Source: Flavobacteriaceae bacterium (lineage in GTDB: Bacteria; Bacteroidota; Bacteroidia; Flavobacteriales; Flavobacteriaceae). From it: DNA of 64,000 nucleotides. The notes under the pieces were generated by a model. The model did no database searches. It worked only from the letters and a program-made list of their open reading frames with translations, and was not told the DNA's origin. The translations under genes were made by a program, and so were the position numbers. The stretch covers positions 3,132,321 through 3,196,320 of the forward strand of contig CP031964.1 in assembly GCA_003443635.1 (NCBI GenBank), read 5' to 3'. This document shows positions 1 to 64,000 of the stretch, piece after piece; the stretch's first letter is position 1; each line of letters opens with the position of its first letter.

Positions 1-1
1 A

Positions 2-238
2 TTAAGTGAAAGTCGATACTATAATATGCCTATGGATAATCTATCTATAGAAAAATATATGATAAAAAATGTTGAAACCATTGACGGTGAGATGAATATA
101 TTTGATGCAGCCAGCAAGTTTATCGAAGCAAAGCGTCGTCGTTTTCCTATCGTTTTAAATGGAAAATTAATTGGTCAGATTAGTCAAAAAGATGTTTTAA
201 AAGCTGCCATAAATTTAAAAGGTCAGAACTGGAAATAA
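2..238 (+). CDS. CBS domain protein (5' truncated by window edge)
   Basis: The reading frame is open back to base 2, and the residues before the first ATG (LSESRYYN) read as coding, so the true start lies outside the window. The visible 78 residues contain one CBS half: a segment about a modal threshold (MIKNVETIDGEMNIFDAASKFIE), then FPIVLNGKLIGQISQKDVLKA, the typical second beta-alpha element. CBS pairs bind adenosyl ligands and usually regulate an attached or partner protein. Nothing else of the protein is visible, so it could be a stand-alone CBS protein or the tail of a larger one. It converges on the minus-strand gene ending at 240. Confidence 0.8.
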   Translation, partial: LSESRYYNMPMDNLSIEKYMIKNVETIDGEMNIFDAASKFIEAKRRRFPIVLNGKLIGQISQKDVLKAAINLKGQNWK

Positions 239-239
239 A

Positions 240-947
240 TTATCTTTCTCGTCGATTTACTTTATTTTTTGGTAAATCTGTTATAATTAATTTTTGTTTT
301 GCGGTACTTTCTAAAGTTGCAATTTTTGAGTATGGATACTCCGGAATTGGTTCGTTAAGTGATTTCCATTTTGCAATGCCCGCTACAGTAACCTCTTCTC
401 CAATTTCAATCACAGCTTCTGTGTAACGTAATTGTTTATTAAAGCCAAAATAATTAGAGCTATCTATACGATATAGCTTTAATAAAGATTCAAATTCGGG
501 AGTCGGGTCATTAAAAGTACCTGAAGACGTTTTTTTATCAACAACCAAAAAGCTTTTATAGTTTTTAGGATGTTTAGAAGGTTTTATAATCACTAAATCA
601 CTTTTTTTCTCAACAAAAAACTCTTGAATTTCTCGTTCATCAATTAATGTTTTCCAATAACTACTTTTTCCGTTACTTTTTCTTTGTTGAATTTTAATTG
701 AGTAAAAAATACATTTTCGTTTACTCAAAGGAGCTATTAAAGGTTCTTTTACATGAAGTGCTTTGCCTGTAATTTTTGTTAACTCGTTTGTTTTTAAACC
801 TCCAATAGGTTTATTAGGTGTTTTTAAAAGTGTACGTATAATAACTTGTTTTAAACTAAAAAAATAAACTAAAAAGATTATTGTTGCTACAACAATAATT
901 ATAATTAAAAATAAAATATAGGGTTCTGGAGAAGCTAAAAGAATCAT
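240..947 (-). CDS. Membrane protein with GIDE-like (MULAN-type) domain
   Basis: 235 residues. One N-terminal membrane helix (about 9-31, rich in I/V/L/F) is followed by a soluble domain. The strings LRYTEAVIEIGEEVTVAGIAKW and a preceding KPLIAP-like segment resemble the BAM/GIDE domain of MULAN E3 ligases. No RING cysteines are present, so ubiquitin-ligase function is not implied in this bacterium. Role unknown; probably an inner-membrane protein with its domain in the cytoplasm. The family call is from pattern recall and is moderate. Confidence 0.5.
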   Translation of the reverse strand: MILLASPEPYILFLIIIIVVATIIFLVYFFSLKQVIIRTLLKTPNKPIGGLKTNELTKITGKALHVKEPLIAPLSKRKCIFYSIKIQQRKSNGKSSYWKTLIDEREIQEFFVEKKSDLVIIKPSKHPKNYKSFLVVDKKTSSGTFNDPTPEFESLLKLYRIDSSNYFGFNKQLRYTEAVIEIGEEVTVAGIAKWKSLNEPIPEYPYSKIATLESTAKQKLIITDLPKNKVNRRER

Positions 948-1014
948 TAATTAATGGTTTTGATCTATTAATATGTAAAGCTTTACACTGAAATGTTACA
1001 AAATCTTAATTTAT

Positions 1015-1368
1015 TCAACTCCCTCTTTTAACCAATGCATAAAAATCACTTTCTAAAGGTAAATAACCTTGATCGTATACAAAATAGTATACTGTGCCTG
1101 CTTTAGTAGTATAAATACTTGTAAAATAATTAAAGTCAAATCCTTTTTCAATAAGCTTTGCTCGTGAAGTCCTTGTTTTTTGGTTTGGATTAAGTGTTTC
1201 CAGTATTCGCCAGTTTTTACGCAATCGATTATTTATATTTCTGATAAGGTTTTTACTGTCTTTATTAAATTTATTGTTATACGAATTACGACAAGCATCA
1301 CTACAAAACTTCTTATCAATTCGTCCTACAATCTTATTCTCACATTCTAAACAAACTTTTGTTTCCAT
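1015..1368 (-). CDS. Zinc-ribbon protein (DUF2116-like)
   Basis: 117 residues. The N-terminus has a four-cysteine zinc ribbon: CLEC at residues 6-9 and CSDAC about 13 residues later (KKFCSDACRNSYNNKF), a pattern seen in DUF2116-type ribbons. The rest is basic and helical, ending in an aromatic-rich beta segment (YTTKAGTVYYFVYDQGYLPL). Probably a nucleic-acid- or protein-binding accessory factor; no enzymatic motif. It starts 3 bases downstream of the arginase-family stop and is very likely co-transcribed with it. Confidence 0.6.
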   Translation of the reverse strand: METKVCLECENKIVGRIDKKFCSDACRNSYNNKFNKDSKNLIRNINNRLRKNWRILETLNPNQKTRTSRAKLIEKGFDFNYFTSIYTTKAGTVYYFVYDQGYLPLESDFYALVKRGS

Positions 1369-1371
1369 AAA

Positions 1372-2163
1372 TTATAGCATTTTAAAAACGAGTTCTTTAA
1401 ATAATTTATAAGCCACCATTGCGGTCATATTATTAACATCTCTTGTTGGATTATATTCCACAATATCTGCTCCTATTATAGGGGCACTTATAGATTGGAT
1501 GATCTTAATTAGTTCTCTTGTTGAAATTCCTCCAGGCTCGTGATGTGAAACCCCTGGCGCATAAGCTGGATCTAACACATCAAGATCTAAAGAAATGTAA
1601 AGTGGGTTTTCTAAAGTTTTTATAAAATCTAAATTAAAATCTTTCATTTCAACAAGCTTCACATTAAATCTCTTAGCCTGTTCTTTTTGATGTGTATTAA
1701 GTGTTCTAACACCTACTTGTGTTAATGATTTTATTTTCCCCTTTTCCATTAACCTAGCAAAAGGAGATGCGTGTGAATAAGGGTTGTTTTCAAAATTATC
1801 ATACAAATCTGCATGTGCATCCAGATGTAGTACATTTAAATTTTTGTATATATTTGTATGTTCTTCAATAATTGGAAATGATATAGAATGATCTCCTCCA
1901 AAACAAATAAGTTTATCAGATTCATTTATATCTTTATACACTTGTTCTTTAATAGCCTGATAAACTGCTTTTGGGTTCATATCAAAAAACTGAAGATCTC
2001 CTAAATCAATATAGTTTTCTCCATCTTTAATTTCAATACCAGATTCACAAAATGCATTTGCTGAACCATCACTATCCATTAATCGAATACGCGGTGGCGC
2101 TAAAGCTGGCCCTTTTAAAAAAGAAGAATTACCGTCAAACGGGATACCTAATAATTTAATCAT
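1372..2163 (-). CDS. Arginase/agmatinase/formimidoylglutamase family hydrolase
   Basis: 263 residues with the full ureohydrolase binuclear manganese signature: GGDHS, DAHADLYD, SHASPFAR and SLDLDVLDPAYAPG in order. The family hydrolyses guanidino substrates (arginine, agmatine, N-formimidoylglutamate or guanidinobutyrate). The sequence alone does not settle which, though short agmatinase-type proteins are closest in length. Cytosolic, no signal peptide. It is flanked on the same strand by the DinB-like gene (2 bases upstream) and the zinc-ribbon gene, suggesting one transcript. No hut or spe genes are nearby to narrow the substrate. Confidence 0.85.
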   Translation of the reverse strand: MIKLLGIPFDGNSSFLKGPALAPPRIRLMDSDGSANAFCESGIEIKDGENYIDLGDLQFFDMNPKAVYQAIKEQVYKDINESDKLICFGGDHSISFPIIEEHTNIYKNLNVLHLDAHADLYDNFENNPYSHASPFARLMEKGKIKSLTQVGVRTLNTHQKEQAKRFNVKLVEMKDFNLDFIKTLENPLYISLDLDVLDPAYAPGVSHHEPGGISTRELIKIIQSISAPIIGADIVEYNPTRDVNNMTAMVAYKLFKELVFKML

Positions 2164-2165
2164 AA

Positions 2166-2690
2166 TTAATCTTTTACTATTGAAATATATTCTGCAAAAG
2201 GGCCCATACTTTCCTTATATTGCTTTGCAAAAACTCTTGTTATTTGATAAATATGCCCTAGATCATGTACCGTCCAAGCAGAAATTAATTGTTTAATCGT
2301 TACCGCTCCAAATGCGGGATGAATACCAGCTAGATCAAATTTATCTTCAGTTAATTTTAAAGATTCAAGGTAATTTAAGTTCTCATTTCGTAAATGCTTA
2401 AATTCTTGTAATAAATCGTTCAATGTTTTTCCTTTTGAATTTTCAAATTGCGCAAATCGATCATAAGGATCAAACTTTTTATTCTTATTATCATCCAAAA
2501 TAATGTTCAATCTAGGAATCCAATCAGTTTTTTCGCCATGAATAAAATGTCCTATAATATCGAATGCGTTCCAAGTATCTTTTCCTTCATTTACAAAAAT
2601 CCAATCGTCTGAAAGGTTAGATAAAAACATTTCGAGCGTGCTTGGTGTTTGCCTTAAAATCTCAACAGATCGATCTATACTAAATTCCAT
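2166..2690 (-). CDS. DinB superfamily protein
   Basis: 174 residues forming a predicted four-helix bundle. Metal-site histidines typical of DinB/YfiT proteins are visible: H in IIGHFIHGEKTDW and the C-terminal HDLGHIYQITR. These proteins bind a divalent metal and many are thiol-dependent (bacillithiol or similar) S-transferases; the substrate is unknown here. First gene of the leftward DinB - arginase - zinc-ribbon cluster. Its upstream region, shared with divergent ssb, holds a phased repeat at 2725-2757. Confidence 0.75.
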   Translation of the reverse strand: MEFSIDRSVEILRQTPSTLEMFLSNLSDDWIFVNEGKDTWNAFDIIGHFIHGEKTDWIPRLNIILDDNKNKKFDPYDRFAQFENSKGKTLNDLLQEFKHLRNENLNYLESLKLTEDKFDLAGIHPAFGAVTIKQLISAWTVHDLGHIYQITRVFAKQYKESMGPFAEYISIVKD

Positions 2691-2724
2691 AACATTTTAA
2701 TTTTCAGACAATATACAATTTATT

Positions 2725-2757
2725 CGTTTACAAACGACTACAAACGTTTACAAACGA
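2725..2757. repeat. Three phased TACAAACG repeats in the dinB-like/ssb intergenic region
   Basis: TACAAACG occurs at 2729-2736, 2739-2746 and 2749-2756, exactly 10 bases apart. The first and third sit in a 13-base repeat CGTTTACAAACGA (2725-2737 and 2745-2757) whose arms CGTTT/AAACG are inverted. Helical-turn phasing plus dyad symmetry between two divergent promoters suggests a regulator-binding site, but no regulator is identified. Confidence 0.5.
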
Positions 2758-2865
2758 TATTAAATATTTAACAACCGAATATCTTTTGGTTACTGTTTCA
2801 TATTTGCAGAGTCGAAGCATAAGTTTTTCGATGGTATTAACTGTTTAATCTTAAAATTAATTATT

Positions 2866-3198
2866 ATGAACACACTTAGAAACAAAGTACAGTTGATTGG
2901 AAATTTAGGAAATGATCCTGAAATTATTAATCTAGAATCTGGAAAGACATTAGCAAAATTTTCTGTAGCTACAAATGAAAGCTATAAAAATGCTAGTGGA
3001 GAAAAAATAACAGATACGCAATGGCATAATGTAGTAGCATGGGGGAAAACTGCTCAAATTATCGAGCAATATGTTACAAAAGGAAAAGAAGTCGCTATTG
3101 AAGGTAAATTAACTTCTAGAAGTTATGAAACGAAAGAAGGTGAAAAAAGATACATCACAGAAATTGTATGTAACGAATTGCTAATGTTAAGTAAGTAA
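2866..3198 (+). CDS. ssb: Single-stranded DNA-binding protein
   Basis: 110 residues with an OB-fold in SSB order: N-terminal NKVQLIGNLGNDPEI, SVATNESY, the DTQWHNVVAWGKTAQIIEQYVTKG strand-helix, and EGKLTSRSYE. It is short: the usual acidic flexible tail ending in DDDIPF is missing, the protein stopping at CNELLMLSK. That tail recruits repair partners, so this may be a secondary SSB rather than the replicative one. It stands alone with its own terminator. A -7-like CATATTTG (one mismatch to TAnnTTTG) lies at 2799-2806. Confidence 0.9.
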   Translation: MNTLRNKVQLIGNLGNDPEIINLESGKTLAKFSVATNESYKNASGEKITDTQWHNVVAWGKTAQIIEQYVTKGKEVAIEGKLTSRSYETKEGEKRYITEIVCNELLMLSK

Positions 3199-3204
3199 TT
3201 TAAG

Positions 3205-3233
3205 AAAAAGCCGCAAGTTATGCGGCTTTTTTT
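3205..3233 (+). terminator. Rho-independent terminator after ssb
   Basis: Stem AAAAAGCCGCA (3205-3215) pairs perfectly with TGCGGCTTTTT (3221-3231) around a 5-base loop and runs into T residues. The A-run on the 5' side lets it also serve the convergent minus-strand gene. Confidence 0.85.
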
Positions 3234-4032
3234 ATTTAAGCTTATCTAATAATTCTTTTGCCTCTTTAAATTTAAAATTTGAAGAGTTAGATCTGATTTC
3301 TTCAAGAAGCTTCTTAGCATTAAACTCATCTTTTAACTTTAAATATGCCAATGCTTTAAACCAAAGTCCCTTTGATCTATCTAGAATATTTGAAGTAGAA
3401 ACTATTTTAAACGCTTCAATAGCCTTATCATTTTCATCTAATTCTAAATATGACATCCCTTGATACAAAAACATTAGTGTATCAACTTCTGTTGAAGTTT
3501 TTTTATAAACTTCAAAATCAATTAAAGCCTCTTTATATTTTTTATTTTGAAAAGATAAAACTCCTTTAGACAATTTATTTTGTGTATCGTCTCGTGTTAC
3601 AAAAGATGGCAAATCATTAACATTATAGTATTCAACATATAAGGTATCTATGAATTGATTAGGGGGAAAAATACTTACTCTTAAAATTATCATTAATAAA
3701 ATTACAGCAGCAGAAGTCATAAGAACATATTTATTTTTATTAAAAAAACTTTTCTTATGATGATATTTCTTTTTTGCTTCCTCCAATTGGGTTTTTATAA
3801 CTATGGCTTCTTCACTTTTTAAAAACTCATTAAGTTTCTTCGTGTAATCATTATTTGGGAAGTTTTTATTGGATATTTTTTCTCCTAGGTAATGATTTAA
3901 ATCATCATAAAGCTCAACTTCTTTTTTTAGATCTTTGTTTTCTAGTATACGTTTCTCGAAACGTAACATCACTTCAGAAGACATATCTCCACCTAAATAA
4001 GCTTCTATTTCTTTATAAAACTCGTCTTCCAT
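3232..4032 (-). CDS. Membrane TPR protein paired with an ECF sigma factor
   Basis: 266 residues. The N-terminal 90 residues are charged and helical (EIEAYLGGDMSSEVMLRFEKRILENKDLKKEVELYDDLNHYL), like the cytoplasmic arm of Bacteroidota anti-sigma proteins but without the HxxxCxxC zinc motif. A single membrane helix follows (about 104-123, YVLMTSAAVILLMIILRVSIF). The outer part has TPR-like repeats (KYKEALIDFEVYKK..YQGMSYLELDENDKAIEAFKIV). Its start codon overlaps the sigma-factor stop, so the two are translationally coupled. The likely role is control of that sigma factor from the membrane; this is inferred from arrangement and topology only. Confidence 0.65.
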   Translation of the reverse strand: MEDEFYKEIEAYLGGDMSSEVMLRFEKRILENKDLKKEVELYDDLNHYLGEKISNKNFPNNDYTKKLNEFLKSEEAIVIKTQLEEAKKKYHHKKSFFNKNKYVLMTSAAVILLMIILRVSIFPPNQFIDTLYVEYYNVNDLPSFVTRDDTQNKLSKGVLSFQNKKYKEALIDFEVYKKTSTEVDTLMFLYQGMSYLELDENDKAIEAFKIVSTSNILDRSKGLWFKALAYLKLKDEFNAKKLLEEIRSNSSNFKFKEAKELLDKLK

Positions 4033-4598
4033 TATGACACCAAATTTCGATATTTAGAATCTGCTTTTATTAAATCTGCTAATTTCTTTTTACATTTAAA
4101 TACTCGTTGAAACGCCACATTTTCACACGAATACTTAAACTTTGCAACTATTGTTTTATAGGATACTTTATTAAAGAAATCTTTTAATAAAGCTCTACAA
4201 TTATCAGTAAGTAATTTCAATTTTTCTTCAAATAAATCCCATTTCTCCTGTTCTAAGATAGAAGTTATTGTATCATTTTCATTCGCTTTTAGTTCAAAAA
4301 CACCTTCATTTCTTACCTCTTTTTTTCTATTATTTAATTCTTTAAGCCATAAATTTTTACAGATTGTAAATATATACCCTTCAAAAGATGATTTGATTTG
4401 AACACTGTTAACTTTAGCTCGAGTGATTAATTGAAATAATGCATTCTGGAATATTTCTTCTGCATCTTGAGCTGTTCCATTATTACGCTTTATATAAACA
4501 ATTACTCTAGGTAGTAATTTAGTATATAACAATTTTAAAATTAACGGATCACCATTAACAAGCAGTTCTATTTGCGCATCATTAGAAACTAACTGCAT
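4032..4598 (-). CDS. ECF-type RNA polymerase sigma factor
   Basis: 188 residues. Region 2 is visible as LLPRVIVYIKRNNGTAQDAEEIFQNALFQLITRAK followed by FEGYIFTICKNLWLKELNNRKKE. Region 4 is LLKDFFNKVSYKTIVAKFKYSCENVAFQRVFKCKKKLADLI. This is the short sigma-70 layout without regions 1 or 3. It is divergent from the lipoprotein/CHAT operon with only 89 bases between, so that operon is an obvious candidate target. The downstream TPR membrane protein probably regulates it. Confidence 0.85.
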   Translation of the reverse strand: MQLVSNDAQIELLVNGDPLILKLLYTKLLPRVIVYIKRNNGTAQDAEEIFQNALFQLITRAKVNSVQIKSSFEGYIFTICKNLWLKELNNRKKEVRNEGVFELKANENDTITSILEQEKWDLFEEKLKLLTDNCRALLKDFFNKVSYKTIVAKFKYSCENVAFQRVFKCKKKLADLIKADSKYRNLVS

Positions 4599-4687
4599 AC
4601 AATATCTTAATTATGGGTAAGATTTTCAATTTATATTAACAAGTAAGCAAAATACAGTATAATTTATTAATTTTAAAACTTATATTT

Positions 4688-5341
4688 ATGAAGAACAAAT
4701 TTATTTTAACACTAATAATGGTGTTTTTAGCATATGCTTGTAGTACAGACGATGAAACATTCGATAATCAAACCATTAACGAAATTGAAAATTTAAATCA
4801 AGAATTTCCAAACGAAGATAATTTAATAATCATAAATGCTTCTGATACAATATCTTCAAGCAATCCATTAAACTTAAACATTACAAATAATTCTATTCCT
4901 GAACACGAAAATTCTTTTCCAGGCGGTGAAGATATTGGAGATGTTCCAGACAACGGAGGTAATGAAAGTGATAGCGATAATGGTGGTGATTCTAGTAATA
5001 CAATTTGTTCTAGTGCTGGAATTCCAACTGCCACAGTTGAAGATTTAGAGCTCGGTATAGTTTTAGCAATAACTTATAGTTCTTCATTATCAATAGGTGA
5101 AATAAATTGTGTACGACAAGAATACTTTCAAGATCCGGAACTACTTTGTTTAAGTTTAAAAAGACCCCCTTTTCCAGCTAATGATCCTTATCACGATACA
5201 TGGGTTATCACAGGCGAAGGTTGTGATTCAGGTCCAGGCGGAGGATCAGCAGGTGGAGGGTCAACAGGTGGAGTATCATCAAGCACTCCTGTTACTAATA
5301 AAACACAGAATGATCCTAGAGTTAGCATATCTGTGAATTAA
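4688..5341 (+). CDS. Secreted lipoprotein, Gly/Asn/Asp-rich, unknown function
   Basis: 217 residues. Signal peptide with lipobox (FLAYAC, lipid-attached Cys18), followed by a low-complexity stretch rich in N, D, E, S and G (about 20-105). A short folded part carries four further cysteines (TICSSAG, EINCVRQ, LLCLSL, GEGCDSG), and a glycine-serine tail ends the protein. No known domain recognised. Eight bases separate it from the CHAT gene, so they form one operon. The disordered architecture and position make it a possible partner or substrate of the CHAT protein, which is inference. Confidence 0.65.
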   Translation: MKNKFILTLIMVFLAYACSTDDETFDNQTINEIENLNQEFPNEDNLIIINASDTISSSNPLNLNITNNSIPEHENSFPGGEDIGDVPDNGGNESDSDNGGDSSNTICSSAGIPTATVEDLELGIVLAITYSSSLSIGEINCVRQEYFQDPELLCLSLKRPPFPANDPYHDTWVITGEGCDSGPGGGSAGGGSTGGVSSSTPVTNKTQNDPRVSISVN

Positions 5342-5349
5342 TTTATTAT

Positions 5350-8115
5350 ATGATTAAAAAAAAACAAAATCAGTATTTTAATTATCTATTAATAAAGTGT
5401 TTTTTGTTGATTTTGTTTTTTTTTATATCCAAAAGTTTTTCACAAAATCGGGTTCAATTCAAAAAACTGATTAATTCTCCTATTTCTAAAAGTAAAAAAA
5501 TACAAAAAGCAGATTCTTTAATTACTATTTTTGAAAGTAATGATATTGATTCTTTGCCCTACATATATAATGATTACGCATATTGGTTATTTGATAACAA
5601 TGAGATAAAAAAAACTATTCTGCATGAAGAGAAAGCTTTAGTCCTCTCCAAAAAAAAAGTTTTTATAGATACTGCTTTTGTGCAAAGAAGCGCTTCATCT
5701 TTAGGGTTTTATTATTCACATAATAATCAATTACAAAAAAGTATTGATGCATACCTTGAAGTCATTCGAATAAATAATAAAACTCGCAGAGCTTCAATAA
5801 CCTACCTTACATTGGCTGATGTTTATGATGCTTTACAAGATTATCATAAAGCTTATAAATATTATGAATTGGCTATTTCCTTATTAATTAATAGCCAACA
5901 AGACAAACATTTTTTAAGAAATGCATATCAAAACTTAACATTTACTTGCTATTCAATAAAAACAAAAGAAAGCCTTAAAAATGGACGAAAATTTGGAAGA
6001 GCAGCTGATTCGCTAGCAGCTATTATTGAAACTCCTACAAGCGAATTATTTAAAATTAAATTAAATTTAGCATTAATGTACAACGAGGAGAAAGCCCTAA
6101 ATTTTAATAGTGCATTACACTATTATAATGAAGCACTCCAAATTGCAAAAAAAGCTAAAGATAGCATCAAAACACGTAGAGTTTATCAAGGATTAGGTGA
6201 TTTATACAATATTTTTGATCACAATAAATCTATAGAGTTTTACAATAAATCTATAGAGTTTGCTAATAAAAAAGATACTCTTTTTTTAAGTGATGTACAT
6301 TATGGTCTAGGGCATACCTATAGTTTTAAAAAAGATTATGATATTAGTTTAAATTATCGGCATAAAGCTCTGGACATTTTAACAAGAAATAATTTTCTTA
6401 ATCCCAAAGAAATAGATTCCACTTTTCTTATCAACTTCCAATATAAGAGGCAACTTTTAATTAATTTACAAGAACTTGCTCAAACCTATTTAAATTATCA
6501 TGAGGATAAAAAAGATGTAGATGTTCTCGAAAAAGTAGTTGCCTATTTTAAAATGTGTGATACTCTTATAGATGCTTTAAAAGCAGATAGTAGTGATTTT
6601 AAATCACGTTTATATTGGCGAGAATTAAGTACGGATATTTATGGAAAAGCTATTAGAGCATGTTACTTAAATAATAATATTGAGGATGCTTTTTATTTTA
6701 TGGAAAAAAATAAAGCTTTATTGTTATTAGAAGACATCTCTAACAAAAAATTTAAACGTGCTTTACGATTACCTCCTAATCTTTTAGAAAAAAGCAGCAT
6801 ACTAAAGAAAAAAATCACTCTAATAAATAATCGTTTATATAATGAAAATATTCTAACTAAAAAGGAAATTGATTCTTTAAAAAAACAACGTATAGACCTG
6901 GGGATCGAACTTTCTTTTCTTGAAAAAGATATTAAGGTTGAAACACTAAATATCGAGACTTCCATATTATCACTTCAAGATGTACAGTATAATTTAAGTA
7001 ACAATGAGGTGATTATAGAGTATCACATCTCTATCGATGATGGTTATGGTATTTTAACTAATAAAGACAATGGGTATGTTCTATTTATTACTAAAGATGA
7101 TACTCATTTTTTTGAGATCGATCAGCTTGGAGAACTAAAAAAAGAAATTATAACTCTAATTAATTCTTTTAAAACTCCTTTTAAAACAAATCAAGATATT
7201 AAAACATTTAGTGCACTTTCTAATACTGTTTTTAATAAACTATTCCCATCTAAGCAAGTACAGCAATTAATTAAGGGTAAAACAGTTACTATTGTTCCTG
7301 ATAATTATTTATCGCTACTCCCTTTCGAAACCTTATCAACCAGTTCGGATAATACGTCTTATTTAATTTATAATACAGAAATACACTACCTCTATTCTAA
7401 TTCTTTTTTAGAAAACACAAAAAAAGAAGGATTTTCTAACAACAAAAGTTTAGCAATAGCTCCTATCAATTTTAAAGATAAAGGCCTATTAACATTAAAT
7501 CATAGTGAGCAAGAAATAAATAGTATTCAAAATTATTATCCTGGTACAATTTTATCAAATACTAATGCTACAAAAACTAATTTTCTTAATGCACTACCTT
7601 CTAGTGGAATTATACATATTGCATCACACGCAAATGCACAAGATAAAAGATCTCCTTGGATCGCTTTTAATGATGAAAACATCACTTTAGAAGAACTGTA
7701 TTTAACTCAAAATAATGCTTCTTTGGTAATGCTTAGTGGTTGTAACACCTCAATAGGCGAGCAAGAAATTGGTGAAGGGGTGATGAGTCTGGCTAGAGGT
7801 TTCTTTTACTCCGGTTCACAAAGTGTCATTTCATCACTTTGGAGTATTGATGATCGCATAACTTCTGAAATCACAAACAGTTTTTATAAAAATTTAAGTG
7901 ATGGGCAAACAAAATCTAAAGCACTACACAATGCTAAATTAACTTATTTAAACAATCATAATTTATCTGAAGCATCTCCTTATTACTGGGCTTCTTTTAT
8001 TTTATTAGGAGAAAATAATACACTTAAACCACCCTCTTCTAAATGGTTTTTCTACTTATTTTTTTTCATATTAGCCTGTATAATTCTTTATTTTATTAAA
8101 AAAAACAAGCCATAA
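5350..8115 (+). CDS. Secreted TPR-CHAT protein (caspase-like fold)
   Basis: 921 residues. N-terminal signal peptide or anchor (about 13-32, ending SKSFSQ), multiple TPR repeats over roughly 60-460, a helical linker, and a C-terminal CHAT domain from about 640 to 880. The expected His-Cys dyad is present: HIASHANAQ (His near 760) and MLSGCNTSIGEQEIGEG (Cys near 797). A final membrane helix (about 895-915) is followed by KKNKP. CHAT domains belong to the caspase-like clan, some being TPR-gated proteases. The signal sequence puts the bulk in the periplasm or at the cell surface. A 20-base exact tandem repeat (6221-6240 and 6242-6261) encodes NKSIEFY-NKSIEFA within a TPR. Operon partner of the upstream lipoprotein. 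Confidence 0.85.
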   Translation: MIKKKQNQYFNYLLIKCFLLILFFFISKSFSQNRVQFKKLINSPISKSKKIQKADSLITIFESNDIDSLPYIYNDYAYWLFDNNEIKKTILHEEKALVLSKKKVFIDTAFVQRSASSLGFYYSHNNQLQKSIDAYLEVIRINNKTRRASITYLTLADVYDALQDYHKAYKYYELAISLLINSQQDKHFLRNAYQNLTFTCYSIKTKESLKNGRKFGRAADSLAAIIETPTSELFKIKLNLALMYNEEKALNFNSALHYYNEALQIAKKAKDSIKTRRVYQGLGDLYNIFDHNKSIEFYNKSIEFANKKDTLFLSDVHYGLGHTYSFKKDYDISLNYRHKALDILTRNNFLNPKEIDSTFLINFQYKRQLLINLQELAQTYLNYHEDKKDVDVLEKVVAYFKMCDTLIDALKADSSDFKSRLYWRELSTDIYGKAIRACYLNNNIEDAFYFMEKNKALLLLEDISNKKFKRALRLPPNLLEKSSILKKKITLINNRLYNENILTKKEIDSLKKQRIDLGIELSFLEKDIKVETLNIETSILSLQDVQYNLSNNEVIIEYHISIDDGYGILTNKDNGYVLFITKDDTHFFEIDQLGELKKEIITLINSFKTPFKTNQDIKTFSALSNTVFNKLFPSKQVQQLIKGKTVTIVPDNYLSLLPFETLSTSSDNTSYLIYNTEIHYLYSNSFLENTKKEGFSNNKSLAIAPINFKDKGLLTLNHSEQEINSIQNYYPGTILSNTNATKTNFLNALPSSGIIHIASHANAQDKRSPWIAFNDENITLEELYLTQNNASLVMLSGCNTSIGEQEIGEGVMSLARGFFYSGSQSVISSLWSIDDRITSEITNSFYKNLSDGQTKSKALHNAKLTYLNNHNLSEASPYYWASFILLGENNTLKPPSSKWFFYLFFFILACIILYFIKKNKP

Positions 8116-8223
8116 CATTCTAACATTCAGTTAGTTTTTAAATTTATTTGTTTTTTTAACAAAAATCTGAGGTAAGAATTATTTTTTTGATGAACACTTT
8201 ATTGAAAAGCAATTTTTAATACT

Positions 8224-9840
8224 GTGAACAATTCCTTAGCAACTCAGGTAGAACTATTATTATTTAACAATGCCATCTCTTGTGATAAAGAAGAGTTATC
8301 CTTTCAAATAGAAAGCCATCCTTCCTATCCAAGTCTACATTCCATAACAGGAGTCCTAGATCATTTTAATATCGATAACATCGCTCTGGATGTCCCCATC
8401 AATCAAGAAACACTATCGCAACTCCCTAATTGTTTCTTAGCTCAGATCAAAGATGAAAGCGGAATGAGTTTTGTTATTGTGAACAACAATAATGAAGTTT
8501 ATAATCTCATCTCTGGTGATAAGAAAAAACAAAATGTGTCCTCTAGTGAGTTTCTAGAGAAATTTACCGGCATCATCGTCGCTGTCGAAAAAACAGAAGG
8601 TATTGAACTTAAAAAAAATAACACCTCTAAAGTAAATACTATTCTTATCTCTTTATCTCTAATGCTCTTAGCTGGTCTTTTTATTAAAGTGAGCTCCAGC
8701 TTAAGTACTGCTGTCTACTTTTTATTATCTGCCATAGGTGTCTATATAAGTAGAGCTATTATAAAACAAGAACTGGGTGAACAATCTCTCTTAGGGGATG
8801 CCTTCTGTTCTCAATCTACCAATACAGGCAATAGTTGTAACTCTGTATTATCTTCTAAAGGGGCTCAATTTGGAAGGTATAAGTTAAGTGATTTTAGCAT
8901 GGTTTACTTTATTGGCCTTGTGTTATCTACATTACTATTAACACTTATTGAAAGTAGTTTAACTATCGTATTTGTTTTTAGCTTAATTGCCATCCCTATC
9001 ACAGTGTATTCTATTTACTACCAATATGCAGTTGTAAAACAGTGGTGTTTCTTATGTTTAAGTGTTACTGCTGTACTTTGGATTCAGGCTGCTCTTATTC
9101 TTTCTCTTAATTATAATTCTATTGTACTTTCTAATATTACTCTAAATGCTCTACTGGTGAGCTCCTTTAGTTTCTTATCTGTGTTTACCATCTGGAATAT
9201 ACTCTCTCCTAATATTAAACTCATCAAAGAACTTAAAGAGTCTAAGATCAAGTATTTTAAGTTTAAAAGAGATTACAGCTTGTTTGAGGCTTTATTAAAT
9301 AAATCTACAGTTGTAGATACTACTATTACAGGTGCGTCTGAAGTTGTTTTCGGAAATCCTGAGGCACCTTTAAACATTACACTTATCACAAGTCCGTTTT
9401 GTGGGCATTGTAAACCTGTACATACCTTAATAGAACAGGTACTAAAAAAACATTCTGAAAAGGTTCAGATACATATTCGTTTTAGTGCTCACCAGGCTAA
9501 TACGCCTTTAATTAATATTACCAGTAGGTTGTTAGAGTTGTATCATACTGAAAGCAAAGCAAAATGTTTAGAGGCCATGCATGATATTTATGGAGGCTTA
9601 ACGTCTGAACAGTGGTTTAATAAGTGGGGAGAAACCAATAACAAAGCGCCTTATTTAAATACGCTTAAACTAGCTAGTGAATGGTGTAAGGACAAAAACA
9701 TCAACTTCACTCCTGAGATCTTAATAAACGGACGTTCTTTCCCTAAAGAATACGAACGTTCTGAACTGATCTATTTTATTGAAGATCTCTATGAAAATGC
9801 TAACCTGAAACAAACTAACACTTTACATAAAACTGTATAA
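8224..9840 (+). CDS. Fusion of C39-like domain, VKOR-type membrane domain and thioredoxin domain
   Basis: 538 residues, GTG start; the nearest upstream ATG (8190) is out of frame. Residues about 1-125 look like a C39-peptidase fold (HPSYPSLHSITGVLDHFNI, NNNNEVYNLISGDKK) without the DCG catalytic cysteine motif or the HY histidine. About 135-320 is a membrane domain with VKOR features: a loop cysteine pair FCSQSTNTGNSC (about 195-206) and the active-site WCFLC (about 273-277). About 365-520 is a thioredoxin/DsbA-like domain with FCGHC (about 392-396). This predicts a self-contained oxidative disulfide-forming enzyme, quinone-coupled and in the membrane. It lies 4 bases upstream of the exporter gene and close to a six-cysteine leader peptide, its likely substrate. 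CTC and ATC codons appear more frequent than in neighbouring blocks, a visual impression that hints at transfer. Confidence 0.85.
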   Translation: MNNSLATQVELLLFNNAISCDKEELSFQIESHPSYPSLHSITGVLDHFNIDNIALDVPINQETLSQLPNCFLAQIKDESGMSFVIVNNNNEVYNLISGDKKKQNVSSSEFLEKFTGIIVAVEKTEGIELKKNNTSKVNTILISLSLMLLAGLFIKVSSSLSTAVYFLLSAIGVYISRAIIKQELGEQSLLGDAFCSQSTNTGNSCNSVLSSKGAQFGRYKLSDFSMVYFIGLVLSTLLLTLIESSLTIVFVFSLIAIPITVYSIYYQYAVVKQWCFLCLSVTAVLWIQAALILSLNYNSIVLSNITLNALLVSSFSFLSVFTIWNILSPNIKLIKELKESKIKYFKFKRDYSLFEALLNKSTVVDTTITGASEVVFGNPEAPLNITLITSPFCGHCKPVHTLIEQVLKKHSEKVQIHIRFSAHQANTPLINITSRLLELYHTESKAKCLEAMHDIYGGLTSEQWFNKWGETNNKAPYLNTLKLASEWCKDKNINFTPEILINGRSFPKEYERSELIYFIEDLYENANLKQTNTLHKTV

Positions 9841-9844
9841 GGTA

Positions 9845-12037
9845 TTGAAATTAAAATTTCCATTTTACAAACAAGCCGAGGCTAAAGACTGTGGTCCTAC
9901 CTGTATCAAGATCATTGCTAAACATTATGGTAAGACCATTAGTGCCCAACAATTACGTGAACTCTCTGAAACCACTCGTGAAGGTTCTAGCTTATTAGGC
10001 CTTAGTGATGCAGTGGAATCTCTTGGCTTTCGCTCTCTTGGAGTGAAACTCTCTTTTGAGAAGTTAAAACAAGCCTCCTTTCCCTGTATTGTACATTGGA
10101 ACAAGAACCACTATATCGTGGTCTATAAAATAAAAAAAGATACTGTGTATGTCTCTGATCCTGCTCATGGGCTATTAACATACTCCAAAACTGAGTTTAT
10201 CAAGTTCTGGATCGGTAACAATGCCAATGACGCTACTGAAGAAGGCATTGCCTTACTCTTAGAACCCACACCCTTGTTCTACAACGAAGAGTTTGATGAG
10301 GATAAACAATCCTTTGGCTTTGGGTTTATCTTAAAGTATGTCTATAAATACAAACGGTTTGTCGTACAACTAGCCATTGGTCTGCTTGCTGGGAGTCTAT
10401 TACAACTCATCTTCCCATTCTTAACTCAAAGTGTGGTCGATGTCGGTATTAAAAATCAAGATCTCAACTTTATCTATCTCGTACTTGCAGCTCAACTCTT
10501 CCTATTTGTTGGTAGAGCTTCCCTGGAAATTATTCGGTCTTGGATTCTTTTGCATCTCAGTACACGTATTAATATCTCTCTGATCTCTGATTTCTTTATA
10601 AAGCTCATGAAACTCCCCATCTCTTTCTTTGATGTACGAATGACAGGGGATCTATTACAACGTATTAACGATCATAAGCGTATTGAAAGGATTCTAACCA
10701 CCTCCTCACTTACCATGTTGTTCTCTTTCTTTAATCTGATCGTCTTTAGTTTTGTGCTGGGCTATTACAGCTTACAGATCTTTAGTGTCTTCTTTTTTGG
10801 AAGTTTACTATATGTTGGATGGGTACTCTTCTTCTTTAAACGCAGAAAAGAACTCGATTATAAACGGTTTCATGAAGTCAGTAACGAGCAGAGTAAGGTC
10901 ATTGAGCTTATTAATGGTATGCAGGAGATTAAACTCCACAATGCTGAAAAACGCATGCGATGGAACTGGGAGTTTGTACAGGCACGCCTCTTTAAGATCT
11001 CTACCAAGAATCTTGTCTTAGAACAAACACAATCCGTGGGATCTAATTTTATTAATGAACTCAAGAATATGTTCATTACCATTCTCTCTGCTAAGTTAGT
11101 GGTTGATGGAGATATTACGCTGGGGGCCATGCTGGCCATTACCTCTATCGTAGGGCAGCTCAATGCGCCCATCAGTCAGCTTATTAGTTTTATGAGAGAT
11201 GTCCAAGATGCTAAGATCTCTTTAGATCGTTTAGGAGAAATTCACAATAAAGAGGATGAGGAATTAGCTACTGACGAAAAAGTGAAAACACTCCCTAAAC
11301 ATTCAGACATTCAACTCAATAATATCTCTTTTAGATACATCGGAAGCTTAGAGCCTGTGATTAAAGGGTTATCCTTAACCATTCCTGCTAATAAAACTAC
11401 TGCTATTGTAGGAGTGAGTGGTAGTGGGAAAACCACGCTGATGAAACTCTTACTCAGATTCTATGAGGTAGAACATGGTGATATATCGATCAATAGTTTT
11501 AATCTTAATAATATCTCTCAAAAGGTATGGCGTGAGCACTGTGGGGTGGTCATGCAAGAGGGGTATATCTTTAATAATACTATTGCTCATAATATTGCAG
11601 TGGGACAGGATTATGTGGACAAGGATAAATTAGCTCATGCTATTGATGTGGCCAACATCTCTGATTATATTGATAATCTCCCTCTGGGGGTGAATACTAA
11701 AATAGGAACTGAAGGAACAGGTCTTAGTACTGGACAAAAACAGCGTTTGCTTATTGCTAGAGCTGTCTATAAAAATCCGAGATTTCTATTCTTTGATGAA
11801 GCCACCTCGGCATTGGATGCGAATAATGAAACGGTGATCATGAAAAAACTAAATACTTTTTTTAAAGATAAAACGGCTGTAGTGATTGCACACCGATTAA
11901 GTACTGTAAAAAACGCACATCAGATCGTAGTGCTCGATGGAGGAAAGATCGTGGAAATTGGAAATCATCAACAGCTCATCAAACTAAAAGGAAACTATTA
12001 CAACCTGGTCAAAAATCAACTTGAACTGGGTGATTAA
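9845..12037 (+). CDS. Peptidase-containing ABC transporter (C39-ABC, double-glycine leader processing)
   Basis: 730 residues, TTG start giving MKLKFPFYKQAEAKDCGPTC. The N-terminal C39 cysteine protease domain has Cys16 (DCGPTC), His89 (NKNHYIVV) and Asp105 (VSDPAHG), so it should be active. A six-helix ABC membrane domain spans about 160-440. The nucleotide-binding domain has Walker A GVSGSGKTTL (about 522), signature LSTGQKQR (about 626) and Walker B FLFFDEATSALD. The family cleaves leaders after Gly-Gly and exports the mature peptide. Its substrate is very likely the peptide encoded at 12123; the periplasmic adaptor is encoded at 12666. No TolC-type outer-membrane partner is in the cluster. 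Confidence 0.93.
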   Translation: MKLKFPFYKQAEAKDCGPTCIKIIAKHYGKTISAQQLRELSETTREGSSLLGLSDAVESLGFRSLGVKLSFEKLKQASFPCIVHWNKNHYIVVYKIKKDTVYVSDPAHGLLTYSKTEFIKFWIGNNANDATEEGIALLLEPTPLFYNEEFDEDKQSFGFGFILKYVYKYKRFVVQLAIGLLAGSLLQLIFPFLTQSVVDVGIKNQDLNFIYLVLAAQLFLFVGRASLEIIRSWILLHLSTRINISLISDFFIKLMKLPISFFDVRMTGDLLQRINDHKRIERILTTSSLTMLFSFFNLIVFSFVLGYYSLQIFSVFFFGSLLYVGWVLFFFKRRKELDYKRFHEVSNEQSKVIELINGMQEIKLHNAEKRMRWNWEFVQARLFKISTKNLVLEQTQSVGSNFINELKNMFITILSAKLVVDGDITLGAMLAITSIVGQLNAPISQLISFMRDVQDAKISLDRLGEIHNKEDEELATDEKVKTLPKHSDIQLNNISFRYIGSLEPVIKGLSLTIPANKTTAIVGVSGSGKTTLMKLLLRFYEVEHGDISINSFNLNNISQKVWREHCGVVMQEGYIFNNTIAHNIAVGQDYVDKDKLAHAIDVANISDYIDNLPLGVNTKIGTEGTGLSTGQKQRLLIARAVYKNPRFLFFDEATSALDANNETVIMKKLNTFFKDKTAVVIAHRLSTVKNAHQIVVLDGGKIVEIGNHQQLIKLKGNYYNLVKNQLELGD

Positions 12038-12057
12038 AATATTCTCTTGCAAGGAGT

Positions 12058-12098
12058 AGACACAAACTGTGAGTGTCTTTAAATGTTCACAGTTTTTT
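12058..12098 (+). promoter_or_regulatory. Overlapping alternative hairpins between exporter and leader-peptide genes
   Basis: Hairpin A: AGACAC (12058-12063) with GTGTCT (12073-12078). Hairpin B: AAACTGTGA (12064-12072) with TCACAGTTT (12087-12095), then a T-run to 12098, which is terminator-like. The loop of A is the left arm of B and the right arm of A lies in the loop of B, so they look mutually exclusive. This could set the peptide-to-exporter transcript ratio. Confidence 0.5.
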
Positions 12099-12122
12099 AA
12101 ACAATTATTAAAATTTTAAATC

Positions 12123-12377
12123 ATGAAAAATTTAAAAAACTTAGGGAAAACCCTAAACAAAAATCAACAAAAGCTAATTAATGGGGGAAATCTTCCTGGT
12201 CCTGTTGGAGAAAATGAAGATTGTATTATCCCATCTGGAATAGCTTGTAATCCTCATCCTGGGGCAATGAATGTATGTCGTCACAATGAAGTTTGTGTTC
12301 CATATGATGAAGGGTTGGGCCCATGGATCAATATTAATGAATCTTTAGGAACATGCCTATGTGGATTCCCTATTTAA
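12123..12377 (+). CDS. Double-glycine-leader, six-cysteine secreted peptide precursor
   Basis: 84 residues. The leader is the first 22 residues, ending QQKLINGG, with hydrophobic residues at -4 (Ile) and -12 (Leu) as in bacteriocin/pheromone GG leaders. The predicted 62-residue core starts NLPGPVGENEDC and has cysteines at 34, 42, 52, 58, 78 and 80 (spacing 7, 9, 5, 19, 1), enough for three disulfides. The core is rich in Gly, Pro and Asn and nearly neutral to acidic, unlike most cationic bacteriocins. It sits immediately after the C39-ABC exporter and near the disulfide-forming fusion. The product could be a bacteriocin, a signal or an enzyme inhibitor; I do not recognise the core family. 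Confidence 0.8.
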   Translation: MKNLKNLGKTLNKNQQKLINGGNLPGPVGENEDCIIPSGIACNPHPGAMNVCRHNEVCVPYDEGLGPWININESLGTCLCGFPI

Positions 12378-12665
12378 TTCATTCTTTATAGATAATTCTT
12401 TTATTATTTTAAAGCTATCTTTTGAGAGAGTAAGCTTAAGTTTACTCTCTCTATATTATACTTTAATCATTGTTAATCACTTATTATTCTATAATGAAAT
12501 TTTATATAAGCGAAAAATGAATATAACCCCTAAAATTATCACATAAAAACCAAAATTCATTTTTAAATTTATCCATCGGTTTATTAATAAATTAAACTTA
12601 ATAGGAATGGATTCAAGTCATAAGAATTATTAAATGGTTAATAATCTAAATTTAATTTTATAATT
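12378..12665. other. Intergenic stretch with strong hairpin
   Basis: Between the leader-peptide and HlyD genes. A perfect 10-base inverted repeat GAGAGAGTAA/TTACTCTCTC lies at 12424-12433 and 12442-12451. No long T-run follows, so it may be an mRNA-stabilising or processing stem rather than a classic terminator. No further peptide gene was found; the remainder is AT-rich and featureless. Confidence 0.5.
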
Positions 12666-13958
12666 ATGCCAGAAAACAGTCAACACATAGAACTCCGCAG
12701 TGAAGAAGTCCAAGAGATTCTTGAAGCCACTCCCTCTTGGATGATTCGTTGGGGGAACATCTTAGTACTCTCTCTAATTGTAATGCTCCTCTTTATCTCC
12801 TGGTTTGTAAAGTATCCAGATATCATTGCTTCTCAAGCACTAATCACAACTATAATCCCTCCTCAAAAAGAATATGCCACAATAAACGGTAAAATAGCAT
12901 CTGTTCTAGTCTCGGATAATGATACTTTAAGCTCCGATACTCCTCTTGCCATTCTAGAGAACACAGCTAACTATAATGATGTCTTTCTTCTCAAGTCTAT
13001 TATAGATACTATTGCAGTTAATAATAAATCCTTTGAGTTTCCCATTGCTTCCATTCCTGTTTTAAACCTAGGAGATATTCAACAAAACTACGCTGCCTTT
13101 GAACTTGATTTCTTAAGATATATCAATAATAAAAAATATCGACCTTTCTCTAACGAAGAAAATGCAAATCTCATCTCTAAAAAAGAACTCATCTTTAGGC
13201 TACAAGTACAAAAAGCACAATACGAATCTGGTAAAGCTGAACTAGCACTTCAAAAAAAAGATCTTGATCGTAATAAGGATATGTTTAGTAAAGGTCTTAT
13301 CGCTGCTCAAGCTTATGAGAGAGAAGAGGCTAATTATATTCGAGCTGAAAGTAATTTAACAAGTATTAGCAATTCTATCTCTCAAACCAGAGAGGCCATT
13401 AGTAATGCTAATAAAGCATCTAAAACCACTACAATTAATAAATCTACAGAAGAGGTGTTGCTATTTAAAACGGCAGTTCAATCTTTTAATCAATTAAAAC
13501 GTGCTATTAAAGATTGGGAGCTGCGTTATGTCTTACAGTCTAATATTGATGGAAAGGTTTCTTTTTTAAATACTTGGACGGTAAATCAAACTGTTAATCA
13601 GGGAGATCTGCTTTTTACTATTATCCCTGAAGAGAATTCTGCCTATATCGCTAAATTAAAAACACCTGCTCAAAACTCTGGAAAATTAAAGGTTGGACAA
13701 AGGGTAAATATTAAATTACAGAATTATCCTGATACTGAGTTTGGAACGCTACAAGGGCATATTGAAAGTATTGCCTTATTTCCTGATGAAGAAGGGTTGT
13801 ATCTGGTAAATACTTCGTTACCTAAAACACTGATCACTTCTTATAAAAAAGAAATCCCTTTTAAACATGAAATGAATGGGAGTGCCGAAATTATTACTGA
13901 AGACTTGCGCCTTATTCAGCGTTTCTTCTCCCAACTTAAAAATGTGTTTAACAACTAA
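12666..13958 (+). CDS. HlyD-family periplasmic adaptor of the peptide exporter
   Basis: 430 residues. Short cytoplasmic N-terminus, one membrane helix (about 30-50, ILVLSLIVMLLFISWFV), a lipoyl-like half (INGKIASVLVSDNDTL), a long coiled-coil hairpin (about 155-260, including KDLDRNKDMFSKGLIAAQAYEREEANY), then the second lipoyl half and beta-barrel (VQSNIDGKVSFLNTWTVNQTVNQGDLLFTIIP). This is the membrane-fusion-protein layout that links a C39-ABC exporter to an outer-membrane channel. A 288-base gap separates it from the peptide gene, so it may have its own promoter. Converges on tex with 5 bases between. Confidence 0.88.
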   Translation: MPENSQHIELRSEEVQEILEATPSWMIRWGNILVLSLIVMLLFISWFVKYPDIIASQALITTIIPPQKEYATINGKIASVLVSDNDTLSSDTPLAILENTANYNDVFLLKSIIDTIAVNNKSFEFPIASIPVLNLGDIQQNYAAFELDFLRYINNKKYRPFSNEENANLISKKELIFRLQVQKAQYESGKAELALQKKDLDRNKDMFSKGLIAAQAYEREEANYIRAESNLTSISNSISQTREAISNANKASKTTTINKSTEEVLLFKTAVQSFNQLKRAIKDWELRYVLQSNIDGKVSFLNTWTVNQTVNQGDLLFTIIPEENSAYIAKLKTPAQNSGKLKVGQRVNIKLQNYPDTEFGTLQGHIESIALFPDEEGLYLVNTSLPKTLITSYKKEIPFKHEMNGSAEIITEDLRLIQRFFSQLKNVFNN

Positions 13959-13963
13959 AAATA

Positions 13964-16081
13964 TTACTTATGTAATTTTAATTGAATTCGTTTTCGAGGA
14001 ATATCAACTTCTAAAACTTTTACAATAATTTGTTGATGTAAACTTACATGTTCATTTACATCTTTTACAAAAGAATCAGATAGATTAGATACATGAATTA
14101 ATCCACTTTCTTTAATACCGACATTTACAAAACACCCAAAAGCGGTTATGTTATTCACAATCCCTGGGAGTAATTGTCCTTCTTTTAAATCCTTAATAGT
14201 TTTTATATTTTGATTAAATGTAAATACTTTGGCTTGTGCTCTAATATCTAACCCAGGTTTTTCAAGTTCATTAATAATATCTTTAAGTGTTGGTAAACCA
14301 ATAGTTTCTGTACAATAGTTATTTAAATTGATATTCTGTAAAACAGATATGTTTCCTATTAATTCTTGTATATTTTTAGAAACATCTTTAGCCATTTGTT
14401 GTACAATAGGATAACTTTCTGGATGTACTGCAGAATTGTCTAAAGGGTTTTTAGCATCTTTAATCCTTAAAAAAGCAGCACCTTGCTCAAACGCTTTGCT
14501 TCCTAAACGAGGTACTTTTTTAATATCATTTCTAGATAAAAACATACCATTTTCACTCCTGTAGCTTACAATATTTTCTGCAAGCTTTGGTCCAATTCCA
14601 GAGACATAACTCAATAACGATTTACTGGCTGTATTTATATTGACACCTACTGAATTGACACAACTTTCTACAACCGTATCTAAAGATTCTTTTAACTTAT
14701 TTTGATCGACATCATGTTGATATTGCCCTACACCAATAGATTTTGCATCTATCTTAACTAATTCTGCTAACGGGTCTGATAAGCGCCTCCCTATAGATAC
14801 CGCTCCTCTAACCGTAACATCATAGTTAGGGAATTCTTCTCGTGCTATTTTAGATGCTGAATAAATACTCGCTCCTGCTTCGCTTACCACAAACACTTGA
14901 ACGTCATTCTTAAAATGTATACGACGGATCAATTGTTCAGTTTCTCGTGATGCAGTTCCATTTCCGATAGCTATGGCTTCAATTTTATAAGCATCTGCTA
15001 AAGAACTAATCTTTTTGATGGCTCCAGATGCATCGTTTTTTGGTGGATGCGGATAAATAGTTTCATTATATTTTAAATCGCCTTTTGCATCTAAACATAC
15101 TACTTTACAACCTGTTCTAAACCCTGGATCAATTGCCAAAATTCGTTTTTCCCCTAGTGGTGATCCTAACAATAATTGCTTTAAATTTTTTGCAAACACA
15201 TTAATAGCAGCATCGTCTGCTTTTTCTTTTGCCAATTGTAATGCTTCGTTAGATAATGAAGGCAATAACAAGCGCTTATAAGCATCATTTATTGCTAGCT
15301 CTATTTGTTGCGCACATTCATTATTTGATTTAATGATTCTATCTTCAATTTTAGATAATACCCTATCGTTATCTATTTCAATCTTAACACGAATAAAACC
15401 TTCGCTCTCAGCTCTTAATATTGCCAATAGTCGATGTGAAGGGCAACGCTGTAATGACTCGCTCCACTCAAAGTAATCTTTGAATTTCTGAGCTTTATCA
15501 TCTTCAAGTTTTGCTTTTATCACTTTTGTAGAAATCATTGCATAACGTTCTAGCTGATAGCGAATATTATTTCTAATATCTGTACGTTCATTAATCCATT
15601 CTGCAATAATATGCCGTGCCCCTTCTAAAGCTTCTACTTCTGTAGCAATAGCTGTATTTGTATATTTATATGCAATAGACACAACATCATTAGCATTTTG
15701 AGCCATAATGATTTTTGCCAAAGGCTCTAACCCATTTTTGCGAGCAGTTTCTGCTTTAGTTTTTCGCTTCTTTTTAAATGGTAGGTAAATATCTTCAAGT
15801 GTCGTAATATCTGAAGCCGAATTAATTTTCTGCTTTAATTCATCTGTTAAGACGTCATCTTCTTCTAACGTTTTTAAAATAGCTATTTTTCTTTTTTCTA
15901 AAGCTTCAAATAGAGTTTTATATTTTACTATGTCTCCAATTTGAACTTCATCTAAATTCCCTGTTCGTTCTTTACGATATCTTGAAATAAAGGGAATTGT
16001 GCAATCCTCGTTTAATAATGCAATTGTATTTTTAATTCCAGATTCTGGAAGTTGAGTTTTTGATATGATGAAATTTATCAT
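13964..16081 (-). CDS. tex: Tex family RNA-binding transcription accessory protein
   Basis: 705 residues, slightly short of the usual 720-780. Order of parts: helical Tex N-domain (LDEVQIGDIVKYKTLFEALEKRK), YqgF/RNase H-like domain (RILAIDPGFRTGCKVVCLD), helix-hairpin-helix segment (SYVSGIGPKLAENIVSYR) and a C-terminal S1 RNA-binding domain (PGIVNNITAFGCFVNVGIKESGLIHVSNLS). Cytosolic; implicated in transcript and nucleic-acid quality control in other bacteria. Housekeeping gene, strand opposite to the peptide-export island that ends against it. Confidence 0.93.
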   Translation of the reverse strand: MINFIISKTQLPESGIKNTIALLNEDCTIPFISRYRKERTGNLDEVQIGDIVKYKTLFEALEKRKIAILKTLEEDDVLTDELKQKINSASDITTLEDIYLPFKKKRKTKAETARKNGLEPLAKIIMAQNANDVVSIAYKYTNTAIATEVEALEGARHIIAEWINERTDIRNNIRYQLERYAMISTKVIKAKLEDDKAQKFKDYFEWSESLQRCPSHRLLAILRAESEGFIRVKIEIDNDRVLSKIEDRIIKSNNECAQQIELAINDAYKRLLLPSLSNEALQLAKEKADDAAINVFAKNLKQLLLGSPLGEKRILAIDPGFRTGCKVVCLDAKGDLKYNETIYPHPPKNDASGAIKKISSLADAYKIEAIAIGNGTASRETEQLIRRIHFKNDVQVFVVSEAGASIYSASKIAREEFPNYDVTVRGAVSIGRRLSDPLAELVKIDAKSIGVGQYQHDVDQNKLKESLDTVVESCVNSVGVNINTASKSLLSYVSGIGPKLAENIVSYRSENGMFLSRNDIKKVPRLGSKAFEQGAAFLRIKDAKNPLDNSAVHPESYPIVQQMAKDVSKNIQELIGNISVLQNINLNNYCTETIGLPTLKDIINELEKPGLDIRAQAKVFTFNQNIKTIKDLKEGQLLPGIVNNITAFGCFVNVGIKESGLIHVSNLSDSFVKDVNEHVSLHQQIIVKVLEVDIPRKRIQLKLHK

Positions 16082-16092
16082 AGTATTAAAAT

Positions 16093-16130
16093 AAATAGAC
16101 CTATTAGGTTTAAACTTAATAGGTCTATTT
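16093..16130 (-). terminator. Long hairpin between the small Cys-rich gene and tex
   Basis: Perfect 14-base stem AAATAGACCTATTA (16093-16106) with TAATAGGTCTATTT (16117-16130). The loop contains palindromic GTTTAAAC, which extends the stem through a G-T pair. It lies just downstream of the minus-strand gene ending at 16180 and has T-rich flanks on both strands. Confidence 0.6.
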
Positions 16131-16179
16131 TATGTTATAAAATAAGGTTAATAATTTGTTGAGATAAATTTATTAAAAA

Positions 16180-16353
16180 TTAAGCAACTTTTTTAATTAA
16201 ATCAAAACATGGGCATTTTTTACAACGTTTGGCTTCAGATTTTTTATATTTTTTACAACATTTGCTTTTACACTTACCAATTACACAGCCGCCACAACTT
16301 TGTATCTCTATAATTCGTTGCTGTTTAAGTGCTTTATCTTTTTTCTTGCCCAT
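16180..16353 (-). CDS. Small Lys/Cys-rich protein (eight cysteines), unknown
   Basis: 57 residues from ATG at 16353 (MGKKKDKALK); an in-frame ATG six codons upstream (16371) is the alternative. Nearly half the chain is Lys or Cys. The cysteines come as SCGGC, GKC, SKCC, KRC, KKC and PC, giving CxxC-like pairs that could bind zinc, copper or an iron-sulfur cluster. No signal peptide, so probably cytosolic. I recall similar short proteins in flavobacteria but no assigned function. A strong hairpin follows the gene. Confidence 0.6.
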   Translation of the reverse strand: MGKKKDKALKQQRIIEIQSCGGCVIGKCKSKCCKKYKKSEAKRCKKCPCFDLIKKVA

Positions 16354-16530
16354 TTTATATTTATAAAACAATGCAAAAATAGTTTATTTTTATTAAATCT
16401 AAATAAGTTTTGTTAAAAATTAACTGATAAATAATCCATTTTAGATAACACTAGTATCAATGAATTCAATAATACTAATTTCCTCTCTTTAGAAAGTTGT
16501 CTCTTTAATAGTGTAAATTTTATTATCCAG

Positions 16531-16893
16531 CTAAGAAAAATAATTTTTAAGCATAAACTCAGCTGAAGCATATTTGCCTCTAATATCTCTAATTTTATTT
16601 AAAGCATTATCAGCTTTTTGCCTTTCTCTATAAGAAGTTATTCCGCCAAAAAATATACTTAATACAATATTTAAAATTCCTAATTTCGTATCTTCTTGTT
16701 CTATATCGAGATTTGGAATTGCTCTTACATAATTTAATATAAACTCATCCTCTATATTAGATTCTAAAAATGATTTTATCTCATCATTATATTGTGAGAA
16801 TTGTTCGATTTCAACAATATTGGCTTTATTCTTAATAAGTCTATCAGCTTGATTTTGAATATCTACAATTTGCCTTATAATGTTTCGACTCAT
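16531..16893 (-). CDS. Hypothetical protein downstream of metG, one membrane helix
   Basis: 120 residues. The N-terminal half is helical and charged (IVDIQNQADRLIKNKANIVEIEQF). A hydrophobic segment (about 71-86, GILNIVLSIFFGGITS) may span the membrane. The C-terminal helix is basic (RERQKADNALNKIRDIRGKYA). It starts 3 bases after the metG stop on the same strand, so it is probably co-transcribed. No recognisable domain; function unknown. Confidence 0.55.
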   Translation of the reverse strand: MSRNIIRQIVDIQNQADRLIKNKANIVEIEQFSQYNDEIKSFLESNIEDEFILNYVRAIPNLDIEQEDTKLGILNIVLSIFFGGITSYRERQKADNALNKIRDIRGKYASAEFMLKNYFS

Positions 16894-16896
16894 AAA

Positions 16897-18963
16897 TTAA
16901 CTAATATGTAGTCCATTTTCAACGTCATTAGTATCAGGGTTTACAAATACTAGCTTTCCCTCTTCATTCTCTGTCATTAAAATCATTCCTTGACTCTCTA
17001 CACCACGAAGTGCTCTAGGTGCTAAATTTACCAAAACAGTAACTTGCTTACCAATAATTTCTTCTGCTGTAAAACTTTCAGCAATCCCAGATACAATAGT
17101 TCTTTTATCTATACCTGTATCTATTTTAAGCTTCATTAACTTTTTAGTTTTAGGCATTTTTATTGCCTCTAAAATAGTCCCAACACGTATATCAAGTTTT
17201 GTAAAATCATCAAATGTAATCGTTTCTTTTTGTGGTTCAATTACTTTATTAGCAGCTTCATTAGCTTTCTTATTCGCTTCTAATTTATCTAACTGTATTT
17301 GAATTTCTTTATCTTCAATTTTATTAAATAACAACTCTGCTTTTCCTATTTGATGCTTGGATGGAAATAATATTTTATTTAAAGTAATATCATTCCAATT
17401 AGATTCTGATTCGAGTTCAGAATGACAAAGTATGCTTTTTAGTTTAGTTGACGTAAACGGTAAAAATGGTTCACTTAATGTTGCTAATGCTGATGCAATT
17501 TGAAGTGCAACATACATAATGGTTTGAACACGTTCAGGGTTCTCTTTAATTTGTTTCCAAGGTTCTTCATCAGCTAAATATTTATTCCCTAAACGCGCTA
17601 CATTCATCAACTCTCCAAGTGCCTCTCTAAATCGGTAACGCTCTATAGAGCTTGAAATCACATTTGGATATGCTCTTAGAGTTGTTAATGTTTCTTCATC
17701 AACAGCTGTAAATTCATTTGGAATTGGTACTATCCCATCATAATATTTATTAGTTAATACCACTACCCGGTTTATAAAGTTTCCAAATATCGCTACTAAC
17801 TCATTATTATTACGTGCCTGAAAATCTTTCCAGGTAAAGTCATTATCCTTAGTCTCTGGAGCATTTGCAGTTAAAGCGTAACGTAACACATCTTGCTTTT
17901 CTGGAAATTCTTCTAAGTATTCGTGTAACCAAACGGCCCAGTTTTTTGAAGTGGATAGTTTATTTCCTTCCAAATTTAAAAATTCATTCGCAGGTACATT
18001 TTCAGGTAACACATAACTTCCTTCAGCTTTTAACATAGCTGGAAAAATAATACAGTGAAATACTATATTATCTTTTCCTATAAAATGTACTAAAGTAGTA
18101 TCTTCATCTTTCCAATATGGTTTCCAATCTTTTCCTTCTCGTTCTGCCCATTCTTTTGTCGCAGAAATATAACCTATAGGTGCGTCAAACCATACATATA
18201 ATACTTTGCCTTCTCCTCCTTCTACAGGCACTGGTATTCCCCAATCTAAATCACGAGTTACTGCACGTGGACGTAGTCCATCATCAATCCAAGATTTTAC
18301 TTGCCCATATACATTAGGTTTCCAATCTTTTTTATGACCTTTTAAAATCCATTCTTTTAAAAAATCTTCATGCTTATCTAATGGCAAAAACCAATGCTTG
18401 GTTTCTTTTAAACTTGGTGTCGCCCCAGTGATTGCAGATTTTGGATTAATTAAATCTGTTGCATTATGACTCGTCCCACATTTTTCACATTGATCTCCAT
18501 AGCTTTCTTCATTGCCACATTTTGGGCAAGTACCAATTACAAAACGATCTGCTAAAAACTGATTTGCATCTGCATCATAAAATTGTTCTGTAACTTCTTC
18601 AATAAATTCTTCTTTATTATATAAAGTTTTAAAAAATTCTGAAGCAGTTTCATGATGAACTTTAGCTGATGTGCGCGAGTAATTATTAAATGATATTCCA
18701 AAATCTTCAAATGATTGTTTGATAATGGCATGATATTTATCTACAATATCTTGAGGTGTTACACCTTCTTTTTTTGCTTTAATAGTTATTGGCACACCAT
18801 GCTCATCACTTCCACAAATAAATGCTACATCATGACCTTGTAATCTTAAGTAGCGTGAATAAATATCAGCAGGCACATAAACCCCTGCTAAATGACCAAT
18901 ATGTATGGGACCGTTAGTATAAGGTAATGCTGCTGTTATGGTATATCGTTTAGGTTGACTCAT
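16897..18963 (-). CDS. metG: Methionyl-tRNA synthetase with C-terminal tRNA-binding domain
   Basis: 688 residues. Class I motif HIGH in PIHIGHLAG (about 20), two CxxC zinc knuckles ([18 protein letters not shown]), a KMSKS-type loop as KLSTSKN, the anticodon-binding helical domain, and a C-terminal EMAP/Trbp111 domain ([28 protein letters not shown]). It charges tRNA-Met in the cytosol. In the linker before the Trbp domain, residues about 513-521 (CHSELESES) are encoded by a relic of an interspersed repeat (17402-17426) read in frame. The gene is otherwise intact. Confidence 0.96.
17402..17426 (-). repeat. Interspersed-repeat relic inside metG
   Basis: On the minus strand this reads GTCATTCTGAACTC followed by GAATCAGAATC, the imperfect dyad form of short repeats common in Bacteroidota intergenic DNA. 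Here it is translated as CHSELESES in the MetG linker. Recognition is by recall of the repeat type; no alignment was run. Confidence 0.55.
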
Positions 18964-18983
18964 TTAGTAAACTTTATTTTTAT

Positions 18984-19070
18984 CGTCATTGCGAAAGAGA
19001 TACAACTGTGGCACTATTTAAAAATAGTGATTTAAATTAAACAGATTCCTGCGCTTTGCTCGGAATGACG
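18984..19070. repeat. Short interspersed repeat, near-intact copy
   Basis: 87 bases bounded by CGTCATTGCGA and TCGGAATGACG, inverted with one mismatch in 11. It is too short to encode a transposase and resembles MITE/REP-like elements frequent in flavobacteria. Its right half (AACAGATTCCTGCGCTTTGCT...AATGAC) recurs in degraded form at 35863-35894. It also supplies the false upstream extension of the following gene's reading frame. Confidence 0.65.
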
Positions 19071-19148
19071 AATCATTTTGAAGCCACAAAAGTACACATT
19101 TTAACCCCTTTATTGAAAAAAAATGTACATTTACAAAAAGCCTATTTT

Positions 19149-20165
19149 ATGTTTTTTAAACGACTATTATATCTCATTATTTGCATTGCTTTTTTTAATA
19201 TTAGTAATGTATTTTCGCAATCATTTAATACAGACAATCGTATGCAAAAATTAATACAACCTCCATATTTAAAAATTGGAGATACTGTAGCTATTGTAGC
19301 CCCTTCTGGAATTTTAAAAAACAGAATTGAAGAGATTAAACGTGCTACAGATTTGTTAGAGGGTTGGGGGTTACATGTTATTATTGGAAAACATGTTTTT
19401 AAACAAGCTAATCATTTTGCAGGAACTGATGAGGAACGTTGCGAGGATTTTCAGAATGCATTAGATAACCCAAAAGTTAGTGCCATCTTATGTGCTCGAG
19501 GTGGTTATGGGGCTGTCCGAATTTTAGATAAATTAAATTATTCTAAATTTAAAATCGATCCAAAATGGGTTATTGGGTATTCTGACATTACAGCATTACA
19601 CAATCAAATTCACAATGAAGGCTTTCAGTCATTACACGCGTTAATGGGAGTGAGTTTAACTAAAAATTTAGAAGAGATTAAAGAAACCGTTGCTTCATTT
19701 AAAACTGCCATTTTTGGAAAACAGTTATCTTATACTCTTGAAGGTTCTAAATATAATAAAACAGGAAGTGTTACTGCGCCATTAGTTGGTGGAAATTTAA
19801 CGATGTTACATACCATGCTTGGTTCAAAAACAAGTATAGATACTTCTGGAAAAATATTATTTATTGAAGAAATTGGCGAATACAAATATCATATCGATCG
19901 TATGTTACAAAGCTTAAAACGTGCAGGATATTTTGACAATTGCAAAGGAGTAATTATAGGCGATATGACTAAACTTAGAAAAAATACAACTTTATGGGGA
20001 ACGTCTATAGAGCAATTGATTTTGGATGTTTTATCTGAGTACAATTTTCCAATTGCTTTTAATATGCCAGCTGGTCATGAAAAAGATAATCGTGCTCTGA
20101 TTTTAGGAAGAATAGTTAAGTTAGATGTAAATAATGAACGATCTACAGTAGTCTTTGAAGAATAA
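19149..20165 (+). CDS. LD-carboxypeptidase (peptidase family S66)
   Basis: 338 residues from ATG 19149. The frame stays open upstream to a TTG at 19056, but that extension lies in the interspersed repeat, and a signal peptide begins at the chosen Met (MFFKRLLYLIICIAFF..VFSQS). S66 motifs are present: GYSDIT with the nucleophile Ser, the Glu-containing FIEEIGEYKYHIDRML, and the catalytic His in PAGHEKDN. These enzymes trim the terminal D-alanine from murein tetrapeptides during recycling. The signal peptide suggests periplasmic action, unlike cytosolic LdcA of enterobacteria. Confidence 0.85.
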   Translation: MFFKRLLYLIICIAFFNISNVFSQSFNTDNRMQKLIQPPYLKIGDTVAIVAPSGILKNRIEEIKRATDLLEGWGLHVIIGKHVFKQANHFAGTDEERCEDFQNALDNPKVSAILCARGGYGAVRILDKLNYSKFKIDPKWVIGYSDITALHNQIHNEGFQSLHALMGVSLTKNLEEIKETVASFKTAIFGKQLSYTLEGSKYNKTGSVTAPLVGGNLTMLHTMLGSKTSIDTSGKILFIEEIGEYKYHIDRMLQSLKRAGYFDNCKGVIIGDMTKLRKNTTLWGTSIEQLILDVLSEYNFPIAFNMPAGHEKDNRALILGRIVKLDVNNERSTVVFEE

Positions 20166-20182
20166 ATAATATATACCGTTAT

Positions 20183-20219
20183 GAAAGCAGAGATTCCTGC
20201 TTTCTCAGAAATTTATGAC
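20183..20219. repeat. Repeat relic overlapping the start of the HEAT-repeat gene
   Basis: GAAAGCAG (20183-20190) pairs with CTGCTTTC (20197-20204). The right part reads GATTCCTGCTTTCTCAG-AAATTTATGAC, close to the frequent flavobacterial repeat end GATTCCTGCTTTCGCAGGAATGAC. The terminal ATGAC includes the ATG used by the next gene. Confidence 0.45.
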
Positions 20220-20976
20220 ATTTTACGATTTATCAAAAGAAGAACGAGTTGTATTGGTTGAAAAAATAAATCAAGAGATTGTCATTGATTTATCTTCAAA
20301 TCAGGTTGATCATATTATTCAATATTTCTCTGATGAAGATACTTACATTCGTAAAACAGCTTATTTAGCTATCGGAAAACTTTTTTATGCTCAATCTGAA
20401 TTACAAAAAATAATTCTTTCTATTTTAAAACAGTTATTAAATTCAGAAGTTGACAAAGTACGTCAAACAGCTATTAATGCTGCTGGAGAGATTGGCAAAT
20501 TCCATTTTGATAAGGTTCAAGAGTTTTTTGATACTGGATTGTTTGATAAACATCACTCTGTTAGAAATGCCGTAATTGGTTCTGTAAAAAAAATGGGGGA
20601 GAAAAATCCAACCCCTATTTTAGCATGGGCAAAAACCTATCTTAAGCATCCAGACAAAGAAATACGCCGTGAAATATGTCACGGTATAGAACTCCGTGGA
20701 CGTAAACACCCTCAAGATGTTTTACCATTACTAAAAGAATTAGAGTTTGATAACACGCGACGTGTATCCGATACCTTAGTTCATGTATTAGGTCAGATTG
20801 CTTATAAAAATGGTTGTTTAAAAACTGTTATCACTCACCTTAATACTTGGAAGAATAAAGAATTGGTTCAAAAAGCTTTAGATGAAATTATAGATGTGCA
20901 TGATCGTTATAAAAGTTTTGCAGCATTAACACAACAGCAAGCTATTGATTACATTGATTCTAATTATAAATTATAA
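20215..20976 (+). CDS. HEAT-repeat protein (DNA alkylation repair AlkD-like superfamily)
   Basis: 253 residues made almost wholly of paired helices. HEAT-type units are visible at SDEDTYIRKTAYLAIGKLFY, EVDKVRQTAINAAGEIGKF, KHHSVRNAVIGSVKKMGEK and HPDKEIRREICHGIELRGRKH, with the DxxxVR/IR pattern. The basic repeat faces recall AlkD/AlkC-type DNA glycosylases, but the catalytic Asp cannot be assigned by eye, so scaffold function is equally possible. Cytosolic. The start codon lies inside a repeat relic, so the next in-frame Met would be an alternative if that start is unused. Confidence 0.65.
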   Translation: MTFYDLSKEERVVLVEKINQEIVIDLSSNQVDHIIQYFSDEDTYIRKTAYLAIGKLFYAQSELQKIILSILKQLLNSEVDKVRQTAINAAGEIGKFHFDKVQEFFDTGLFDKHHSVRNAVIGSVKKMGEKNPTPILAWAKTYLKHPDKEIRREICHGIELRGRKHPQDVLPLLKELEFDNTRRVSDTLVHVLGQIAYKNGCLKTVITHLNTWKNKELVQKALDEIIDVHDRYKSFAALTQQQAIDYIDSNYKL

Positions 20977-20992
20977 AAATATTTAAAGCATC

Positions 20993-22369
20993 TTATTTTA
21001 TTTTTTTAAATATAAACATATCTCCATTTTGTTTTACAGTAAAACCTGTAATTAGATCTTGTTCATTTCGTGTAAATTTAAAATAAGCACTAGCAACTTT
21101 TAATAATAAAATATCTTTTTTTGAAGGTGTTAAAAAAGCACTGCTTTCAGGTTCTTTCGGATCGCTTAAAAGAACTTTACCATCAAATAATTTAATTTCA
21201 AAAGTTCTAGAAATTTCTTCGCTATGCATTTCATAAACACCAACATAATCTTTCAACAATTCTTTTGAAATTTCTTTTGAGCTAAAAATTTCCAAGGGTT
21301 TATCTATTAAAAGACTAGCTATATAATTAGCTATTTCTTCTGTTCTATCATATTTTGTATTGGCTAATATGGAAACAAAAACATCTTCATTAGGAAGGTG
21401 TAATACAGTGCTAGTAAAACCATATAAATTACCTCCATGTTGCACAGTAGGGCTTCCACTTATATTTTTAAGAAAAACCCCATACCCATATCCAGTTCTT
21501 TCTCCTGAGTCAATTATTTTTTCTGTGATCAGCTCATCTACAACAAACTTTGAAATTATTGTTTTATCTATTAAAGCCCTATTCCATAGAAACAAATCAT
21601 TAGTGGTAGAAACCACCCCGCCTGCAGCATACATTGCTGATCCAATAATTTTTGGTGCAGGAAATAAACTATCGTTTTTATGATTGTATCCTATAGGGAT
21701 TCTTTTCTTTTTAATATTATCGTTATACCAAAGTCCCGTGGAATTCATTTTCAAAGGTTCAAAAATATTTTTCTGCAAATACTCCTTTAAAGATAATCCT
21801 GTTACTTTTTCTAAAGCTGCTCCTAATAGCGGGTAATTAGAATTGCTATAATTCCATTTTTCACCAGGCTTAAAACTCAAAGGTTCATCTTTATAATAAG
21901 CAATCAACTCTTTTGGCGTATGTTCTTTAGCTAATAAATGAAGTTCATCATCTTCAAGAATGAAGTATTCAGGAATGCCAGAGGTTTGTGATAACAAATG
22001 ATGGATTGTAATTGGGTGTTTTTTTGAAGGATAATAAGGTACATACTTCTGAATAGTATCTTTCAAAGTCATTTTACCATTTTCTACTAATTGAAGAATG
22101 GCTGCAGCTACAAATTGTTTAGTAATTGAAGCTATTTGAAAAACCATATCGGTTTTTAACTTTTGCTTAGATTTTAGTGACGCCAATCCATAAGCTTCTT
22201 CAAAGATAATTTTTCCTTTTTTTGCTATTAGAACCACAGCACCGGGTTCATTTTTTGGATATTCAATGGTTAAAAAATCATCAATTGCTTTTAAATGTTT
22301 CGTTTCATTTTGAGCATAATTAAAGCTAATAAACAATGTAAAGAATAGGGCTATTAAATTTATTTTCAT
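20993..22369 (-). CDS. Secreted serine hydrolase (beta-lactamase/class C PBP fold)
   Basis: 458 residues. Signal peptide (MKINLIALFFTLFISFNYAQ). The class C triad is visible: SITK (S-x-x-K), YSNSNY (Y-x-N) and VQHGGNLYG in place of KTG. A C-terminal beta domain (about 360-458, KELLKDYVGVYEMH...FKFTRNEQDLITGF) is typical of DUF3471-tailed members. Such proteins are usually D-aminopeptidases or esterases rather than antibiotic-degrading enzymes; substrate unknown. The AraC regulator gene lies 78 bases upstream on the same strand and may control it. Confidence 0.8.
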   Translation of the reverse strand: MKINLIALFFTLFISFNYAQNETKHLKAIDDFLTIEYPKNEPGAVVLIAKKGKIIFEEAYGLASLKSKQKLKTDMVFQIASITKQFVAAAILQLVENGKMTLKDTIQKYVPYYPSKKHPITIHHLLSQTSGIPEYFILEDDELHLLAKEHTPKELIAYYKDEPLSFKPGEKWNYSNSNYPLLGAALEKVTGLSLKEYLQKNIFEPLKMNSTGLWYNDNIKKKRIPIGYNHKNDSLFPAPKIIGSAMYAAGGVVSTTNDLFLWNRALIDKTIISKFVVDELITEKIIDSGERTGYGYGVFLKNISGSPTVQHGGNLYGFTSTVLHLPNEDVFVSILANTKYDRTEEIANYIASLLIDKPLEIFSSKEISKELLKDYVGVYEMHSEEISRTFEIKLFDGKVLLSDPKEPESSAFLTPSKKDILLLKVASAYFKFTRNEQDLITGFTVKQNGDMFIFKKIK

Positions 22370-22446
22370 TTGTTTTATTTTTAGGCAAATGAATTGATTT
22401 TACTGTTATTAGTCTATTCAAATCTAGATTTGAGTATAATTTTAAG

Positions 22447-23577
22447 TTATGCTTTTAGATGTGTTTTCCTGAATTGACTGGGGGATTGATTTGTATTTGC
22501 TTTAAATACACGTTGAAAGGTAGCTTGAGAATTAAACCCACATTCAAAAGCTATTCCTGTGATAGTGAAGTTTTCAGAATTATCTGCTAATAATTGTTTT
22601 TTAAATTCTTCAATTCTATATGTATTTACATAATCATTAAAGCTCTTATTTAGGTACTGATTTAAAATTGCAGAAATTGTTTTTTGAGGGATTCCTGTTT
22701 GTTTCACAACGTCACTGAGTTTAAGTAATGGATTTAAATACAAATGTTCTTTTTTCATTAAGTCTTCTAAAGTTGTAATAGTATTTAAAACTGTCTCATT
22801 TGAAAAGCCTTGAGGTTTTGATGTTTTTTTATAGGTTTTAAAACTTATGATATAACCATTAATCCCCAACCAATAAACTAAAACAATTAAAGGTATATAT
22901 ATAGGGTACCAACTAACAAACTTTAGTAATATATTGGATAATGAAGGAATTAAATAAGGGATTAAATGTAAAAGCCATATTACAGAAAAGATTGAAAACC
23001 CTAAAATAAAACGTTTTACCCATCTTATTAAATCCTTATTACTTTCATCTTTTTTATAACTTGAAATAAATTGAAATGTTAACCATAAATATATGATTAA
23101 CGATAACCATCTAGGAATATCTACATAAAGGTTATACCTTTCTATAAAGTTACCCAACGCAATATTACTTTGTGACTTAATTAAACCTAAAAAACCACCA
23201 AGAATAAAAAGTATGACAGCAAAATTTGGAATAAAATCTAATAGGGTACTATAAAAATGTTTACGATTAGGTTCACTTATTTTAAATTCTGGATTTAGAA
23301 TTGTTTTTACATAAAAATAAATTAAAGGTCCAATGGGCATAATAACAACAAGTGGTATAATGGCTTCCAAAATTAACAAAAGTGAAGATGTGCTTGTTAC
23401 TGTTTCTAATAAATAAGTATTAAAACACGCTAGTGAAATTAGTAAAATAACCCATCCTAACAATTTATTTGCTTTTTTATTAATTCTTAACCTAAATAAT
23501 AGAATTGATGTTATAACTCCTTGAATAGTGCCAAGTAGAATAATAATGTTTAAAAAATTGAATAATGAATTCATCAA
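22447..23577 (-). CDS. AraC-family regulator with membrane-embedded N-terminus
   Basis: 376 residues. Seven or so hydrophobic helices fill residues 1-235. The C-terminal 110 residues form an AraC DNA-binding domain: LKLSDVVKQTGIPQKTISAILNQYLNKSFNDYVNTYRIEEF, then the second helix-turn-helix ITGIAFECGFNSQATFQRVFKANTNQSPSQFRK. A membrane-tethered one-component regulator, common in flavobacteria, probably sensing an envelope or lipophilic signal. It is adjacent to a same-strand serine hydrolase. Confidence 0.85.
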   Translation of the reverse strand: MMNSLFNFLNIIILLGTIQGVITSILLFRLRINKKANKLLGWVILLISLACFNTYLLETVTSTSSLLLILEAIIPLVVIMPIGPLIYFYVKTILNPEFKISEPNRKHFYSTLLDFIPNFAVILFILGGFLGLIKSQSNIALGNFIERYNLYVDIPRWLSLIIYLWLTFQFISSYKKDESNKDLIRWVKRFILGFSIFSVIWLLHLIPYLIPSLSNILLKFVSWYPIYIPLIVLVYWLGINGYIISFKTYKKTSKPQGFSNETVLNTITTLEDLMKKEHLYLNPLLKLSDVVKQTGIPQKTISAILNQYLNKSFNDYVNTYRIEEFKKQLLADNSENFTITGIAFECGFNSQATFQRVFKANTNQSPSQFRKTHLKA

Positions 23578-23630
23578 AGCAAAGTTATCTGTTTTTAGTA
23601 AATTACTGTTTTTTAAAGATAATTTTATGA

Positions 23631-23654
23631 GATTCCCGTCTCTCGGGAAATATT
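23631..23654. repeat. Repeat relic/hairpin just upstream of yraN
   Basis: GATTCCCGTCTCTCGGGAAATATT resembles the repeat end GATTCCCG...CGGGAATGAC. TTCCCG (23633-23638) pairs with CGGGAA (23644-23649) and the ATG of the next gene is at 23655, so the stem could cover the ribosome-loading region. Confidence 0.45.
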
Positions 23655-24014
23655 ATGGCACAACATAACGAGCTTGGTAAAAAAGGAGAACAATTGGCGG
23701 TAGATTATCTACTGAAACACAATTATATTATTCGCGAACGTAATTATCGTTTTGACAAAGCCGAAGTTGACATTATTGCTCAGAAAGAAAATATTTTAGC
23801 TATTGTTGAAGTAAAAACGCGATCAACTATAGATTTTGGAAATCCTCAAGATTTTGTAAAACCTAAGCAAATTAAAAATTTGGTGAAAGCCGTAGATGAA
23901 TATGTAGTTACAAATGATTTAGATGTCGAAGTTCGTTTTGATATTATTGCTATTTTAAAAGAGCACAATTCTTATAAAATTGAACATTTAAAAAATGCTT
24001 TTTATCATTTTTAA
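23655..24014 (+). CDS. YraN/UPF0102 family nuclease-fold protein
   Basis: 119 residues, the usual length for UPF0102. The PD-(D/E)xK core is visible: LGKKGEQLAVDYLLKHNYIIRERNYRF, then AEVDIIAQKENILAIVEVKTR with the D-ExK catalytic set. A predicted Holliday-junction-resolvase-fold endonuclease whose biological role is not settled. Its start is preceded by a repeat-derived hairpin. Converges on the TlpA-like gene 4 bases away. Confidence 0.88.
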   Translation: MAQHNELGKKGEQLAVDYLLKHNYIIRERNYRFDKAEVDIIAQKENILAIVEVKTRSTIDFGNPQDFVKPKQIKNLVKAVDEYVVTNDLDVEVRFDIIAILKEHNSYKIEHLKNAFYHF

Positions 24015-24018
24015 TTAT

Positions 24019-25347
24019 TTATTTATCATACAATTTACGAAGCGCTTCGATATCGTAAGGTTTAGCAATAATTTCCTTGTCTTTATCTAAAATATAATAT
24101 GTTGGCGTAGATCTAATATTATAATTTTTAGCTGTAGTATTTGCCCACTTATCTTTGCCATAAACATGAATAAATTCAGGGTATTTTTGAATTTCTTTAT
24201 TCCAATTTTTAGGTTCGTCTTCTAAGCCAAATGCAATTACTTTAAAATCGCCTACTTCAAAGGTTCTTAAATAACTTTGTAATTGTGGAATTTCTTTTAA
24301 GCAATGCCCACAAGTACTACTCCAAAATACAAGAATATATTTATCAGCACTTTTTAGATCACTTAATTTTTTTGTTATTGTTCTACCTTCTTCTGTAATT
24401 TCAAAAGAAAAATCAGGAGCTTTGTTCCCTATAGATAAACTTTTAAATAACGTTAACCCATTAACCAGTTCTTCATCCTTTAAAGATTTAGCGATATCTA
24501 ATAAATATTTTTCGGCAATATAGTTTGCCAGAGATTCATAATTAGCATCTACCATTTGTTGCCATAAAACTTCTAGCAAATTGCCTTTAATTACTAGCCT
24601 TGCTTCTTTCATTGCTAAATAAACAGCGTCAATATTCTCTCTATATGATGTTTCCTGATCTTTTTCACCAGATGACATTCCGAACACAAAATTAAGAATA
24701 CGCTCGATTAAAAAATCTGAGCTTTGTAATACCTCATCGTTAAAATTTACATGATCAAAAAAATGTGTTCTTATATTTTGCACATAAGTAGTTACATTTT
24801 CATAGTGTTCTGGAATATAAGGTGTATTTGCTTCTATAAAATGTAATGCTAATGTTTCTTTAGCAGCTTCTTCATAGCTTGCTTGTGTTTCTTTTTGAGT
24901 TTTAAATATAGAAGCTAAAGTTAGAGAGTCTTCACTTTTGCTCTTATAAAAATCTCCTATTTCTTGAGTCACTAACCCCATACTATTTGTATATGAGTTT
25001 ATTAATGTATTCTCTATAGATGATTGATATTTAATCCCTACACCAGCTGTAAAAGCGAGTTCTACATCTTCTTTTCCATTGTAAATTACATCAAAATTAA
25101 ATTCGTCTTGAGGTAAAGCATATACTAAACGATACATCCCTTGAGTTGCTGTTGAGTCTAATTTAATTTCAAAATTACCTTGTTCGTCAAAAGCTGTATG
25201 TGCTATATACTCTGAAGCTGTAGGTGTTATTTTATATAAAATTACATTATCGAAATCTTTAGGAGGAGAAAAATTACCTTTTATAGAATGTTGCGCAAAC
25301 ATAGCCAAAGGTAAAATCATTAATAGGGTCCCTAATTTTTTAAACAT
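24019..25347 (-). CDS. TlpA-like thioredoxin-fold lipoprotein/periplasmic protein
   Basis: 442 residues. Signal peptide (MFKKLGTLLMILPLAMFAQ), an N-terminal beta-rich DUF4369-like domain (KGNFSPPKDFDNVILYK), a helical middle, and a C-terminal AhpC/TSA-thioredoxin domain with active site STCGHC (ILVFWSSTCGHCLKEIPQLQ) and cis-Pro loop RSTPTYYIL. Such proteins act as periplasmic thiol-disulfide reductases in Bacteroidota. Substrate unknown. Lies 57 bases downstream of mfd on the same strand. Confidence 0.85.
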   Translation of the reverse strand: MFKKLGTLLMILPLAMFAQHSIKGNFSPPKDFDNVILYKITPTASEYIAHTAFDEQGNFEIKLDSTATQGMYRLVYALPQDEFNFDVIYNGKEDVELAFTAGVGIKYQSSIENTLINSYTNSMGLVTQEIGDFYKSKSEDSLTLASIFKTQKETQASYEEAAKETLALHFIEANTPYIPEHYENVTTYVQNIRTHFFDHVNFNDEVLQSSDFLIERILNFVFGMSSGEKDQETSYRENIDAVYLAMKEARLVIKGNLLEVLWQQMVDANYESLANYIAEKYLLDIAKSLKDEELVNGLTLFKSLSIGNKAPDFSFEITEEGRTITKKLSDLKSADKYILVFWSSTCGHCLKEIPQLQSYLRTFEVGDFKVIAFGLEDEPKNWNKEIQKYPEFIHVYGKDKWANTTAKNYNIRSTPTYYILDKDKEIIAKPYDIEALRKLYDK

Positions 25348-25404
25348 TACTTTTTTAATTTTATAACTCTTTATTTATTTTATCTATTTCTTAAAAGACA
25401 ATAA

Positions 25405-28400
25405 TCAAGCCAAAATAGGTTGAATTGCTTTTAATGCTTTCTCTATAGTATTTATGCTTTCAAAAGTAAGCAATAATCGTAAACCATTTCGGGTTTGTTT
25501 TTCTTTCATTTTACAAGCATTAGGATTTGATTGTACATAATGTAATACTTTTGAAAAGCTAGCACTTTGATAAAATTTGCTTTGCTGATCATTTATAAAA
25601 TATCCAACAAACTTACCTTGCTTCATTATTATTTTTTCGAAACCAAGTTTTGTCGCTATCCATTTTATTCTCACACTATTTAATAAATCCACTACTTGTA
25701 TTGGAAATTCTCCAAAACGATCTAATAATTCAGTTTCAAATTTTTGTAACTCCTCTTCTGTTTTTAGAGTATTCAATTCTGTATATAAATTTAAGCGCTC
25801 TGCAATGTTATTTACATAATCATCTGGAAAGAGTAATTCGAAATCAGAATCAATAGTAATATCTTTTACATATTCTTTTTCTTCTAAATAATCTTTATAT
25901 AAATCCTTAAATTCGTCTTCTTTAAGTTCTTCAATAGCTTCTTTTAGAATTTTCTGATAGGTGTCAAATCCTATTTCATTAATAAATCCACTTTGTTCTC
26001 CTCCTAATAAATCGCCTGCCCCTCTAATTTCTAAATCTTTCATCGCGATATTAAAACCACTTCCTAACTCTGTAAATTGCTCAAGTGCCGTAATTCGCTT
26101 TCGTGCATCACTAGTCATTGCAGAATATTCTGGTGTAATAAAATAGCAGAATGCTTTTTTATTACTACGACCTACACGACCTCTCATTTGATGCAAATCG
26201 CTTAATCCAAAATTATTGGCATTATTAATAAAAATAGTATTTGCGTTTGGTACATCTAATCCGCTCTCTACAATAGTTGTACTTACCAAAACATCAAATT
26301 CGCCATTCATGAATGCAAGCATTAATTGTTCTAGCTTTTTACCTTCCATTTGTCCATGACCAATCCCTATTTTTGCATCTGGCACTAAACGCTGAATCAT
26401 TCCTGCAACTTCTTTAATATTCTCGATACGATTATGTATAAAAAATACTTGACCGCCACGTTGAATTTCATAACTCACCGCATCACGAATTGTGGTTTCA
26501 CTAAATCGTATGACATGACTCTCTATCGGAAAGCGATTTGGTGGAGGTGTAGTAATTACCGACAAATCTCTTGCTGCCATCAAACTAAATTGCAATGTTC
26601 TCGGAATTGGAGTTGCTGTTAATGTAAGAACATCTACATTCTCTTTAATAGATTTTAATTTCTCCTTTACTGCGACCCCAAATTTTTGTTCTTCATCAAC
26701 AATTAATAAACCTAAATCCTTAAACTTTACATTTTTATTTACCAATTGATGCGTTCCAATAACTATGTCGACACTTCCAGTTTCTAACTGCTCTAATGTT
26801 TCTCGTTTTTGTTTTGCTGTTCTAAACCTATTTAAATAATCTACAGTAACAGGAAAATCTTTTAATCGAGCACTTATAGTTCGATGGTGTTGGTAAGCTA
26901 AGATTGTTGTAGGCACCAAGATGGCTACTTGTTTACCGTTATCTACTGCTTTAAATGCAGCTCGTATCGCAACTTCAGTTTTACCAAAACCTACATCTCC
27001 ACATATTAAGCGATCCATTGGGCGTTCGCTTTCCATATCCGCTTTAATATCTGCTGTTGCTGTGCTTTGATCTGGTGTATCTTCGTATAAAAAAGAAGCT
27101 TCTAATTCATGCTGTAAATAACTATCTGGATTATATTGAAATCCTTTTTCTACTTTTCGTTTAGCATAAAGCTTTATAAGATTAAATGCAATCTCTTTAA
27201 CTCTTGATTTTGTTTTTTGTTTTAAAGCTTTCCAAGCTTTACTTCCTAGTTTATATACTTTTGGTGGCTTGCCATCACTACCATTAAACTTTGTGATTTT
27301 GTGGAGTGAATGTATACTTAGATATAGTACATCTCTCTCTCCATAAACTAGTTTTATAGCTTCTTGCTTTTTACCCTCGACATCAATTTTTTGAAGCCCT
27401 CCAAAACGTCCGATCCCATGATCGATATGTGTAACATAATCACCTACATCTAAATTAGTCAACTCTTTTAAAGTAATGGCTTGCTTCTTAGCATAACCAT
27501 TTTTAATATGAAACTTATGATAGCGTTCAAAAATTTGATGATCTGTATAGCAAATAATTTTATCATCGTGGTTTTGAAATCCTTGATATAGAGATAATAC
27601 TATTGTTTTATAATGTACTTCAACCTCAACATCTCTAAAAATATCATCTAAACGTTTTGCTTGTTGCTCACTAACACAAGAGATATAATTAGTATATCCT
27701 TTTTTATGATTAGCATTTAAATCTTCTATTAATAAATTAAATTGCTTATTAAATGAGGGTTGTGGTGTTGTATTAAAATTTATGTCTTCATTGCTAAACA
27801 ATGAAGATGTACCAAATTCTACAATTGTATAGTTTAGCAATTGTTTTTTTAACAACTCTGAATTACAAAACAACTCTATTGGTTCTGCATGATTAATTGT
27901 TTCTGAAAGTTTAGTAAAAGCTTCGCTCGCTTTACTGAATAACAAATCTGTTCGGTCAAAAAACAATTTTGAGTTTTTAATGAATACCACTGTTTTTGAA
28001 GCAATATATTTTAGAAAACTTTGCCTACTTTCTTCTAAAAATTTATTAGCTACATTAGGGATGATACTTATTTTTTTAATCTGCTCTGTTGAAAGTTGAG
28101 TTTCAACATCAAAAGTTCTAATACTATCTACTTCATCTCCAAAAAACTCGATACGATAAGGTTGATCATGAGAAAACGAAAATACATCTACAATACCCCC
28201 ACGTACTGAAAATTCTCCTGGTTCAGTTACAAAATCAACACGTTTAAATTGATATTCAAACAGCACTTCGTTTACAAAATCGATAGATAAATTATCTGTT
28301 ACAGATATTTTTAGAGTATTACGTTCCAACTCTTTACGTGTTACTACTTTTTCAAAAAGTGCATCTGGATATGTGACAATTACAGCTGGTTTTTTGCGAG

Positions 28401-28740
28401 AATTAATACGATTAAGTACTTCTGCTCGAAGCAATACATTAGCATTATCTGTTTCTTCTATTTGATAGGGTCTACGATAACTTCCAGGGTAAAACAATAC
28501 TTCTTTATTTCCTAAAAGTTGCTCTAAATCGTTTAAATAATAAGCCGCTTCTTCTTTATCATTAAAGATGAGTAAATAAGGTTTATCAATTTCTTTAAAT
28601 GTGTTTGATACTACAAATGAAAATGAAGACCCTACAAGTCCTTTTATATGTATCTTTTTTTCGTTTTCGGCAATAGCAATTTGCAGTTTTTGCAATTGCA
28701 AAGACTGTATAAAAGCTTGCGAGGTTATTGTTTTACTCAC
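25405..28740 (-). CDS. mfd: Transcription-repair coupling factor
   Basis: 1111 residues. UvrB-like N-terminal module, RNA polymerase interaction domain (LDVGDYVTHIDHGIGRFGGLQKI), SF2 translocase with Walker A (GDVGFGKTEVA), DEEQ box (IVDEEQKFGV), the TATPIPRTLQ motif and motif VI (QMRGRVGRSNKKAFCYF), and the C-terminal TRCF domain. It displaces stalled RNA polymerase and recruits UvrA. A TATATTTG -7 box sits at 28757-28764, 17 bases before the start. Confidence 0.96.
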   Translation of the reverse strand: MSKTITSQAFIQSLQLQKLQIAIAENEKKIHIKGLVGSSFSFVVSNTFKEIDKPYLLIFNDKEEAAYYLNDLEQLLGNKEVLFYPGSYRRPYQIEETDNANVLLRAEVLNRINSRKKPAVIVTYPDALFEKVVTRKELERNTLKISVTDNLSIDFVNEVLFEYQFKRVDFVTEPGEFSVRGGIVDVFSFSHDQPYRIEFFGDEVDSIRTFDVETQLSTEQIKKISIIPNVANKFLEESRQSFLKYIASKTVVFIKNSKLFFDRTDLLFSKASEAFTKLSETINHAEPIELFCNSELLKKQLLNYTIVEFGTSSLFSNEDINFNTTPQPSFNKQFNLLIEDLNANHKKGYTNYISCVSEQQAKRLDDIFRDVEVEVHYKTIVLSLYQGFQNHDDKIICYTDHQIFERYHKFHIKNGYAKKQAITLKELTNLDVGDYVTHIDHGIGRFGGLQKIDVEGKKQEAIKLVYGERDVLYLSIHSLHKITKFNGSDGKPPKVYKLGSKAWKALKQKTKSRVKEIAFNLIKLYAKRKVEKGFQYNPDSYLQHELEASFLYEDTPDQSTATADIKADMESERPMDRLICGDVGFGKTEVAIRAAFKAVDNGKQVAILVPTTILAYQHHRTISARLKDFPVTVDYLNRFRTAKQKRETLEQLETGSVDIVIGTHQLVNKNVKFKDLGLLIVDEEQKFGVAVKEKLKSIKENVDVLTLTATPIPRTLQFSLMAARDLSVITTPPPNRFPIESHVIRFSETTIRDAVSYEIQRGGQVFFIHNRIENIKEVAGMIQRLVPDAKIGIGHGQMEGKKLEQLMLAFMNGEFDVLVSTTIVESGLDVPNANTIFINNANNFGLSDLHQMRGRVGRSNKKAFCYFITPEYSAMTSDARKRITALEQFTELGSGFNIAMKDLEIRGAGDLLGGEQSGFINEIGFDTYQKILKEAIEELKEDEFKDLYKDYLEEKEYVKDITIDSDFELLFPDDYVNNIAERLNLYTELNTLKTEEELQKFETELLDRFGEFPIQVVDLLNSVRIKWIATKLGFEKIIMKQGKFVGYFINDQQSKFYQSASFSKVLHYVQSNPNACKMKEKQTRNGLRLLLTFESINTIEKALKAIQPILA

Positions 28741-28756
28741 TCTAAAAAAATTTAGG

Positions 28757-28764
28757 CAAATATA
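28757..28764 (-). promoter_or_regulatory. -7 promoter element for mfd
   Basis: Minus strand reads TATATTTG, an exact match to the Bacteroidota -7 consensus TAnnTTTG, 17 bases before the mfd start. No clear -33 TTG was seen. Confidence 0.45.
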
Positions 28765-28946
28765 GTTGAAGTCTTATTAATTATAAATGGGATTTTTTAA
28801 TTTTTACTAAACATTAACGCATTAGTATTTACTATTGTACCCTTTTTATATTTATAAAAAATACACTAAAAAATATAACATGAAGCATCACTATATAGAA
28901 TACTAAAAAAGCTAAAATTTTAATTTTAAAAGGGGTTTAGTTTATC

Positions 28947-28954
28947 TATATTTG
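28947..28954 (+). promoter_or_regulatory. -7 promoter element for the TerB-like gene
   Basis: TATATTTG matches TAnnTTTG exactly and lies 26 bases before the ATG at 28980. No clear -33 element. Confidence 0.5.
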
Positions 28955-28979
28955 CAGCACTAAAAAAACAATACAAAGT

Positions 28980-29411
28980 ATGTCAATTTCAGATTTATTT
29001 GATAGTGCGTTTAAGAAACGTAATGAAGATCATTTTGCAGCAATAGTTAGGTTAGCAATGGACGATTGTATAATCACTGATGAAGAGAAAGCATTTTTAG
29101 ATCGTTTGGCTAGAAATTTAGATATTAGCGATGCGCATTATAAAGGTATTTTAAAAGATTATAAATCACACCCAATTAATCCTCCGACATCTTATAACCG
29201 TCGCCTAGAACGTTTATATGATTTAGCAAGAATGGTATATGCTGACCATATTAAAGATGAGCATCAAGTTGTATTATTAAGAAAAATTGCTGTTGGTTTA
29301 GGGTTTACTCCAGAAAACGTAAGGTATGTAGTTGATAAAGCGTTGACTTTGGTTAATGAAAATATTGACTTAGATGATTTTATTGTTGAAATAAAAAATA
29401 TGAATAGATAA
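28980..29411 (+). CDS. TerB-like (tellurite-resistance family fold) protein
   Basis: 143 residues, all helical. The TerB-type pattern is visible in FAAIVRLAMDDCIITDEEKAFLDRLARNLDIS and again in LYDLARMVYADHIKDEHQVVLLRKIAVGLGF, each with acidic D/E residues that may bind a divalent cation. Cytosolic. TerB-fold proteins occur in many stress and membrane contexts, so tellurite resistance is not implied. Stand-alone gene with its own -7 box and a strong terminator. Confidence 0.7.
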   Translation: MSISDLFDSAFKKRNEDHFAAIVRLAMDDCIITDEEKAFLDRLARNLDISDAHYKGILKDYKSHPINPPTSYNRRLERLYDLARMVYADHIKDEHQVVLLRKIAVGLGFTPENVRYVVDKALTLVNENIDLDDFIVEIKNMNR

Positions 29412-29437
29412 GATTAATCAATTCTTATTTAGAATAT

Positions 29438-29474
29438 AAAAAAGGCTAACCATTATTTTTGGTTAGCCTTTTTT
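29438..29474 (+). terminator. Bidirectional terminator between the TerB-like gene and fbp
   Basis: AAAAAAGGCTAACCA (29438-29452) pairs with TGGTTAGCCTTTTTT (29460-29474) around a 7-base loop. Symmetric A/T flanks suit both convergent genes. Confidence 0.85.
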
Positions 29475-29495
29475 ATTTAAACTTAAATATAACTT

Positions 29496-30506
29496 TTATT
29501 GTTTTGCATTACGCATAAACTCTTCTGCTTTTTCTACCATATTTTTGCTTCCACAAATAAATGGCACGCGCTGATGTAGTTCTGTTGGCTCAACATCTAA
29601 AGTTCGTACAAAACCATCACTTGCTTTTCCATTAGCTTGCTCTGCTAAAAATGCCATTGGATTGCATTCATATAACAGACGTAGTTTTCCATTAGAATTT
29701 TTAGAGCTTCTAGGATATAAATAAATACCTCCTTTAATCATATTTCTATGAAAATCAGATACTAAGGATCCTATGTAACGAGACGTATATGGGCGATCTC
29801 CTTCTTCTTTTTGGCAATACTTTATATAATCTTTTACACCTTGAGGGAAATGAATATAATTTCCTTCGTTTACAGAATATATATTCCCATTTTCAGGAAA
29901 TTGCATATTTGGGTGGGACAGATAAAATGTACCTATAGCTGGATTTAATGTAAATCCGTTTACACCATCTCCTGTTGTATAAACTAACATTGTAGAAGTT
30001 CCATAAACCACATAACCTGCGGCCACTTGCTCACTACCTTTTTGCAAAAAATCGTCTATGGTAACTGGTGTTCCTAATGGTGTTACACGCCTGTAGACAG
30101 AAAAAATAGTTCCTACAGATACATTAACATCTATATTAGACGAGCCATCTAAAGGGTCCATTAAAACCACATATTTATTTTGATTATTATCGTCCTGACT
30201 ATTAATACTTATAAAATCATCTTCTTCTTCACTTGCAATACCACAAACAATGTTTCTGTTAGTTAAAGTTTGGATAAATTTATCATTAGCATAAACATCT
30301 AATTTTTGCTGATCTTCACCTTGTATATTCGTATCTCCTGCTGCTCCAATAATATCTACTAATCCAGCTTTATTCACCTCATAATTCACCACTTTTGCAG
30401 CTAATCTGATAGAATTTATTAATCGAGATAATTCTCCTGAAGTATATTTAAAAGAAGATTGATGCTCTATAATAAATTCTCCTAAAGTTTGGTTTTTTTG
30501 AGACAT
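29496..30506 (-). CDS. fbp: Fructose-1,6-bisphosphatase, class I
   Basis: 336 residues. The metal-site motifs are intact: [21 protein letters not shown] and the substrate segment [22 protein letters not shown]-type, seen here as [23 protein letters not shown]. It dephosphorylates fructose-1,6-bisphosphate in gluconeogenesis, in the cytosol. Full length and apparently single-gene transcription; a one-mismatch -7 box (GATATTTG) lies just upstream near 30531. Confidence 0.95.
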
Positions 30507-30636
30507 TTTTATTGGATTCTTTATTTACAGCAAATATCGTATTTTTTAACAAACAATATCATTTTCGCTTACTTGTTTTTATCTATTTAAACATATTTCA
30601 TAAATGATAAACTAAGCAATCTAATGAACTTTAAAC

Positions 30637-30644
30637 TATATTTG
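30637..30644 (+). promoter_or_regulatory. -7 promoter element for the GNAT-lysC operon
   Basis: TATATTTG, an exact match to TAnnTTTG, 18 bases before the ATG at 30663. Confidence 0.45.
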
Positions 30645-30662
30645 AATTCATTTTAATAATTT

Positions 30663-31145
30663 ATGGAAATAACAATTAGAGAGGCTAATAAAAGTGACAT
30701 GCCTCAAGTATTACAATTAATTCAGCAATTAGCAGATTTTGAAAAAGAACCGCAAGCTGTTGAAGTTACTATTGAAGATCTAGAAAAAGATGGTTATGGA
30801 ACACATCCTGCTTTTAAGTGTTTTGTTGCTGAAACAAAAAACAAGGTTGAAGGAATAGCTTTAGTATACACACGTTATTCAACATGGAAAGGTACTGTTT
30901 TACATCTTGAAGATTTAATTGTAAATGAAGCAATGCGAGGTTCTGGCATAGGCACTTTATTATTAGATAAAGTCGTAGTATATGGTGCAGAATTAGGCGT
31001 AAAACGCATAAGTTGGGAAGTATTAGATTGGAATGAGAATGCTATTAATTTTTACACTCAAAAAGGAGCTAATGTCATGCGTGATTGGGATGTAGTGCAA
31101 TTAAACGAAGAAGGTATAAAACATTATATATCTAATATTAACTAA
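30663..31145 (+). CDS. GNAT acetyltransferase (diamine acetyltransferase-like)
   Basis: 160 residues, one GNAT domain. The acetyl-CoA loop is LEDLIVNEAMRGSGIGTLLLDKVV, followed by RISWEVLDWNENAINFYTQKGA, the segment characteristic of spermidine/spermine-type acetyltransferases. The actual acceptor is unknown. The stop overlaps the lysC start by one base (TAATG), so translation is coupled to aspartate kinase. Confidence 0.8.
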   Translation: MEITIREANKSDMPQVLQLIQQLADFEKEPQAVEVTIEDLEKDGYGTHPAFKCFVAETKNKVEGIALVYTRYSTWKGTVLHLEDLIVNEAMRGSGIGTLLLDKVVVYGAELGVKRISWEVLDWNENAINFYTQKGANVMRDWDVVQLNEEGIKHYISNIN

Positions 31146-32395
31146 TGCAAATATTTAAATTTGGAGGTGCTTCTGTAAAAGATGCTAAAGGTGTAAAAAA
31201 CATAGCAACAGTATTACAAGCTGTTGGTTATGAAAATACTTTTATTGTAGTTTCTGCAATGGGAAAAACTACAAATGCTATTGAAAAAGTAATCGATAAT
31301 TATATTAACAACCGTAAAGAATTACAAAGTTCTATTCAAGATATTAAAAAATACCACAATGCTATTTTATTAGATTTATTTGAAAATGAACAACATCATA
31401 TTTTTAATTCTATTTCTAATTTATTTAAAGAATTCACTCATTTCTTTACTACCAACAAATCTCCTGATTATAATTTTATATACGATCAAGTAATTGGTTA
31501 CGGGGAGCTTATTTCCACCACAATCGTAAGCGTATATCTTGAAGAAGTTAATATTAAAAATAATTGGTTGGATGTACGTCAATTTATAAAAACAGATAAT
31601 TTTTATAGGAGTGCTAAAGTAAATTGGGAGGTTACTCAAAACTTTATTTCAAAACATATAAATCGTAGTCAGTTAAATATTACTCAAGGGTTTTTAGCAA
31701 GTGATGCTAATAATTTTACTACAACATTAGGGAGAGAAGGAAGTGATTATACTGCTGCTATTTTTGCATATTGCTTAAATGCAGAAAATGTAACTATCTG
31801 GAAAGATGTTCCTGGTATATTAAATGCAGATCCAAGACATTTTGAAAACACACAATTATTACATCAAATTTCATATAGAGAAGCCATTGAGCTTGCTTTT
31901 TATGGTGCTTCTGTAATACATCCAAAAACCTTACAACCATTACAACGTAAAGAAATTCCTTTACTCGTAAAATCATTTTTAAATCCAAACAATGTAGGTA
32001 CTCGTGTTAGTAAAGGAGTAGATTTAGAGCCTAAAATACCGTGCTTTATTGTAAAGAAAAATCAAGTATTAATTTCATTATCTTCTTTAGATTTCTCTTT
32101 TATTGTAGAAGAAAATATTAGTGAAATTTTTAATTTATTACATCAATATAAAATGAAAGTAGATATGATTCAAAATTCTGCAATTAGTTTTTCAGTTTGT
32201 ATTGATAATAATTACAATAATTTAGAAAAATTGCTTCAGACTCTTAAAGCCAAATTTAAAGTAACACATTACGATAATGTGTCTTTATATACGGTTCGTC
32301 ATTATAATGAAAAATCTATTCATTTTCTAGAAGAAAATAAAACTATTTTATTAAAACAATTGTATCAAGAAACGATGCAAATTGTAGTTAAATAA
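31145..32395 (+). CDS. lysC: Aspartate kinase
   Basis: 416 residues. N-terminal kinase domain with KFGGASVKDAKGVKNIA (the KFGG phosphate-binding motif), GREGSDYTAAIFAYCL and VTIWKDVPGILNADPR, then a C-terminal ACT-like regulatory part (about 290-416). It makes aspartyl phosphate for lysine, threonine and methionine synthesis. Monofunctional, with no homoserine dehydrogenase domain. The ACT region lacks a well-conserved second repeat, so feedback inhibition cannot be predicted. No other pathway genes nearby. Confidence 0.9.
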   Translation: MQIFKFGGASVKDAKGVKNIATVLQAVGYENTFIVVSAMGKTTNAIEKVIDNYINNRKELQSSIQDIKKYHNAILLDLFENEQHHIFNSISNLFKEFTHFFTTNKSPDYNFIYDQVIGYGELISTTIVSVYLEEVNIKNNWLDVRQFIKTDNFYRSAKVNWEVTQNFISKHINRSQLNITQGFLASDANNFTTTLGREGSDYTAAIFAYCLNAENVTIWKDVPGILNADPRHFENTQLLHQISYREAIELAFYGASVIHPKTLQPLQRKEIPLLVKSFLNPNNVGTRVSKGVDLEPKIPCFIVKKNQVLISLSSLDFSFIVEENISEIFNLLHQYKMKVDMIQNSAISFSVCIDNNYNNLEKLLQTLKAKFKVTHYDNVSLYTVRHYNEKSIHFLEENKTILLKQLYQETMQIVVK

Positions 32396-32423
32396 GCCAA
32401 TACTATTGTATTTTGTTTTTAAG

Positions 32424-32431
32424 TATATTTG
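32424..32431 (+). promoter_or_regulatory. -7 promoter element for the fused acyltransferase
   Basis: TATATTTG, exact TAnnTTTG, 22 bases before the ATG at 32454; TTG at 32406-32408 lies upstream with a shorter than usual spacer. Confidence 0.45.
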
Positions 32432-32453
32432 TAAATCATCAATAAAAACGTAA

Positions 32454-34274
32454 ATGGGTTTAGTAACAGCTAAAGAAGTTTCAAAGGCTATAAATGCTAA
32501 TAAATATGGTTTTTTAGGTACGTGTTTTGGATGGTTTTTAATGAAACTTCTTAAAATATCTACACTCAATAAAATATACAATCGAAATAAGCATTTAAAA
32601 AAACTTGAATTTTTAAATGCTATTTTAGAAGAGTTCCAAATAAAATTTGAAATCCCTGAAGAAGATTTAAAACGGTTACCTAAAGATGGTTCTTATATTA
32701 CAATTTCTAATCATCCTTTAGGAGGCATTGATGGCATTTTACTTCTAAAATTAATGCTAGAGCAGCGTTCAGATTTTAAAATTATTGGTAATTTTTTATT
32801 GCATCGCATAAAGCCTTTAAAACCTTATGTTATGCCAGTAAATCCTTTTGAGGATAGAAAAGATGTTAAGTCTAGCCTTACTGGTTTTAAGCAATCTTTA
32901 CTGCATTTAAAAGAGGGGTGCCCTTTAGGAATTTTCCCTGCAGGAGAGGTTTCTACCTATAGAGATGGAAAATTGGTTGTGGATAGGCCTTGGGCTGAAG
33001 CTGCAATGAAATTAGTACAAAAAGCCGAAGTCCCTGTTGTACCTATTTATTTCCACGCAAAAAATAGCAAATTCTTTTATACACTTTCTAAAATTAGCGA
33101 CACGTTTAGGACTGCTAAACTGCCTTCTGAACTTCTAACTCAAAAACGCCGTGTCATAAAAGTTCGTATTGGACGTCCTATCACTGTTAAAGCCCAAAAA
33201 GAGCAAGAAAATTTAGCCGATTTCACAGATTTTTTAAGACGAAAAACATACATGCTATCCAATGCTTATGAAGAAAAATCTAAACGATTAGAAAATATTT
33301 CGTCCACATTAAAAACACCTCTTATTCCCAAAATCCCTAAAAAAATTGTAACTCCTATTGATTTTGAGGTTATGATTAAAGAAATTGAGGACTTAAAAGA
33401 AGGGGATTACAGGCTTTTAAAAAGTAAAAATTACGAAGTGTATTTAGCTCCTGCTATTAAATTACCTAATATTCTTCAAGAAATTGGTCGTTTACGTGAA
33501 ATTACTTTTAGAGAAGTAGGAGAAGGTACTAATGAAGCTATTGACCTTGATAAGTTTGACACTTATTACCATCATATGTTTTTATGGGATGATGATAAGA
33601 AAATAATTGCTGGAGCTTATCGTATGGGGTTAGGCACTAAGATTTTTGAAAAATTTGGAATTAATGGTTTTTATCTACAAGATCTATTTAGGTTTGAGCC
33701 TGAACTTCATAAAATGATGAGCCAATCCATTGAGCTTGGTCGTGCATTTATTATTAAGGAATATCAACAAAAACCAATGCCGCTATTTTTATTATGGAAA
33801 GGAATTGTGCATACCACTTTAAGATTTCCAGAGCATAAATATTTAATAGGAGGAGTGAGCATTAGCAATAAGTTTTCAAATTTCTCAAAATCTTTGATGA
33901 TTGAATTTATGAAATCACATTATTATGACCCCTATTTAGCACAGTACATTCACCCTAAAAAAGAGTTTAAAGTAAAATTAAAAGATGCTGATAAAGACTT
34001 TGTATTTGATGCTACCGAAGCTGATCTTAACAAATTTGATCGCATTATAGATGAAATCGAACCAGGTAGCTTAAGGCTACCCGTATTACTTAAAAAATAC
34101 ATTAAGCAAAATTGTAAACTTATAGGTTTTAATGTAGATCCTTTATTTAATAATGCAGTAGATGGTTTAATGTATATTAAAATTTCTGACTTACCAGATA
34201 GTACTGTACGCCCTGTTATGGAGGAGTTTCAAGCAGAATTAGAACGTAAATTCATGGCTGGTGATGTGGAATAA
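32454..34274 (+). CDS. Fused acyltransferase, OlsF-like (ornithine lipid type)
   Basis: 606 residues. N-terminal PlsC-type lysophospholipid acyltransferase (about 60-290) with SNHPLGGIDGI as the His/Asp block, FPAGEVSTY as the glycine-Glu block and VPVVPIYF. The C-terminal part (about 310-600) is an acetyltransferase/hemolysin-type domain: REITFREVGEGTNEAIDLDKFD, DDKKIIAGAYRMGLG, ELGRAFIIKEYQ. The same order, O-acyltransferase then N-acyltransferase, is found in the bifunctional OlsF that makes ornithine lipids from ornithine. Assignment rests on domain order. A membrane-associated cytosolic enzyme is expected. The next gene starts inside its last codons. Confidence 0.75.
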   Translation: MGLVTAKEVSKAINANKYGFLGTCFGWFLMKLLKISTLNKIYNRNKHLKKLEFLNAILEEFQIKFEIPEEDLKRLPKDGSYITISNHPLGGIDGILLLKLMLEQRSDFKIIGNFLLHRIKPLKPYVMPVNPFEDRKDVKSSLTGFKQSLLHLKEGCPLGIFPAGEVSTYRDGKLVVDRPWAEAAMKLVQKAEVPVVPIYFHAKNSKFFYTLSKISDTFRTAKLPSELLTQKRRVIKVRIGRPITVKAQKEQENLADFTDFLRRKTYMLSNAYEEKSKRLENISSTLKTPLIPKIPKKIVTPIDFEVMIKEIEDLKEGDYRLLKSKNYEVYLAPAIKLPNILQEIGRLREITFREVGEGTNEAIDLDKFDTYYHHMFLWDDDKKIIAGAYRMGLGTKIFEKFGINGFYLQDLFRFEPELHKMMSQSIELGRAFIIKEYQQKPMPLFLLWKGIVHTTLRFPEHKYLIGGVSISNKFSNFSKSLMIEFMKSHYYDPYLAQYIHPKKEFKVKLKDADKDFVFDATEADLNKFDRIIDEIEPGSLRLPVLLKKYIKQNCKLIGFNVDPLFNNAVDGLMYIKISDLPDSTVRPVMEEFQAELERKFMAGDVE

Positions 34275-35349
34275 AAATATTTTCATAATATCTTTTTTCA
34301 TTATAGTGGGATTACATACTTATTCTCAAACCATTACTGGAATAATATTAGATAAAAAAACAAATACACCTATAGAAAGGGTTTCAGTGTATTTTGACAA
34401 TACTACTATTGGTACTACAACTAACTCAAAAGGCGAATTTCAGATCGATAATGAACATAATATTAAATCGCCACTAATTATCTCTTTTATTGGCTATAAA
34501 AAAGTTATACTAAATACTATTAATTATAATGAGAGCTATACCATTCTATTAGAAGAAGAAGCGTTTTCATTAGGAGAAGTTATAATTACTAATGATGATT
34601 GGCCCAGAGCGTTGAAGCTAGAAGAATTCCGAAAGCATTTTTTAGGAACATCTAAGAATGCAAAATCTTGTACTATTTTAAATGAAGATGATTTAATCTT
34701 AAGATATGACAAACAATCAAAACAACTAACAGCCGCTTCTAAACAACCTTTATTAATTAAAAATAAAAATTTACAATATTTAATCACATACGATTTACAA
34801 GAGTTTTTTATTGAATACTCATATGTTAGAGGTGAAGAAGAGCGCGTTTACAGATACACTTTCTCTTCAGGAACTAGTTTTTTTAAAAAAACTGAATCTA
34901 AAGATAATTCTAAAATTAAAAGAAGGAGAGCTAATGCATTTAAAGGTTCAACACTTCACTTTATGAGGGCTTTAGTTCAACAAAAATTAAAAGACAGAAA
35001 ATATCAATTATTCGATGGAAGTTTCCAAACACAACCTGAAAAATTTATAACTATTACTCCTATTGATAGCTTAAATGTTTATTTATTAAATGTAATTCCT
35101 GATCCAGAAATCATTGCTCATAGAAAAAACAATCCTACAATTTCTTTTAACAATACCGTTCCTCCAAAATCTTTAAATGTACTATATAAACGAAATAGAC
35201 AATCTATATTTAAACCTAATCAGTTTGAATTTATTGTAGATAAAAACGGAAATCATTTTCCGCCAGATGCAGTAATTTTTAGTGGTGATTTAGGCGAACA
35301 ACGCTTGGGAGATACATTTCCTTTAGATTATACTTTAGAAGAAGATTAA
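34264..35349 (+). CDS. Secreted protein with carboxypeptidase-D-regulatory-like domain
   Basis: 361 residues from ATG 34264 (an in-frame GTG is one codon earlier), overlapping the acyltransferase stop. Signal peptide (IFIISFFIIVGLHTYSQ), then a CarboxypepD_reg-like Ig fold (TITGIILDKKTNTPIERVSVYFDNTTIGTTTNSKGEFQI) as in the N-terminus of TonB-dependent receptors. No barrel or plug follows; the rest (about 120-361) is an unassigned mixed domain. Probably a periplasmic or outer-membrane-associated protein. Its stop overlaps the convergent arsenate reductase-like gene by 4 bases. Confidence 0.75.
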   Translation: MWNKNIFIISFFIIVGLHTYSQTITGIILDKKTNTPIERVSVYFDNTTIGTTTNSKGEFQIDNEHNIKSPLIISFIGYKKVILNTINYNESYTILLEEEAFSLGEVIITNDDWPRALKLEEFRKHFLGTSKNAKSCTILNEDDLILRYDKQSKQLTAASKQPLLIKNKNLQYLITYDLQEFFIEYSYVRGEEERVYRYTFSSGTSFFKKTESKDNSKIKRRRANAFKGSTLHFMRALVQQKLKDRKYQLFDGSFQTQPEKFITITPIDSLNVYLLNVIPDPEIIAHRKNNPTISFNNTVPPKSLNVLYKRNRQSIFKPNQFEFIVDKNGNHFPPDAVIFSGDLGEQRLGDTFPLDYTLEED

Positions 35350-35768
35350 GAGTTCAAATACTGTCCTACAAACTCTTCAACATAAGTTTTAATTTCATTT
35401 CTTGCTTTAAAAAAAGCAGCTTGTTTTTCACTCTTACTACCTACTACTTTTGAAGGATCAAAAAAGTTATGATGTAATCGTACTGCGTTTTGACTTGGAA
35501 TAAACGGACAGTTTTCATTCGCGTGATCACAAACTGTAAGAATATAATCAAAATTAATATTTGCATATTCATCTACATGATTAGAAGTGTGATTGGAGAT
35601 ATCTATCCCATCTTCTTTCATTATAGCAACTGCATCTTGGTTTAATCCGTGAGTTTCGATACCAGCACTATAAATATTTGCTTTATTTTTTGTAAGTGTA
35701 TAAAAATAACCGTGTGCCATTTGGCTTCTACAGGAGTTCCCTGTACACAATACAAGTATGTTTTTCAT
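35346..35768 (-). CDS. arsC: Arsenate reductase/low-molecular-weight phosphatase family
   Basis: 140 residues from ATG 35768, chosen over an extension of five codons because MKNILVLCTGNSCRSQMAHGYF begins the fold directly. The P-loop CTGNSCRS, a second redox cysteine in VCDHANENCPF, and the Asp-Pro loop FFDPSK match thioredoxin-coupled ArsC rather than plain tyrosine phosphatase. It reduces arsenate to arsenite. Last gene of the leftward ArsR - DUF6428 - GNAT - ArsC operon. No arsenite efflux gene follows in the window. Confidence 0.82.
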   Translation of the reverse strand: MKNILVLCTGNSCRSQMAHGYFYTLTKNKANIYSAGIETHGLNQDAVAIMKEDGIDISNHTSNHVDEYANINFDYILTVCDHANENCPFIPSQNAVRLHHNFFDPSKVVGSKSEKQAAFFKARNEIKTYVEEFVGQYLNS

Positions 35769-35862
35769 ATTTATTTTTCGCAAAAGCGAAAATATTTTTT
35801 ATTAATATCTAATTCGTTTAATTCTCTATTCTATTTATCTAATAAAAAAATCCTAACTTATA

Positions 35863-35894
35863 TAAACAGATTCCGCACTTTGCTTTAAATGACA
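35863..35894. repeat. Degraded interspersed-repeat relic
   Basis: AACAGATTCC-GCACTTTGCT-TAAATGACAG matches the right half of the near-intact repeat at 19039-19070 with a few changes. It lies between arsC and the GNAT gene; a TTTTCGC/GCGAAAA hairpin at 35775-35792 may be part of the same remnant. Confidence 0.5.
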
Positions 35895-35909
35895 GCCAAT
35901 TCAAAAGTT

Positions 35910-36410
35910 TCAATTTACACCAATCAGTTTACTTCTTCTTTCAAACAAAAGATTATCTTTCCAAACTCCATCCAAACTCCCTATACGTTCTCGCTTACCT
36001 ATATAACGAAAACCTGTTTTTTTATGAAGTTCTATACTACCCAAGTTTTCAGGAAAAATACCAGATTGCAAAGTCCAAAACCCTGCAAGTTCACTTTTAG
36101 ATATCAAAGCATTCATTAATAAACTACCCACACCTTCTCCTCTACTGTTTTGAGAAACATATACACTTACTTCTCCAACCCCTCCATATACACACCTACT
36201 CGATACTGGTGAGAGTGCTGCCCATCCTAAAATAGCATTTTTTTTTATAGCTACTATTCTGCAGTGATCTAAATGAGCATTATTCCAAGCATCATATTCG
36301 GGTACTTTTTTTTCAAAGGTAGCCATACCTGTCGCTATTCCTTCTTTATAGATTTTAGATACTTCTTGCCAATCTTCTGGTTGCATATCCCGAATTGATA
36401 TTGATTCCAT
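35910..36410 (-). CDS. GNAT acetyltransferase, ArsN/phosphinothricin acetyltransferase-like
   Basis: 166 residues from ATG 36410 (MESISIRDMQPEDW), the usual start of this family; an upstream extension would overlap the preceding gene. Typical motifs: IYKEGIATGMATFEKKVPEYDAW, VGEVSVYVSQNSRGEGVGSLLM and LQSGIFPENLGSIELHKKTGFR. Members act on phosphinothricin, methionine sulfoximine or trivalent organo-arsenicals. The location in an arsenic-type operon favours the ArsN1-like role, by context only. Confidence 0.78.
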   Translation of the reverse strand: MESISIRDMQPEDWQEVSKIYKEGIATGMATFEKKVPEYDAWNNAHLDHCRIVAIKKNAILGWAALSPVSSRCVYGGVGEVSVYVSQNSRGEGVGSLLMNALISKSELAGFWTLQSGIFPENLGSIELHKKTGFRYIGKRERIGSLDGVWKDNLLFERRSKLIGVN

Positions 36411-36448
36411 TATATTGGATTTATTATTAAAAGATTTTTTGATGTAAA

Positions 36449-36946
36449 TTAACAACAGCCACTTCCAGGAGCACAACTATTTTCATTAGTAGAAGCAATT
36501 AACTCTACTTCTTCTGGAACACCACAAATACCTTTTGCTTTACAATCTGTTTTTTCAACTGCTAATTTAAAAATCAAATTATTATTTCTGATTTCGAAAT
36601 CATTAACAAAAAGTTGTGCAGTATGAAATGTAGCATTCCCATATTCAAACTTAACTTCAGCATCCAAAACATAAGGTTTAATACGTCCAACTTTTTTAAG
36701 GATTCCTAGTGCTTTAAAGGTAGACATGTACTCTGTTTTTCCTAATTCACTTGGGCTTTCCCAAAGCTGTATTATGGTTTCTTTCCAATTATCTGATTGT
36801 GCACCACAATCTACCGAGTCTATTACAATATGTTTTACTTCTGTAATATGATAATTAGCTCCTAACAGAAGATTTGGTGCATACTCAAACAACAAAGACT
36901 TATCTTGATGCTCTGATAATAACGATAATAATTGTTCTGTTTTCAT
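36449..36946 (-). CDS. DUF6428-like protein of arsenic operons
   Basis: 165 residues. No signal peptide, mixed alpha/beta, and a cysteine-rich C-terminus (TDCKAKGICGVPEEV then SCAPGSGCC) suggesting thiol binding of a metal(loid). The family commonly sits next to ArsR in Bacteroidota. Here it lies 34 bases downstream of the ArsR gene and 38 bases ahead of the GNAT gene. Biochemical function is not established; arsenite binding or transfer is a plausible inference. Confidence 0.65.
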   Translation of the reverse strand: MKTEQLLSLLSEHQDKSLLFEYAPNLLLGANYHITEVKHIVIDSVDCGAQSDNWKETIIQLWESPSELGKTEYMSTFKALGILKKVGRIKPYVLDAEVKFEYGNATFHTAQLFVNDFEIRNNNLIFKLAVEKTDCKAKGICGVPEEVELIASTNENSCAPGSGCC

Positions 36947-36980
36947 TTGTATTATTTGTGTTTTATTAATCTAATTATAG

Positions 36981-37304
36981 TTAACAACAATTAGATTTTG
37001 TTTTATTAAAAAATAAATTAAATAACTCTTGAAATTCCTGAAAGCGCTCAATATTTAAGCAATAACAAATACTCTTTCCTTTAAAATCTCCTTTTAATAA
37101 CCCTGCATCATTAATTACTTTTAAGTGTTGTGAAATTGTTGGTTGTGATAAACCAATTTCATCTACAATATCATTACAAATACAACTTTCTTGTTTACTG
37201 ATATATTGCAAAATAGCTACACGAGCAGGGTGTGAAAACACTTTTGCTATTATAGCTAAATCATTAATTTCAGCGTTGTAAATATCTAACTTAGAAGCTC
37301 CCAT
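36981..37304 (-). CDS. arsR: ArsR-family metal-responsive repressor
   Basis: 107 residues with a winged helix-turn-helix: HPARVAILQYISKQESCICNDIVDEIGLSQPTISQHLKVINDAGLLKG. The CIC pair in the alpha3 region corresponds to the ELCVCDL-type arsenite/antimonite site of ArsR. A further cysteine pair ends the protein (KSNCC). First gene of the operon; a palindrome at 37323-37334 just upstream is a likely operator. Confidence 0.85.
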   Translation of the reverse strand: MGASKLDIYNAEINDLAIIAKVFSHPARVAILQYISKQESCICNDIVDEIGLSQPTISQHLKVINDAGLLKGDFKGKSICYCLNIERFQEFQELFNLFFNKTKSNCC

Positions 37305-37322
37305 TTAAAATTTGTAATTGTT

Positions 37323-37334
37323 ATATTGCAATAT
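37323..37334. promoter_or_regulatory. Candidate ArsR operator
   Basis: ATATTGCAATAT is a perfect 12-base palindrome 18 bases upstream of the arsR start, the expected place for autorepression. No second copy was seen. Confidence 0.45.
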
Positions 37335-37420
37335 TACGATAATAAATTTGAATAAAAAAGCCAAAACAGCTATCTTGACCTTTTTAATGTATCTATATAA
37401 TTTGAGGTAAATCTATTATT

Positions 37421-37906
37421 CTAAAACCAAGGTTTTTTTCCTTTCTGATAAATTTTAAAAAACTCGTTATTAGTTTTGGTTAAATAAATAATTCCTTCTA
37501 TGAGTGTAAACGCCCAAACTAATAATCCCAAAAAGCCAAAACTAAAAATATTAATACCAATAGTAATTGCTAATAAAATCACACCTTCTTTATAGTAGCC
37601 TAGCACAAATTTATGTACTCCTAAACCTCCCAATAAAATCGCTGTGATTCCTGCTAGCACTTTTTTATTTTCTCCAGAAATCTTCTCATATGCATCTTTA
37701 GCTTCATCTGTAAACTCCGAAGCTTTTTCTTTTGCATCCCCTGCAAATTCTGAAGCTTTTTCTTTTGCGCTACCTATAGCTTCTTTTGCTTCTTCTGCAA
37801 ACTCTCCAGCTTTTTTACTTACACGTTCGGCAGCTTTTTTTAATTCTTCTTTTGTATCGCCTAACATTTCATTTAGGTCATCTTGTAAACTTTTCTCGTC
37901 AGACAT
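37421..37906 (-). CDS. TM2-domain protein with LEA-like helical N-terminus
   Basis: 161 residues. Residues 1-80 are Ala/Lys/Glu-rich amphipathic repeats near 11 residues long (AGEFAEEAKEAIGSAKEKASEFAGDAKEKASEF), like LEA or apolipoprotein repeats. The C-terminal part is a TM2 domain with two membrane helices (KKVLAGITAILLGGLGVHKFVLGYYKEGVILLAI and the following WAFTLIEGIIYL). Probably an inner-membrane stress protein. The neighbouring upstream gene encodes a small protein with the same repeat type, suggesting paired function. Confidence 0.75.
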   Translation of the reverse strand: MSDEKSLQDDLNEMLGDTKEELKKAAERVSKKAGEFAEEAKEAIGSAKEKASEFAGDAKEKASEFTDEAKDAYEKISGENKKVLAGITAILLGGLGVHKFVLGYYKEGVILLAITIGINIFSFGFLGLLVWAFTLIEGIIYLTKTNNEFFKIYQKGKKPWF

Positions 37907-37948
37907 AATTTTGTTTTTTGGTTAAACTTAAATTTAATTAAATACTTA

Positions 37949-38179
37949 TTATTTGCCAAATAATCTTTGTATGAAGCTTTTTGTTTTATTTGAAGTTTCC
38001 ATTATTGTTTCTTTAGCTTCTTCTGCTAATTCTCTTGCTTTTTCTTTAGTGTTAACAGCAACTTCTTTTATTTCGGTTTTTAAAGTATTTGCTTTATCGA
38101 TTATAGTATCTTCTATACTACGATCTACTTTATCATTATTTATGTTTAATTCTTCGTTAAAATTATTTTCTTCTGGCAT
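37949..38179 (-). CDS. Small LEA-like helical protein
   Basis: 76 residues from ATG 38179 (MPEENNFNEEL); a longer frame would start 10 codons earlier inside the spacer. The middle carries one clear amphipathic repeat (TKEKARELAEEAKETIMETSNKTKSF) matching that of the adjacent TM2 protein, and the chain ends in FIQRLFGK. No membrane helix. Probably a soluble partner of the TM2 protein; function unknown. Confidence 0.6.
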   Translation of the reverse strand: MPEENNFNEELNINNDKVDRSIEDTIIDKANTLKTEIKEVAVNTKEKARELAEEAKETIMETSNKTKSFIQRLFGK

Positions 38180-38195
38180 TTTAATTTTATTCCCT

Positions 38196-38582
38196 CTACA
38201 GGAAAGCACTATCTATAGGTTCCCATAATTCTATTTTATTCCCTTCAGGATCAAGTATCCATCCAAATTTACCATAGTCATATTCTTCAACTTCTCCTAC
38301 GATAGTAACTCCTTCTTCTTTTAAAACTTCAAGTAATTTATGCAAATTTTCAACTCTAAAATTCATCATAAAATGCTTATCACTTGGTTTAAAATATTGA
38401 GTATCTTCTTTAAATGGCGACCATTGTGTAGAACAATCTTTTCCTTCTTTATCTTTCCACCAAAACGTACATCCGTAAGCATCAACTGGTAACCCTAAGT
38501 GTTTACCATACCATTCTTTAATTTTATCCGGGTTTTTAGTCTTAAAAAACATTCCTCCAAGACCAGTTACTCTATTCTTCAT
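38196..38582 (-). CDS. VOC-family (glyoxalase/bleomycin resistance fold) protein
   Basis: 128 residues of paired beta-alpha-beta-beta-beta units: GLGGMFFKTKNPDKIKEWYGKHLGLPVDAYGCTFWW, HFMMNFRVENLHKLLEVLKEEGV and YGKFGWILDPEGNKIELWEP. The terminal Glu of NKIELWEP is a usual metal ligand. Members range from glyoxalases to dioxygenases; substrate not predictable. Lies in a leftward run of small genes. Confidence 0.8.
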   Translation of the reverse strand: MKNRVTGLGGMFFKTKNPDKIKEWYGKHLGLPVDAYGCTFWWKDKEGKDCSTQWSPFKEDTQYFKPSDKHFMMNFRVENLHKLLEVLKEEGVTIVGEVEEYDYGKFGWILDPEGNKIELWEPIDSAFL

Positions 38583-38618
38583 ATTATATGTATATTATTT
38601 TAATATTTTGTTACAGTA

Positions 38619-39077
38619 TTATCTTTTCTGCATATTATCTTCATAATAAGTAATCCACTCTTCAGCTGTTATTTTTGAAGCTAATTCGCCTATTAATTCA
38701 TAAGGAATATCTTCAATCTTTTTTAAACGAATACAGCTTTTACCCATGTCTAATTTATATTTACAATGTTTAGAGTACTCTGTCACAAACCAATCGTATA
38801 ATTCTTTGTTTGCATAAACACCCATGTGATATACTCCAATAAAGTTTTTTTGTGAAGCAATATTCATAAATGGTAGTGGAAGCTTAGGGTCACAATGATA
38901 TCCATTAGGATATACTGAATGCGGAACGTAATAACCTATCATATTATAATTCATACCTTCTTCAAAACCTTTTGGTAAGTTGTCGAGTATAATTTTTCGT
39001 AATTTATTCATTGCTGGTTTTCTATCTTCAGGGATCTGATTTAAATAATCTTCCGGAGATGTTGCGTTATATTTCAT
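38619..39077 (-). CDS. DUF1801 (YdhG-like) domain protein
   Basis: 152 residues. The family layout is visible: SPEDYLNQIPEDRKPAMNKLRKIILDNLP, EGMNYNMIGYYVP, NFIGVYHMGVYANKEL, GKSCIRLKKIEDIPYELIGELA. Cytosolic, no catalytic motif known. Common in flavobacteria and related to frataxin-like folds in the YdhG/YjbR group; function unknown. Confidence 0.75.
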   Translation of the reverse strand: MKYNATSPEDYLNQIPEDRKPAMNKLRKIILDNLPKGFEEGMNYNMIGYYVPHSVYPNGYHCDPKLPLPFMNIASQKNFIGVYHMGVYANKELYDWFVTEYSKHCKYKLDMGKSCIRLKKIEDIPYELIGELASKITAEEWITYYEDNMQKR

Positions 39078-39086
39078 ATGTTTATG

Positions 39087-39593
39087 TTATTTACGTTGTA
39101 AGATTAATGCTGATATTAAAGATATAATAAATCCTATAACTATAACATTTGCAAACATTAATAGTGCTAAAGCCATTGGTCCTCCATAATTTTGCATTTG
39201 CTGAGTTAGCTCGATTTTTTGTTTTTGAAATTCTTCAACAGATAAGGTTGCTTCCATTTCTTTTAAAGAGTGTGCTAAATACTCTTCTTGAAAATTAGGG
39301 TTAATTTGGGTCGTGTATATATAATCAATGATCATAAACCCTAAAGCTGCAAATAAAGAAATAAATAATCCAATGGCTATAGCTTTACCAATCGCTACCC
39401 TACCATTGTTTTCTTTATCCCTATAATGTTTAATTCCAAAATAAACAAACACTAAAGAAATAACCATTGATGAATACCCTATAATCGCTTGGGTATTAAA
39501 ATCTAAATTTTTACCTAAAAGAAAACCCGATAAAAATAAAACTGAAGCAATAATAAACGCATACAGTCCAAACTTAGTAATTGTACTTTTCAT
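39087..39593 (-). CDS. DUF4199 membrane protein
   Basis: 168 residues with four membrane helices, about 11-28, 37-54, 72-93 and 140-165. Between helices 3 and 4 is an extracytoplasmic helical loop (NPNFQEEYLAHSLKEMEATLSVEEFQKQK), the DUF4199 pattern. Function unknown. It shares its strand with a LuxR-type regulator 110 bases upstream. Confidence 0.75.
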   Translation of the reverse strand: MKSTITKFGLYAFIIASVLFLSGFLLGKNLDFNTQAIIGYSSMVISLVFVYFGIKHYRDKENNGRVAIGKAIAIGLFISLFAALGFMIIDYIYTTQINPNFQEEYLAHSLKEMEATLSVEEFQKQKIELTQQMQNYGGPMALALLMFANVIVIGFIISLISALILQRK

Positions 39594-39702
39594 ATTTTAT
39601 TAATTTAAAAGTTAATACTTCAAAAGTAGTTTGAGGCTCACTTTTTTAAATCATACTAAAGTACCAAAGACATCCAACTTAAGTCTTAAAGATAAGTATT
39701 TC

Positions 39703-40113
39703 TTAAATAATTTGTAGTGATTTTGCAATTTGAATCGCTTGTGTACGTCGCTTAGCATCTAATTTTAATAGTAAATTTGAAACATGTGACTTTATAGTAC
39801 TTTCAGATAAAAATAGTTTTTCGCCTATTTCTTTATTTGATAATCCTAGAGCAATTTCCTTTAAAACTTCATATTCACGTTTAGTAATCTCTAATGCTTC
39901 AATTTTTTTATAATCAATTTCACTTGAAGGTTTCAACTCTTTATGCAGGCTTTTTTTGTTGATATATACTCCTATAAAAAAGAAAACTAGTGCAATAACT
40001 GCTATTGCGATTTCTATTTTCAGGTTCCCCGAATCAATTGAATATCGGCTTAATTGAAATAAAATTGCAACTCCTAATACTAAGCCACCAAAAACAAAAA
40101 TTGTTTTTTTCAT
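39703..40113 (-). CDS. Small membrane-anchored LuxR-type regulator
   Basis: 136 residues. Two short hydrophobic helices occupy residues 1-52 (IFVFGGLVLGVAILFQL and IAIAVIALVFFFIGVYI). The C-terminal GerE helix-turn-helix follows: LEITKREYEVLKEIALGLSNKEIGEKLFLSESTIKSHVSNLLLKLDA. There is no receiver domain, so it is a minimal membrane-tethered one-component regulator. The neighbouring DUF4199 gene is the simplest candidate target. Confidence 0.8.
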   Translation of the reverse strand: MKKTIFVFGGLVLGVAILFQLSRYSIDSGNLKIEIAIAVIALVFFFIGVYINKKSLHKELKPSSEIDYKKIEALEITKREYEVLKEIALGLSNKEIGEKLFLSESTIKSHVSNLLLKLDAKRRTQAIQIAKSLQII

Positions 40114-40122
40114 TTTGAAAAG

Positions 40123-41058
40123 TTAATAAAATTTTGCTTTAATTTTATCAACAATAGTTTTTGCCAATTTTTCTTTGCTTTCTATTGTCCATCCTGCAAC
40201 ATGTGGCGTTAATAATACATTTTTAGCATTAATTAAATATTGAAATGCTTCTGGCAGTTTTTCAGAAAATAAGCTTTCAAAAGAAGATTTTTCAAATTCT
40301 AATACATCTAAGCCAGCTCCTAGTATTTTTTCTTGTCTTAAAGCATCAACTAAATCTGTAGTGACCACACTTTTTCCTCTTGCTGTATTAAGCAACCAAA
40401 ATGGTTTTTTAAACTCGCTTATAAACCTTGAGTTTATCATTTTAAGCGTTAATGGTGTTTGCGGGATATGTAAACTTACTATGTCTACTTTTTCTTGAAA
40501 CTCTTTTAATAATACTTGTTTTGCATTAATATCACCAACATTTGGTTTAATATCATAGCACAATACCTCTACATCAAAGCCTCTTAGTTTTTTAGCAAAA
40601 GCTTTACCCATATTACCATAACCAATGAGTCCTACAATTTTACCATCAAGCTCGATACCACGATTATTTTCTCTAAACCATTTTCCTTCTCGCACCTCAA
40701 TATCTGCCTTATTTAATTTATTAAATAAAGATAATAACATTCCTAGAGTATGTTCTCCTACAGCATTGCGATTACCTTCTGGCGCTGAGATTAGATAAAT
40801 TCCTTTTTTGTTTGCATAAGCTATGTCAATATTTTCTAATCCTGCGCCTACACGTCCAATAAATTTTAAGTTTGTTCCCTTATCTAAAAAAGTTTTATCA
40901 ATTGTAAATCGGCTACGAATAATAAGGCCGTCATATTGATAAATTTTTTCTTCTATCTCAGATTTAGAAGATGTATAATCTTCATCATTAATACACCCTA
41001 AATCTTGTAATTGATTTATAAGTAATGAGTGATTACTATCTAAATGAAGAATTTTCAT
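40123..41058 (-). CDS. D-2-hydroxyacid dehydrogenase (phosphoglycerate dehydrogenase-like)
   Basis: 311 residues from ATG 41058; a TTG four codons earlier is the alternative. NAD-binding motif VGLIGYGNMGKAFAKKLRGF, catalytic Arg in NTARG, Glu in the GLDVLEFE segment and His in LTPHVAGWT are all present. No C-terminal ACT domain, so short-type. It could be SerA or another hydroxyacid dehydrogenase; no serine-pathway genes are adjacent. Confidence 0.85.
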   Translation of the reverse strand: MKILHLDSNHSLLINQLQDLGCINDEDYTSSKSEIEEKIYQYDGLIIRSRFTIDKTFLDKGTNLKFIGRVGAGLENIDIAYANKKGIYLISAPEGNRNAVGEHTLGMLLSLFNKLNKADIEVREGKWFRENNRGIELDGKIVGLIGYGNMGKAFAKKLRGFDVEVLCYDIKPNVGDINAKQVLLKEFQEKVDIVSLHIPQTPLTLKMINSRFISEFKKPFWLLNTARGKSVVTTDLVDALRQEKILGAGLDVLEFEKSSFESLFSEKLPEAFQYLINAKNVLLTPHVAGWTIESKEKLAKTIVDKIKAKFY

Positions 41059-41095
41059 AGTATTGCTCAAAAAAACTAATGCTTATATATTTTGT

Positions 41096-41120
41096 GAGAT
41101 ACTGAAACAAGTTCAGTACA
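41096..41120. repeat. Interspersed-repeat relic (CTGAAACAAGTTCAG core)
   Basis: GAGATACTGAAACAAGTTCAGTACA resembles the frequent flavobacterial repeat end GAGATCCTGAAACAAGTTCAGGATGAC, with several changes. CTGAA and TTCAG are inverted. Lies between the cupin and dehydrogenase genes. Confidence 0.45.
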
Positions 41121-41122
41121 CA

Positions 41123-41488
41123 TTATATTTTTGGATATTCGGATACCGTTTTATCTGCTTGTACATCTCCAGTGTGAGCCGTAGATAATTTTTCGAAAAG
41201 TAAAATATGCACCTCTTCTCCATCTTTGGTCATAGGGTTATGCTCAACTCCTTTAGGCACTACAATAAGTTCTCCTTCTCTCACAATCTCAGTACGATCT
41301 CTAAACTGCATATATAAAGTTCCTTTAGTAACTTGAAATAATTCATCTTCATTTTCATGACTATGCCATACAAATTCGCCATTTATTTTAGCTAAAATTA
41401 CTTGCATATCATCCACAATTGCAATCTGATGTGGATGCCAATTTTTAGTGAATAATGAGTGTTTATCTTTTATGTTAATTGGTTTCAT
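41123..41488 (-). CDS. Cupin-domain protein
   Basis: 121 residues, single cupin barrel. Motif 1 FVWHSHENEDELFQVTKGTLYMQF gives H, H, E, E-type ligands and motif 2 is VVPKGVEHNPMTKDGEEVHILLFE with the final His. Likely a small metal-binding enzyme or sugar/amino-acid binding protein. Immediately downstream of mgtE on the same strand (14-base gap). Confidence 0.8.
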   Translation of the reverse strand: MKPINIKDKHSLFTKNWHPHQIAIVDDMQVILAKINGEFVWHSHENEDELFQVTKGTLYMQFRDRTEIVREGELIVVPKGVEHNPMTKDGEEVHILLFEKLSTAHTGDVQADKTVSEYPKI

Positions 41489-41502
41489 TTTTATATAATT
41501 TT

Positions 41503-42879
41503 CTAAAATTGTAAAATCAGTTTTGCAATATAAAAAAACAGGAAAATTCCAAAGATATCATTACTAGTTGTAATAAATGGACCAGTAGCAATTGCAGGAT
41601 CAATTCCTCTTTTGTCTAAAATTATTGGGACAAAGGTACCAATAAGTGCTGCTATAATAATAACTGAAAGCATAGATATGGCAATTGTACTACTAAATTG
41701 AAGCGTATACCCCATTATTTCTCCAAAAACTATTACAAGTCCTCCCAATGCTATACCATTAATCAAGCTCAAACCTACTTCTTTTATAAGCCTGTTTAAT
41801 AAGCTTCCTTTTACGACATCATTAGCAAGACCTTGTACAATAATAGCACTAGATTGTACCCCTACATTTCCTGCCATAGCTGCAATAAGTGGTGTAAAAA
41901 AGAAAAGTTTTTTAACTTGAGAATCTCCCATTAAATCTTCAAAATCCTGTAAAATAAAAACACTTGCTAACCCTCCAAAGAGTCCTAAAACTAACCAAGG
42001 TAAACGAGCTCGTGTAAGTTGCCAAATACTATCATCTGCTTCTACTTCTTGAGTAATACCTGCTGCTAACTGATAATCTTTTTCTGCTTCTTCTTTAATA
42101 ACATCTACAATATCATCAATAGTAATTCTACCCAAGAGTTTTTTATCATCATCTATAACAGGAATAGCTTCCAGATCATATTTCTGCATCACTTTAGCAA
42201 CATCTTCTACATCATCATTAACATGAACATAATCTACTTTTGGGATGTATACTTCTTTAATATTAGCTCTTGTTTTTGCAACTAATAAATCTTTTAAAGA
42301 TAATCGTCCTAAAAGTTTATTTTCATCATCTACAACATAAATAGAATGAACTCTGGTAACTTCGGCAGCCTGATCTCTCATTTCTTTTACACAACGTGTC
42401 ACTGTCCAGTTTTCATTTACCTGCACCAACTCTTTTGCCATAAGCCCTCCAGCCGAATCTTCATCATATTTTAAGAGTTCTTGTATATCTGCCTTATGCT
42501 CTTCATCTTCAATCTCTGCTATAACCTCTTCTTGTCGTTCTTCTGGAAGTTCGGCAATAATGTCTGCAGCATCATCGGTATCTAACTCTTCTATTTCTTC
42601 AGCAATTTCCTTTATAGAAAGGTTTTGGAGTATTCTTTCACGATCATCATCATCCAACTCCATTAAAACATCAGATGTTTTTTCGCTATCTAAAAGTTTT
42701 ATAATGTATGTAGCCTGATCTTGATTAAGTTCATCTAAAATTTCGGCAATATCTGCATGATGAAATTCATTTAATAGCTTGAGTGTATCTTCATCGCTTC
42801 TCGTATCTATTAAATGTTCTACTTTTTCAATAAGTTCATCACTTATTTGAAACTTAGTATTTTCGTTGGCTTCTTTCAC
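41503..42879 (-). CDS. mgtE: Magnesium transporter MgtE
   Basis: 458 residues. Acidic superhelical N domain (about 30-135, many LNEFHHADIAEILDEL-type repeats), two CBS domains (about 140-265, TRVHSIYVVDDENKLLGRLSLKDLL and DLEAIPVIDDDKKLLGRITIDDIV), a plug helix and five membrane helices (about 290-455) with PFITTSNDIFGIF. The N and CBS domains sense cytosolic magnesium and gate the channel. It sits directly after rsmA, with 12 bases between. Confidence 0.94.
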   Translation of the reverse strand: MKEANENTKFQISDELIEKVEHLIDTRSDEDTLKLLNEFHHADIAEILDELNQDQATYIIKLLDSEKTSDVLMELDDDDRERILQNLSIKEIAEEIEELDTDDAADIIAELPEERQEEVIAEIEDEEHKADIQELLKYDEDSAGGLMAKELVQVNENWTVTRCVKEMRDQAAEVTRVHSIYVVDDENKLLGRLSLKDLLVAKTRANIKEVYIPKVDYVHVNDDVEDVAKVMQKYDLEAIPVIDDDKKLLGRITIDDIVDVIKEEAEKDYQLAAGITQEVEADDSIWQLTRARLPWLVLGLFGGLASVFILQDFEDLMGDSQVKKLFFFTPLIAAMAGNVGVQSSAIIVQGLANDVVKGSLLNRLIKEVGLSLINGIALGGLVIVFGEIMGYTLQFSSTIAISMLSVIIIAALIGTFVPIILDKRGIDPAIATGPFITTSNDIFGIFLFFYIAKLILQF

Positions 42880-42891
42880 AATAAGCTATTG

Positions 42892-43680
42892 CTAATTTAT
42901 ATCCACCTGAATTAAGGTTGTGAGTTTTATAAACTCAGAAACACTTAATTGTTCTGGACGCTTGCCAAAGATAACATCTTCTCTTAAATTATCACTTAAA
43001 TTGAATGTTTTTAAACTATTACGAAGTGTTTTTCTGCGCTGTTGAAATGCTGTTTTTACAACTCTAAAAAATAGTTTCTCATCACAAGGTAACTCAGCAT
43101 TCTCTTTTCTAGTTAATCGCAATACTCCTGAATCTACTTTTGGAGGCGGGTTAAATACACTTGGAAGCACAGTAAATAAATACTCTGCATCATAAAATGC
43201 TTGTACTAAAACCGAAAGGATACCATAGGTTTTATTACCTTCTTTTTCACAAATACGTTGTGCTACTTCTTTTTGAAACATTCCGGAAAACTCTGGAATT
43301 TGGTTTCGCATTTCCAAGGTTTTAAACACTATTTGTGACGATATATTATATGGGTAATTACCTATAATTGCAAATGACTCATCTTTAAAGATTTCATTTA
43401 AATCATACTTTAAAACATCTTTCTCTATAATCCTATCTGATAAGTTTAAATAATTTGCTTTTAAATATTCTACAGATTCTGTATCGATTTCAATCACATA
43501 CGTTTTGGTTTTCTTTTCGAGCAAGTATTTAGTTAATACTCCCATTCCTGGTCCTATTTCCAGAACATTTTTATACCCTTCGAAACTTAAGGTATCAGCA
43601 ATTCTTCTAGCGACATCTTCGTCATTTAAAAAATGTTGCCCTAAGTGTTTTTTTGCTTTTACTTGATGATTGTTTGACAC
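42892..43680 (-). CDS. rsmA: 16S rRNA dimethyladenosine transferase
   Basis: 262 residues. SAM-binding motif [18 protein letters not shown], catalytic [16 protein letters not shown] (NxPY type) and the C-terminal [12 protein letters not shown] and [13 protein letters not shown] segments are diagnostic of KsgA/RsmA. It dimethylates two adenines near the 3' end of 16S rRNA. Lies in a run with the DUF4286 and mgtE genes. Confidence 0.96.
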
Positions 43681-43697
43681 AAATAGAAGGAATTTAT

Positions 43698-44021
43698 TTA
43701 GTTAAAATCTACTGAATATTCATCTATGATTTCTAACTCAGTTCTAAAACTCAATAACTTATCTGCAAATCGAGATAATCCATCTTGCCTTAACTTTTCG
43801 GCATCATTTTGATAATAATTATCTAATGCTTCCCGGGATTTTGCTCTGTATTGTACTGAATAAGTAACACCTCCTAGCTCCTCTTTAACAAGAACCCTCG
43901 TAAGCTTAGCTCCTGTAAAATTCCCGGTAGCTAATACTTCTGGGATGTGATTTTTAATCCATGTTAACCACTCTTGATGAATGCTTTCATCAATGTTTGA
44001 AGTCACATTATATATGAACAT
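43698..44021 (-). CDS. DUF4286 family protein
   Basis: 107 residues, ferredoxin-like alpha+beta: [35 protein letters not shown], then [27 protein letters not shown]. This family is nearly always encoded beside rsmA in Flavobacteriia, as here (17 bases upstream). No known function; probable cytosolic homodimer. Confidence 0.85.
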
Positions 44022-44047
44022 TATTTTTTATTTTGATTTCGAAAATA

Positions 44048-45871
44048 CTAGTTTAAATCGTCGCCACGCAATGTACGATACTTTTTCCTAGCTTCAACAA
44101 AATAGATGCTATCTGCGTGATTAAAAATAATTTGTTCGTAAAGTTCTTTTGCTTTTTCTGGTTTGTTAAACTCCCTTATATATAATTCTGCTAAAGCGTA
44201 ATATGCATCATCTATTAAGATATCTTCTCTAAAATTTTCAATGATAAATTCGTAGTTTACTTTTGCTTTATTAAATTCTTTCTGTTTTTCGAAAAGCTGT
44301 GCTTGAAAATATAAGGTTTGATCTATAATCGTTTCTGTTTTATGATTATCTAATACTTGATCAAGTAAAACAATAGCTTTTTCGGTTTTATTCTGAAATG
44401 CTAAAAGATCTGCTTTTGCATATAATTTTAAAGCTGTTTGAGTTGAATCTTCTAATTTATTATCTGAGATTAAAAGTTTTAAATCTAAAGCATCATTTGC
44501 GATAAGTTGTGAGGTTGAGGATTTTAATATTTTAAGTTGTGATTCTGCCCATTTAAAATCACCTTTATAATAACTTGTTTGTGCAACTTTAAAACGTGCT
44601 TGTTGTGATATTGTACTGTTCTTTAAACTTGTTTGTATTTGACTATAATAAATTAATGCTTCATTAAACTTTTCTTGCAGTACTAAAATATCTCCTAGCT
44701 TTAATTTTACTTTTGCTTGTTGAAATTTAGATAATCTCGTTTTTAATGTTTCTTTTAAAAAATTAGATGCTTCTTCGGGCTGGTTTAAATAAAATGCTAT
44801 AAAATGTCCATAAGATATCTGTAAATCCAAGGTTTGTGATCTTATTCCAAATTCACTTAAAAGTGTTTCATACTTTTTATTAATTATACCATAATCTTCT
44901 TCAGATTTAGCATTTTTCACTTCAATATCTAATATACTTTCATGTGCTCTTAATACTGTATTAATATCTACCGCATTTTCAATAATATAATTTAAAACTT
45001 GATTTGCTATATCAGTTTCATCTTCTTCAATTGTAATATTCGCCAAATCTAAAATTCCTCGTAAAGTTTCAGGATTTCTTCTAAAAATAGCTTTCTCTTG
45101 CGCAAATGCTTTATTATAATCTCGTTGTTGTATAAATAGCCAACTTAGCATTTGATTCCAGATAATATTATCTGGTTGTGTTTGTATTTTTTTAAGTAAT
45201 GCCCTTCTTAATAATTTATTGTTTTCTCCTTCGCTATTTTCAGAAATAAAATCACTAAAAATCCGCTTAGATTGATTTATATATCCTGTGCTCTTTTCTA
45301 CAAAATTAATATAGCTCGTAAACATTTTTTCAATCTTACCTTGCTCTCCGTAAATACGTGCTAATTGTATATTAAAATTTGCATCTGGCCTCACACCCAT
45401 AGCACGTTCATAGGCTTCAGCAGCAAAATCTATTAATGCATGTTCTTCAAATCTTCGTGCAACATAAAATGTATAAGCAGGGTTTTCTTCAACTCTTAAA
45501 ATAGATAGCTTATAGTTTTCTTCTGCTTTTTCTTGGTTTCCTTTTAATTGATAATTATAGCCTAGTTCTACTAAAAATTGTGGGTCTCTGTTTTTAAGAA
45601 CTTGTTCTAACAATATAGTTTCTGCAATACTGTACTGCTCTAATTGCTGATGAACTTCAACAATTTTAAGTAAATAGATTGGGTTATTTCTCGATTTATC
45701 ATATAATTTCTGGTATGATAGTAGTGCTTTTTCAAATTCACCACGATCAAAATAATCTTTAGCTAAAGCTTCTCCTCTATAATCTTTATCAATTATAACT
45801 TTTGTTTGAGAAAAACTCAAAAAGCAACCAAAGAATATACTTATAAAAAATAAACCTCTTATAAACCTCAT
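44048..45871 (-). CDS. Secreted tetratricopeptide-repeat protein
   Basis: 607 residues from ATG 45871, where a signal peptide begins (MRFIRGLFFISIFFGCFLSFSQ). The longer frame would run into the terminator at 45920-45951 and is rejected. At least eight TPR-like units cover most of the chain (FDRGEFEKALLSYQKLYDKSRNNPIYLLKIV, KGNQEKAEENYKLSILRVEENP, KEFNKAKVNYEFIIENF, KPEKAKELYEQIIFNHADS). A periplasmic scaffold conserved beside rsmA in flavobacteria; precise role unknown. Confidence 0.8.
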   Translation of the reverse strand: MRFIRGLFFISIFFGCFLSFSQTKVIIDKDYRGEALAKDYFDRGEFEKALLSYQKLYDKSRNNPIYLLKIVEVHQQLEQYSIAETILLEQVLKNRDPQFLVELGYNYQLKGNQEKAEENYKLSILRVEENPAYTFYVARRFEEHALIDFAAEAYERAMGVRPDANFNIQLARIYGEQGKIEKMFTSYINFVEKSTGYINQSKRIFSDFISENSEGENNKLLRRALLKKIQTQPDNIIWNQMLSWLFIQQRDYNKAFAQEKAIFRRNPETLRGILDLANITIEEDETDIANQVLNYIIENAVDINTVLRAHESILDIEVKNAKSEEDYGIINKKYETLLSEFGIRSQTLDLQISYGHFIAFYLNQPEEASNFLKETLKTRLSKFQQAKVKLKLGDILVLQEKFNEALIYYSQIQTSLKNSTISQQARFKVAQTSYYKGDFKWAESQLKILKSSTSQLIANDALDLKLLISDNKLEDSTQTALKLYAKADLLAFQNKTEKAIVLLDQVLDNHKTETIIDQTLYFQAQLFEKQKEFNKAKVNYEFIIENFREDILIDDAYYALAELYIREFNKPEKAKELYEQIIFNHADSIYFVEARKKYRTLRGDDLN

Positions 45872-45919
45872 TTTGTAAATATAGTAAATGTGGATTTTAA
45901 TTATTGTGAATGTTTTTAT

Positions 45920-45951
45920 AAAAAAATGTGCCCGAGCATAGCTCGAGCACA
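45920..45951 (-). terminator. Rho-independent terminator downstream of serS
   Basis: Minus strand: TGTGCTCGAGC pairs with GCTCGGGCACA around a 3-base loop, one mismatch in 11, followed by seven T. It closes the transcript carrying serS and the possible micro-ORF. Confidence 0.8.
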
Positions 45952-46067
45952 AGCATCTAAAATAAATTTACTATTAACCAAATTTTAGAAAATTAAAATC
46001 TAAATGTCCCCTACGGATTTAAGTAAACATATCCTAAAAAGCGTAATTATTGGTGGATGTCCTCCTT

Positions 46068-46136
46068 TTACAATACTACTTTAACAACTAAAATTATTAA
46101 AGTCGCAAGTAAAAAAATGCGTTTGAAATTTTTCAT
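46068..46136 (-). CDS. Possible micro-ORF, hydrophobic 22-residue peptide
   Basis: ATG at 46136, stop at 46068. MKNFKRIFLLATL-IILVVKVVL: a basic N-terminus followed by a hydrophobic run, like a small membrane peptide or a bare signal sequence. Located between serS and its terminator. No ribosome-binding signal is expected in this phylum, so support is limited to its position and composition. Confidence 0.28.
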   Translation of the reverse strand: MKNFKRIFLLATLIILVVKVVL

Positions 46137-46267
46137 AATGTAGGTCAATTAGTTTGGTGAGGCTAACTTCTACATTATTTTAAATAAAACAAAGAAAAAA
46201 TGCAAAAACTCGTTAAACAGCATTGATTTTTTGCATTTCATCGATAATTATGTTAAAAAATAGAAGT

Positions 46268-47545
46268 TTAATCAATGATTTTAAATCCTGTATATGGGAT
46301 TAAAGCTTCTGGGATTTCTATACCCTTATATGTTTGATAGTTTTCTAAGATCCCAGCTAAAACTCTAGGTAGAGCTAAAGAGCTTCCGTTTAAAGTATGT
46401 GCTAATTCACTTTTACCATTACTATTTTTAAAACGCAATTTTAAACGATTTGCCTGAAAAGTTTCAAAATTAGAAACAGAACTAATTTCCAACCAGCGAT
46501 CTTGCGCTGTAGAAAATACTTCAAAGTCAAACGTTAGTGCTGATGTAAATCCTAAATCTCCTCCACATAATCTTAAAATACGATATGGTAATTTTAATTC
46601 TCGAAGAATATTTTTTACATGCTCCACCATTTCATTAAGAGCATTATAAGAACGACTTGGATGCTCTACACGTAAAATTTCAACTTTATCAAATTGATGC
46701 AGCCTATTTAACCCTCTCACATGAGCACCATAACTTCCAGCTTCACGACGAAAACACGGTGTATAGCCTGTGATAGCTTTAGGCAACTCTTTTTCGGTTA
46801 ATAAATTACCTCTAAATAAATTAGTCGCTGGTACTTCTGCCGTCGGAATTAAGTATAAATTATCACCATTACTATTAATATGATACATCTGCCCTTCCTT
46901 ATCTGGTAATTGACCTGTACCTGTTGCAGAATCTTCATTTACTAAATGAGGTACTTGTACTTCTCTATAGCCTGCTTCTGTATTTTTATCTAAAAAATAA
47001 TTAATTAATGCACGTTGTAATTTTGCTCCTTTTCCTTTATACACTGGAAATCCTGCACCAGTGATTTTATTCCCTAATTCAAAATCAATAATATCATATT
47101 TCTTAGCTAGTTCCCAGTGAGGCAATGCTTTTTCATTTAAAGTTGGTATCTCTCCTTCTCGAAATACTTCTTCATTATCTTCATCTGTATTCCCTGCTGG
47201 GACAGATTCGTGAGGTACATTAGGAATTTTATACAGTAAATCTTGTAATCTTTGAACCTTCGTATTTAGTTGCTCAGTTAATAGCTTTGTATCTTCTTTT
47301 AATTTACTTGTACGTGATTTTAATTCGTTTGCTTTTTCAACTTCTCTAGATTTAAAGAGTATTCCTATTTCTTTTGAAATAGAATTAGATTCAGATAAGG
47401 TATTATCTAGCTCTGTTTGTGTACGTCTACGATCTTCGTCTAAAACAAGAACATCATTAATCATTTGTCCAGCATCAATATTACGTTTTGCTAAACGTTT
47501 TACAACTAAATCTTTATTCTCTCTAATAAAAGCAACTTGCAGCAT
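46268..47545 (-). CDS. serS: Seryl-tRNA synthetase
   Basis: 425 residues. N-terminal coiled-coil tRNA-binding arm (about 30-100), class II motif 2 (CFRREAGSYGAHVRGLNRLHQFDKVE) and motif 3 (NGSSLALPRVLAGILENYQ), and TAEVPATN for serine recognition. Full length. A -7 box TAAATTTG lies at 47565-47572. Confidence 0.96.
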   Translation of the reverse strand: MLQVAFIRENKDLVVKRLAKRNIDAGQMINDVLVLDEDRRRTQTELDNTLSESNSISKEIGILFKSREVEKANELKSRTSKLKEDTKLLTEQLNTKVQRLQDLLYKIPNVPHESVPAGNTDEDNEEVFREGEIPTLNEKALPHWELAKKYDIIDFELGNKITGAGFPVYKGKGAKLQRALINYFLDKNTEAGYREVQVPHLVNEDSATGTGQLPDKEGQMYHINSNGDNLYLIPTAEVPATNLFRGNLLTEKELPKAITGYTPCFRREAGSYGAHVRGLNRLHQFDKVEILRVEHPSRSYNALNEMVEHVKNILRELKLPYRILRLCGGDLGFTSALTFDFEVFSTAQDRWLEISSVSNFETFQANRLKLRFKNSNGKSELAHTLNGSSLALPRVLAGILENYQTYKGIEIPEALIPYTGFKIID

Positions 47546-47564
47546 TTGTTGGAATTTTAAGCGA

Positions 47565-47572
47565 CAAATTTA
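47565..47572 (-). promoter_or_regulatory. -7 promoter element for serS
   Basis: Minus strand TAAATTTG, an exact TAnnTTTG match, 20 bases before the serS start. Confidence 0.45.
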
Positions 47573-47589
47573 AGGAATTGCGAAGATAT

Positions 47590-48915
47590 TTAATCTTGTT
47601 TTGAAAGTAAAATCCAATCACTATGTTTAAAAATATTCCATTTAACACTTGTTAAATCTACTGCTGGATCAATTAACTGTTTAAACTTTTTTCCATTTAC
47701 TCTTACCCTGCAATTTACATATACTGCAACATCAACTCCTTTAAGAGCAAATTCCTGTTTTAAACGTTGAGAGAATTGCCATATCACATCTGGTTTTGTA
47801 GATGCAATATGTTTTTGTTTTCTAGTTAAATAATCATCTAACTTAATAAGAATTACATTATTCGTGTTTTTATCTACCACTTTATAACTAGCATATCCAT
47901 TTTTTCCTCTAAGCATCATTCGCCAAGACATTCTGTGTGCTTCTTCCGTCCATAGCACATCGTCTTTAATCGTCCAATGCCTAAGTGGCAATAGTATTTG
48001 GATGCTAAAATAAATTATTAATAATGTTATAAAGTAGGGTTTGTAATTTGGCACAATTACTTCTGCTTTATCATAAAATTCTTTCTTCTTTAAAAAAATG
48101 TTTTTGATAGTTCGTGGTGGATAAAAGAATAAGATAATAGCAATAGACATATATGGAAAGATCCCTATTTGAAATACTATAGAATTAAATAAATGAAAAA
48201 ATAAGGAAGCAATAAATGCTAATTTTCGAGTTGGTTTCCATAATAATAATGGTACCACCAATAAATCGAAAGTTATACCTAAATAAGCTAAAGCATAATG
48301 CACCCATTTTTGCTGAAGCAAATCACCAATTATATAATAATCTTTTCTGGCACGCATTAATAATTCTATGACCGAAGTATCCAACCAATCTGGATACCAT
48401 TTTGCAACAGATGCGAAAGTATAAACAATCCCCATTTGTAAAATAAAAATAAAGCTACACCATTGTGGCATACTATCTTTTTTAATATCGGGGTTTTGCT
48501 TTGCGTCAATAGATAAATATTTATTTGCAGGCAGGATACACATTATTAAACACAATATGATTAACAAATAATAATGATTATTATAAGATGCTTTTTGCAT
48601 TAAATAAGTACTAGTCCATAATATTGTAAACATAATAATGCTAAATCTATACTTATACCCCAACATTACAAACAAACCAAATATGCCCATAATAAGATAA
48701 TAAGCATACATCCAATCTCCCGGTAAAGGTTGTAACCACTCAAAACCAATAAACGAAAACGTAAACTCAGGTTCGATTAAAGTTCTTTTAACCCATCCTG
48801 TAAAAATGGCACCAACGGCTTCTAAAAAAATTAGTAATCCAAAAATTATTCTAAAAACAATTAGGGCACTGTTATCTATATATTTAAATAAAAATCGACT
48901 ATTCATTTTTATCAT
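47590..48915 (-). CDS. HTTM-domain membrane protein (vitamin K gamma-carboxylase-like)
   Basis: 441 residues with about eight membrane helices in residues 14-285 and a soluble C-terminal domain. The HTTM pattern is visible in ALIVFRIIFGLLIFLEAVGAIFTGW, QKASYNNHYYLLIILCLIMCILPANKYLSIDA and QMGIVYTFASVAKWYPDW. Related to gamma-glutamyl carboxylase, though carboxylase activity in bacteria is mostly unproven. It overlaps the end of ribF by 17 bases, so it is translationally linked to FAD synthesis. Confidence 0.82.
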   Translation of the reverse strand: MIKMNSRFLFKYIDNSALIVFRIIFGLLIFLEAVGAIFTGWVKRTLIEPEFTFSFIGFEWLQPLPGDWMYAYYLIMGIFGLFVMLGYKYRFSIIMFTILWTSTYLMQKASYNNHYYLLIILCLIMCILPANKYLSIDAKQNPDIKKDSMPQWCSFIFILQMGIVYTFASVAKWYPDWLDTSVIELLMRARKDYYIIGDLLQQKWVHYALAYLGITFDLLVVPLLLWKPTRKLAFIASLFFHLFNSIVFQIGIFPYMSIAIILFFYPPRTIKNIFLKKKEFYDKAEVIVPNYKPYFITLLIIYFSIQILLPLRHWTIKDDVLWTEEAHRMSWRMMLRGKNGYASYKVVDKNTNNVILIKLDDYLTRKQKHIASTKPDVIWQFSQRLKQEFALKGVDVAVYVNCRVRVNGKKFKQLIDPAVDLTSVKWNIFKHSDWILLSKQD

Positions 48916-49834
48916 TTACAAATTCTTGAGCTATTATTTTGTCTTTAGCTAATTGAGTTTTAAGAGCATCTATTGATTCAAATTTTTGTTCATTCCTAAG
49001 GCGTTCTAAAAATTGAATTTCAATAGTCATATCATATATATCTTTTTTAAAGTTAAAAAAGTTAGCTTCAATAGATTCAAATTCACCATTAACGGTTGGA
49101 TTAATACCTATGTTTAACATTCCGAAAACCTCTTTATTATCAATTATAGATTTAATAATGTAAGCTCCTCGCTTTGGAATTAATTTATAATTCTCTTTAA
49201 TTTTAATATTAGCTGTAGGGTATCCTAATTGTCTGCCGATACCTTTCCCTTTTATTACAGTGCCAGACAACATAAAATTATATCCTAAATATGTATTTGC
49301 TTTTTTAATATTACCTTCTAACAACGCTTTTCTAATTTTAGTCGAGCTAATTGCTACATCATCAACTTCTTGTACTGTTATTTCTGAAACTTTAAAATTA
49401 TAATTATCTCCAAAACTTCTTAAATCATTAATATCCGCCGATCTATTTTTTCCAAATCGGTGGTCGTATCCTATAATAATATGATCGATATTTAATTTAT
49501 TAATCAAAACTTCATTAACAAATTCTGAAGCCGAAAGTTTGGAAAACTCTTCGGTAAACTCTTTTACAACAAGATGGTTTACCCCCAAGTTTTTAAGCAA
49601 TACAGCTTTCTCTTCAAGCGTATTAATTAATTTTATAGTCTTATCTTTTTGAAGCACCATTCTTGGGTGTGGAAAGAATGTTAAGATTATAGCATCTAGA
49701 TCATTCTGTTTTGCATCTTCAATTAATTTTGAAATTATTTTTTGATGGCCAATATGCACACCATCAAAAGTACCTATAGTAATAACGGATTTTTTATTCG
49801 AGATATACGATCTGTAATCTTTAAGGTTTTGCAT
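48899..49834 (-). CDS. ribF: Bifunctional riboflavin kinase/FAD synthetase
   Basis: 311 residues. N-terminal nucleotidyltransferase (ITIGTFDGVHIGHQKII with the HxGH motif, ISSTKIRKALLEG) and C-terminal flavokinase (GTVIKGKGIGRQLGYPTANI, then MLNIGINPTV). It converts riboflavin to FMN and FAD in the cytosol. Downstream of pth with 8 bases between, upstream of the HTTM gene with overlap. Confidence 0.95.
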   Translation of the reverse strand: MQNLKDYRSYISNKKSVITIGTFDGVHIGHQKIISKLIEDAKQNDLDAIILTFFPHPRMVLQKDKTIKLINTLEEKAVLLKNLGVNHLVVKEFTEEFSKLSASEFVNEVLINKLNIDHIIIGYDHRFGKNRSADINDLRSFGDNYNFKVSEITVQEVDDVAISSTKIRKALLEGNIKKANTYLGYNFMLSGTVIKGKGIGRQLGYPTANIKIKENYKLIPKRGAYIIKSIIDNKEVFGMLNIGINPTVNGEFESIEANFFNFKKDIYDMTIEIQFLERLRNEQKFESIDALKTQLAKDKIIAQEFVNDKNE

Positions 49835-49842
49835 TAAATGAA

Positions 49843-50475
49843 TTATTTTCCGTTATAACTATTCATCGTGTTATTAACTCCCGAAAGTCCAAACGATTTT
49901 ATAATCTCTATGCTTTTATCTAAGCGTTCTGGTAATTTACTGTTTTCATCTTCATTCCATTCTCCCAGCACATAATCAATTTGTCTTCCTTTACTAAAAG
50001 TGTCACTAATACCAAATCTAAAACGATTGTATTTCGTGGTATTTAATTTATCTTGGATATCTTTTAATCCATTGTGACCACCATCACTGCCTTTTGTCTT
50101 TACTCTCAAGCTTCCAAAAGGTAAATTTAAATCATCTGTAATCACCAGTAAATTTTCTAAAGGAATTTTTTCTTTTTCCATCCAATATTTAACAGCCTTA
50201 CCACTTAAGTTCATGTAGGTACTTGGTTTAATAAAAATAAAGGTGCGTCCTTTTAACTTATAGGTAGTTTTATCTCCTAGTCTATCTGTCGTAAAAGTTA
50301 ACTCTTCTTTTAAAGCAAAATACTCTAATATTTTAAATCCTATATTATGCCTTGTATTGACATATTCAGAACCAATATTACCGAGACCTATAATTAAAAA
50401 CTTTTTCATTGGTGGTATCTCTTCTTGTATTCGTTTTTTATTTAATCCTAAAATGCGCCACAAAGTATTATACAT
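49843..50475 (-). CDS. pth: Peptidyl-tRNA hydrolase
   Basis: 210 residues from ATG 50475 (MYNTLWRILGL). The longer frame would enter the L25 terminator, and a shorter start at MKKFLIIGLGN is the other option. Pth motifs: GLGNIGSEYVNTRHNIGF with catalytic His, PSTYMNLSGKAV, and DDLNLPFGSLRVKTKGSDGGHNGLKDI with catalytic Asp. It recycles peptidyl-tRNA. First gene of the pth-ribF-HTTM run. Confidence 0.94.
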   Translation of the reverse strand: MYNTLWRILGLNKKRIQEEIPPMKKFLIIGLGNIGSEYVNTRHNIGFKILEYFALKEELTFTTDRLGDKTTYKLKGRTFIFIKPSTYMNLSGKAVKYWMEKEKIPLENLLVITDDLNLPFGSLRVKTKGSDGGHNGLKDIQDKLNTTKYNRFRFGISDTFSKGRQIDYVLGEWNEDENSKLPERLDKSIEIIKSFGLSGVNNTMNSYNGK

Positions 50476-50490
50476 TATAGCGTAAAAATA

Positions 50491-50522
50491 AAAAAGCATC
50501 CTGAATTTACAGAATGCTTTTT
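50491..50522 (-). terminator. Terminator between rplY and pth
   Basis: AAAAAGCAT-C-CTG pairs with CAG-A-ATGCTTTTT around AATTTA, one internal mismatch, T-run on both sides. Confidence 0.75.
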
Positions 50523-50544
50523 ATTTTATATACAATAAAATTGT

Positions 50545-51177
50545 TTATTCTTGAGCTGCTTCAGCTGCTGGTGCTTCTGCTCCTTCTGCTGCTACATCTT
50601 CATCTTCGTCTTCATCTTCATCATCTACAGAAACTCTAGAACGCTTCACTTGGCATACTACTGTATTATCTGAGTGTAAAAATCTGTAAGTATCATTTTC
50701 TAATTCTGCAAGATATAATTTACTTCCTATTTTTAATGGTGTAATATCTACATCTATAAAATCCGGAAGATTAACAGGCAATGCTTTAACTCTTAATTTA
50801 CGTCTGTTTTTTCTTAAGTTCCCTCCGTTTAATACACCTCTAGAGTTTCCAGAAAAACGTACTGGAATATCCATTGCGATTTCTTTATCTTCAAATAATT
50901 GATAGAAATCTATGTGTAAAATTTTGTCGGTTACCGGGTGAAATTGAATGTCTTGAAGCACAGCATTAAAAGTTTCACCACTTTCTAAGGCAATCACAAC
51001 GGTATGCGCATTAGGCGTATATACCAATTTAGAGAAAGCCAATTCACTTGCAGAGAAATGTACTGATTGGTCTCCTCCGTATAATACGCAAGGTACCTGT
51101 CCAGCATTACGTAAGGCTTTTGTTGACTTCTTGCCTACGCTTTCTCTTTTAGATCCATTGATTGTAATTGATTTCAT
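50545..51177 (-). CDS. rplY: 50S ribosomal protein L25 (general stress protein Ctc type)
   Basis: 210 residues, the long two-domain form. N-terminal 5S-rRNA-binding domain ([30 protein letters not shown]), C-terminal TL5/Ctc beta domain ([30 protein letters not shown]), and an acidic then Ala-rich tail ([20 protein letters not shown]). Downstream of prs, 25 bases apart, as usual in this phylum. Confidence 0.94.
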
Positions 51178-51202
51178 TGAAAAAATTTATATTAATATTT
51201 AT

Positions 51203-52144
51203 TTACATTAAAAACTTTGAGCTTATCGATTTATTCTCGTGAACTTTAGTCATCACTTCAGCAAATAAATCTGAACAGCTTAACACTCTAATCTTATCAC
51301 TTGGTTGCGATAAGGGGATTGAATCTGTTACGATTAACTCCTCTAACTTAGAGTTATTAATTCTTTCGTAAGCACTTCCAGATAAAATTGGATGTGTACA
51401 AATTGCTCTTACACTTAACGCACCTCGTTCCATCATCACATCAGCCGCTTTAGTTAGTGTACCCGCTGTATCTACCATATCATCAACCAAGACTACATTT
51501 TTGCCTGTTACATCTCCAATTAGTTCCATATGAGAAATTACATTAGCTTTTTCTCTTTGTTTATAACATATTACTACATCACTTTCTAAAGCTTTAGAGT
51601 ATGCATAGGCTCGTTTAGAGCCTCCCATATCTGGTGAAGCAATTGTTAAATTATCTAACCCTAAACTTTTTAAATAGGGTAAAAATATTGTTGATGCAAA
51701 CAAATGGTCTACAGGTTTTTCAAAAAACCCTTGAATTTGATCTGCATGTAAATCCATTGTAATAATACGAGTAGCACCAGCTGTTTCTAACATTTTAGCA
51801 ATAAGCTTTGCAGCAATAGGTACTCTGGGTTTATCTTTTCTGTCTTGTCTAGCCCATCCAAAATATGGCATTACTGCTGTTATATGTCTTGCAGAGGCAC
51901 GCTTGGCTGCATCTAACATTAACAGCATTTCCATTAAGTTCTCTGAACTAGGATTTGTAGACCCTATTAAAAATACTCTTGACCCACGGATAGATTCTTC
52001 AAACGATGGTTGAAACTCACCATCACTATATTTAGAAGTAATTACATTCCCTAAAGTAACTCCAAAAGATTTGGCTATTTTTTCACCAAGTGCTTTACTT
52101 TGTGAGCAAGCAAATATTTTAGCTTCTGGGAATCCGGTAGACAT
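51203..52144 (-). CDS. prs: Ribose-phosphate pyrophosphokinase
   Basis: 313 residues. KIFACSQSKALGEKIAKSFGV, the RQDRKDKPRVPIAAKLIAKML flexible loop, TMDLHADQIQGFF and the PRPP loop VVLVDDMVDTAGTLTKAA are all intact. It makes PRPP from ribose-5-phosphate. Cotranscribed with rplY. TAAATTTG at 52196-52203 is its likely -7 box. Confidence 0.95.
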   Translation of the reverse strand: MSTGFPEAKIFACSQSKALGEKIAKSFGVTLGNVITSKYSDGEFQPSFEESIRGSRVFLIGSTNPSSENLMEMLLMLDAAKRASARHITAVMPYFGWARQDRKDKPRVPIAAKLIAKMLETAGATRIITMDLHADQIQGFFEKPVDHLFASTIFLPYLKSLGLDNLTIASPDMGGSKRAYAYSKALESDVVICYKQREKANVISHMELIGDVTGKNVVLVDDMVDTAGTLTKAADVMMERGALSVRAICTHPILSGSAYERINNSKLEELIVTDSIPLSQPSDKIRVLSCSDLFAEVMTKVHENKSISSKFLM

Positions 52145-52195
52145 TATATTTTATTGTTTTATAGGCGATTAAACCCTGTTAATTAAAATGAGGTG

Positions 52196-52203
52196 CAAAT
52201 TTA
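52196..52203 (-). promoter_or_regulatory. -7 promoter element for prs-rplY
   Basis: Minus strand TAAATTTG, exact TAnnTTTG, 52 bases before the prs start. Confidence 0.45.
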
Positions 52204-52269
52204 GACATTTATTTGAACTGAAAAAGTATAAAAGCCACTTATTTTAACTGTTTAACGTAATTAATTTTA

Positions 52270-52277
52270 TAATTTTG
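52270..52277 (+). promoter_or_regulatory. -7 promoter element for tRNA-Leu
   Basis: TAATTTTG matches TAnnTTTG and ends 11 bases before the tRNA 5' end, the spacing expected for a short leader. Confidence 0.5.
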
Positions 52278-52288
52278 CAATCCAAAAT

Positions 52289-52370
52289 GCTCAAGTGGCG
52301 GAATTGGTAGACGCGCTGGATTCAAAATCCAGTTCTTTCGAGAGTGTGGGTTCGATTCCCACCTTGAGTA
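52289..52370 (+). tRNA. tRNA-Leu (anticodon CAA)
   Basis: Acceptor arm GCTCAAG (52289-52295) with CTTGAGT (52363-52369, first pair G-T), D-arm with GGCGG..GGTAGACGC, anticodon stem CTGGA/TCCAG around TTCAAAA with anticodon CAA at 52323-52325, a long class II variable arm (52333-52345), and T-arm GTGGG-TTCGATT-CCCAC (52346-52362). The discriminator is A and CCA is not encoded. Single tRNA with its own promoter and terminator. Confidence 0.95.
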
Positions 52371-52371
52371 C

Positions 52372-52406
52372 AAAAGCTTTTATCTTTATTAGATAAGAGC
52401 TTTTTT
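52372..52406 (+). terminator. Terminator after tRNA-Leu
   Basis: AGCTTTTATCT pairs with AGATAAGAGCT (one G-T pair) around TTATT, followed by six T at 52401-52406. Confidence 0.8.
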
Positions 52407-52476
52407 AGTTTTCAAACTATATAAATGTTATTCCTTATATTTTAAAATAAAAATAAAGTTTATGTGTTTAAAGTAC

Positions 52477-53589
52477 TTAATCCAATAATAATGTTACTAT
52501 TGCAGCTACGATGTCTTGTCTAAAATCTTCATTATAATCACAATTTGCTAATAATACAATTCCCGTTTGATGTTCTGGAAGCATTAATAAAAAACTTCGA
52601 AAACCTTTATCCCCTCCAAAATGTCCAATAGCTCGTTTGTCATTTAAATTATATAATTGAAATCCTAAACCAATATTTTTATAATCCTTAAACGATGGTA
52701 TTATCATTTGTTTTAATTCTGATTTGGTATCTAAATCTCTCAAAATGTTTAACATCCAATAACTTAAATCTTTTGATGAAGCATTTAAAGTACTACTGGG
52801 TGCATGTTCTCTAGTATAAGGGTATACTTTTCGAATGTAAATAGAATTGTCAAACCATTTTGAATGTGGGTGTGTAGTTTTACTATTTGGAATAGAAAAA
52901 TAGTTAAAACTACTAGATTTCATTTTATATGGGTTTAAAACGTAATGTTGTATAACACTTTCAAAAGATTGTTTTGTAACTTCTTCAATCACATAACCTA
53001 GAATATCATAACCAAGATTACTATAATTATATTTAGTTGAAGGCGTATGTCTGAGCTTTAATTTAGTACTTAAAACATAACCTTTAAGACTGTTCTTCTC
53101 ACGATTTTGATTACCCCAATGATAATTATTAATATCAGGTAAGCCAGATGTGTGATTTAATAAACTTTTAATAGTAATAAATTTAACTTGCTCATTAGTA
53201 TATTTTAAATTAGGAATGATATCTATTAATCTATCATTTAACCTTAACTTATTATTTGCAACCAGTTGCATTATCATTTGTGCGGTAAGTAACTTACTAA
53301 TAGATGCAGTATGAAACACAGTGTTTTCTGAAATAGTATCTTTTTCAACAATACTTTTTAAACCATAACCTCTTGTGTAAAAAATAGAATCACTTCTTAC
53401 TATTCCAATAGAGATCCCCGGAATATTGTAGACATTCATTTTAGAAGCTATAATGGAATCTATTTTTGAAACAATTGTATTAGTTGATCCGATTGAAATA
53501 TTCTGCTGGAAAGGAGTTGTACTAGAGGAACAGCTTATCATAAAAATTAAACCAATAAGAGAGAGTTGTTTTATAAAAGTGCTTTTCAT
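52477..53589 (-). CDS. Serine hydrolase lipoprotein (beta-lactamase/class C PBP fold)
   Basis: 370 residues. Lipobox signal (IGLIFMISCSSS). Catalytic motifs SISK (HTASISKLLTAQMI), YNYSNLGYD for Y-x-N and HFGG (AIGHFGGDKGFRS) in the KTG position. Lacks the C-terminal DUF3471 tail. Lies 3 bases downstream of a second serine hydrolase gene on the same strand, so they form an operon. Peptidase or esterase activity in the periplasm is likely; substrate unknown. Confidence 0.8.
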   Translation of the reverse strand: MKSTFIKQLSLIGLIFMISCSSSTTPFQQNISIGSTNTIVSKIDSIIASKMNVYNIPGISIGIVRSDSIFYTRGYGLKSIVEKDTISENTVFHTASISKLLTAQMIMQLVANNKLRLNDRLIDIIPNLKYTNEQVKFITIKSLLNHTSGLPDINNYHWGNQNREKNSLKGYVLSTKLKLRHTPSTKYNYSNLGYDILGYVIEEVTKQSFESVIQHYVLNPYKMKSSSFNYFSIPNSKTTHPHSKWFDNSIYIRKVYPYTREHAPSSTLNASSKDLSYWMLNILRDLDTKSELKQMIIPSFKDYKNIGLGFQLYNLNDKRAIGHFGGDKGFRSFLLMLPEHQTGIVLLANCDYNEDFRQDIVAAIVTLLLD

Positions 53590-53592
53590 TAT

Positions 53593-54885
53593 TTATAAAG
53601 ATTTCATATCGTTATAAATCGAGAATTCTTCTTTTTGAATATGTTTTATAAAAACATTCGCAATCTTTTTAACTTCATTTGCGAATTCTCCAAATGTTCT
53701 TGCTCTAGCATTTATAGAGGCATCGATAACTAAATTGTAATTAGGAAAAAGCACTAAGAAATTCATTGATCCTTTACTCACACCTCCGTGATTTACCATC
53801 CATATTGTAGAACCATTTAAGAGGTGTTCATCATTAAGGTTTAGATACGAACGCCAGCCAACTGCATATTCTTGTTCATTAATTTCTCCTGAAATTAATT
53901 TTATAGGCATCCAGAACTCTTTTATAGTGCTCCTATTTATAAAAGTAGAGTCATTAAGATATGCATTCCCCATTTTTACCATATCGGTCGGAGTAGATAT
54001 AAAGCCACCACCAGCCCATTTATAACTTAAATTCACATCATGTTTGATACCTATGGTTCGATATTCACGATAATACCCATTATCAATATCATAGAATGTT
54101 GCAAAATGTTCTGTTTTGGGTTTTGTATGATCAGCGTAAGTATTTTGCATATTTAAAGGTTGAAAAACATATTGATTCATATATTCCAAGAAAGGTTGAT
54201 GCACTGCTTGCTCCAATACAACGCTAGCTAAATTCACATCAAAGGTTGAATATTTGAATGATGTCCCAGGTTCATATAACATTTTATAGCTATCAAACAC
54301 TTTTAACCCTTCGGAAGCTGAATTGAATTGATAACAATTGCATAAAGTATACTTAGCAGATTTCATCCCGAAATCTTCATAATTACCAATACCAGCAGTA
54401 TGACTTAATAATTGTCGCATCGTAAAATCCCATCGTTTTTTCGTCCAATTGCTAATGGTATCTCCAATAATAGCATCTAGGCTAATGAACCCTTTATCAA
54501 TTGCTCTTGCTACTCCGGTAGCAGTAACAGATTTAGAAGTACTCCCTATACGGTATTGGGTCTTTGGAGTTGCTGGAATTTTTAAATCTAGGTCTTGATA
54601 GCCTGTAGCTACAGACCAAATAACCTTTCCATTATGCCCTATTGCAATAGAAAATGATGGCACGTCCAAACGAGATGTAACTCCTTTTAATAATATTTTT
54701 GCTTCAGTTATAGAGGTTTTATATTCAGTTCTATTAATCTCCACAGTAATAGGGTCCAATTTTCTATCTGAAAAAGCGGTTAATGTGAAAAAATAATAGA
54801 TACTCCATAACAACCATAAAGAAAATAGGGTCCCAAAAATTCTTAGAAAGCGACGACTGGTTTTATTCAATTTAATCTTCTTCAT
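53593..54885 (-). CDS. Membrane-anchored serine hydrolase (beta-lactamase fold)
   Basis: 430 residues from ATG 54885 (MKKIKLNKTSRRFLRIFGTLFS); a longer frame starts 14 codons earlier. One N-terminal membrane helix anchors a periplasmic domain. Motifs: STSKSVTA (S-x-x-K), YSTFDVN in the Y-x-N position (the usual Asn replaced, Y-S-T), and NHGGVSKGS. The changed Y-x-N is unusual and may alter activity. Upstream partner of the lipoprotein hydrolase. Divergent from lytS, sharing a repeat-containing promoter region. Confidence 0.78.
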   Translation of the reverse strand: MKKIKLNKTSRRFLRIFGTLFSLWLLWSIYYFFTLTAFSDRKLDPITVEINRTEYKTSITEAKILLKGVTSRLDVPSFSIAIGHNGKVIWSVATGYQDLDLKIPATPKTQYRIGSTSKSVTATGVARAIDKGFISLDAIIGDTISNWTKKRWDFTMRQLLSHTAGIGNYEDFGMKSAKYTLCNCYQFNSASEGLKVFDSYKMLYEPGTSFKYSTFDVNLASVVLEQAVHQPFLEYMNQYVFQPLNMQNTYADHTKPKTEHFATFYDIDNGYYREYRTIGIKHDVNLSYKWAGGGFISTPTDMVKMGNAYLNDSTFINRSTIKEFWMPIKLISGEINEQEYAVGWRSYLNLNDEHLLNGSTIWMVNHGGVSKGSMNFLVLFPNYNLVIDASINARARTFGEFANEVKKIANVFIKHIQKEEFSIYNDMKSL

Positions 54886-54940
54886 CTTTAATACATTTTG
54901 ATGCAAAGCTGAAGAATATGAATACACCGTTTCTAATAAT

Positions 54941-55048
54941 TCGACGAAACCATTTTAGATAAAGACATATCTTTTTTTAAAGTAGATAAATCTATTTGGT
55001 CGACGATTAGACTAAATTTGTCAACATTGGATAAAATCTTGTCGATTA
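54941..55048. promoter_or_regulatory. TCGACGA repeats in the serine hydrolase/lytS divergent promoter region
   Basis: TCGACGA at 54941-54947 and 55000-55006, and a related TCGATTA at 55042-55048. On the plus strand a -7 box TAAATTTG sits at 55013-55020 with TTG at 54996-54998. The repeats are candidate binding sites for the downstream LytTR regulator, which would then control both directions. Confidence 0.4.
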
Positions 55049-55101
55049 ATTTTAGTTTTAGAGGGTGATTATGCTATTTTAGAATCAGGTTTAAATATAT
55101 T

Positions 55102-56157
55102 TTGAATAAAAACAAATGCTTTAGAAATCATTTTATATTCTGGGGAGTGTTAATTTCTAGCTTCACACTCATTCAGTTTTTTAAGGATGGTAATGACCAA
55201 TCATTTTATATTATATTATTTCAAAATATAAAACGTTTGCCTGCGATGATATTAACAGCATATGGGTTTAATGATATATTACTGCCTCGCTTTTATAATC
55301 GTAAGAAATATGTTCTGTTTGGGATTTTAACAACCTTATTATTTTATATAGGTAGTGTATTTGACCGTATTGTAAATGTTCATATTTATGAACCATTAAC
55401 CCGAGAAAAACCATTCCCTCAAGAAAGTATCATTCAAATTTTTAGTGATGTAGACTTTCTTTTTTATTCGTATTTGACTCCTTTATTAATATCTACATTT
55501 ATAATGACACTAAATCGGGTGATTGAAGAAAAACACCGTATAGAGAAACGAAATATCGAATTGGAAAGAGATCGACGTATATTAGAGTTGCAAATGCTCA
55601 AATCTCAAATCAATCCACATTTTTTATTCAATACACTTAATAATTTATATGCGTTAACATTACAGAAATCTGACAAAGCTCCGGAATCTATTGCCAGACT
55701 TTCCGATATGTTAGATTATATGTTATACCAATGTAATGATAGATTTGTACCATTACATAAAGAAGTTGAGTTATTGCAAAATTATATCGCTTTAGAACGT
55801 TTAAGATATGGAGAAGATATACAAATTGAGTTCAATAATAGTTGTAATGGATTCATACAAATAGCGCCTTTTATTCTTTTGTCTATTGTAGAAAATGCAT
55901 TTAAACACGGTGCAGGTAATACACTTCAAACGCCTAAAATTCAAATTGATATTTCACAAGATGGAGATATTTTATATTTTAAGGTAAAAAACACTAAAAG
56001 CGATTTGAAAATTAATGAGAAAAATAATGGCATAGGAATAATCAATATCAAACAGCAGTTGGATTTATTATATCAAGAGCATACATATCGCATTTTAGAG
56101 GAAAGTAACAATTATTCTGTAGATTTAACCATAAATACAACACTTATCAATGATTAG
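55102..56157 (+). CDS. LytS-type sensor histidine kinase
   Basis: 351 residues, TTG start (no in-frame ATG before an upstream stop; the next Met is at about residue 48). Four membrane helices in residues 8-140, a coiled-coil (RVIEEKHRIEKRNIELERDRR), the His_kinase domain with phospho-His in KSQINPHFLFNTLNNLYALTL, and an ATPase with SIVENAFKHGAG and NNGIGIINIKQQL. The stop overlaps the response-regulator start by 8 bases. Forms a two-component pair with the following gene. Confidence 0.9.
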   Translation: MNKNKCFRNHFIFWGVLISSFTLIQFFKDGNDQSFYIILFQNIKRLPAMILTAYGFNDILLPRFYNRKKYVLFGILTTLLFYIGSVFDRIVNVHIYEPLTREKPFPQESIIQIFSDVDFLFYSYLTPLLISTFIMTLNRVIEEKHRIEKRNIELERDRRILELQMLKSQINPHFLFNTLNNLYALTLQKSDKAPESIARLSDMLDYMLYQCNDRFVPLHKEVELLQNYIALERLRYGEDIQIEFNNSCNGFIQIAPFILLSIVENAFKHGAGNTLQTPKIQIDISQDGDILYFKVKNTKSDLKINEKNNGIGIINIKQQLDLLYQEHTYRILEESNNYSVDLTINTTLIND

Positions 56158-56848
56158 ATGTATTGTCGTTGACGATGAACCCTTAGCAAGATCATTAATA
56201 GAATCTCATATTAGTGAAGTCCTGTTTTTACAATACTTGGGATCTTTTAAGAATGCCATTTTAGCAGCAGGTTTTTTATCTAAAAATGAAGTCGATCTTA
56301 TCTTTTTAGATATACACATGCCTAAACTTACAGGGATTGATTTTCTGAAAACATTAGCAAATCCACCTAAAGTTATTTTTACTACAGCATATCGCGAATA
56401 TGCCATTGAAGGATTCGAATTACAAGTGTTAGATTATTTGCTAAAACCGATAACTTTTGATCGCTTTTTCAAAGCCGTAAATAAGTTAAATATTCCAAAT
56501 GAGATCACTACAACCTCAAATAAATCTGCTGATACTTATCCGAATCATATATTCATAAGCATCAATAAGAAGCAAATCAAGGTTATTCTTAAAGATATCT
56601 ATTATATTGAAAGTTTAAGAGATTATCTTAAAATTCATATCAAAGACAAAACCCATGTAGTTAAAGAAAAGATTAGTGACTTTATTGAAACTTTACCTAA
56701 TGATCAATTTTTGAGATTACACCGGTCTTATATTGTAAATATAGCCCACGTAACAGCATTCACACAACAAGATGTTGAAATAGATACAATTGAGATTCCT
56801 ATTGGTGGAAAATATAAAGAACATGTACTATCCATATTAAAAAGATAA
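56150..56848 (+). CDS. LytTR response regulator
   Basis: 232 residues. Receiver domain (VDDEPLARSLIESHI, phospho-acceptor Asp in LIFLDIHMPKLTGID, VIFTTAY, LDYLLKP), then a LytTR DNA-binding domain (about 130-230, IYYIESLRDYLKIHI, FLRLHRSYIVNIAHVTAF). Overlaps lytS. The likely local target is the divergent serine hydrolase operon and its own promoter. Confidence 0.92.
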   Translation: MIRCIVVDDEPLARSLIESHISEVLFLQYLGSFKNAILAAGFLSKNEVDLIFLDIHMPKLTGIDFLKTLANPPKVIFTTAYREYAIEGFELQVLDYLLKPITFDRFFKAVNKLNIPNEITTTSNKSADTYPNHIFISINKKQIKVILKDIYYIESLRDYLKIHIKDKTHVVKEKISDFIETLPNDQFLRLHRSYIVNIAHVTAFTQQDVEIDTIEIPIGGKYKEHVLSILKR

Positions 56849-57359
56849 AAACACTTAAGAATCACAAATTACATTATTCAAGATACTTTTAAGATATCTA
56901 TAATTATTTAAGAATATATAATGTATGCTTTAGTATAATTTAATATTTGTACATTAAATGAGTCTTTTTATAAGATTCAAAATTTGGTTCGAGAATAGGT
57001 CAATGTTCTGTACATAGCTTTCTTTGTTTATTGACATTGGAGGCTTTTTATGTTTAAATGTACGATTAATTACGGTAAATTTCTCTCTAGCTATTTTTTT
57101 ATTGAATTATAAGCTTGACCGGCTATGAGTAGTTGCATTTTTAAAGTTACATTTTTTCCGCTGTACTTAGTGATATTTATTTTTATATAAATAGTTGCCT
57201 AAGATGGAAAGCCTAGCATATCTCTCATTAATAATATAAGTAATGTTATCTTCTAGAAAGACACATTCTGTAAAACTATCAAAAGCAGTGAGAACACCTC
57301 TGTTATTACTATTAAACACTAAACCACAATTATTTTTATACGGTGTTACCACACGTTTT
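56849..57359. other. Gene-poor stretch between lytTR and RDD genes
   Basis: Contains a decayed coding fragment on the minus strand (56954-57106) and the boundary motif TAACACCGTATA (minus strand, about 57337-57348) just downstream of the RDD gene. A 61-codon frame at 57167-57352 starts at a GTG inside that motif and is not accepted as a gene. Confidence 0.45.
56954..57106 (-). pseudogene. C-terminal fragment of an unidentified protein
   Basis: An open frame of 50 codons with normal-looking composition (ending NIDLFSNQILNLIKRLI, with FTVINRTFKHKKPP before it) begins directly after an in-frame stop and lacks a start near its 5' end. It reads like the tail of a longer gene that has decayed. Family not recognised. 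Confidence 0.35.
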
Positions 57360-57848
57360 TTATTCCTTTTTTTTCAATTCAGATGTTTTCACAACAATTG
57401 TATTTCCCCAAATATCTCCTAATCGTTGATTTTTATCCGTTTTTTTTATTGTTATAATTCCGATTAGTCCAAAAAAGAGCAAATCGATTGGGTCAAGTAA
57501 ATGTCTTTTCAAAGATTGTTCGAAAGTCAATTTTTCATCTGTTCCGCTAAAAGTTGAGTTATCATTTGATCTACAGATTGATATAGGTTTTAGATCAACT
57601 AAAGAATTTCCAAGTGTTGCTCCGAACCATTGTTCAAGTCCGATTGTCATTATTCCCCAAAATAGAATTGGTCCTAATACAGGTAATCCATTTAAGTATA
57701 ATTCTCCTTCAGAATCTGGCTCTCCAAATGCAAGCAGAAAAATAAAGTAGAAAATACAGATGATTAAATAGTCAACAATTCCTGCCAAAATCCGTTTTCC
57801 AATATTAGGAACTGTTTTCAATTCAGTTGGTAAGTTTATTTCGTTCAT
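57360..57848 (-). CDS. RDD family membrane protein
   Basis: 162 residues. RDD signature at the first helix (IGKRILAGIVDYLIICIFYFIFLLAF), three membrane helices (about 21-42, 55-72, 128-142), and a C-terminal DIWGNTIVVKTSE. Small RDD proteins are presumed transport or envelope proteins without proven function. Stand-alone gene between decayed sequences, followed by a cassette-like motif. Confidence 0.82.
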   Translation of the reverse strand: MNEINLPTELKTVPNIGKRILAGIVDYLIICIFYFIFLLAFGEPDSEGELYLNGLPVLGPILFWGIMTIGLEQWFGATLGNSLVDLKPISICRSNDNSTFSGTDEKLTFEQSLKRHLLDPIDLLFFGLIGIITIKKTDKNQRLGDIWGNTIVVKTSELKKKE

Positions 57849-57892
57849 AGTTGTTTCTCAAATGTGCGGTAAAGGTTTATAAATTTCTTTTT

Positions 57893-58039
57893 TTACGGGG
57901 TGTACTTGTGCTCCTGTATGGACATCTCATTTATTTTTTGATTTAGCTCTCTGAGCTCATTGATTTTAATAATCAGTTCGGTCTTTAACTTAACTAGATT
58001 TTCATTTTCAAAAACACAGTCATCTTATAAATCAATCAT
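57893..58039 (-). pseudogene. Decayed small gene with in-frame stop
   Basis: Minus-strand frame from ATG 58039 reads MIDL, then TAA at 58027-58025, then continues open for 43 codons (DDCVFENENLVKLK, coiled-coil-like INELRELNQKINEM, ending IQEHKYTP). The frame is also open upstream of 58039. A single stop in otherwise protein-like sequence suggests a disrupted gene; family unknown. Confidence 0.4.
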
Positions 58040-58097
58040 TTCATTTGTTTTTCTTCTCACTTTCAAAATACATAAGGCAAAAAAATATTTATTGAGT

Positions 58098-59216
58098 TTA
58101 CCATCTACCAATTGAAAAAGTTTTCTTAGGCATTTTTGTAAAATCATTATTCATTATATTTTTCATTATTTGTTTTCCTGCTTCGTCAGCAGGCAAAAAT
58201 ACTTTCACAGGAATACCAAACACAGTTTGGTAAGTGATACGGTTAGATAGAATGATTATTGTGATTTGCTTTTCGGGATACATTGCTACATGAGAATTGC
58301 CTCCAGACCCCCCACCACTATGGGTGATTATTTTACCGTAATCTGTAGAACCTACTCCCCATCCATAGCGATTCTTGAATACTCTTTCTTTAATTTCTGA
58401 ACTGAAAAAATTGCCAGTAATAGTATTTGTCCATTTTAGCATATTGTCTGTTGTAGATAATATACCTCCATTACCTAAAGTACCTCCATATAAAATAGAA
58501 GCATTAAGAGAGGTATAATTAGTTTTGGTATTATTTAAATATCCAGTGTAATATAAGTTCTCTGATAGATAATTGTCGCCATAAAAACCTGATGAATTCA
58601 TACTTAGCTTTGAAAAGATATTGTCTCTCACATAAGAATGATAACTTTGATTGGTAATTTTCTCAATTATGAGTGCTAAGACAGCATAACCTGCATTAGA
58701 ATATTCATGTTTTTTCCCTGGTTGAGCCACAAGTTTACTACTTAATATTTTTTGTAATGCCTGTTCTTTGGTTAGAGCATCAAAGTCATCAGCAAAGTAA
58801 TCGGGAAGTCCTGATCTATGTTTCAGTAATTGATGAATAGTAATGGCTTGTTTGTCTGCGGGAACATTTTGAAAAAAATCGGTAATTTTTTGTTCTGTAT
58901 CTAGTACATTTTGCTCAACTAATTTCATTATCGCTGCTGCAGTAAATGGTTTGGTTATAGACCCAATGTCCAAAATGGTCTCGGATTTCATTGATAATTG
59001 TCTTTCATCCGATGCACTTCCGTAGCCCTTATTAATTAAAACGTTCCCTTTCCTAGAAATTAAAACAACTCCGTGAAAATTTTTCTCCTCGGTCAGATAG
59101 GTAAAGTATTTGTCCACTTTATCTTCAAGTGGTAAGTTCTCATCAAGTACAAAATGAGTTCCACAAGAAGTTAAAGTTAGCAGTAAAAGAGAATAAATGA
59201 TTGAATACAATTTCAT
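58098..59216 (-). CDS. Serine hydrolase lipoprotein (beta-lactamase/class C PBP fold)
   Basis: 372 residues. Lipobox (LLTLTSCGTHF). Catalytic motifs GSITKPFTA (S-x-x-K), EYSNAGYAV (Y-x-N) and THSGGGSGG (KTG position). GC content and codon use look similar to neighbours. Fourth member of this fold in the window and the third in the last 12 kb; not adjacent to the other two. Function probably peptidoglycan- or D-amino-acid-related, unproven. Confidence 0.8.
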   Translation of the reverse strand: MKLYSIIYSLLLLTLTSCGTHFVLDENLPLEDKVDKYFTYLTEEKNFHGVVLISRKGNVLINKGYGSASDERQLSMKSETILDIGSITKPFTAAAIMKLVEQNVLDTEQKITDFFQNVPADKQAITIHQLLKHRSGLPDYFADDFDALTKEQALQKILSSKLVAQPGKKHEYSNAGYAVLALIIEKITNQSYHSYVRDNIFSKLSMNSSGFYGDNYLSENLYYTGYLNNTKTNYTSLNASILYGGTLGNGGILSTTDNMLKWTNTITGNFFSSEIKERVFKNRYGWGVGSTDYGKIITHSGGGSGGNSHVAMYPEKQITIIILSNRITYQTVFGIPVKVFLPADEAGKQIMKNIMNNDFTKMPKKTFSIGRW

Positions 59217-59749
59217 GTTTTTTCTGTTTGTTTTTATGTTTTTTCTGCCTGTTAATTTTTCGTATTGTCAGTCATTATAAGTAGAGACGTAAAATTGTAT
59301 GAGATAGTTGCCTCAACCTTCAATAATTTGTTTTTCTAATTTGTGGCTAACGGCCTTGTATATGAAAAGTAGTGGATTTAGGCACTACTTTTTCAATTTA
59401 CGACTGGCCTTATTTTATTGTTTATCTTCTGATTAAGCACTTAAATCGTTATTTTTCCAGCCATTATAATTTGAAAATGTCACATAATCCCAACCTGTTT
59501 CATATTCCAATTCCTTATTGATTCTTTATTTCATAGACTTATTCTGCGATATATAATAACAGTTCAAAGTTCATATTTTTCGGCATTTCATTTGGCTTTT
59601 TAAAACGAACAGAAATATATACTCATGTAGCGAGGAACAGTTTTGATGTTATTAAAAACCTTTTAGACGCGTAAGAATTTTTGTATATTTGAGTGTATAT
59701 ATAATAGGGATATATACACCAGTAAACATATCCCTACGTTGTGCATAAT
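59217..59749. other. Intergenic accessory DNA with hairpins and boundary motifs
   Basis: No gene found. Boundary motif TAACGGCCTTGTATA at about 59348-59362, directly followed by a hairpin GAAAAGTAGTG/CACTACTTTTTC (59362-59391). A -7 box TATATTTG at 59684-59691. GTGTATATAT/ATATATACAC (59693-59702, 59710-59719) overlaps AGGGATAT/ATATCCCT (59706-59713, 59728-59735), giving alternative stems just upstream of the next gene. CGTTGTGCATAA at 59738-59749 marks the gene's left edge. Confidence 0.5.
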
Positions 59750-60385
59750 ATGAAAAAACCATTTTCGCCAATATTGATAATTCTGTTTTTACTGATTTTA
59801 AGTTCTTGCGGAACAAATTACTCAACGTCTGAATTGGAATCGAATTTTACGAATGACCAAATTTCTGACTTAACTAAAATTGTTGAGTTCTTTAAGGGAA
59901 ATGTTTGTGCTAATAAAAATGCTGATTTAAACTCTTGTTACAAACAAGTGAACCACGATTCCATGCAAGCAAACGGAACTGGAATTTGGACAAAAATGGA
60001 TTTTAATGATCAAACAAAACTTTACGAAAGAATATCTGAATCAACTTTCAACGAAATATGGATGTTTTGCGAATCAACATTTTATCCGAGTAAAATAAAA
60101 GCAAAAAGCCTTTGTGCTGTAGCTACTGGAAAATACCAAAAATATCTATCTGATTTAGGAAAAACTAATCCAAGAATTGCAAAATACGCTGAAAGAATCG
60201 AAGCTTCTGGAGATTTTAATGGTTTGGATTTACAATATCAAGAAATCCTTAATGATAACAACGCATTTGATTTAAATAACCCAAATATTCAGTTGATTTT
60301 AGCAATACATTATTTATCAATTAATGATCAAGTTACAAGGAATAAAGATTTGATTGAATTACCAAAAGAACCAAAATTTGAATAA
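59750..60385 (+). CDS. Lipoprotein, unknown function
   Basis: 211 residues from ATG 59750 (a GTG three codons earlier is possible). Lipobox LLILSSCGTNY. The mature part is helical with several cysteines (NVCANKNADLNSCYKQ, WMFCEST, KSLCAVATGKYQKYL), which may form disulfides outside the cytosol. No domain recognised. The gene stands alone, bracketed by CGTTGTG on the left and TATAACAACGTGTAT on the right, like a movable single-gene unit. Confidence 0.65.
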   Translation: MKKPFSPILIILFLLILSSCGTNYSTSELESNFTNDQISDLTKIVEFFKGNVCANKNADLNSCYKQVNHDSMQANGTGIWTKMDFNDQTKLYERISESTFNEIWMFCESTFYPSKIKAKSLCAVATGKYQKYLSDLGKTNPRIAKYAERIEASGDFNGLDLQYQEILNDNNAFDLNNPNIQLILAIHYLSINDQVTRNKDLIELPKEPKFE

Positions 60386-60812
60386 AATACTATGTATAAC
60401 AACGTGTATTGTTCACAATACAGCGTTAAACCAAATTGAATCTCCTACATTTTTATAACTATCACCTTTGCGGACTTACGCTTAGAACTGTACACAACTT
60501 CTGCAAAATGCAATTTGATTCTGTTTCTTGAACTCTCAAGACAATTAATTTGACAAAGCACGATTGCCATGCAATCTCTTTGATAACCAATAATTTGAGA
60601 CCCTTAACTTTACATTTAGTCATATTCTCAAATTATTGTTATTCAAATTTAGTATCTTTTCATTCGCAATACAGAATTGCGTGAAGCGCTGTGCTAGGCA
60701 CAATTAACAAATAAAATCAATATCTAAAGTTTTAATACAGCTTTATGTTACAAATCATCGATTTAAATTCAAAATCCAAATATTTTATAAACATAGATAG
60801 ATAGTTAAATAA
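60386..60812. other. Intergenic accessory DNA before the SulP gene
   Basis: Starts with a hairpin AACG-TGTATTG / CAATACA-(G)-CGTT (60401-60427) with a single bulged G, beside the boundary motif. A 53-codon minus-strand frame (60623 to 60462, MTKCKVKGLKLL..., ending SVSPQR) is open but unrecognised, and two other frames overlapping it are also partly open. GCAAT/ATTGC and TGTGC/GCACA palindromes lie at 60666-60680 and about 60690-60702. No accepted gene. Confidence 0.4.
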
Positions 60813-63041
60813 ATGGAAATTACACCAAAAAAAGGCTTTAAAGGTTTCATTGAAAATTGGCAAAGTGATTTAATTGCTGCGGTAAGTGTCGCCCTCATTG
60901 CTTTACCCCTTTCATTAGGTATTGCTTTGGCAGCCGGTGCACCCGCAATGTCAGGTATCCTTTCCGCAATTATTGGCGGTGTTGTAACAACTCTTTATCG
61001 AGGTGGTCACATATCGGTCAACGGACCTGCCAAAGGAGTTATTGCTGTCATACTTTTGGGTATTGTACTGATGGATGATGGTTCTGGGCAAGCATTTAAT
61101 TATGTATTGGCAGCAGTGGTTGTTTCGGGTGCACTTCAAGTATTATTGGGATTATTGAAATTGGGGCGATTAGCAGATATATTTCATTCTTCCGTGATTC
61201 ATGGTATTTTGGCAGCCATCGGAATTATCATCTTCGCAAAACAAATTCATGTTGCCTTAGGTACGCATTCAGATAGTCCGAGTATTATCCAAAACCTTAT
61301 CGATGCGGTTGTATACTTACCTCAAGCCAATCCTTTTGTGGTAATTATTGCTTTGGTTGGCTTACTTTTATTATTGTTTCATTCCAAAATCAGTTATAAG
61401 TTTTTTCATATTTTACCTGCACCAATGTGGGTTATTGCTCTTTCCATTCCATTTGTTTATGTTTTCAATTTCTTCGACCAACATACGCTTTCATTCTTTG
61501 GAAAGGCATACGAAGTAGGACCTAATCTACTGTTGGATATTCCCAATAATATTATGGATTCAATAATGCATCCTAATTTTAGTAAAATTAATACCATTGA
61601 ATTCTGGACAACCGTAGTATCCATTTTAATCATAACAAGTATTGAATCATTAGCCATTGCAAAAGCTGTTGACAAAATTGACCCTTATAAACGAAAAACG
61701 GATTTGAATAAGGATTTAACAGGTATTGGAGTGAGTACAATGGTAGCTGGCATGATTGGAGGTTTACCTATTATTGCTGTGATTATTAGAAGTACGGTCA
61801 ATATTCATAATGGTGCCAAGACAAAGTGGTCCAATATGTATCAAGGACTTATATTATTAATTTTTATTGTGGTTTTAAGTCCAATAATGAGGCAAGTACC
61901 GCTATGTGCATTTGCAATTTTACTAGTTTATACAGGGTTTAAATTAGCTTCGCCTGCCGTCTTTAAACAAATTTATAATCAAGGAATCGAGCAATTAATA
62001 TTCTTTGTTAGTACTATGGTTTTAACGCTTTACACTAATTTATTAATTGGATTACTTGGTGGATTATTATTGGCCATGTTTAGTCATATGCTACTGGCAA
62101 AGATGTCCATACCTCAATTTTTTAAAATGGTTTATCGATCGGGTTCAAATTTGGTTATAAAACCAGATGGCAGCTATGATATAAAAGTGAAAGGGATTGC
62201 AAATTTTTTAGGCATCTTAAAAATCGATAAAATGGTAGCTCAAATTCCTTCTGGAGCAGACGTGAATATTGATTTATCGGAAACAAGATTGGTAGGCATT
62301 ACTTATATGGATTATATAGTAGATTATCTAAAGATACAAAAGAATACAGGTGGTAATGTCATAATTAACGGACTGGATTCTCATGTTTCATCCTCTACCT
62401 ATAACAGAGCTTTAAAAATTGCTTTAAATAATCAAGTAGAAAAATTATCAGCAAGGCAAAATCGATTACAAAATTTAGCCAATGAAAAAGATTATCAATA
62501 CACGAGTCAAGTAGATTGGAATACTACCTATCTAAAGAAATTTCACTTTTTTGAAATTAGACCTATCGAACGCAAATCTAATTGTCTCAAAGGAATATTT
62601 AAAGATTTAAATGTGCCTTGGGAAATTGCTGACGTAACTTTTAGTGAAGGGGCAGCTTTTACGGCGGAAACCTTTAATACTACACTGATGGTTTTAAAAC
62701 TGCCTAAAAAAATACCCATTTTCACAATGGAAAAAGAAGGAGTATTTGACAAAATAATTGACCGTGTGAGAGCATATACAGGCTATAAAGATGTTGATTT
62801 TGAGATGTATCCCGATTTTTCCAGAAAATTTCTCCTTATGGGAAATAAGGAAGCAGAAATTAGATTATTTTTTACAGATGAAATCATTCGTTTTTTCGAA
62901 AGTCATCAGATTTATCATTTAGAAAGTAATGGTGAAGCACTAGTTATTTTTGATAAAATTAAATTGGCAAGGACAGATGAAACCATTGCGTTTATAGATT
63001 ATGGTAAAGAATTAGCTACGCTATTGGATTTAATAGATTAG
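60813..63041 (+). CDS. SulP-family anion transporter
   Basis: 742 residues. About 11-12 membrane helices in residues 15-430, with the SulP hallmarks NWQSDLIAAVSVALIALPLSLGIALAAG, HISVNGPAKGVIAVIL and ESLAIAKAVDKIDPYKRKTDLNKDLTGIG. A STAS-like domain covers about 440-560 (VNIDLSETRLVGITYMDYIVDYL). A further C-terminal region of about 180 residues (560-742) is unassigned. Substrates of the family include sulfate, bicarbonate and dicarboxylates; no carbonic anhydrase or sulfate gene is adjacent to narrow it. Monocistronic. Confidence 0.88.
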   Translation: MEITPKKGFKGFIENWQSDLIAAVSVALIALPLSLGIALAAGAPAMSGILSAIIGGVVTTLYRGGHISVNGPAKGVIAVILLGIVLMDDGSGQAFNYVLAAVVVSGALQVLLGLLKLGRLADIFHSSVIHGILAAIGIIIFAKQIHVALGTHSDSPSIIQNLIDAVVYLPQANPFVVIIALVGLLLLLFHSKISYKFFHILPAPMWVIALSIPFVYVFNFFDQHTLSFFGKAYEVGPNLLLDIPNNIMDSIMHPNFSKINTIEFWTTVVSILIITSIESLAIAKAVDKIDPYKRKTDLNKDLTGIGVSTMVAGMIGGLPIIAVIIRSTVNIHNGAKTKWSNMYQGLILLIFIVVLSPIMRQVPLCAFAILLVYTGFKLASPAVFKQIYNQGIEQLIFFVSTMVLTLYTNLLIGLLGGLLLAMFSHMLLAKMSIPQFFKMVYRSGSNLVIKPDGSYDIKVKGIANFLGILKIDKMVAQIPSGADVNIDLSETRLVGITYMDYIVDYLKIQKNTGGNVIINGLDSHVSSSTYNRALKIALNNQVEKLSARQNRLQNLANEKDYQYTSQVDWNTTYLKKFHFFEIRPIERKSNCLKGIFKDLNVPWEIADVTFSEGAAFTAETFNTTLMVLKLPKKIPIFTMEKEGVFDKIIDRVRAYTGYKDVDFEMYPDFSRKFLLMGNKEAEIRLFFTDEIIRFFESHQIYHLESNGEALVIFDKIKLARTDETIAFIDYGKELATLLDLID

Positions 63042-63196
63042 TAACAAAATAAAAAACAGCACCCAATAATGGCTATAAGTAATTGCTTCGCAACGAAATG
63101 ATAGTCTACCGTTGTGAACAATTAAAAATTAATAGATTGACAAGAATGTCATAAAAATGTCACAAACAAACCGTTATCAAAAAGATAAATTCATAA

Positions 63197-63204
63197 GTAG
63201 TTTT
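63197..63204 (+). promoter_or_regulatory. -7 promoter element for the HTH gene
   Basis: TAGTTTTG matches TAnnTTTG, 26 bases before the ATG at 63231. ATGTCA repeats (from about 63147) lie just upstream. Confidence 0.4.
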
Positions 63205-63230
63205 GTCAAAAAAATAAACTAAAATTAATT

Positions 63231-63794
63231 ATGAACGAAATCGGAAAAAAAATTAGAGATATAAGAAAGAAAAAAGGATTATCTCAAGAAGAGTTAGCTG
63301 AATCTGCAAAAGTGAATTTAAGAACAATTCAGCGAATTGAAAATAATGACAGTGAACCTCGTGGAAAAACTCTGAATTTAATTTGTGAAGTTCTTGACAT
63401 AAATGCAGAAAACATTCTAGGTTATGGAAAACAAGAGGACAAAAGTTATCTAATAATCTTTCATCTTTCAGTAATAGTATTTTTAGCAATTCCAGTTGGA
63501 AACATAATTCTTCCTTTGATTTTATGGGTTAACAAAAAAGACAAAGTAATCGGATTAAAAGAAATTGGAGCAAATCTTTTAAATTTTCAAATAATCTGGT
63601 CAATATTAGCTTTTATTTCAATAAGTACTTTTGCGTTGTTTAAAATAATGCATTATGGAACTTATAAAATTCTGTTTTATGTGTTTATTGGACTTTACAC
63701 TTTGAATATAATATTACCGATATTGTTTGCTATTAAAACCAATAAAGGAAAAACTGAAAAACTTTACCCAAGTATAATAAAACTGATAAAATAA
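63231..63794 (+). CDS. XRE-type HTH regulator with DUF4870-like membrane domain
   Basis: 187 residues. N-terminal helix-turn-helix (IGKKIRDIRKKKGLSQEELAESAKVNLRTIQRIENNDSEPRGKTL), then a membrane domain with four helices (about 72-92, 105-125, 130-150, 155-180) including IPVGNIILPLILWVNKKDK, typical of DUF4870. A membrane-tethered transcription factor; targets unknown. The gene is bracketed by CCGTTGTGAACAA (about 63113) and GACAACACTGTATA (about 63800), similar to the lipoprotein gene at 59750. Confidence 0.85.
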   Translation: MNEIGKKIRDIRKKKGLSQEELAESAKVNLRTIQRIENNDSEPRGKTLNLICEVLDINAENILGYGKQEDKSYLIIFHLSVIVFLAIPVGNIILPLILWVNKKDKVIGLKEIGANLLNFQIIWSILAFISISTFALFKIMHYGTYKILFYVFIGLYTLNIILPILFAIKTNKGKTEKLYPSIIKLIK

Positions 63795-63828
63795 CTAGTG
63801 ACAACACTGTATATAATTTATCACTAGT
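63794..63828. terminator. Inverted repeat between convergent genes
   Basis: ACTAGTGA (63794-63801) pairs with TCACTAGT (63821-63828), loop of 19 bases that contains the boundary motif ACAACACTGTATA. There is no strong T-run, so terminator function is tentative. Confidence 0.35.
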
Positions 63829-64000
63829 GTTCTTTAATTTCCAAAAAATGTTTCTCTTTAATTACCTGATCTACAGGTATATTTTCAATTTTACATTTTA
63901 ACCAGGAGAGAATATCTAAATACAAAAATGCACGTCTTTCGTAAGGATCTTCTTCATAAGGCTTTAGTTTTTCGTATAGACTTGCGAATTGTTTTTTTAA
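63824..64000 (-). CDS. C-terminus of an unidentified protein (5' truncated by window edge)
   Basis: 58 residues are visible, starting inside the gene at base 64000 and ending at a TAG at 63824-63826. The sequence (KKQFASLYEKLKPYEEDPYERRAFLYLDILSWLK, ending VIKEKHFLEIKEH) is helical, with FLYLDILSWL hydrophobic. No family assigned from this fragment. Its stop lies within an 8-base inverted repeat ACTAGTGA/TCACTAGT (63794-63801, 63821-63828) shared with the convergent HTH gene. Confidence 0.6.
   Translation of the reverse strand, partial: LKKQFASLYEKLKPYEEDPYERRAFLYLDILSWLKCKIENIPVDQVIKEKHFLEIKEH

What the first reader, a model, noticed from the sequence alone, without database searches (positions are those of the whole stretch)
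8224..13958. Self-contained system to make, disulfide-bond and export a six-cysteine peptide
Seen: a fusion with VKOR and thioredoxin domains, a C39-ABC exporter with an intact Cys-His-Asp set, an 84-residue precursor with a 22-residue GG leader and six core cysteines, and an HlyD adaptor, all on one strand. Known: C39-ABC proteins cleave GG leaders, and VKOR-thioredoxin proteins form disulfides. Inferred: the core gets three disulfides during export. The core looks acidic to neutral and matches no bacteriocin class I recognise.
Basis: partly seen in the sequence, partly recalled or inferred. Interest (0 to 1): 0.75.

Follow-up and report, generated by a model that had tools for sequence, protein, structure and literature searches.

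The report
Disulfide peptide arsenal with pseudoknot RNA
This bacterium carries about twenty different small cysteine-rich peptides that share one export tag, one dedicated disulfide-forming and export machine, and one folded RNA signal just ahead of each gene, a combination that points to a large, little-studied class of secreted bacterial mini-proteins.

Summary
In detail: fusion 8224-9840, C39-ABC exporter 9845-12037, 84-aa GG-leader six-cysteine peptide 12123-12377, HlyD 12666-13958. Three things were missed. (1) The 'VKOR-thioredoxin' protein also has an N-terminal, protease-dead Peptidase_C39 domain; six redox cysteines are invariant in 47 of 47 aligned homologues, and the charge pattern predicts that docking domain, VKOR site and thioredoxin all face the cytosol, so oxidation would precede export. 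(2) The locus is one of three near-identical cassettes in a genome with 20 such peptides; leader DNA is conserved (79%), cores are not (32%). Exporter loci with the fusion carry Cys-rich peptides (74 of 79 with at least 4 Cys); exporter loci without it mostly do not (3 of 21). (3) Each of the 20 genes is preceded, 22-31 nt before the ATG, by a conserved element: a hairpin plus two interleaved, covarying stems (H-type pseudoknot), with no Rfam match above cut-off; 53 of 68 sequence-only matches in fetched loci precede such peptides. The maturation-and-export reading is well supported by comparison; the antagonistic (bacteriocin-like) role is inferred, with bacteroidetocins the closest characterised kind. 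Nothing was tested at the bench.

The parts
8224..9840 (+). C39-like + VKOR + thioredoxin fusion, 538 aa (GTG start): proposed leader-docking thiol oxidase
   Evidence: six redox Cys 195/205/275/278/393/396 invariant in 47 of 47
8275..8598 (+). degenerate (protease-dead) Peptidase_C39 domain, residues 18-125 by Pfam
   Evidence: PF03412 E 9e-6, above cut-off; catalytic Cys position not reached in any of 45 matched homologues; AF2 model residues 1-130 align to the PCAT1 peptidase domain, Z 14.9, 128 residues, 3.4 A
8713..9096 (+). VKOR domain, residues 164-291
   Evidence: PF07884 4.7e-12; model residues 158-304 align to Synechococcus VKOR 4nv2, Z 13.5
9340..9783 (+). DsbA-like thioredoxin domain, residues 373-520, CGHC
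   Evidence: PF13462; model residues 360-525 align to ScsC, Z 16.5
9845..12037 (+). C39-peptidase ABC exporter, 730 aa (TTG start), Cys16/His89/Asp105
12035..12096 (+). conserved structured element (hairpin P0, then H-type pseudoknot P1/P2)
   Evidence: model R1 match E 4.2e-18 (a training sequence of that model)
12058..12063 (+). pseudoknot P1, 5' arm AGACAC (pairs with 12073-12078)
12067..12072 (+). pseudoknot P2, 5' arm CTGTGA (pairs with 12087-12092)
12073..12078 (+). pseudoknot P1, 3' arm GTGTCT
12087..12092 (+). pseudoknot P2, 3' arm TCACAG
12123..12188 (+). 22-codon double-glycine leader MKNLKNLGKTLNKNQQKLINGG
   Evidence: homology with sister cassettes ends here (window 12187 or 12194)
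12189..12377 (+). 62-residue six-cysteine core (stop codon included), not alike to the other cores of the genome
12666..13958 (+). HlyD-type periplasmic adaptor, 430 aa

Best explanation
A modular system for secreted disulfide peptides. Shown by comparative sequence: many hypervariable Cys-rich cores share one leader, one exporter type, one oxidase fusion and one upstream structured element. Inferred steps: (1) the hairpin-plus-pseudoknot RNA in the mRNA leader sets expression of each peptide gene; (2) the leader (conserved Leu at -12 and -16, Ile or Val at -4) docks on the protease-dead C39-like domain of the fusion; (3) the thioredoxin domain, recharged by VKOR and quinone, oxidises core cysteines, most likely on the cytosolic side while the leader is attached; (4) the active C39 domain of the ABC exporter cuts after GG and exports the core through HlyD and a TolC-type channel (TolC was not looked for in this genome); (5) the secreted peptides act on competitors, bacteroidetocin-like, without cognate immunity genes. 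I put about 0.75 on steps 2-4 as a disulfide-maturation and export system for these peptides, 0.6 on cytosol-facing oxidation, 0.65 on the element being a cis-regulatory mRNA leader, 0.45 on antagonism as the function.
For: Co-occurrence in 199 genomes of the family: fusion in 29, exporter in 40, leader peptides in 24; 28 of 29 fusion genomes have the exporter; among exporter genomes leader peptides in 21 of 28 with the fusion and 0 of 12 without. Cysteines: of peptides near exporters with the fusion 74 of 79 have at least 4 Cys (71 of 79 an even number) versus 3 of 21 near exporters without it; two such control loci sampled hold a lantibiotic dehydratase and an ATP-grasp protein. Six redox Cys invariant 47 of 47; exporter catalytic Cys 60 of 61, fusion none aligned. 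Structure model: three domains aligned to PCAT1 peptidase, VKOR and DsbA-like folds, Z 13.5-16.5. Topology: K+R 13.8 versus 1.0 per protein on the two sides, 45 of 45; 35 of 35 representatives below 50% identity. Cassette DNA homology stops at the leader's GG codons; leader 79% versus core 32% nt identity. One core shared across genera with 14 synonymous and 1 non-synonymous codon changes in 34. Element. Same gene order and the same stem layout with other letters on a plasmid of Aureibacter tunicatorum, order Cytophagales. In bacteroidetocins, deleting the thiol oxidoreductase gene attenuates toxin activity (PMC6671954 passages).
Against: No peptide, disulfide or RNA has been seen experimentally. 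13 of 38 relative loci with the fusion have no exporter in the stretch fetched, and 16 of 38 no peptide that my model found. Some related fusions sit with LanC-like or glycosyltransferase genes, so the fusion may serve more than one peptide class. Odd Cys numbers in 8 of 79 cores and in 8 of 20 of this genome. Cores are acidic, unlike most membrane-active bacteriocins (recalled). Synthetic bacteroidetocins made without any disulfide step were potent, so disulfides need not be needed for activity. One 4-Cys peptide beside a fusion-less exporter (L165) sits with three thioredoxin-like proteins. The AF2 model is moderate (pLDDT 69, pTM 0.39) and cannot give orientation. A basic residue before CXXC also occurs in a canonical VKOR chain, so that loop says little about topology; without it 33 of 35 still agree.
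Confidence: 0.6

Rival explanations
1. Same system but with canonical orientation: VKOR and thioredoxin act in the periplasm on peptides as or after they are exported; the C39-like domain is an extracytoplasmic relic or binds something else.
Against: Six hydrophobic segments put the N-terminal C39-like domain on the thioredoxin side, and K+R favour that side as cytosolic in 45 of 45; by eye no signal peptide precedes the C39-like domain (no tool run).
Confidence: 0.3
2. The peptides are not toxins but signals, enzyme (protease) inhibitors or host-interaction factors; hypervariability reflects partner diversity.
For: Acidic, disulfide-rich cores; no immunity gene noticed in the clusters (not searched for systematically); one genome holds 20 different cores.
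Against: Bacteroidetocins, the closest tested kind, are toxins and also lack immunity genes (passages of PMC6671954); hypervariable arsenals with cassette duplication suit antagonism.
Confidence: 0.35
3. The conserved upstream element is a DNA element (promoter or operator, or an integron-like recombination site that moves peptide cassettes) rather than a functional RNA.
For: It overlaps the upstream stop codon in the window (12035-12037), and in two copies a 9-bp inverted repeat ends 4 nt before it (read by eye), leaving little room for a separate promoter; no TAnnTTTG box stands at a fixed place before 18 elements; P0 is near-palindromic; the modules it opens look mobile.
Against: Two interleaved stems both covary: in a set found by sequence alone 97.3% of cells pair versus 87.4% after shuffling, 8 of 12 pairs changed on both sides; stem and loop lengths fit an H-type pseudoknot; the distance to the ATG is narrow (22-31 nt in the 20 own genes; 24-32 nt for the middle 80% elsewhere). 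An integrase was not looked for.
Confidence: 0.2
4. The fusion is a general exporter-associated redox protein that keeps cysteines reduced or isomerises them, for peptides that end up as lanthipeptides or metal binders.
For: Some relatives sit beside LanC-like, glycosyltransferase or thiopeptide-type genes. I did not scan all fusion loci for modification enzymes.
Against: VKOR couples to quinone and oxidises (established knowledge); even Cys numbers in 71 of 79.
Confidence: 0.1

Closest known systems
Bacteroidetocins (PMC6671954 passages; PMC8546649 abstract start and passages)
   Same: Bacteroidota, short GG-leader peptides with cysteines, C39-type ABC exporter, a dedicated thiol oxidoreductase gene, disulfides indicated by gel migration, no immunity gene
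   Different: Mature 42-53 aa with 15-16-aa leader, separate 5-TM protein and thiol oxidoreductase genes; here 22-aa leader, 62-aa core, oxidase fused to VKOR and a C39-like domain, HlyD in the cassette, 20 different cores in one genome, shared structured element. 'VKOR' and 'C39' do not occur in the main text of either paper
C39-like domains (CLD) of type I exporters such as HlyB (PMC6363468, passages)
   Same: Protease-dead C39 fold thought to hold the substrate
   Different: Here it is on a predicted quinone-coupled thiol oxidase, not on an ABC transporter
VKOR-thioredoxin fusions (Synechococcus type, PDB 4nv6, 4nv2)
   Same: VKOR four-Cys core plus thioredoxin domain; VKOR part aligns at Z 13.5
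   Different: Extra C39-like domain and an extra hydrophobic segment; predicted inverted orientation. Inverted VKORs in archaea are recalled, not checked (paper not held)
NCBIfam NF047798 leader_Chryseo 'bacteriocin-like protein' and Pfam PF14406 Bacteroid_pep
   Same: GG leaders of Bacteroidota peptides; of 10 peptides scanned in each library, one relative passes the NF047798 cut-off and one passes the PF14406 cut-off
   Different: The window peptide matches neither; two other peptides of this genome score below the cut-offs
Downstream-peptide and glnA RNAs (PMC2864571, passages)
   Same: Structured 5' element ahead of short peptide genes
   Different: Found in cyanobacteria; no Rfam family reached its cut-off on the present element

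Membership tests
PCAT / C39-peptidase ABC exporter | C39 domain with Cys-His-Asp triad plus ABC transporter domains | tested here: met
VKOR family | PF07884 with two loop Cys and a CXXC | tested here: met
   Cys 195, 205, 275, 278 in 47 of 47
C39-like domain (CLD) | C39 fold without catalytic Cys | tested here: met
   PF03412 hit above cut-off; catalytic Cys position not covered in 45 of 45 matched homologues, His kept in 2 and Asp in 7 of 45 (several of these 45 matches are below significance); model residues 1-130 align to PCAT1 peptidase, Z 14.9
C39-like domain (CLD) | binds the substrate | not testable with these tools
   Needs a binding assay
Double-glycine leader peptides | leader ending GG with hydrophobic residues at -4, -7 and -12 (as in LahT, PMC6363468) | tested here: inconclusive
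   GG and Leu -12 invariant and -4 Ile or Val in 26 of 26 leaders that I chose; -7 is an invariant Gln, not hydrophobic
Bacteroidetocins | mature peptide of 42-53 aa | tested here: not met
   Window core 62 aa; the other cores listed are 33-55 aa
Bacteroidetocins | separate 5-TM protein and separate thiol oxidoreductase genes | tested here: not met
   One search shows no such separate genes between 8224 and 13958; the fusion may combine both roles
Bacteroidetocins | core sequence similarity to bacteroidetocin A/B | not tested
   Their sequences were not retrieved
Class IIa bacteriocins | YGNGV motif; Pfam/NCBIfam bacteriocin models | tested here: not met
   Absent from the sequence; no hit at E up to 1
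Any Rfam 15 family (for the element) | match at the gathering score | tested here: not met
   Window at gathering: only a tRNA. Six own-genome loci at E up to 5: only matches below cut-off, one of which (mir-460, 22.4 bits against 52, E 0.28) overlaps one own element

The most novel reading that the evidence does not exclude
A peptide-maturation class spread over Bacteroidota that I did not find described: a cytosol-facing (inverted) VKOR-thioredoxin carrying a protease-dead C39 docking domain oxidises leader-bound precursors before export, making any cysteine-rich core downstream of the leader a substrate, while a new H-type pseudoknot RNA in the 5' leader of each precursor gene coordinates expression of the whole scattered arsenal.
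Probability: 0.4. Interest if true: 0.9.

Novelty: new variant of a known kind. Interest (0 to 1): 0.8.

Why it matters
It gives a genomic rule for finding secreted disulfide-rich mini-proteins whose cores share no sequence: look for the leader, the fusion or the structured element. A leader-docking oxidase would be a programmable way to make disulfide peptides in bacteria, and a protease-derived docking domain would be an alternative to the RiPP recognition element. The pseudoknot is a candidate new cis-regulatory RNA with a narrow, testable regulon. Whether some mesophilic bacteria form disulfides deliberately in the cytosol becomes directly testable.

Tried and rejected
Family and structure libraries for the window peptide: no hit in NCBIfam, Pfam or PADLOC and one unrelated PDB chain at E 0.78; dedicated EGF/WAP profiles were tested only as part of Pfam. 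AF2 of the single peptide: pLDDT 41, uninformative. Homologues of the window core in 397 genomes of the family: only weak matches (E 0.002-0.04) in five other genomes, four of the five with internal stops; rejected. A TAnnTTTG promoter at a fixed place before 18 of the 20 own elements: exact boxes in two, 71-72 nt upstream; not convincing. CHAT-TPR gene 5350-8115 and the 217-aa gene before it as parts of the system: rejected, tblastn finds neither beside the sister cassettes (L018, L022 and 12 kb further upstream of the first). A single hairpin instead of a pseudoknot: P1 and P2 interleave and both covary; mutually exclusive hairpins are not excluded. Literature: searches in the held open library listed no paper that I recognised as describing the fusion in peptide maturation or the RNA; PMC10352776 has no 'VKOR', 'thioredoxin' or 'disulfide' in its main text. 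Subscription papers and preprints were not searchable.

Known biases: the relatives in alignment A3 were located by a script that required P1 and P2 pairing, so its pairing percentages are inflated; A4 (the 20 own elements, placed by position) and A5 (68 hits of a sequence-only model) are the fair tests. Model R1 was built from A3, so 20 of its 22 own-genome hits are training sequences. The 66 loci were fetched because they hold a fusion, an exporter or leader peptide, or (L210-L227) an R1 match. Peptides were found by a pattern that I chose, the same for both groups. Core clusters come from blastp without composition correction and may include chance links between Cys-rich peptides. Genome samples are mostly one per genus and not corrected for phylogeny; E-values of the genome search are for one genome, so about two chance genomes are expected among 199 at 0.01.
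Full report
Observation. The exporter has an intact triad (Cys16, His89, Asp105). The 84-aa peptide has a 22-aa leader, a 62-aa core with six cysteines and net charge -6, and matches no NCBIfam, Pfam or PADLOC model (E up to 1, 1 and 0.01); the one PDB match has E 0.78.

Genome context. The window lies in a 3.35-Mb single-contig genome. Its same-genus genome G059 has a contig of the same length (127,594) and the same cassette as a named record, 'uncultured Flavobacteriaceae bacterium', so I call the family Flavobacteriaceae. The genome holds three copies of the cassette (fusion 98% identical; exporter 99%). The peptide query matched 19 places and the leader query 20; reading them gives 20 short ORFs with the same leader, ten in the three cassettes (6, 3 and 1) and ten elsewhere, away from the only three exporters and fusions found. 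Two of the 20 do not end in a strict GG: one has GS and one GD. Core cysteines number 3 to 7, even in 12 of 20. Leaders are alike (mean pairwise nucleotide identity 79% in the 16 with a 22-aa leader ending GG) and cores are not (32%). Blast of the window cassette against its sisters gives 95-98% identity over the three genes, and matches over element, UTR and leader that end at 12187 or 12194, that is, at the GG codons 12183-12188 or two codons on. So element-UTR-leader is a constant module and the core is the variable one.

A core under selection. The core at genome position 749130-749300 recurs in another genus (L085) behind a different leader: 34 codons compared (stop included), 14 synonymous and 1 non-synonymous change. 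Other core families recur more loosely: 86 cores fall into 13 clusters and 53 singletons; a trio and two pairs compared show 5 to 17 non-synonymous against 5 to 10 synonymous codon changes. So strong purifying selection is shown for one core family, not for all.

Co-occurrence. In 199 genomes of the family (mostly one per genus, own genome included) the fusion is in 29, the exporter in 40, leader peptides in 24. 28 of 29 fusion genomes have the exporter; the exception, G153, has it in three pieces. 21 of 24 leader genomes have the fusion. Among the 40 exporter genomes, leader peptides are found in 21 of 28 with the fusion and 0 of 12 without. The leader model was built from leaders of this genome and of peptides near fusions, so this contrast is partly circular; the next one is less so. 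At locus level the picture is looser: of 38 relative loci with a fusion, 25 have the exporter and 25 HlyD in the stretch fetched, 22 a peptide found by my leader model.

Cysteine test. With one pattern for both groups, peptides on the exporter's strand within 6 kb were collected from 32 loci (of 47 given) that hold exporter and fusion, and from 28 exporter loci without the fusion. A peptide was found in 31 of 32 and 14 of 28 loci. Peptides: 79 versus 21; mean cysteines 5.06 versus 1.71; at least four cysteines 74 versus 3; even numbers 71 of 79 versus 15 of 21 (zeros counted as even). Of the three control exceptions one (L165) sits with three thioredoxin-like proteins. Of control neighbours scanned, one is a lantibiotic dehydratase and one an ATP-grasp protein of the MvdD type, a third had no hit. 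So the same exporter type also serves other peptide classes and the fusion marks the cysteine-rich one.

The fusion. In 47 homologues aligned, cysteines 195, 205 (VKOR loop), 275, 278 (CXXC), 393, 396 (thioredoxin) are invariant; Cys488 is present in 39. The exporter C39 domain has its Cys in 60 of 61; in the 45 fusions that could be matched to an exporter-built profile the match never reaches the Cys position, His is kept in 2 and Asp in 7. That match is weak for many (E 0.15 for the window copy), so the Pfam hit and the fold are the better evidence. An AlphaFold2 model from seven sequences (pLDDT 69, pTM 0.39) aligns in three parts: residues 1-130 with the PCAT1 peptidase domain (8vp5, Z 14.9, 128 residues, 3.4 A) and 1-123 with the LahT protease-leader complex (6mpz, Z 13.9); 158-304 with Synechococcus VKOR (4nv2, Z 13.5); 360-525 with ScsC (5idr, Z 16.5). 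Degenerate C39-like domains are reported to recruit substrate in type I exporters (PMC6363468, passages). I infer that this one docks the leader.

Orientation. Averaged hydropathy gives six hydrophobic segments, so the C39-like domain and the thioredoxin domain lie on the same side. The loops on that side carry 13.8 Lys+Arg per protein against 1.0 on the other, in 45 of 45 sequences (two near-identical own copies dropped); those loops are also longer, and per residue the figures are about 0.16 and 0.05 (my arithmetic). Near the membrane only, in 35 representatives below 50% identity, densities are 0.185 and 0.054 and the side of the redox cysteines is the more positive in 35 of 35, in 33 of 35 without the loop next to CXXC. 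In the canonical VKOR chain 4nv6 the loop between TM2 and TM3 is basic, whereas here it has 0.16 Lys+Arg on average. The positive-inside rule then places docking domain, VKOR site and thioredoxin in the cytosol: an inverted VKOR. Inverted VKORs in some archaea are recalled, not verified. This is a prediction and the strongest lever for an experiment. Recalled, not checked: PCAT exporters have a cavity wide enough for small folded peptides.

The structured element. Every one of the 20 peptide genes has a conserved stretch before its ATG, its last paired block ending 22-31 nt from the ATG; one copy (before 52729-52941) has largely lost P0 and P1. Consensus: a hairpin P0, then 5'-AGACAC-AAA-CUGUGA-GUGUCU-UUAAAUGU-UCACAG, where the first and third blocks pair (P1) and the second and fourth pair (P2), the order of an H-type pseudoknot. 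In the 20 own elements (19 distinct) 92.6% of cells in 17 pairs are paired against 84.3% after shuffling; P0 83.2%, P1 93.0%, P2 100%; 8 pairs changed on both sides (14 of 500 shuffles reach that) and the covariation score is reached by none of 500. A sequence-only model of these 20 found 68 matches in 66 loci; on them P1 is paired in 96.7% and P2 in 98.1% of cells, 97.3% in all against 87.4% shuffled, with 8 of 12 pairs changed on both sides and none of 500 shuffles reaching the score. The larger hand-picked set gives 91.9% and 16 of 17 pairs, but its relatives were selected for pairing.

What follows the element. Of the 68 matches 53 are followed, median 28 nt later, by a GG-type peptide with at least 4 Cys; 4 more have 2-3 Cys, 2 fewer, 3 short ORFs lack a GG in my pattern (two of these look like the same kind of peptide), 3 precede longer ORFs (one of them a fusion gene, in L087), 3 have no ORF (two of these are leaders cut by an early stop). 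Random positions in the same loci: 119 of 20,000. Of 22 elements in 20 loci that I fetched because the structured model R1 matched there, I count 15 followed by a peptide of this kind with at least 4 Cys, two of them with GS or GA instead of GG.

Spread. R1 gives 22 matches at E up to 1e-5 in the own genome and then nothing until E 0.2; 20 are training elements, one precedes a 77-aa two-cysteine peptide without a clear GG, one precedes no peptide. It matches 41 of 199 family genomes at E up to 0.01, a good part of them only weakly, and 7 of 295 class genomes at 1e-4, six of the seven in this family. A genome of another family (G698, L255) has two clear elements (E 1e-12 and 8e-8) before two such peptides. 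The fusion is wider: 24 of 395 class genomes and eight plasmid records of Aureibacter, Spirosoma, Emticicia, Hymenobacter and Parabacteroides. 15 of the 19 class-search loci (L254-L272, some of this family) have a GG-type peptide with at least 4 Cys in the few kilobases fetched (my count). On the Aureibacter tunicatorum plasmid the order is fusion, small ORF, small ORF, exporter, HlyD; both small ORFs are GG-type peptides with the same stem layout in other letters (AGACUU/AAGUCU and GCCUGA/UCAGGC) 23 nt before the ATG. Over all 29 peptides a loose scan found such a layout in 11, against 103 of 1450 shuffled stretches, and several of the 11 look like chance; so outside Flavobacteriaceae the layout is the exception. 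No Rfam family reached its cut-off.

Function. Closest tested kind: bacteroidetocins, with a thiol oxidoreductase whose deletion attenuates activity, a GG leader, a C39-type exporter, disulfides by gel migration and no immunity gene (PMC6671954, passages), aimed at BamA (PMC8546649, title and abstract start). Against a role of the bonds in killing: synthetic bacteroidetocins made without a disulfide step were potent. Hypervariable cores, many per genome and duplicated cassettes fit antagonism; acidic charge fits a protein target better than a membrane. Signals or enzyme inhibitors are not excluded.

Verdict. An ordinary-looking four-gene cluster turns out to be one window on a large peptide family with a distinctive, probably leader-docking oxidase and a new candidate structured RNA. 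New variant of a known kind; interest 0.8.

Noticed in passing
window 5350-8115 and 4688-5341: A TPR-CHAT protein of 921 aa (PF12770 3e-53) preceded by a 217-aa Ser/Gly-rich protein, directly upstream of the cassette; no match to either beside the sister cassettes.
   Followed up: partly
window 16180-16371 (-): A 63-aa protein very rich in Cys and Lys without a GG leader and without any family hit; probably unrelated.
   Followed up: no
L208 2949-3008 (own genome 3270448): The element between an ORF that reads like a thioredoxin-type protein and a long membrane-protein ORF, with no GG peptide behind it; perhaps a decayed peptide gene.
   Followed up: partly
L118 19866-19924; L211 6496-6548: The element 25 nt before ORFs of 145 and 175 aa that look secreted and are not GG peptides, hinting at a wider regulon.
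   Followed up: no
L087 9040-9076: A weak element match (E 1.4e-4) before the fusion gene itself.
   Followed up: no
L160 10408-10466: The element also precedes two-Cys peptides in an exporter cluster where no fusion was found, so it is not limited to the oxidase-linked class.
   Followed up: no
L171 5525-7711: An exporter homologue whose own C39 domain seems to have lost the catalytic Cys and His; apparently the one exception of 61.
   Followed up: no
own genome, before elements 751916, 1767560 and 748741: Inverted repeats, read by eye, end 4 nt (first two) and 30 nt (third, with a T run) before the element, leaving little room for a promoter in the first two.
   Followed up: no
L023, L216, L224: A core family xECxECLPxxPxxxxxxCxGSxxCQxMxDGCxxCV is shared by genomes of three genera.
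   Followed up: partly
L274 6475-8020 (Parabacteroides distasonis plasmid record): The fusion appears split into a C39-domain gene and a thioredoxin-domain gene that overlap, beside a short GG-type Cys-rich ORF.
   Followed up: no
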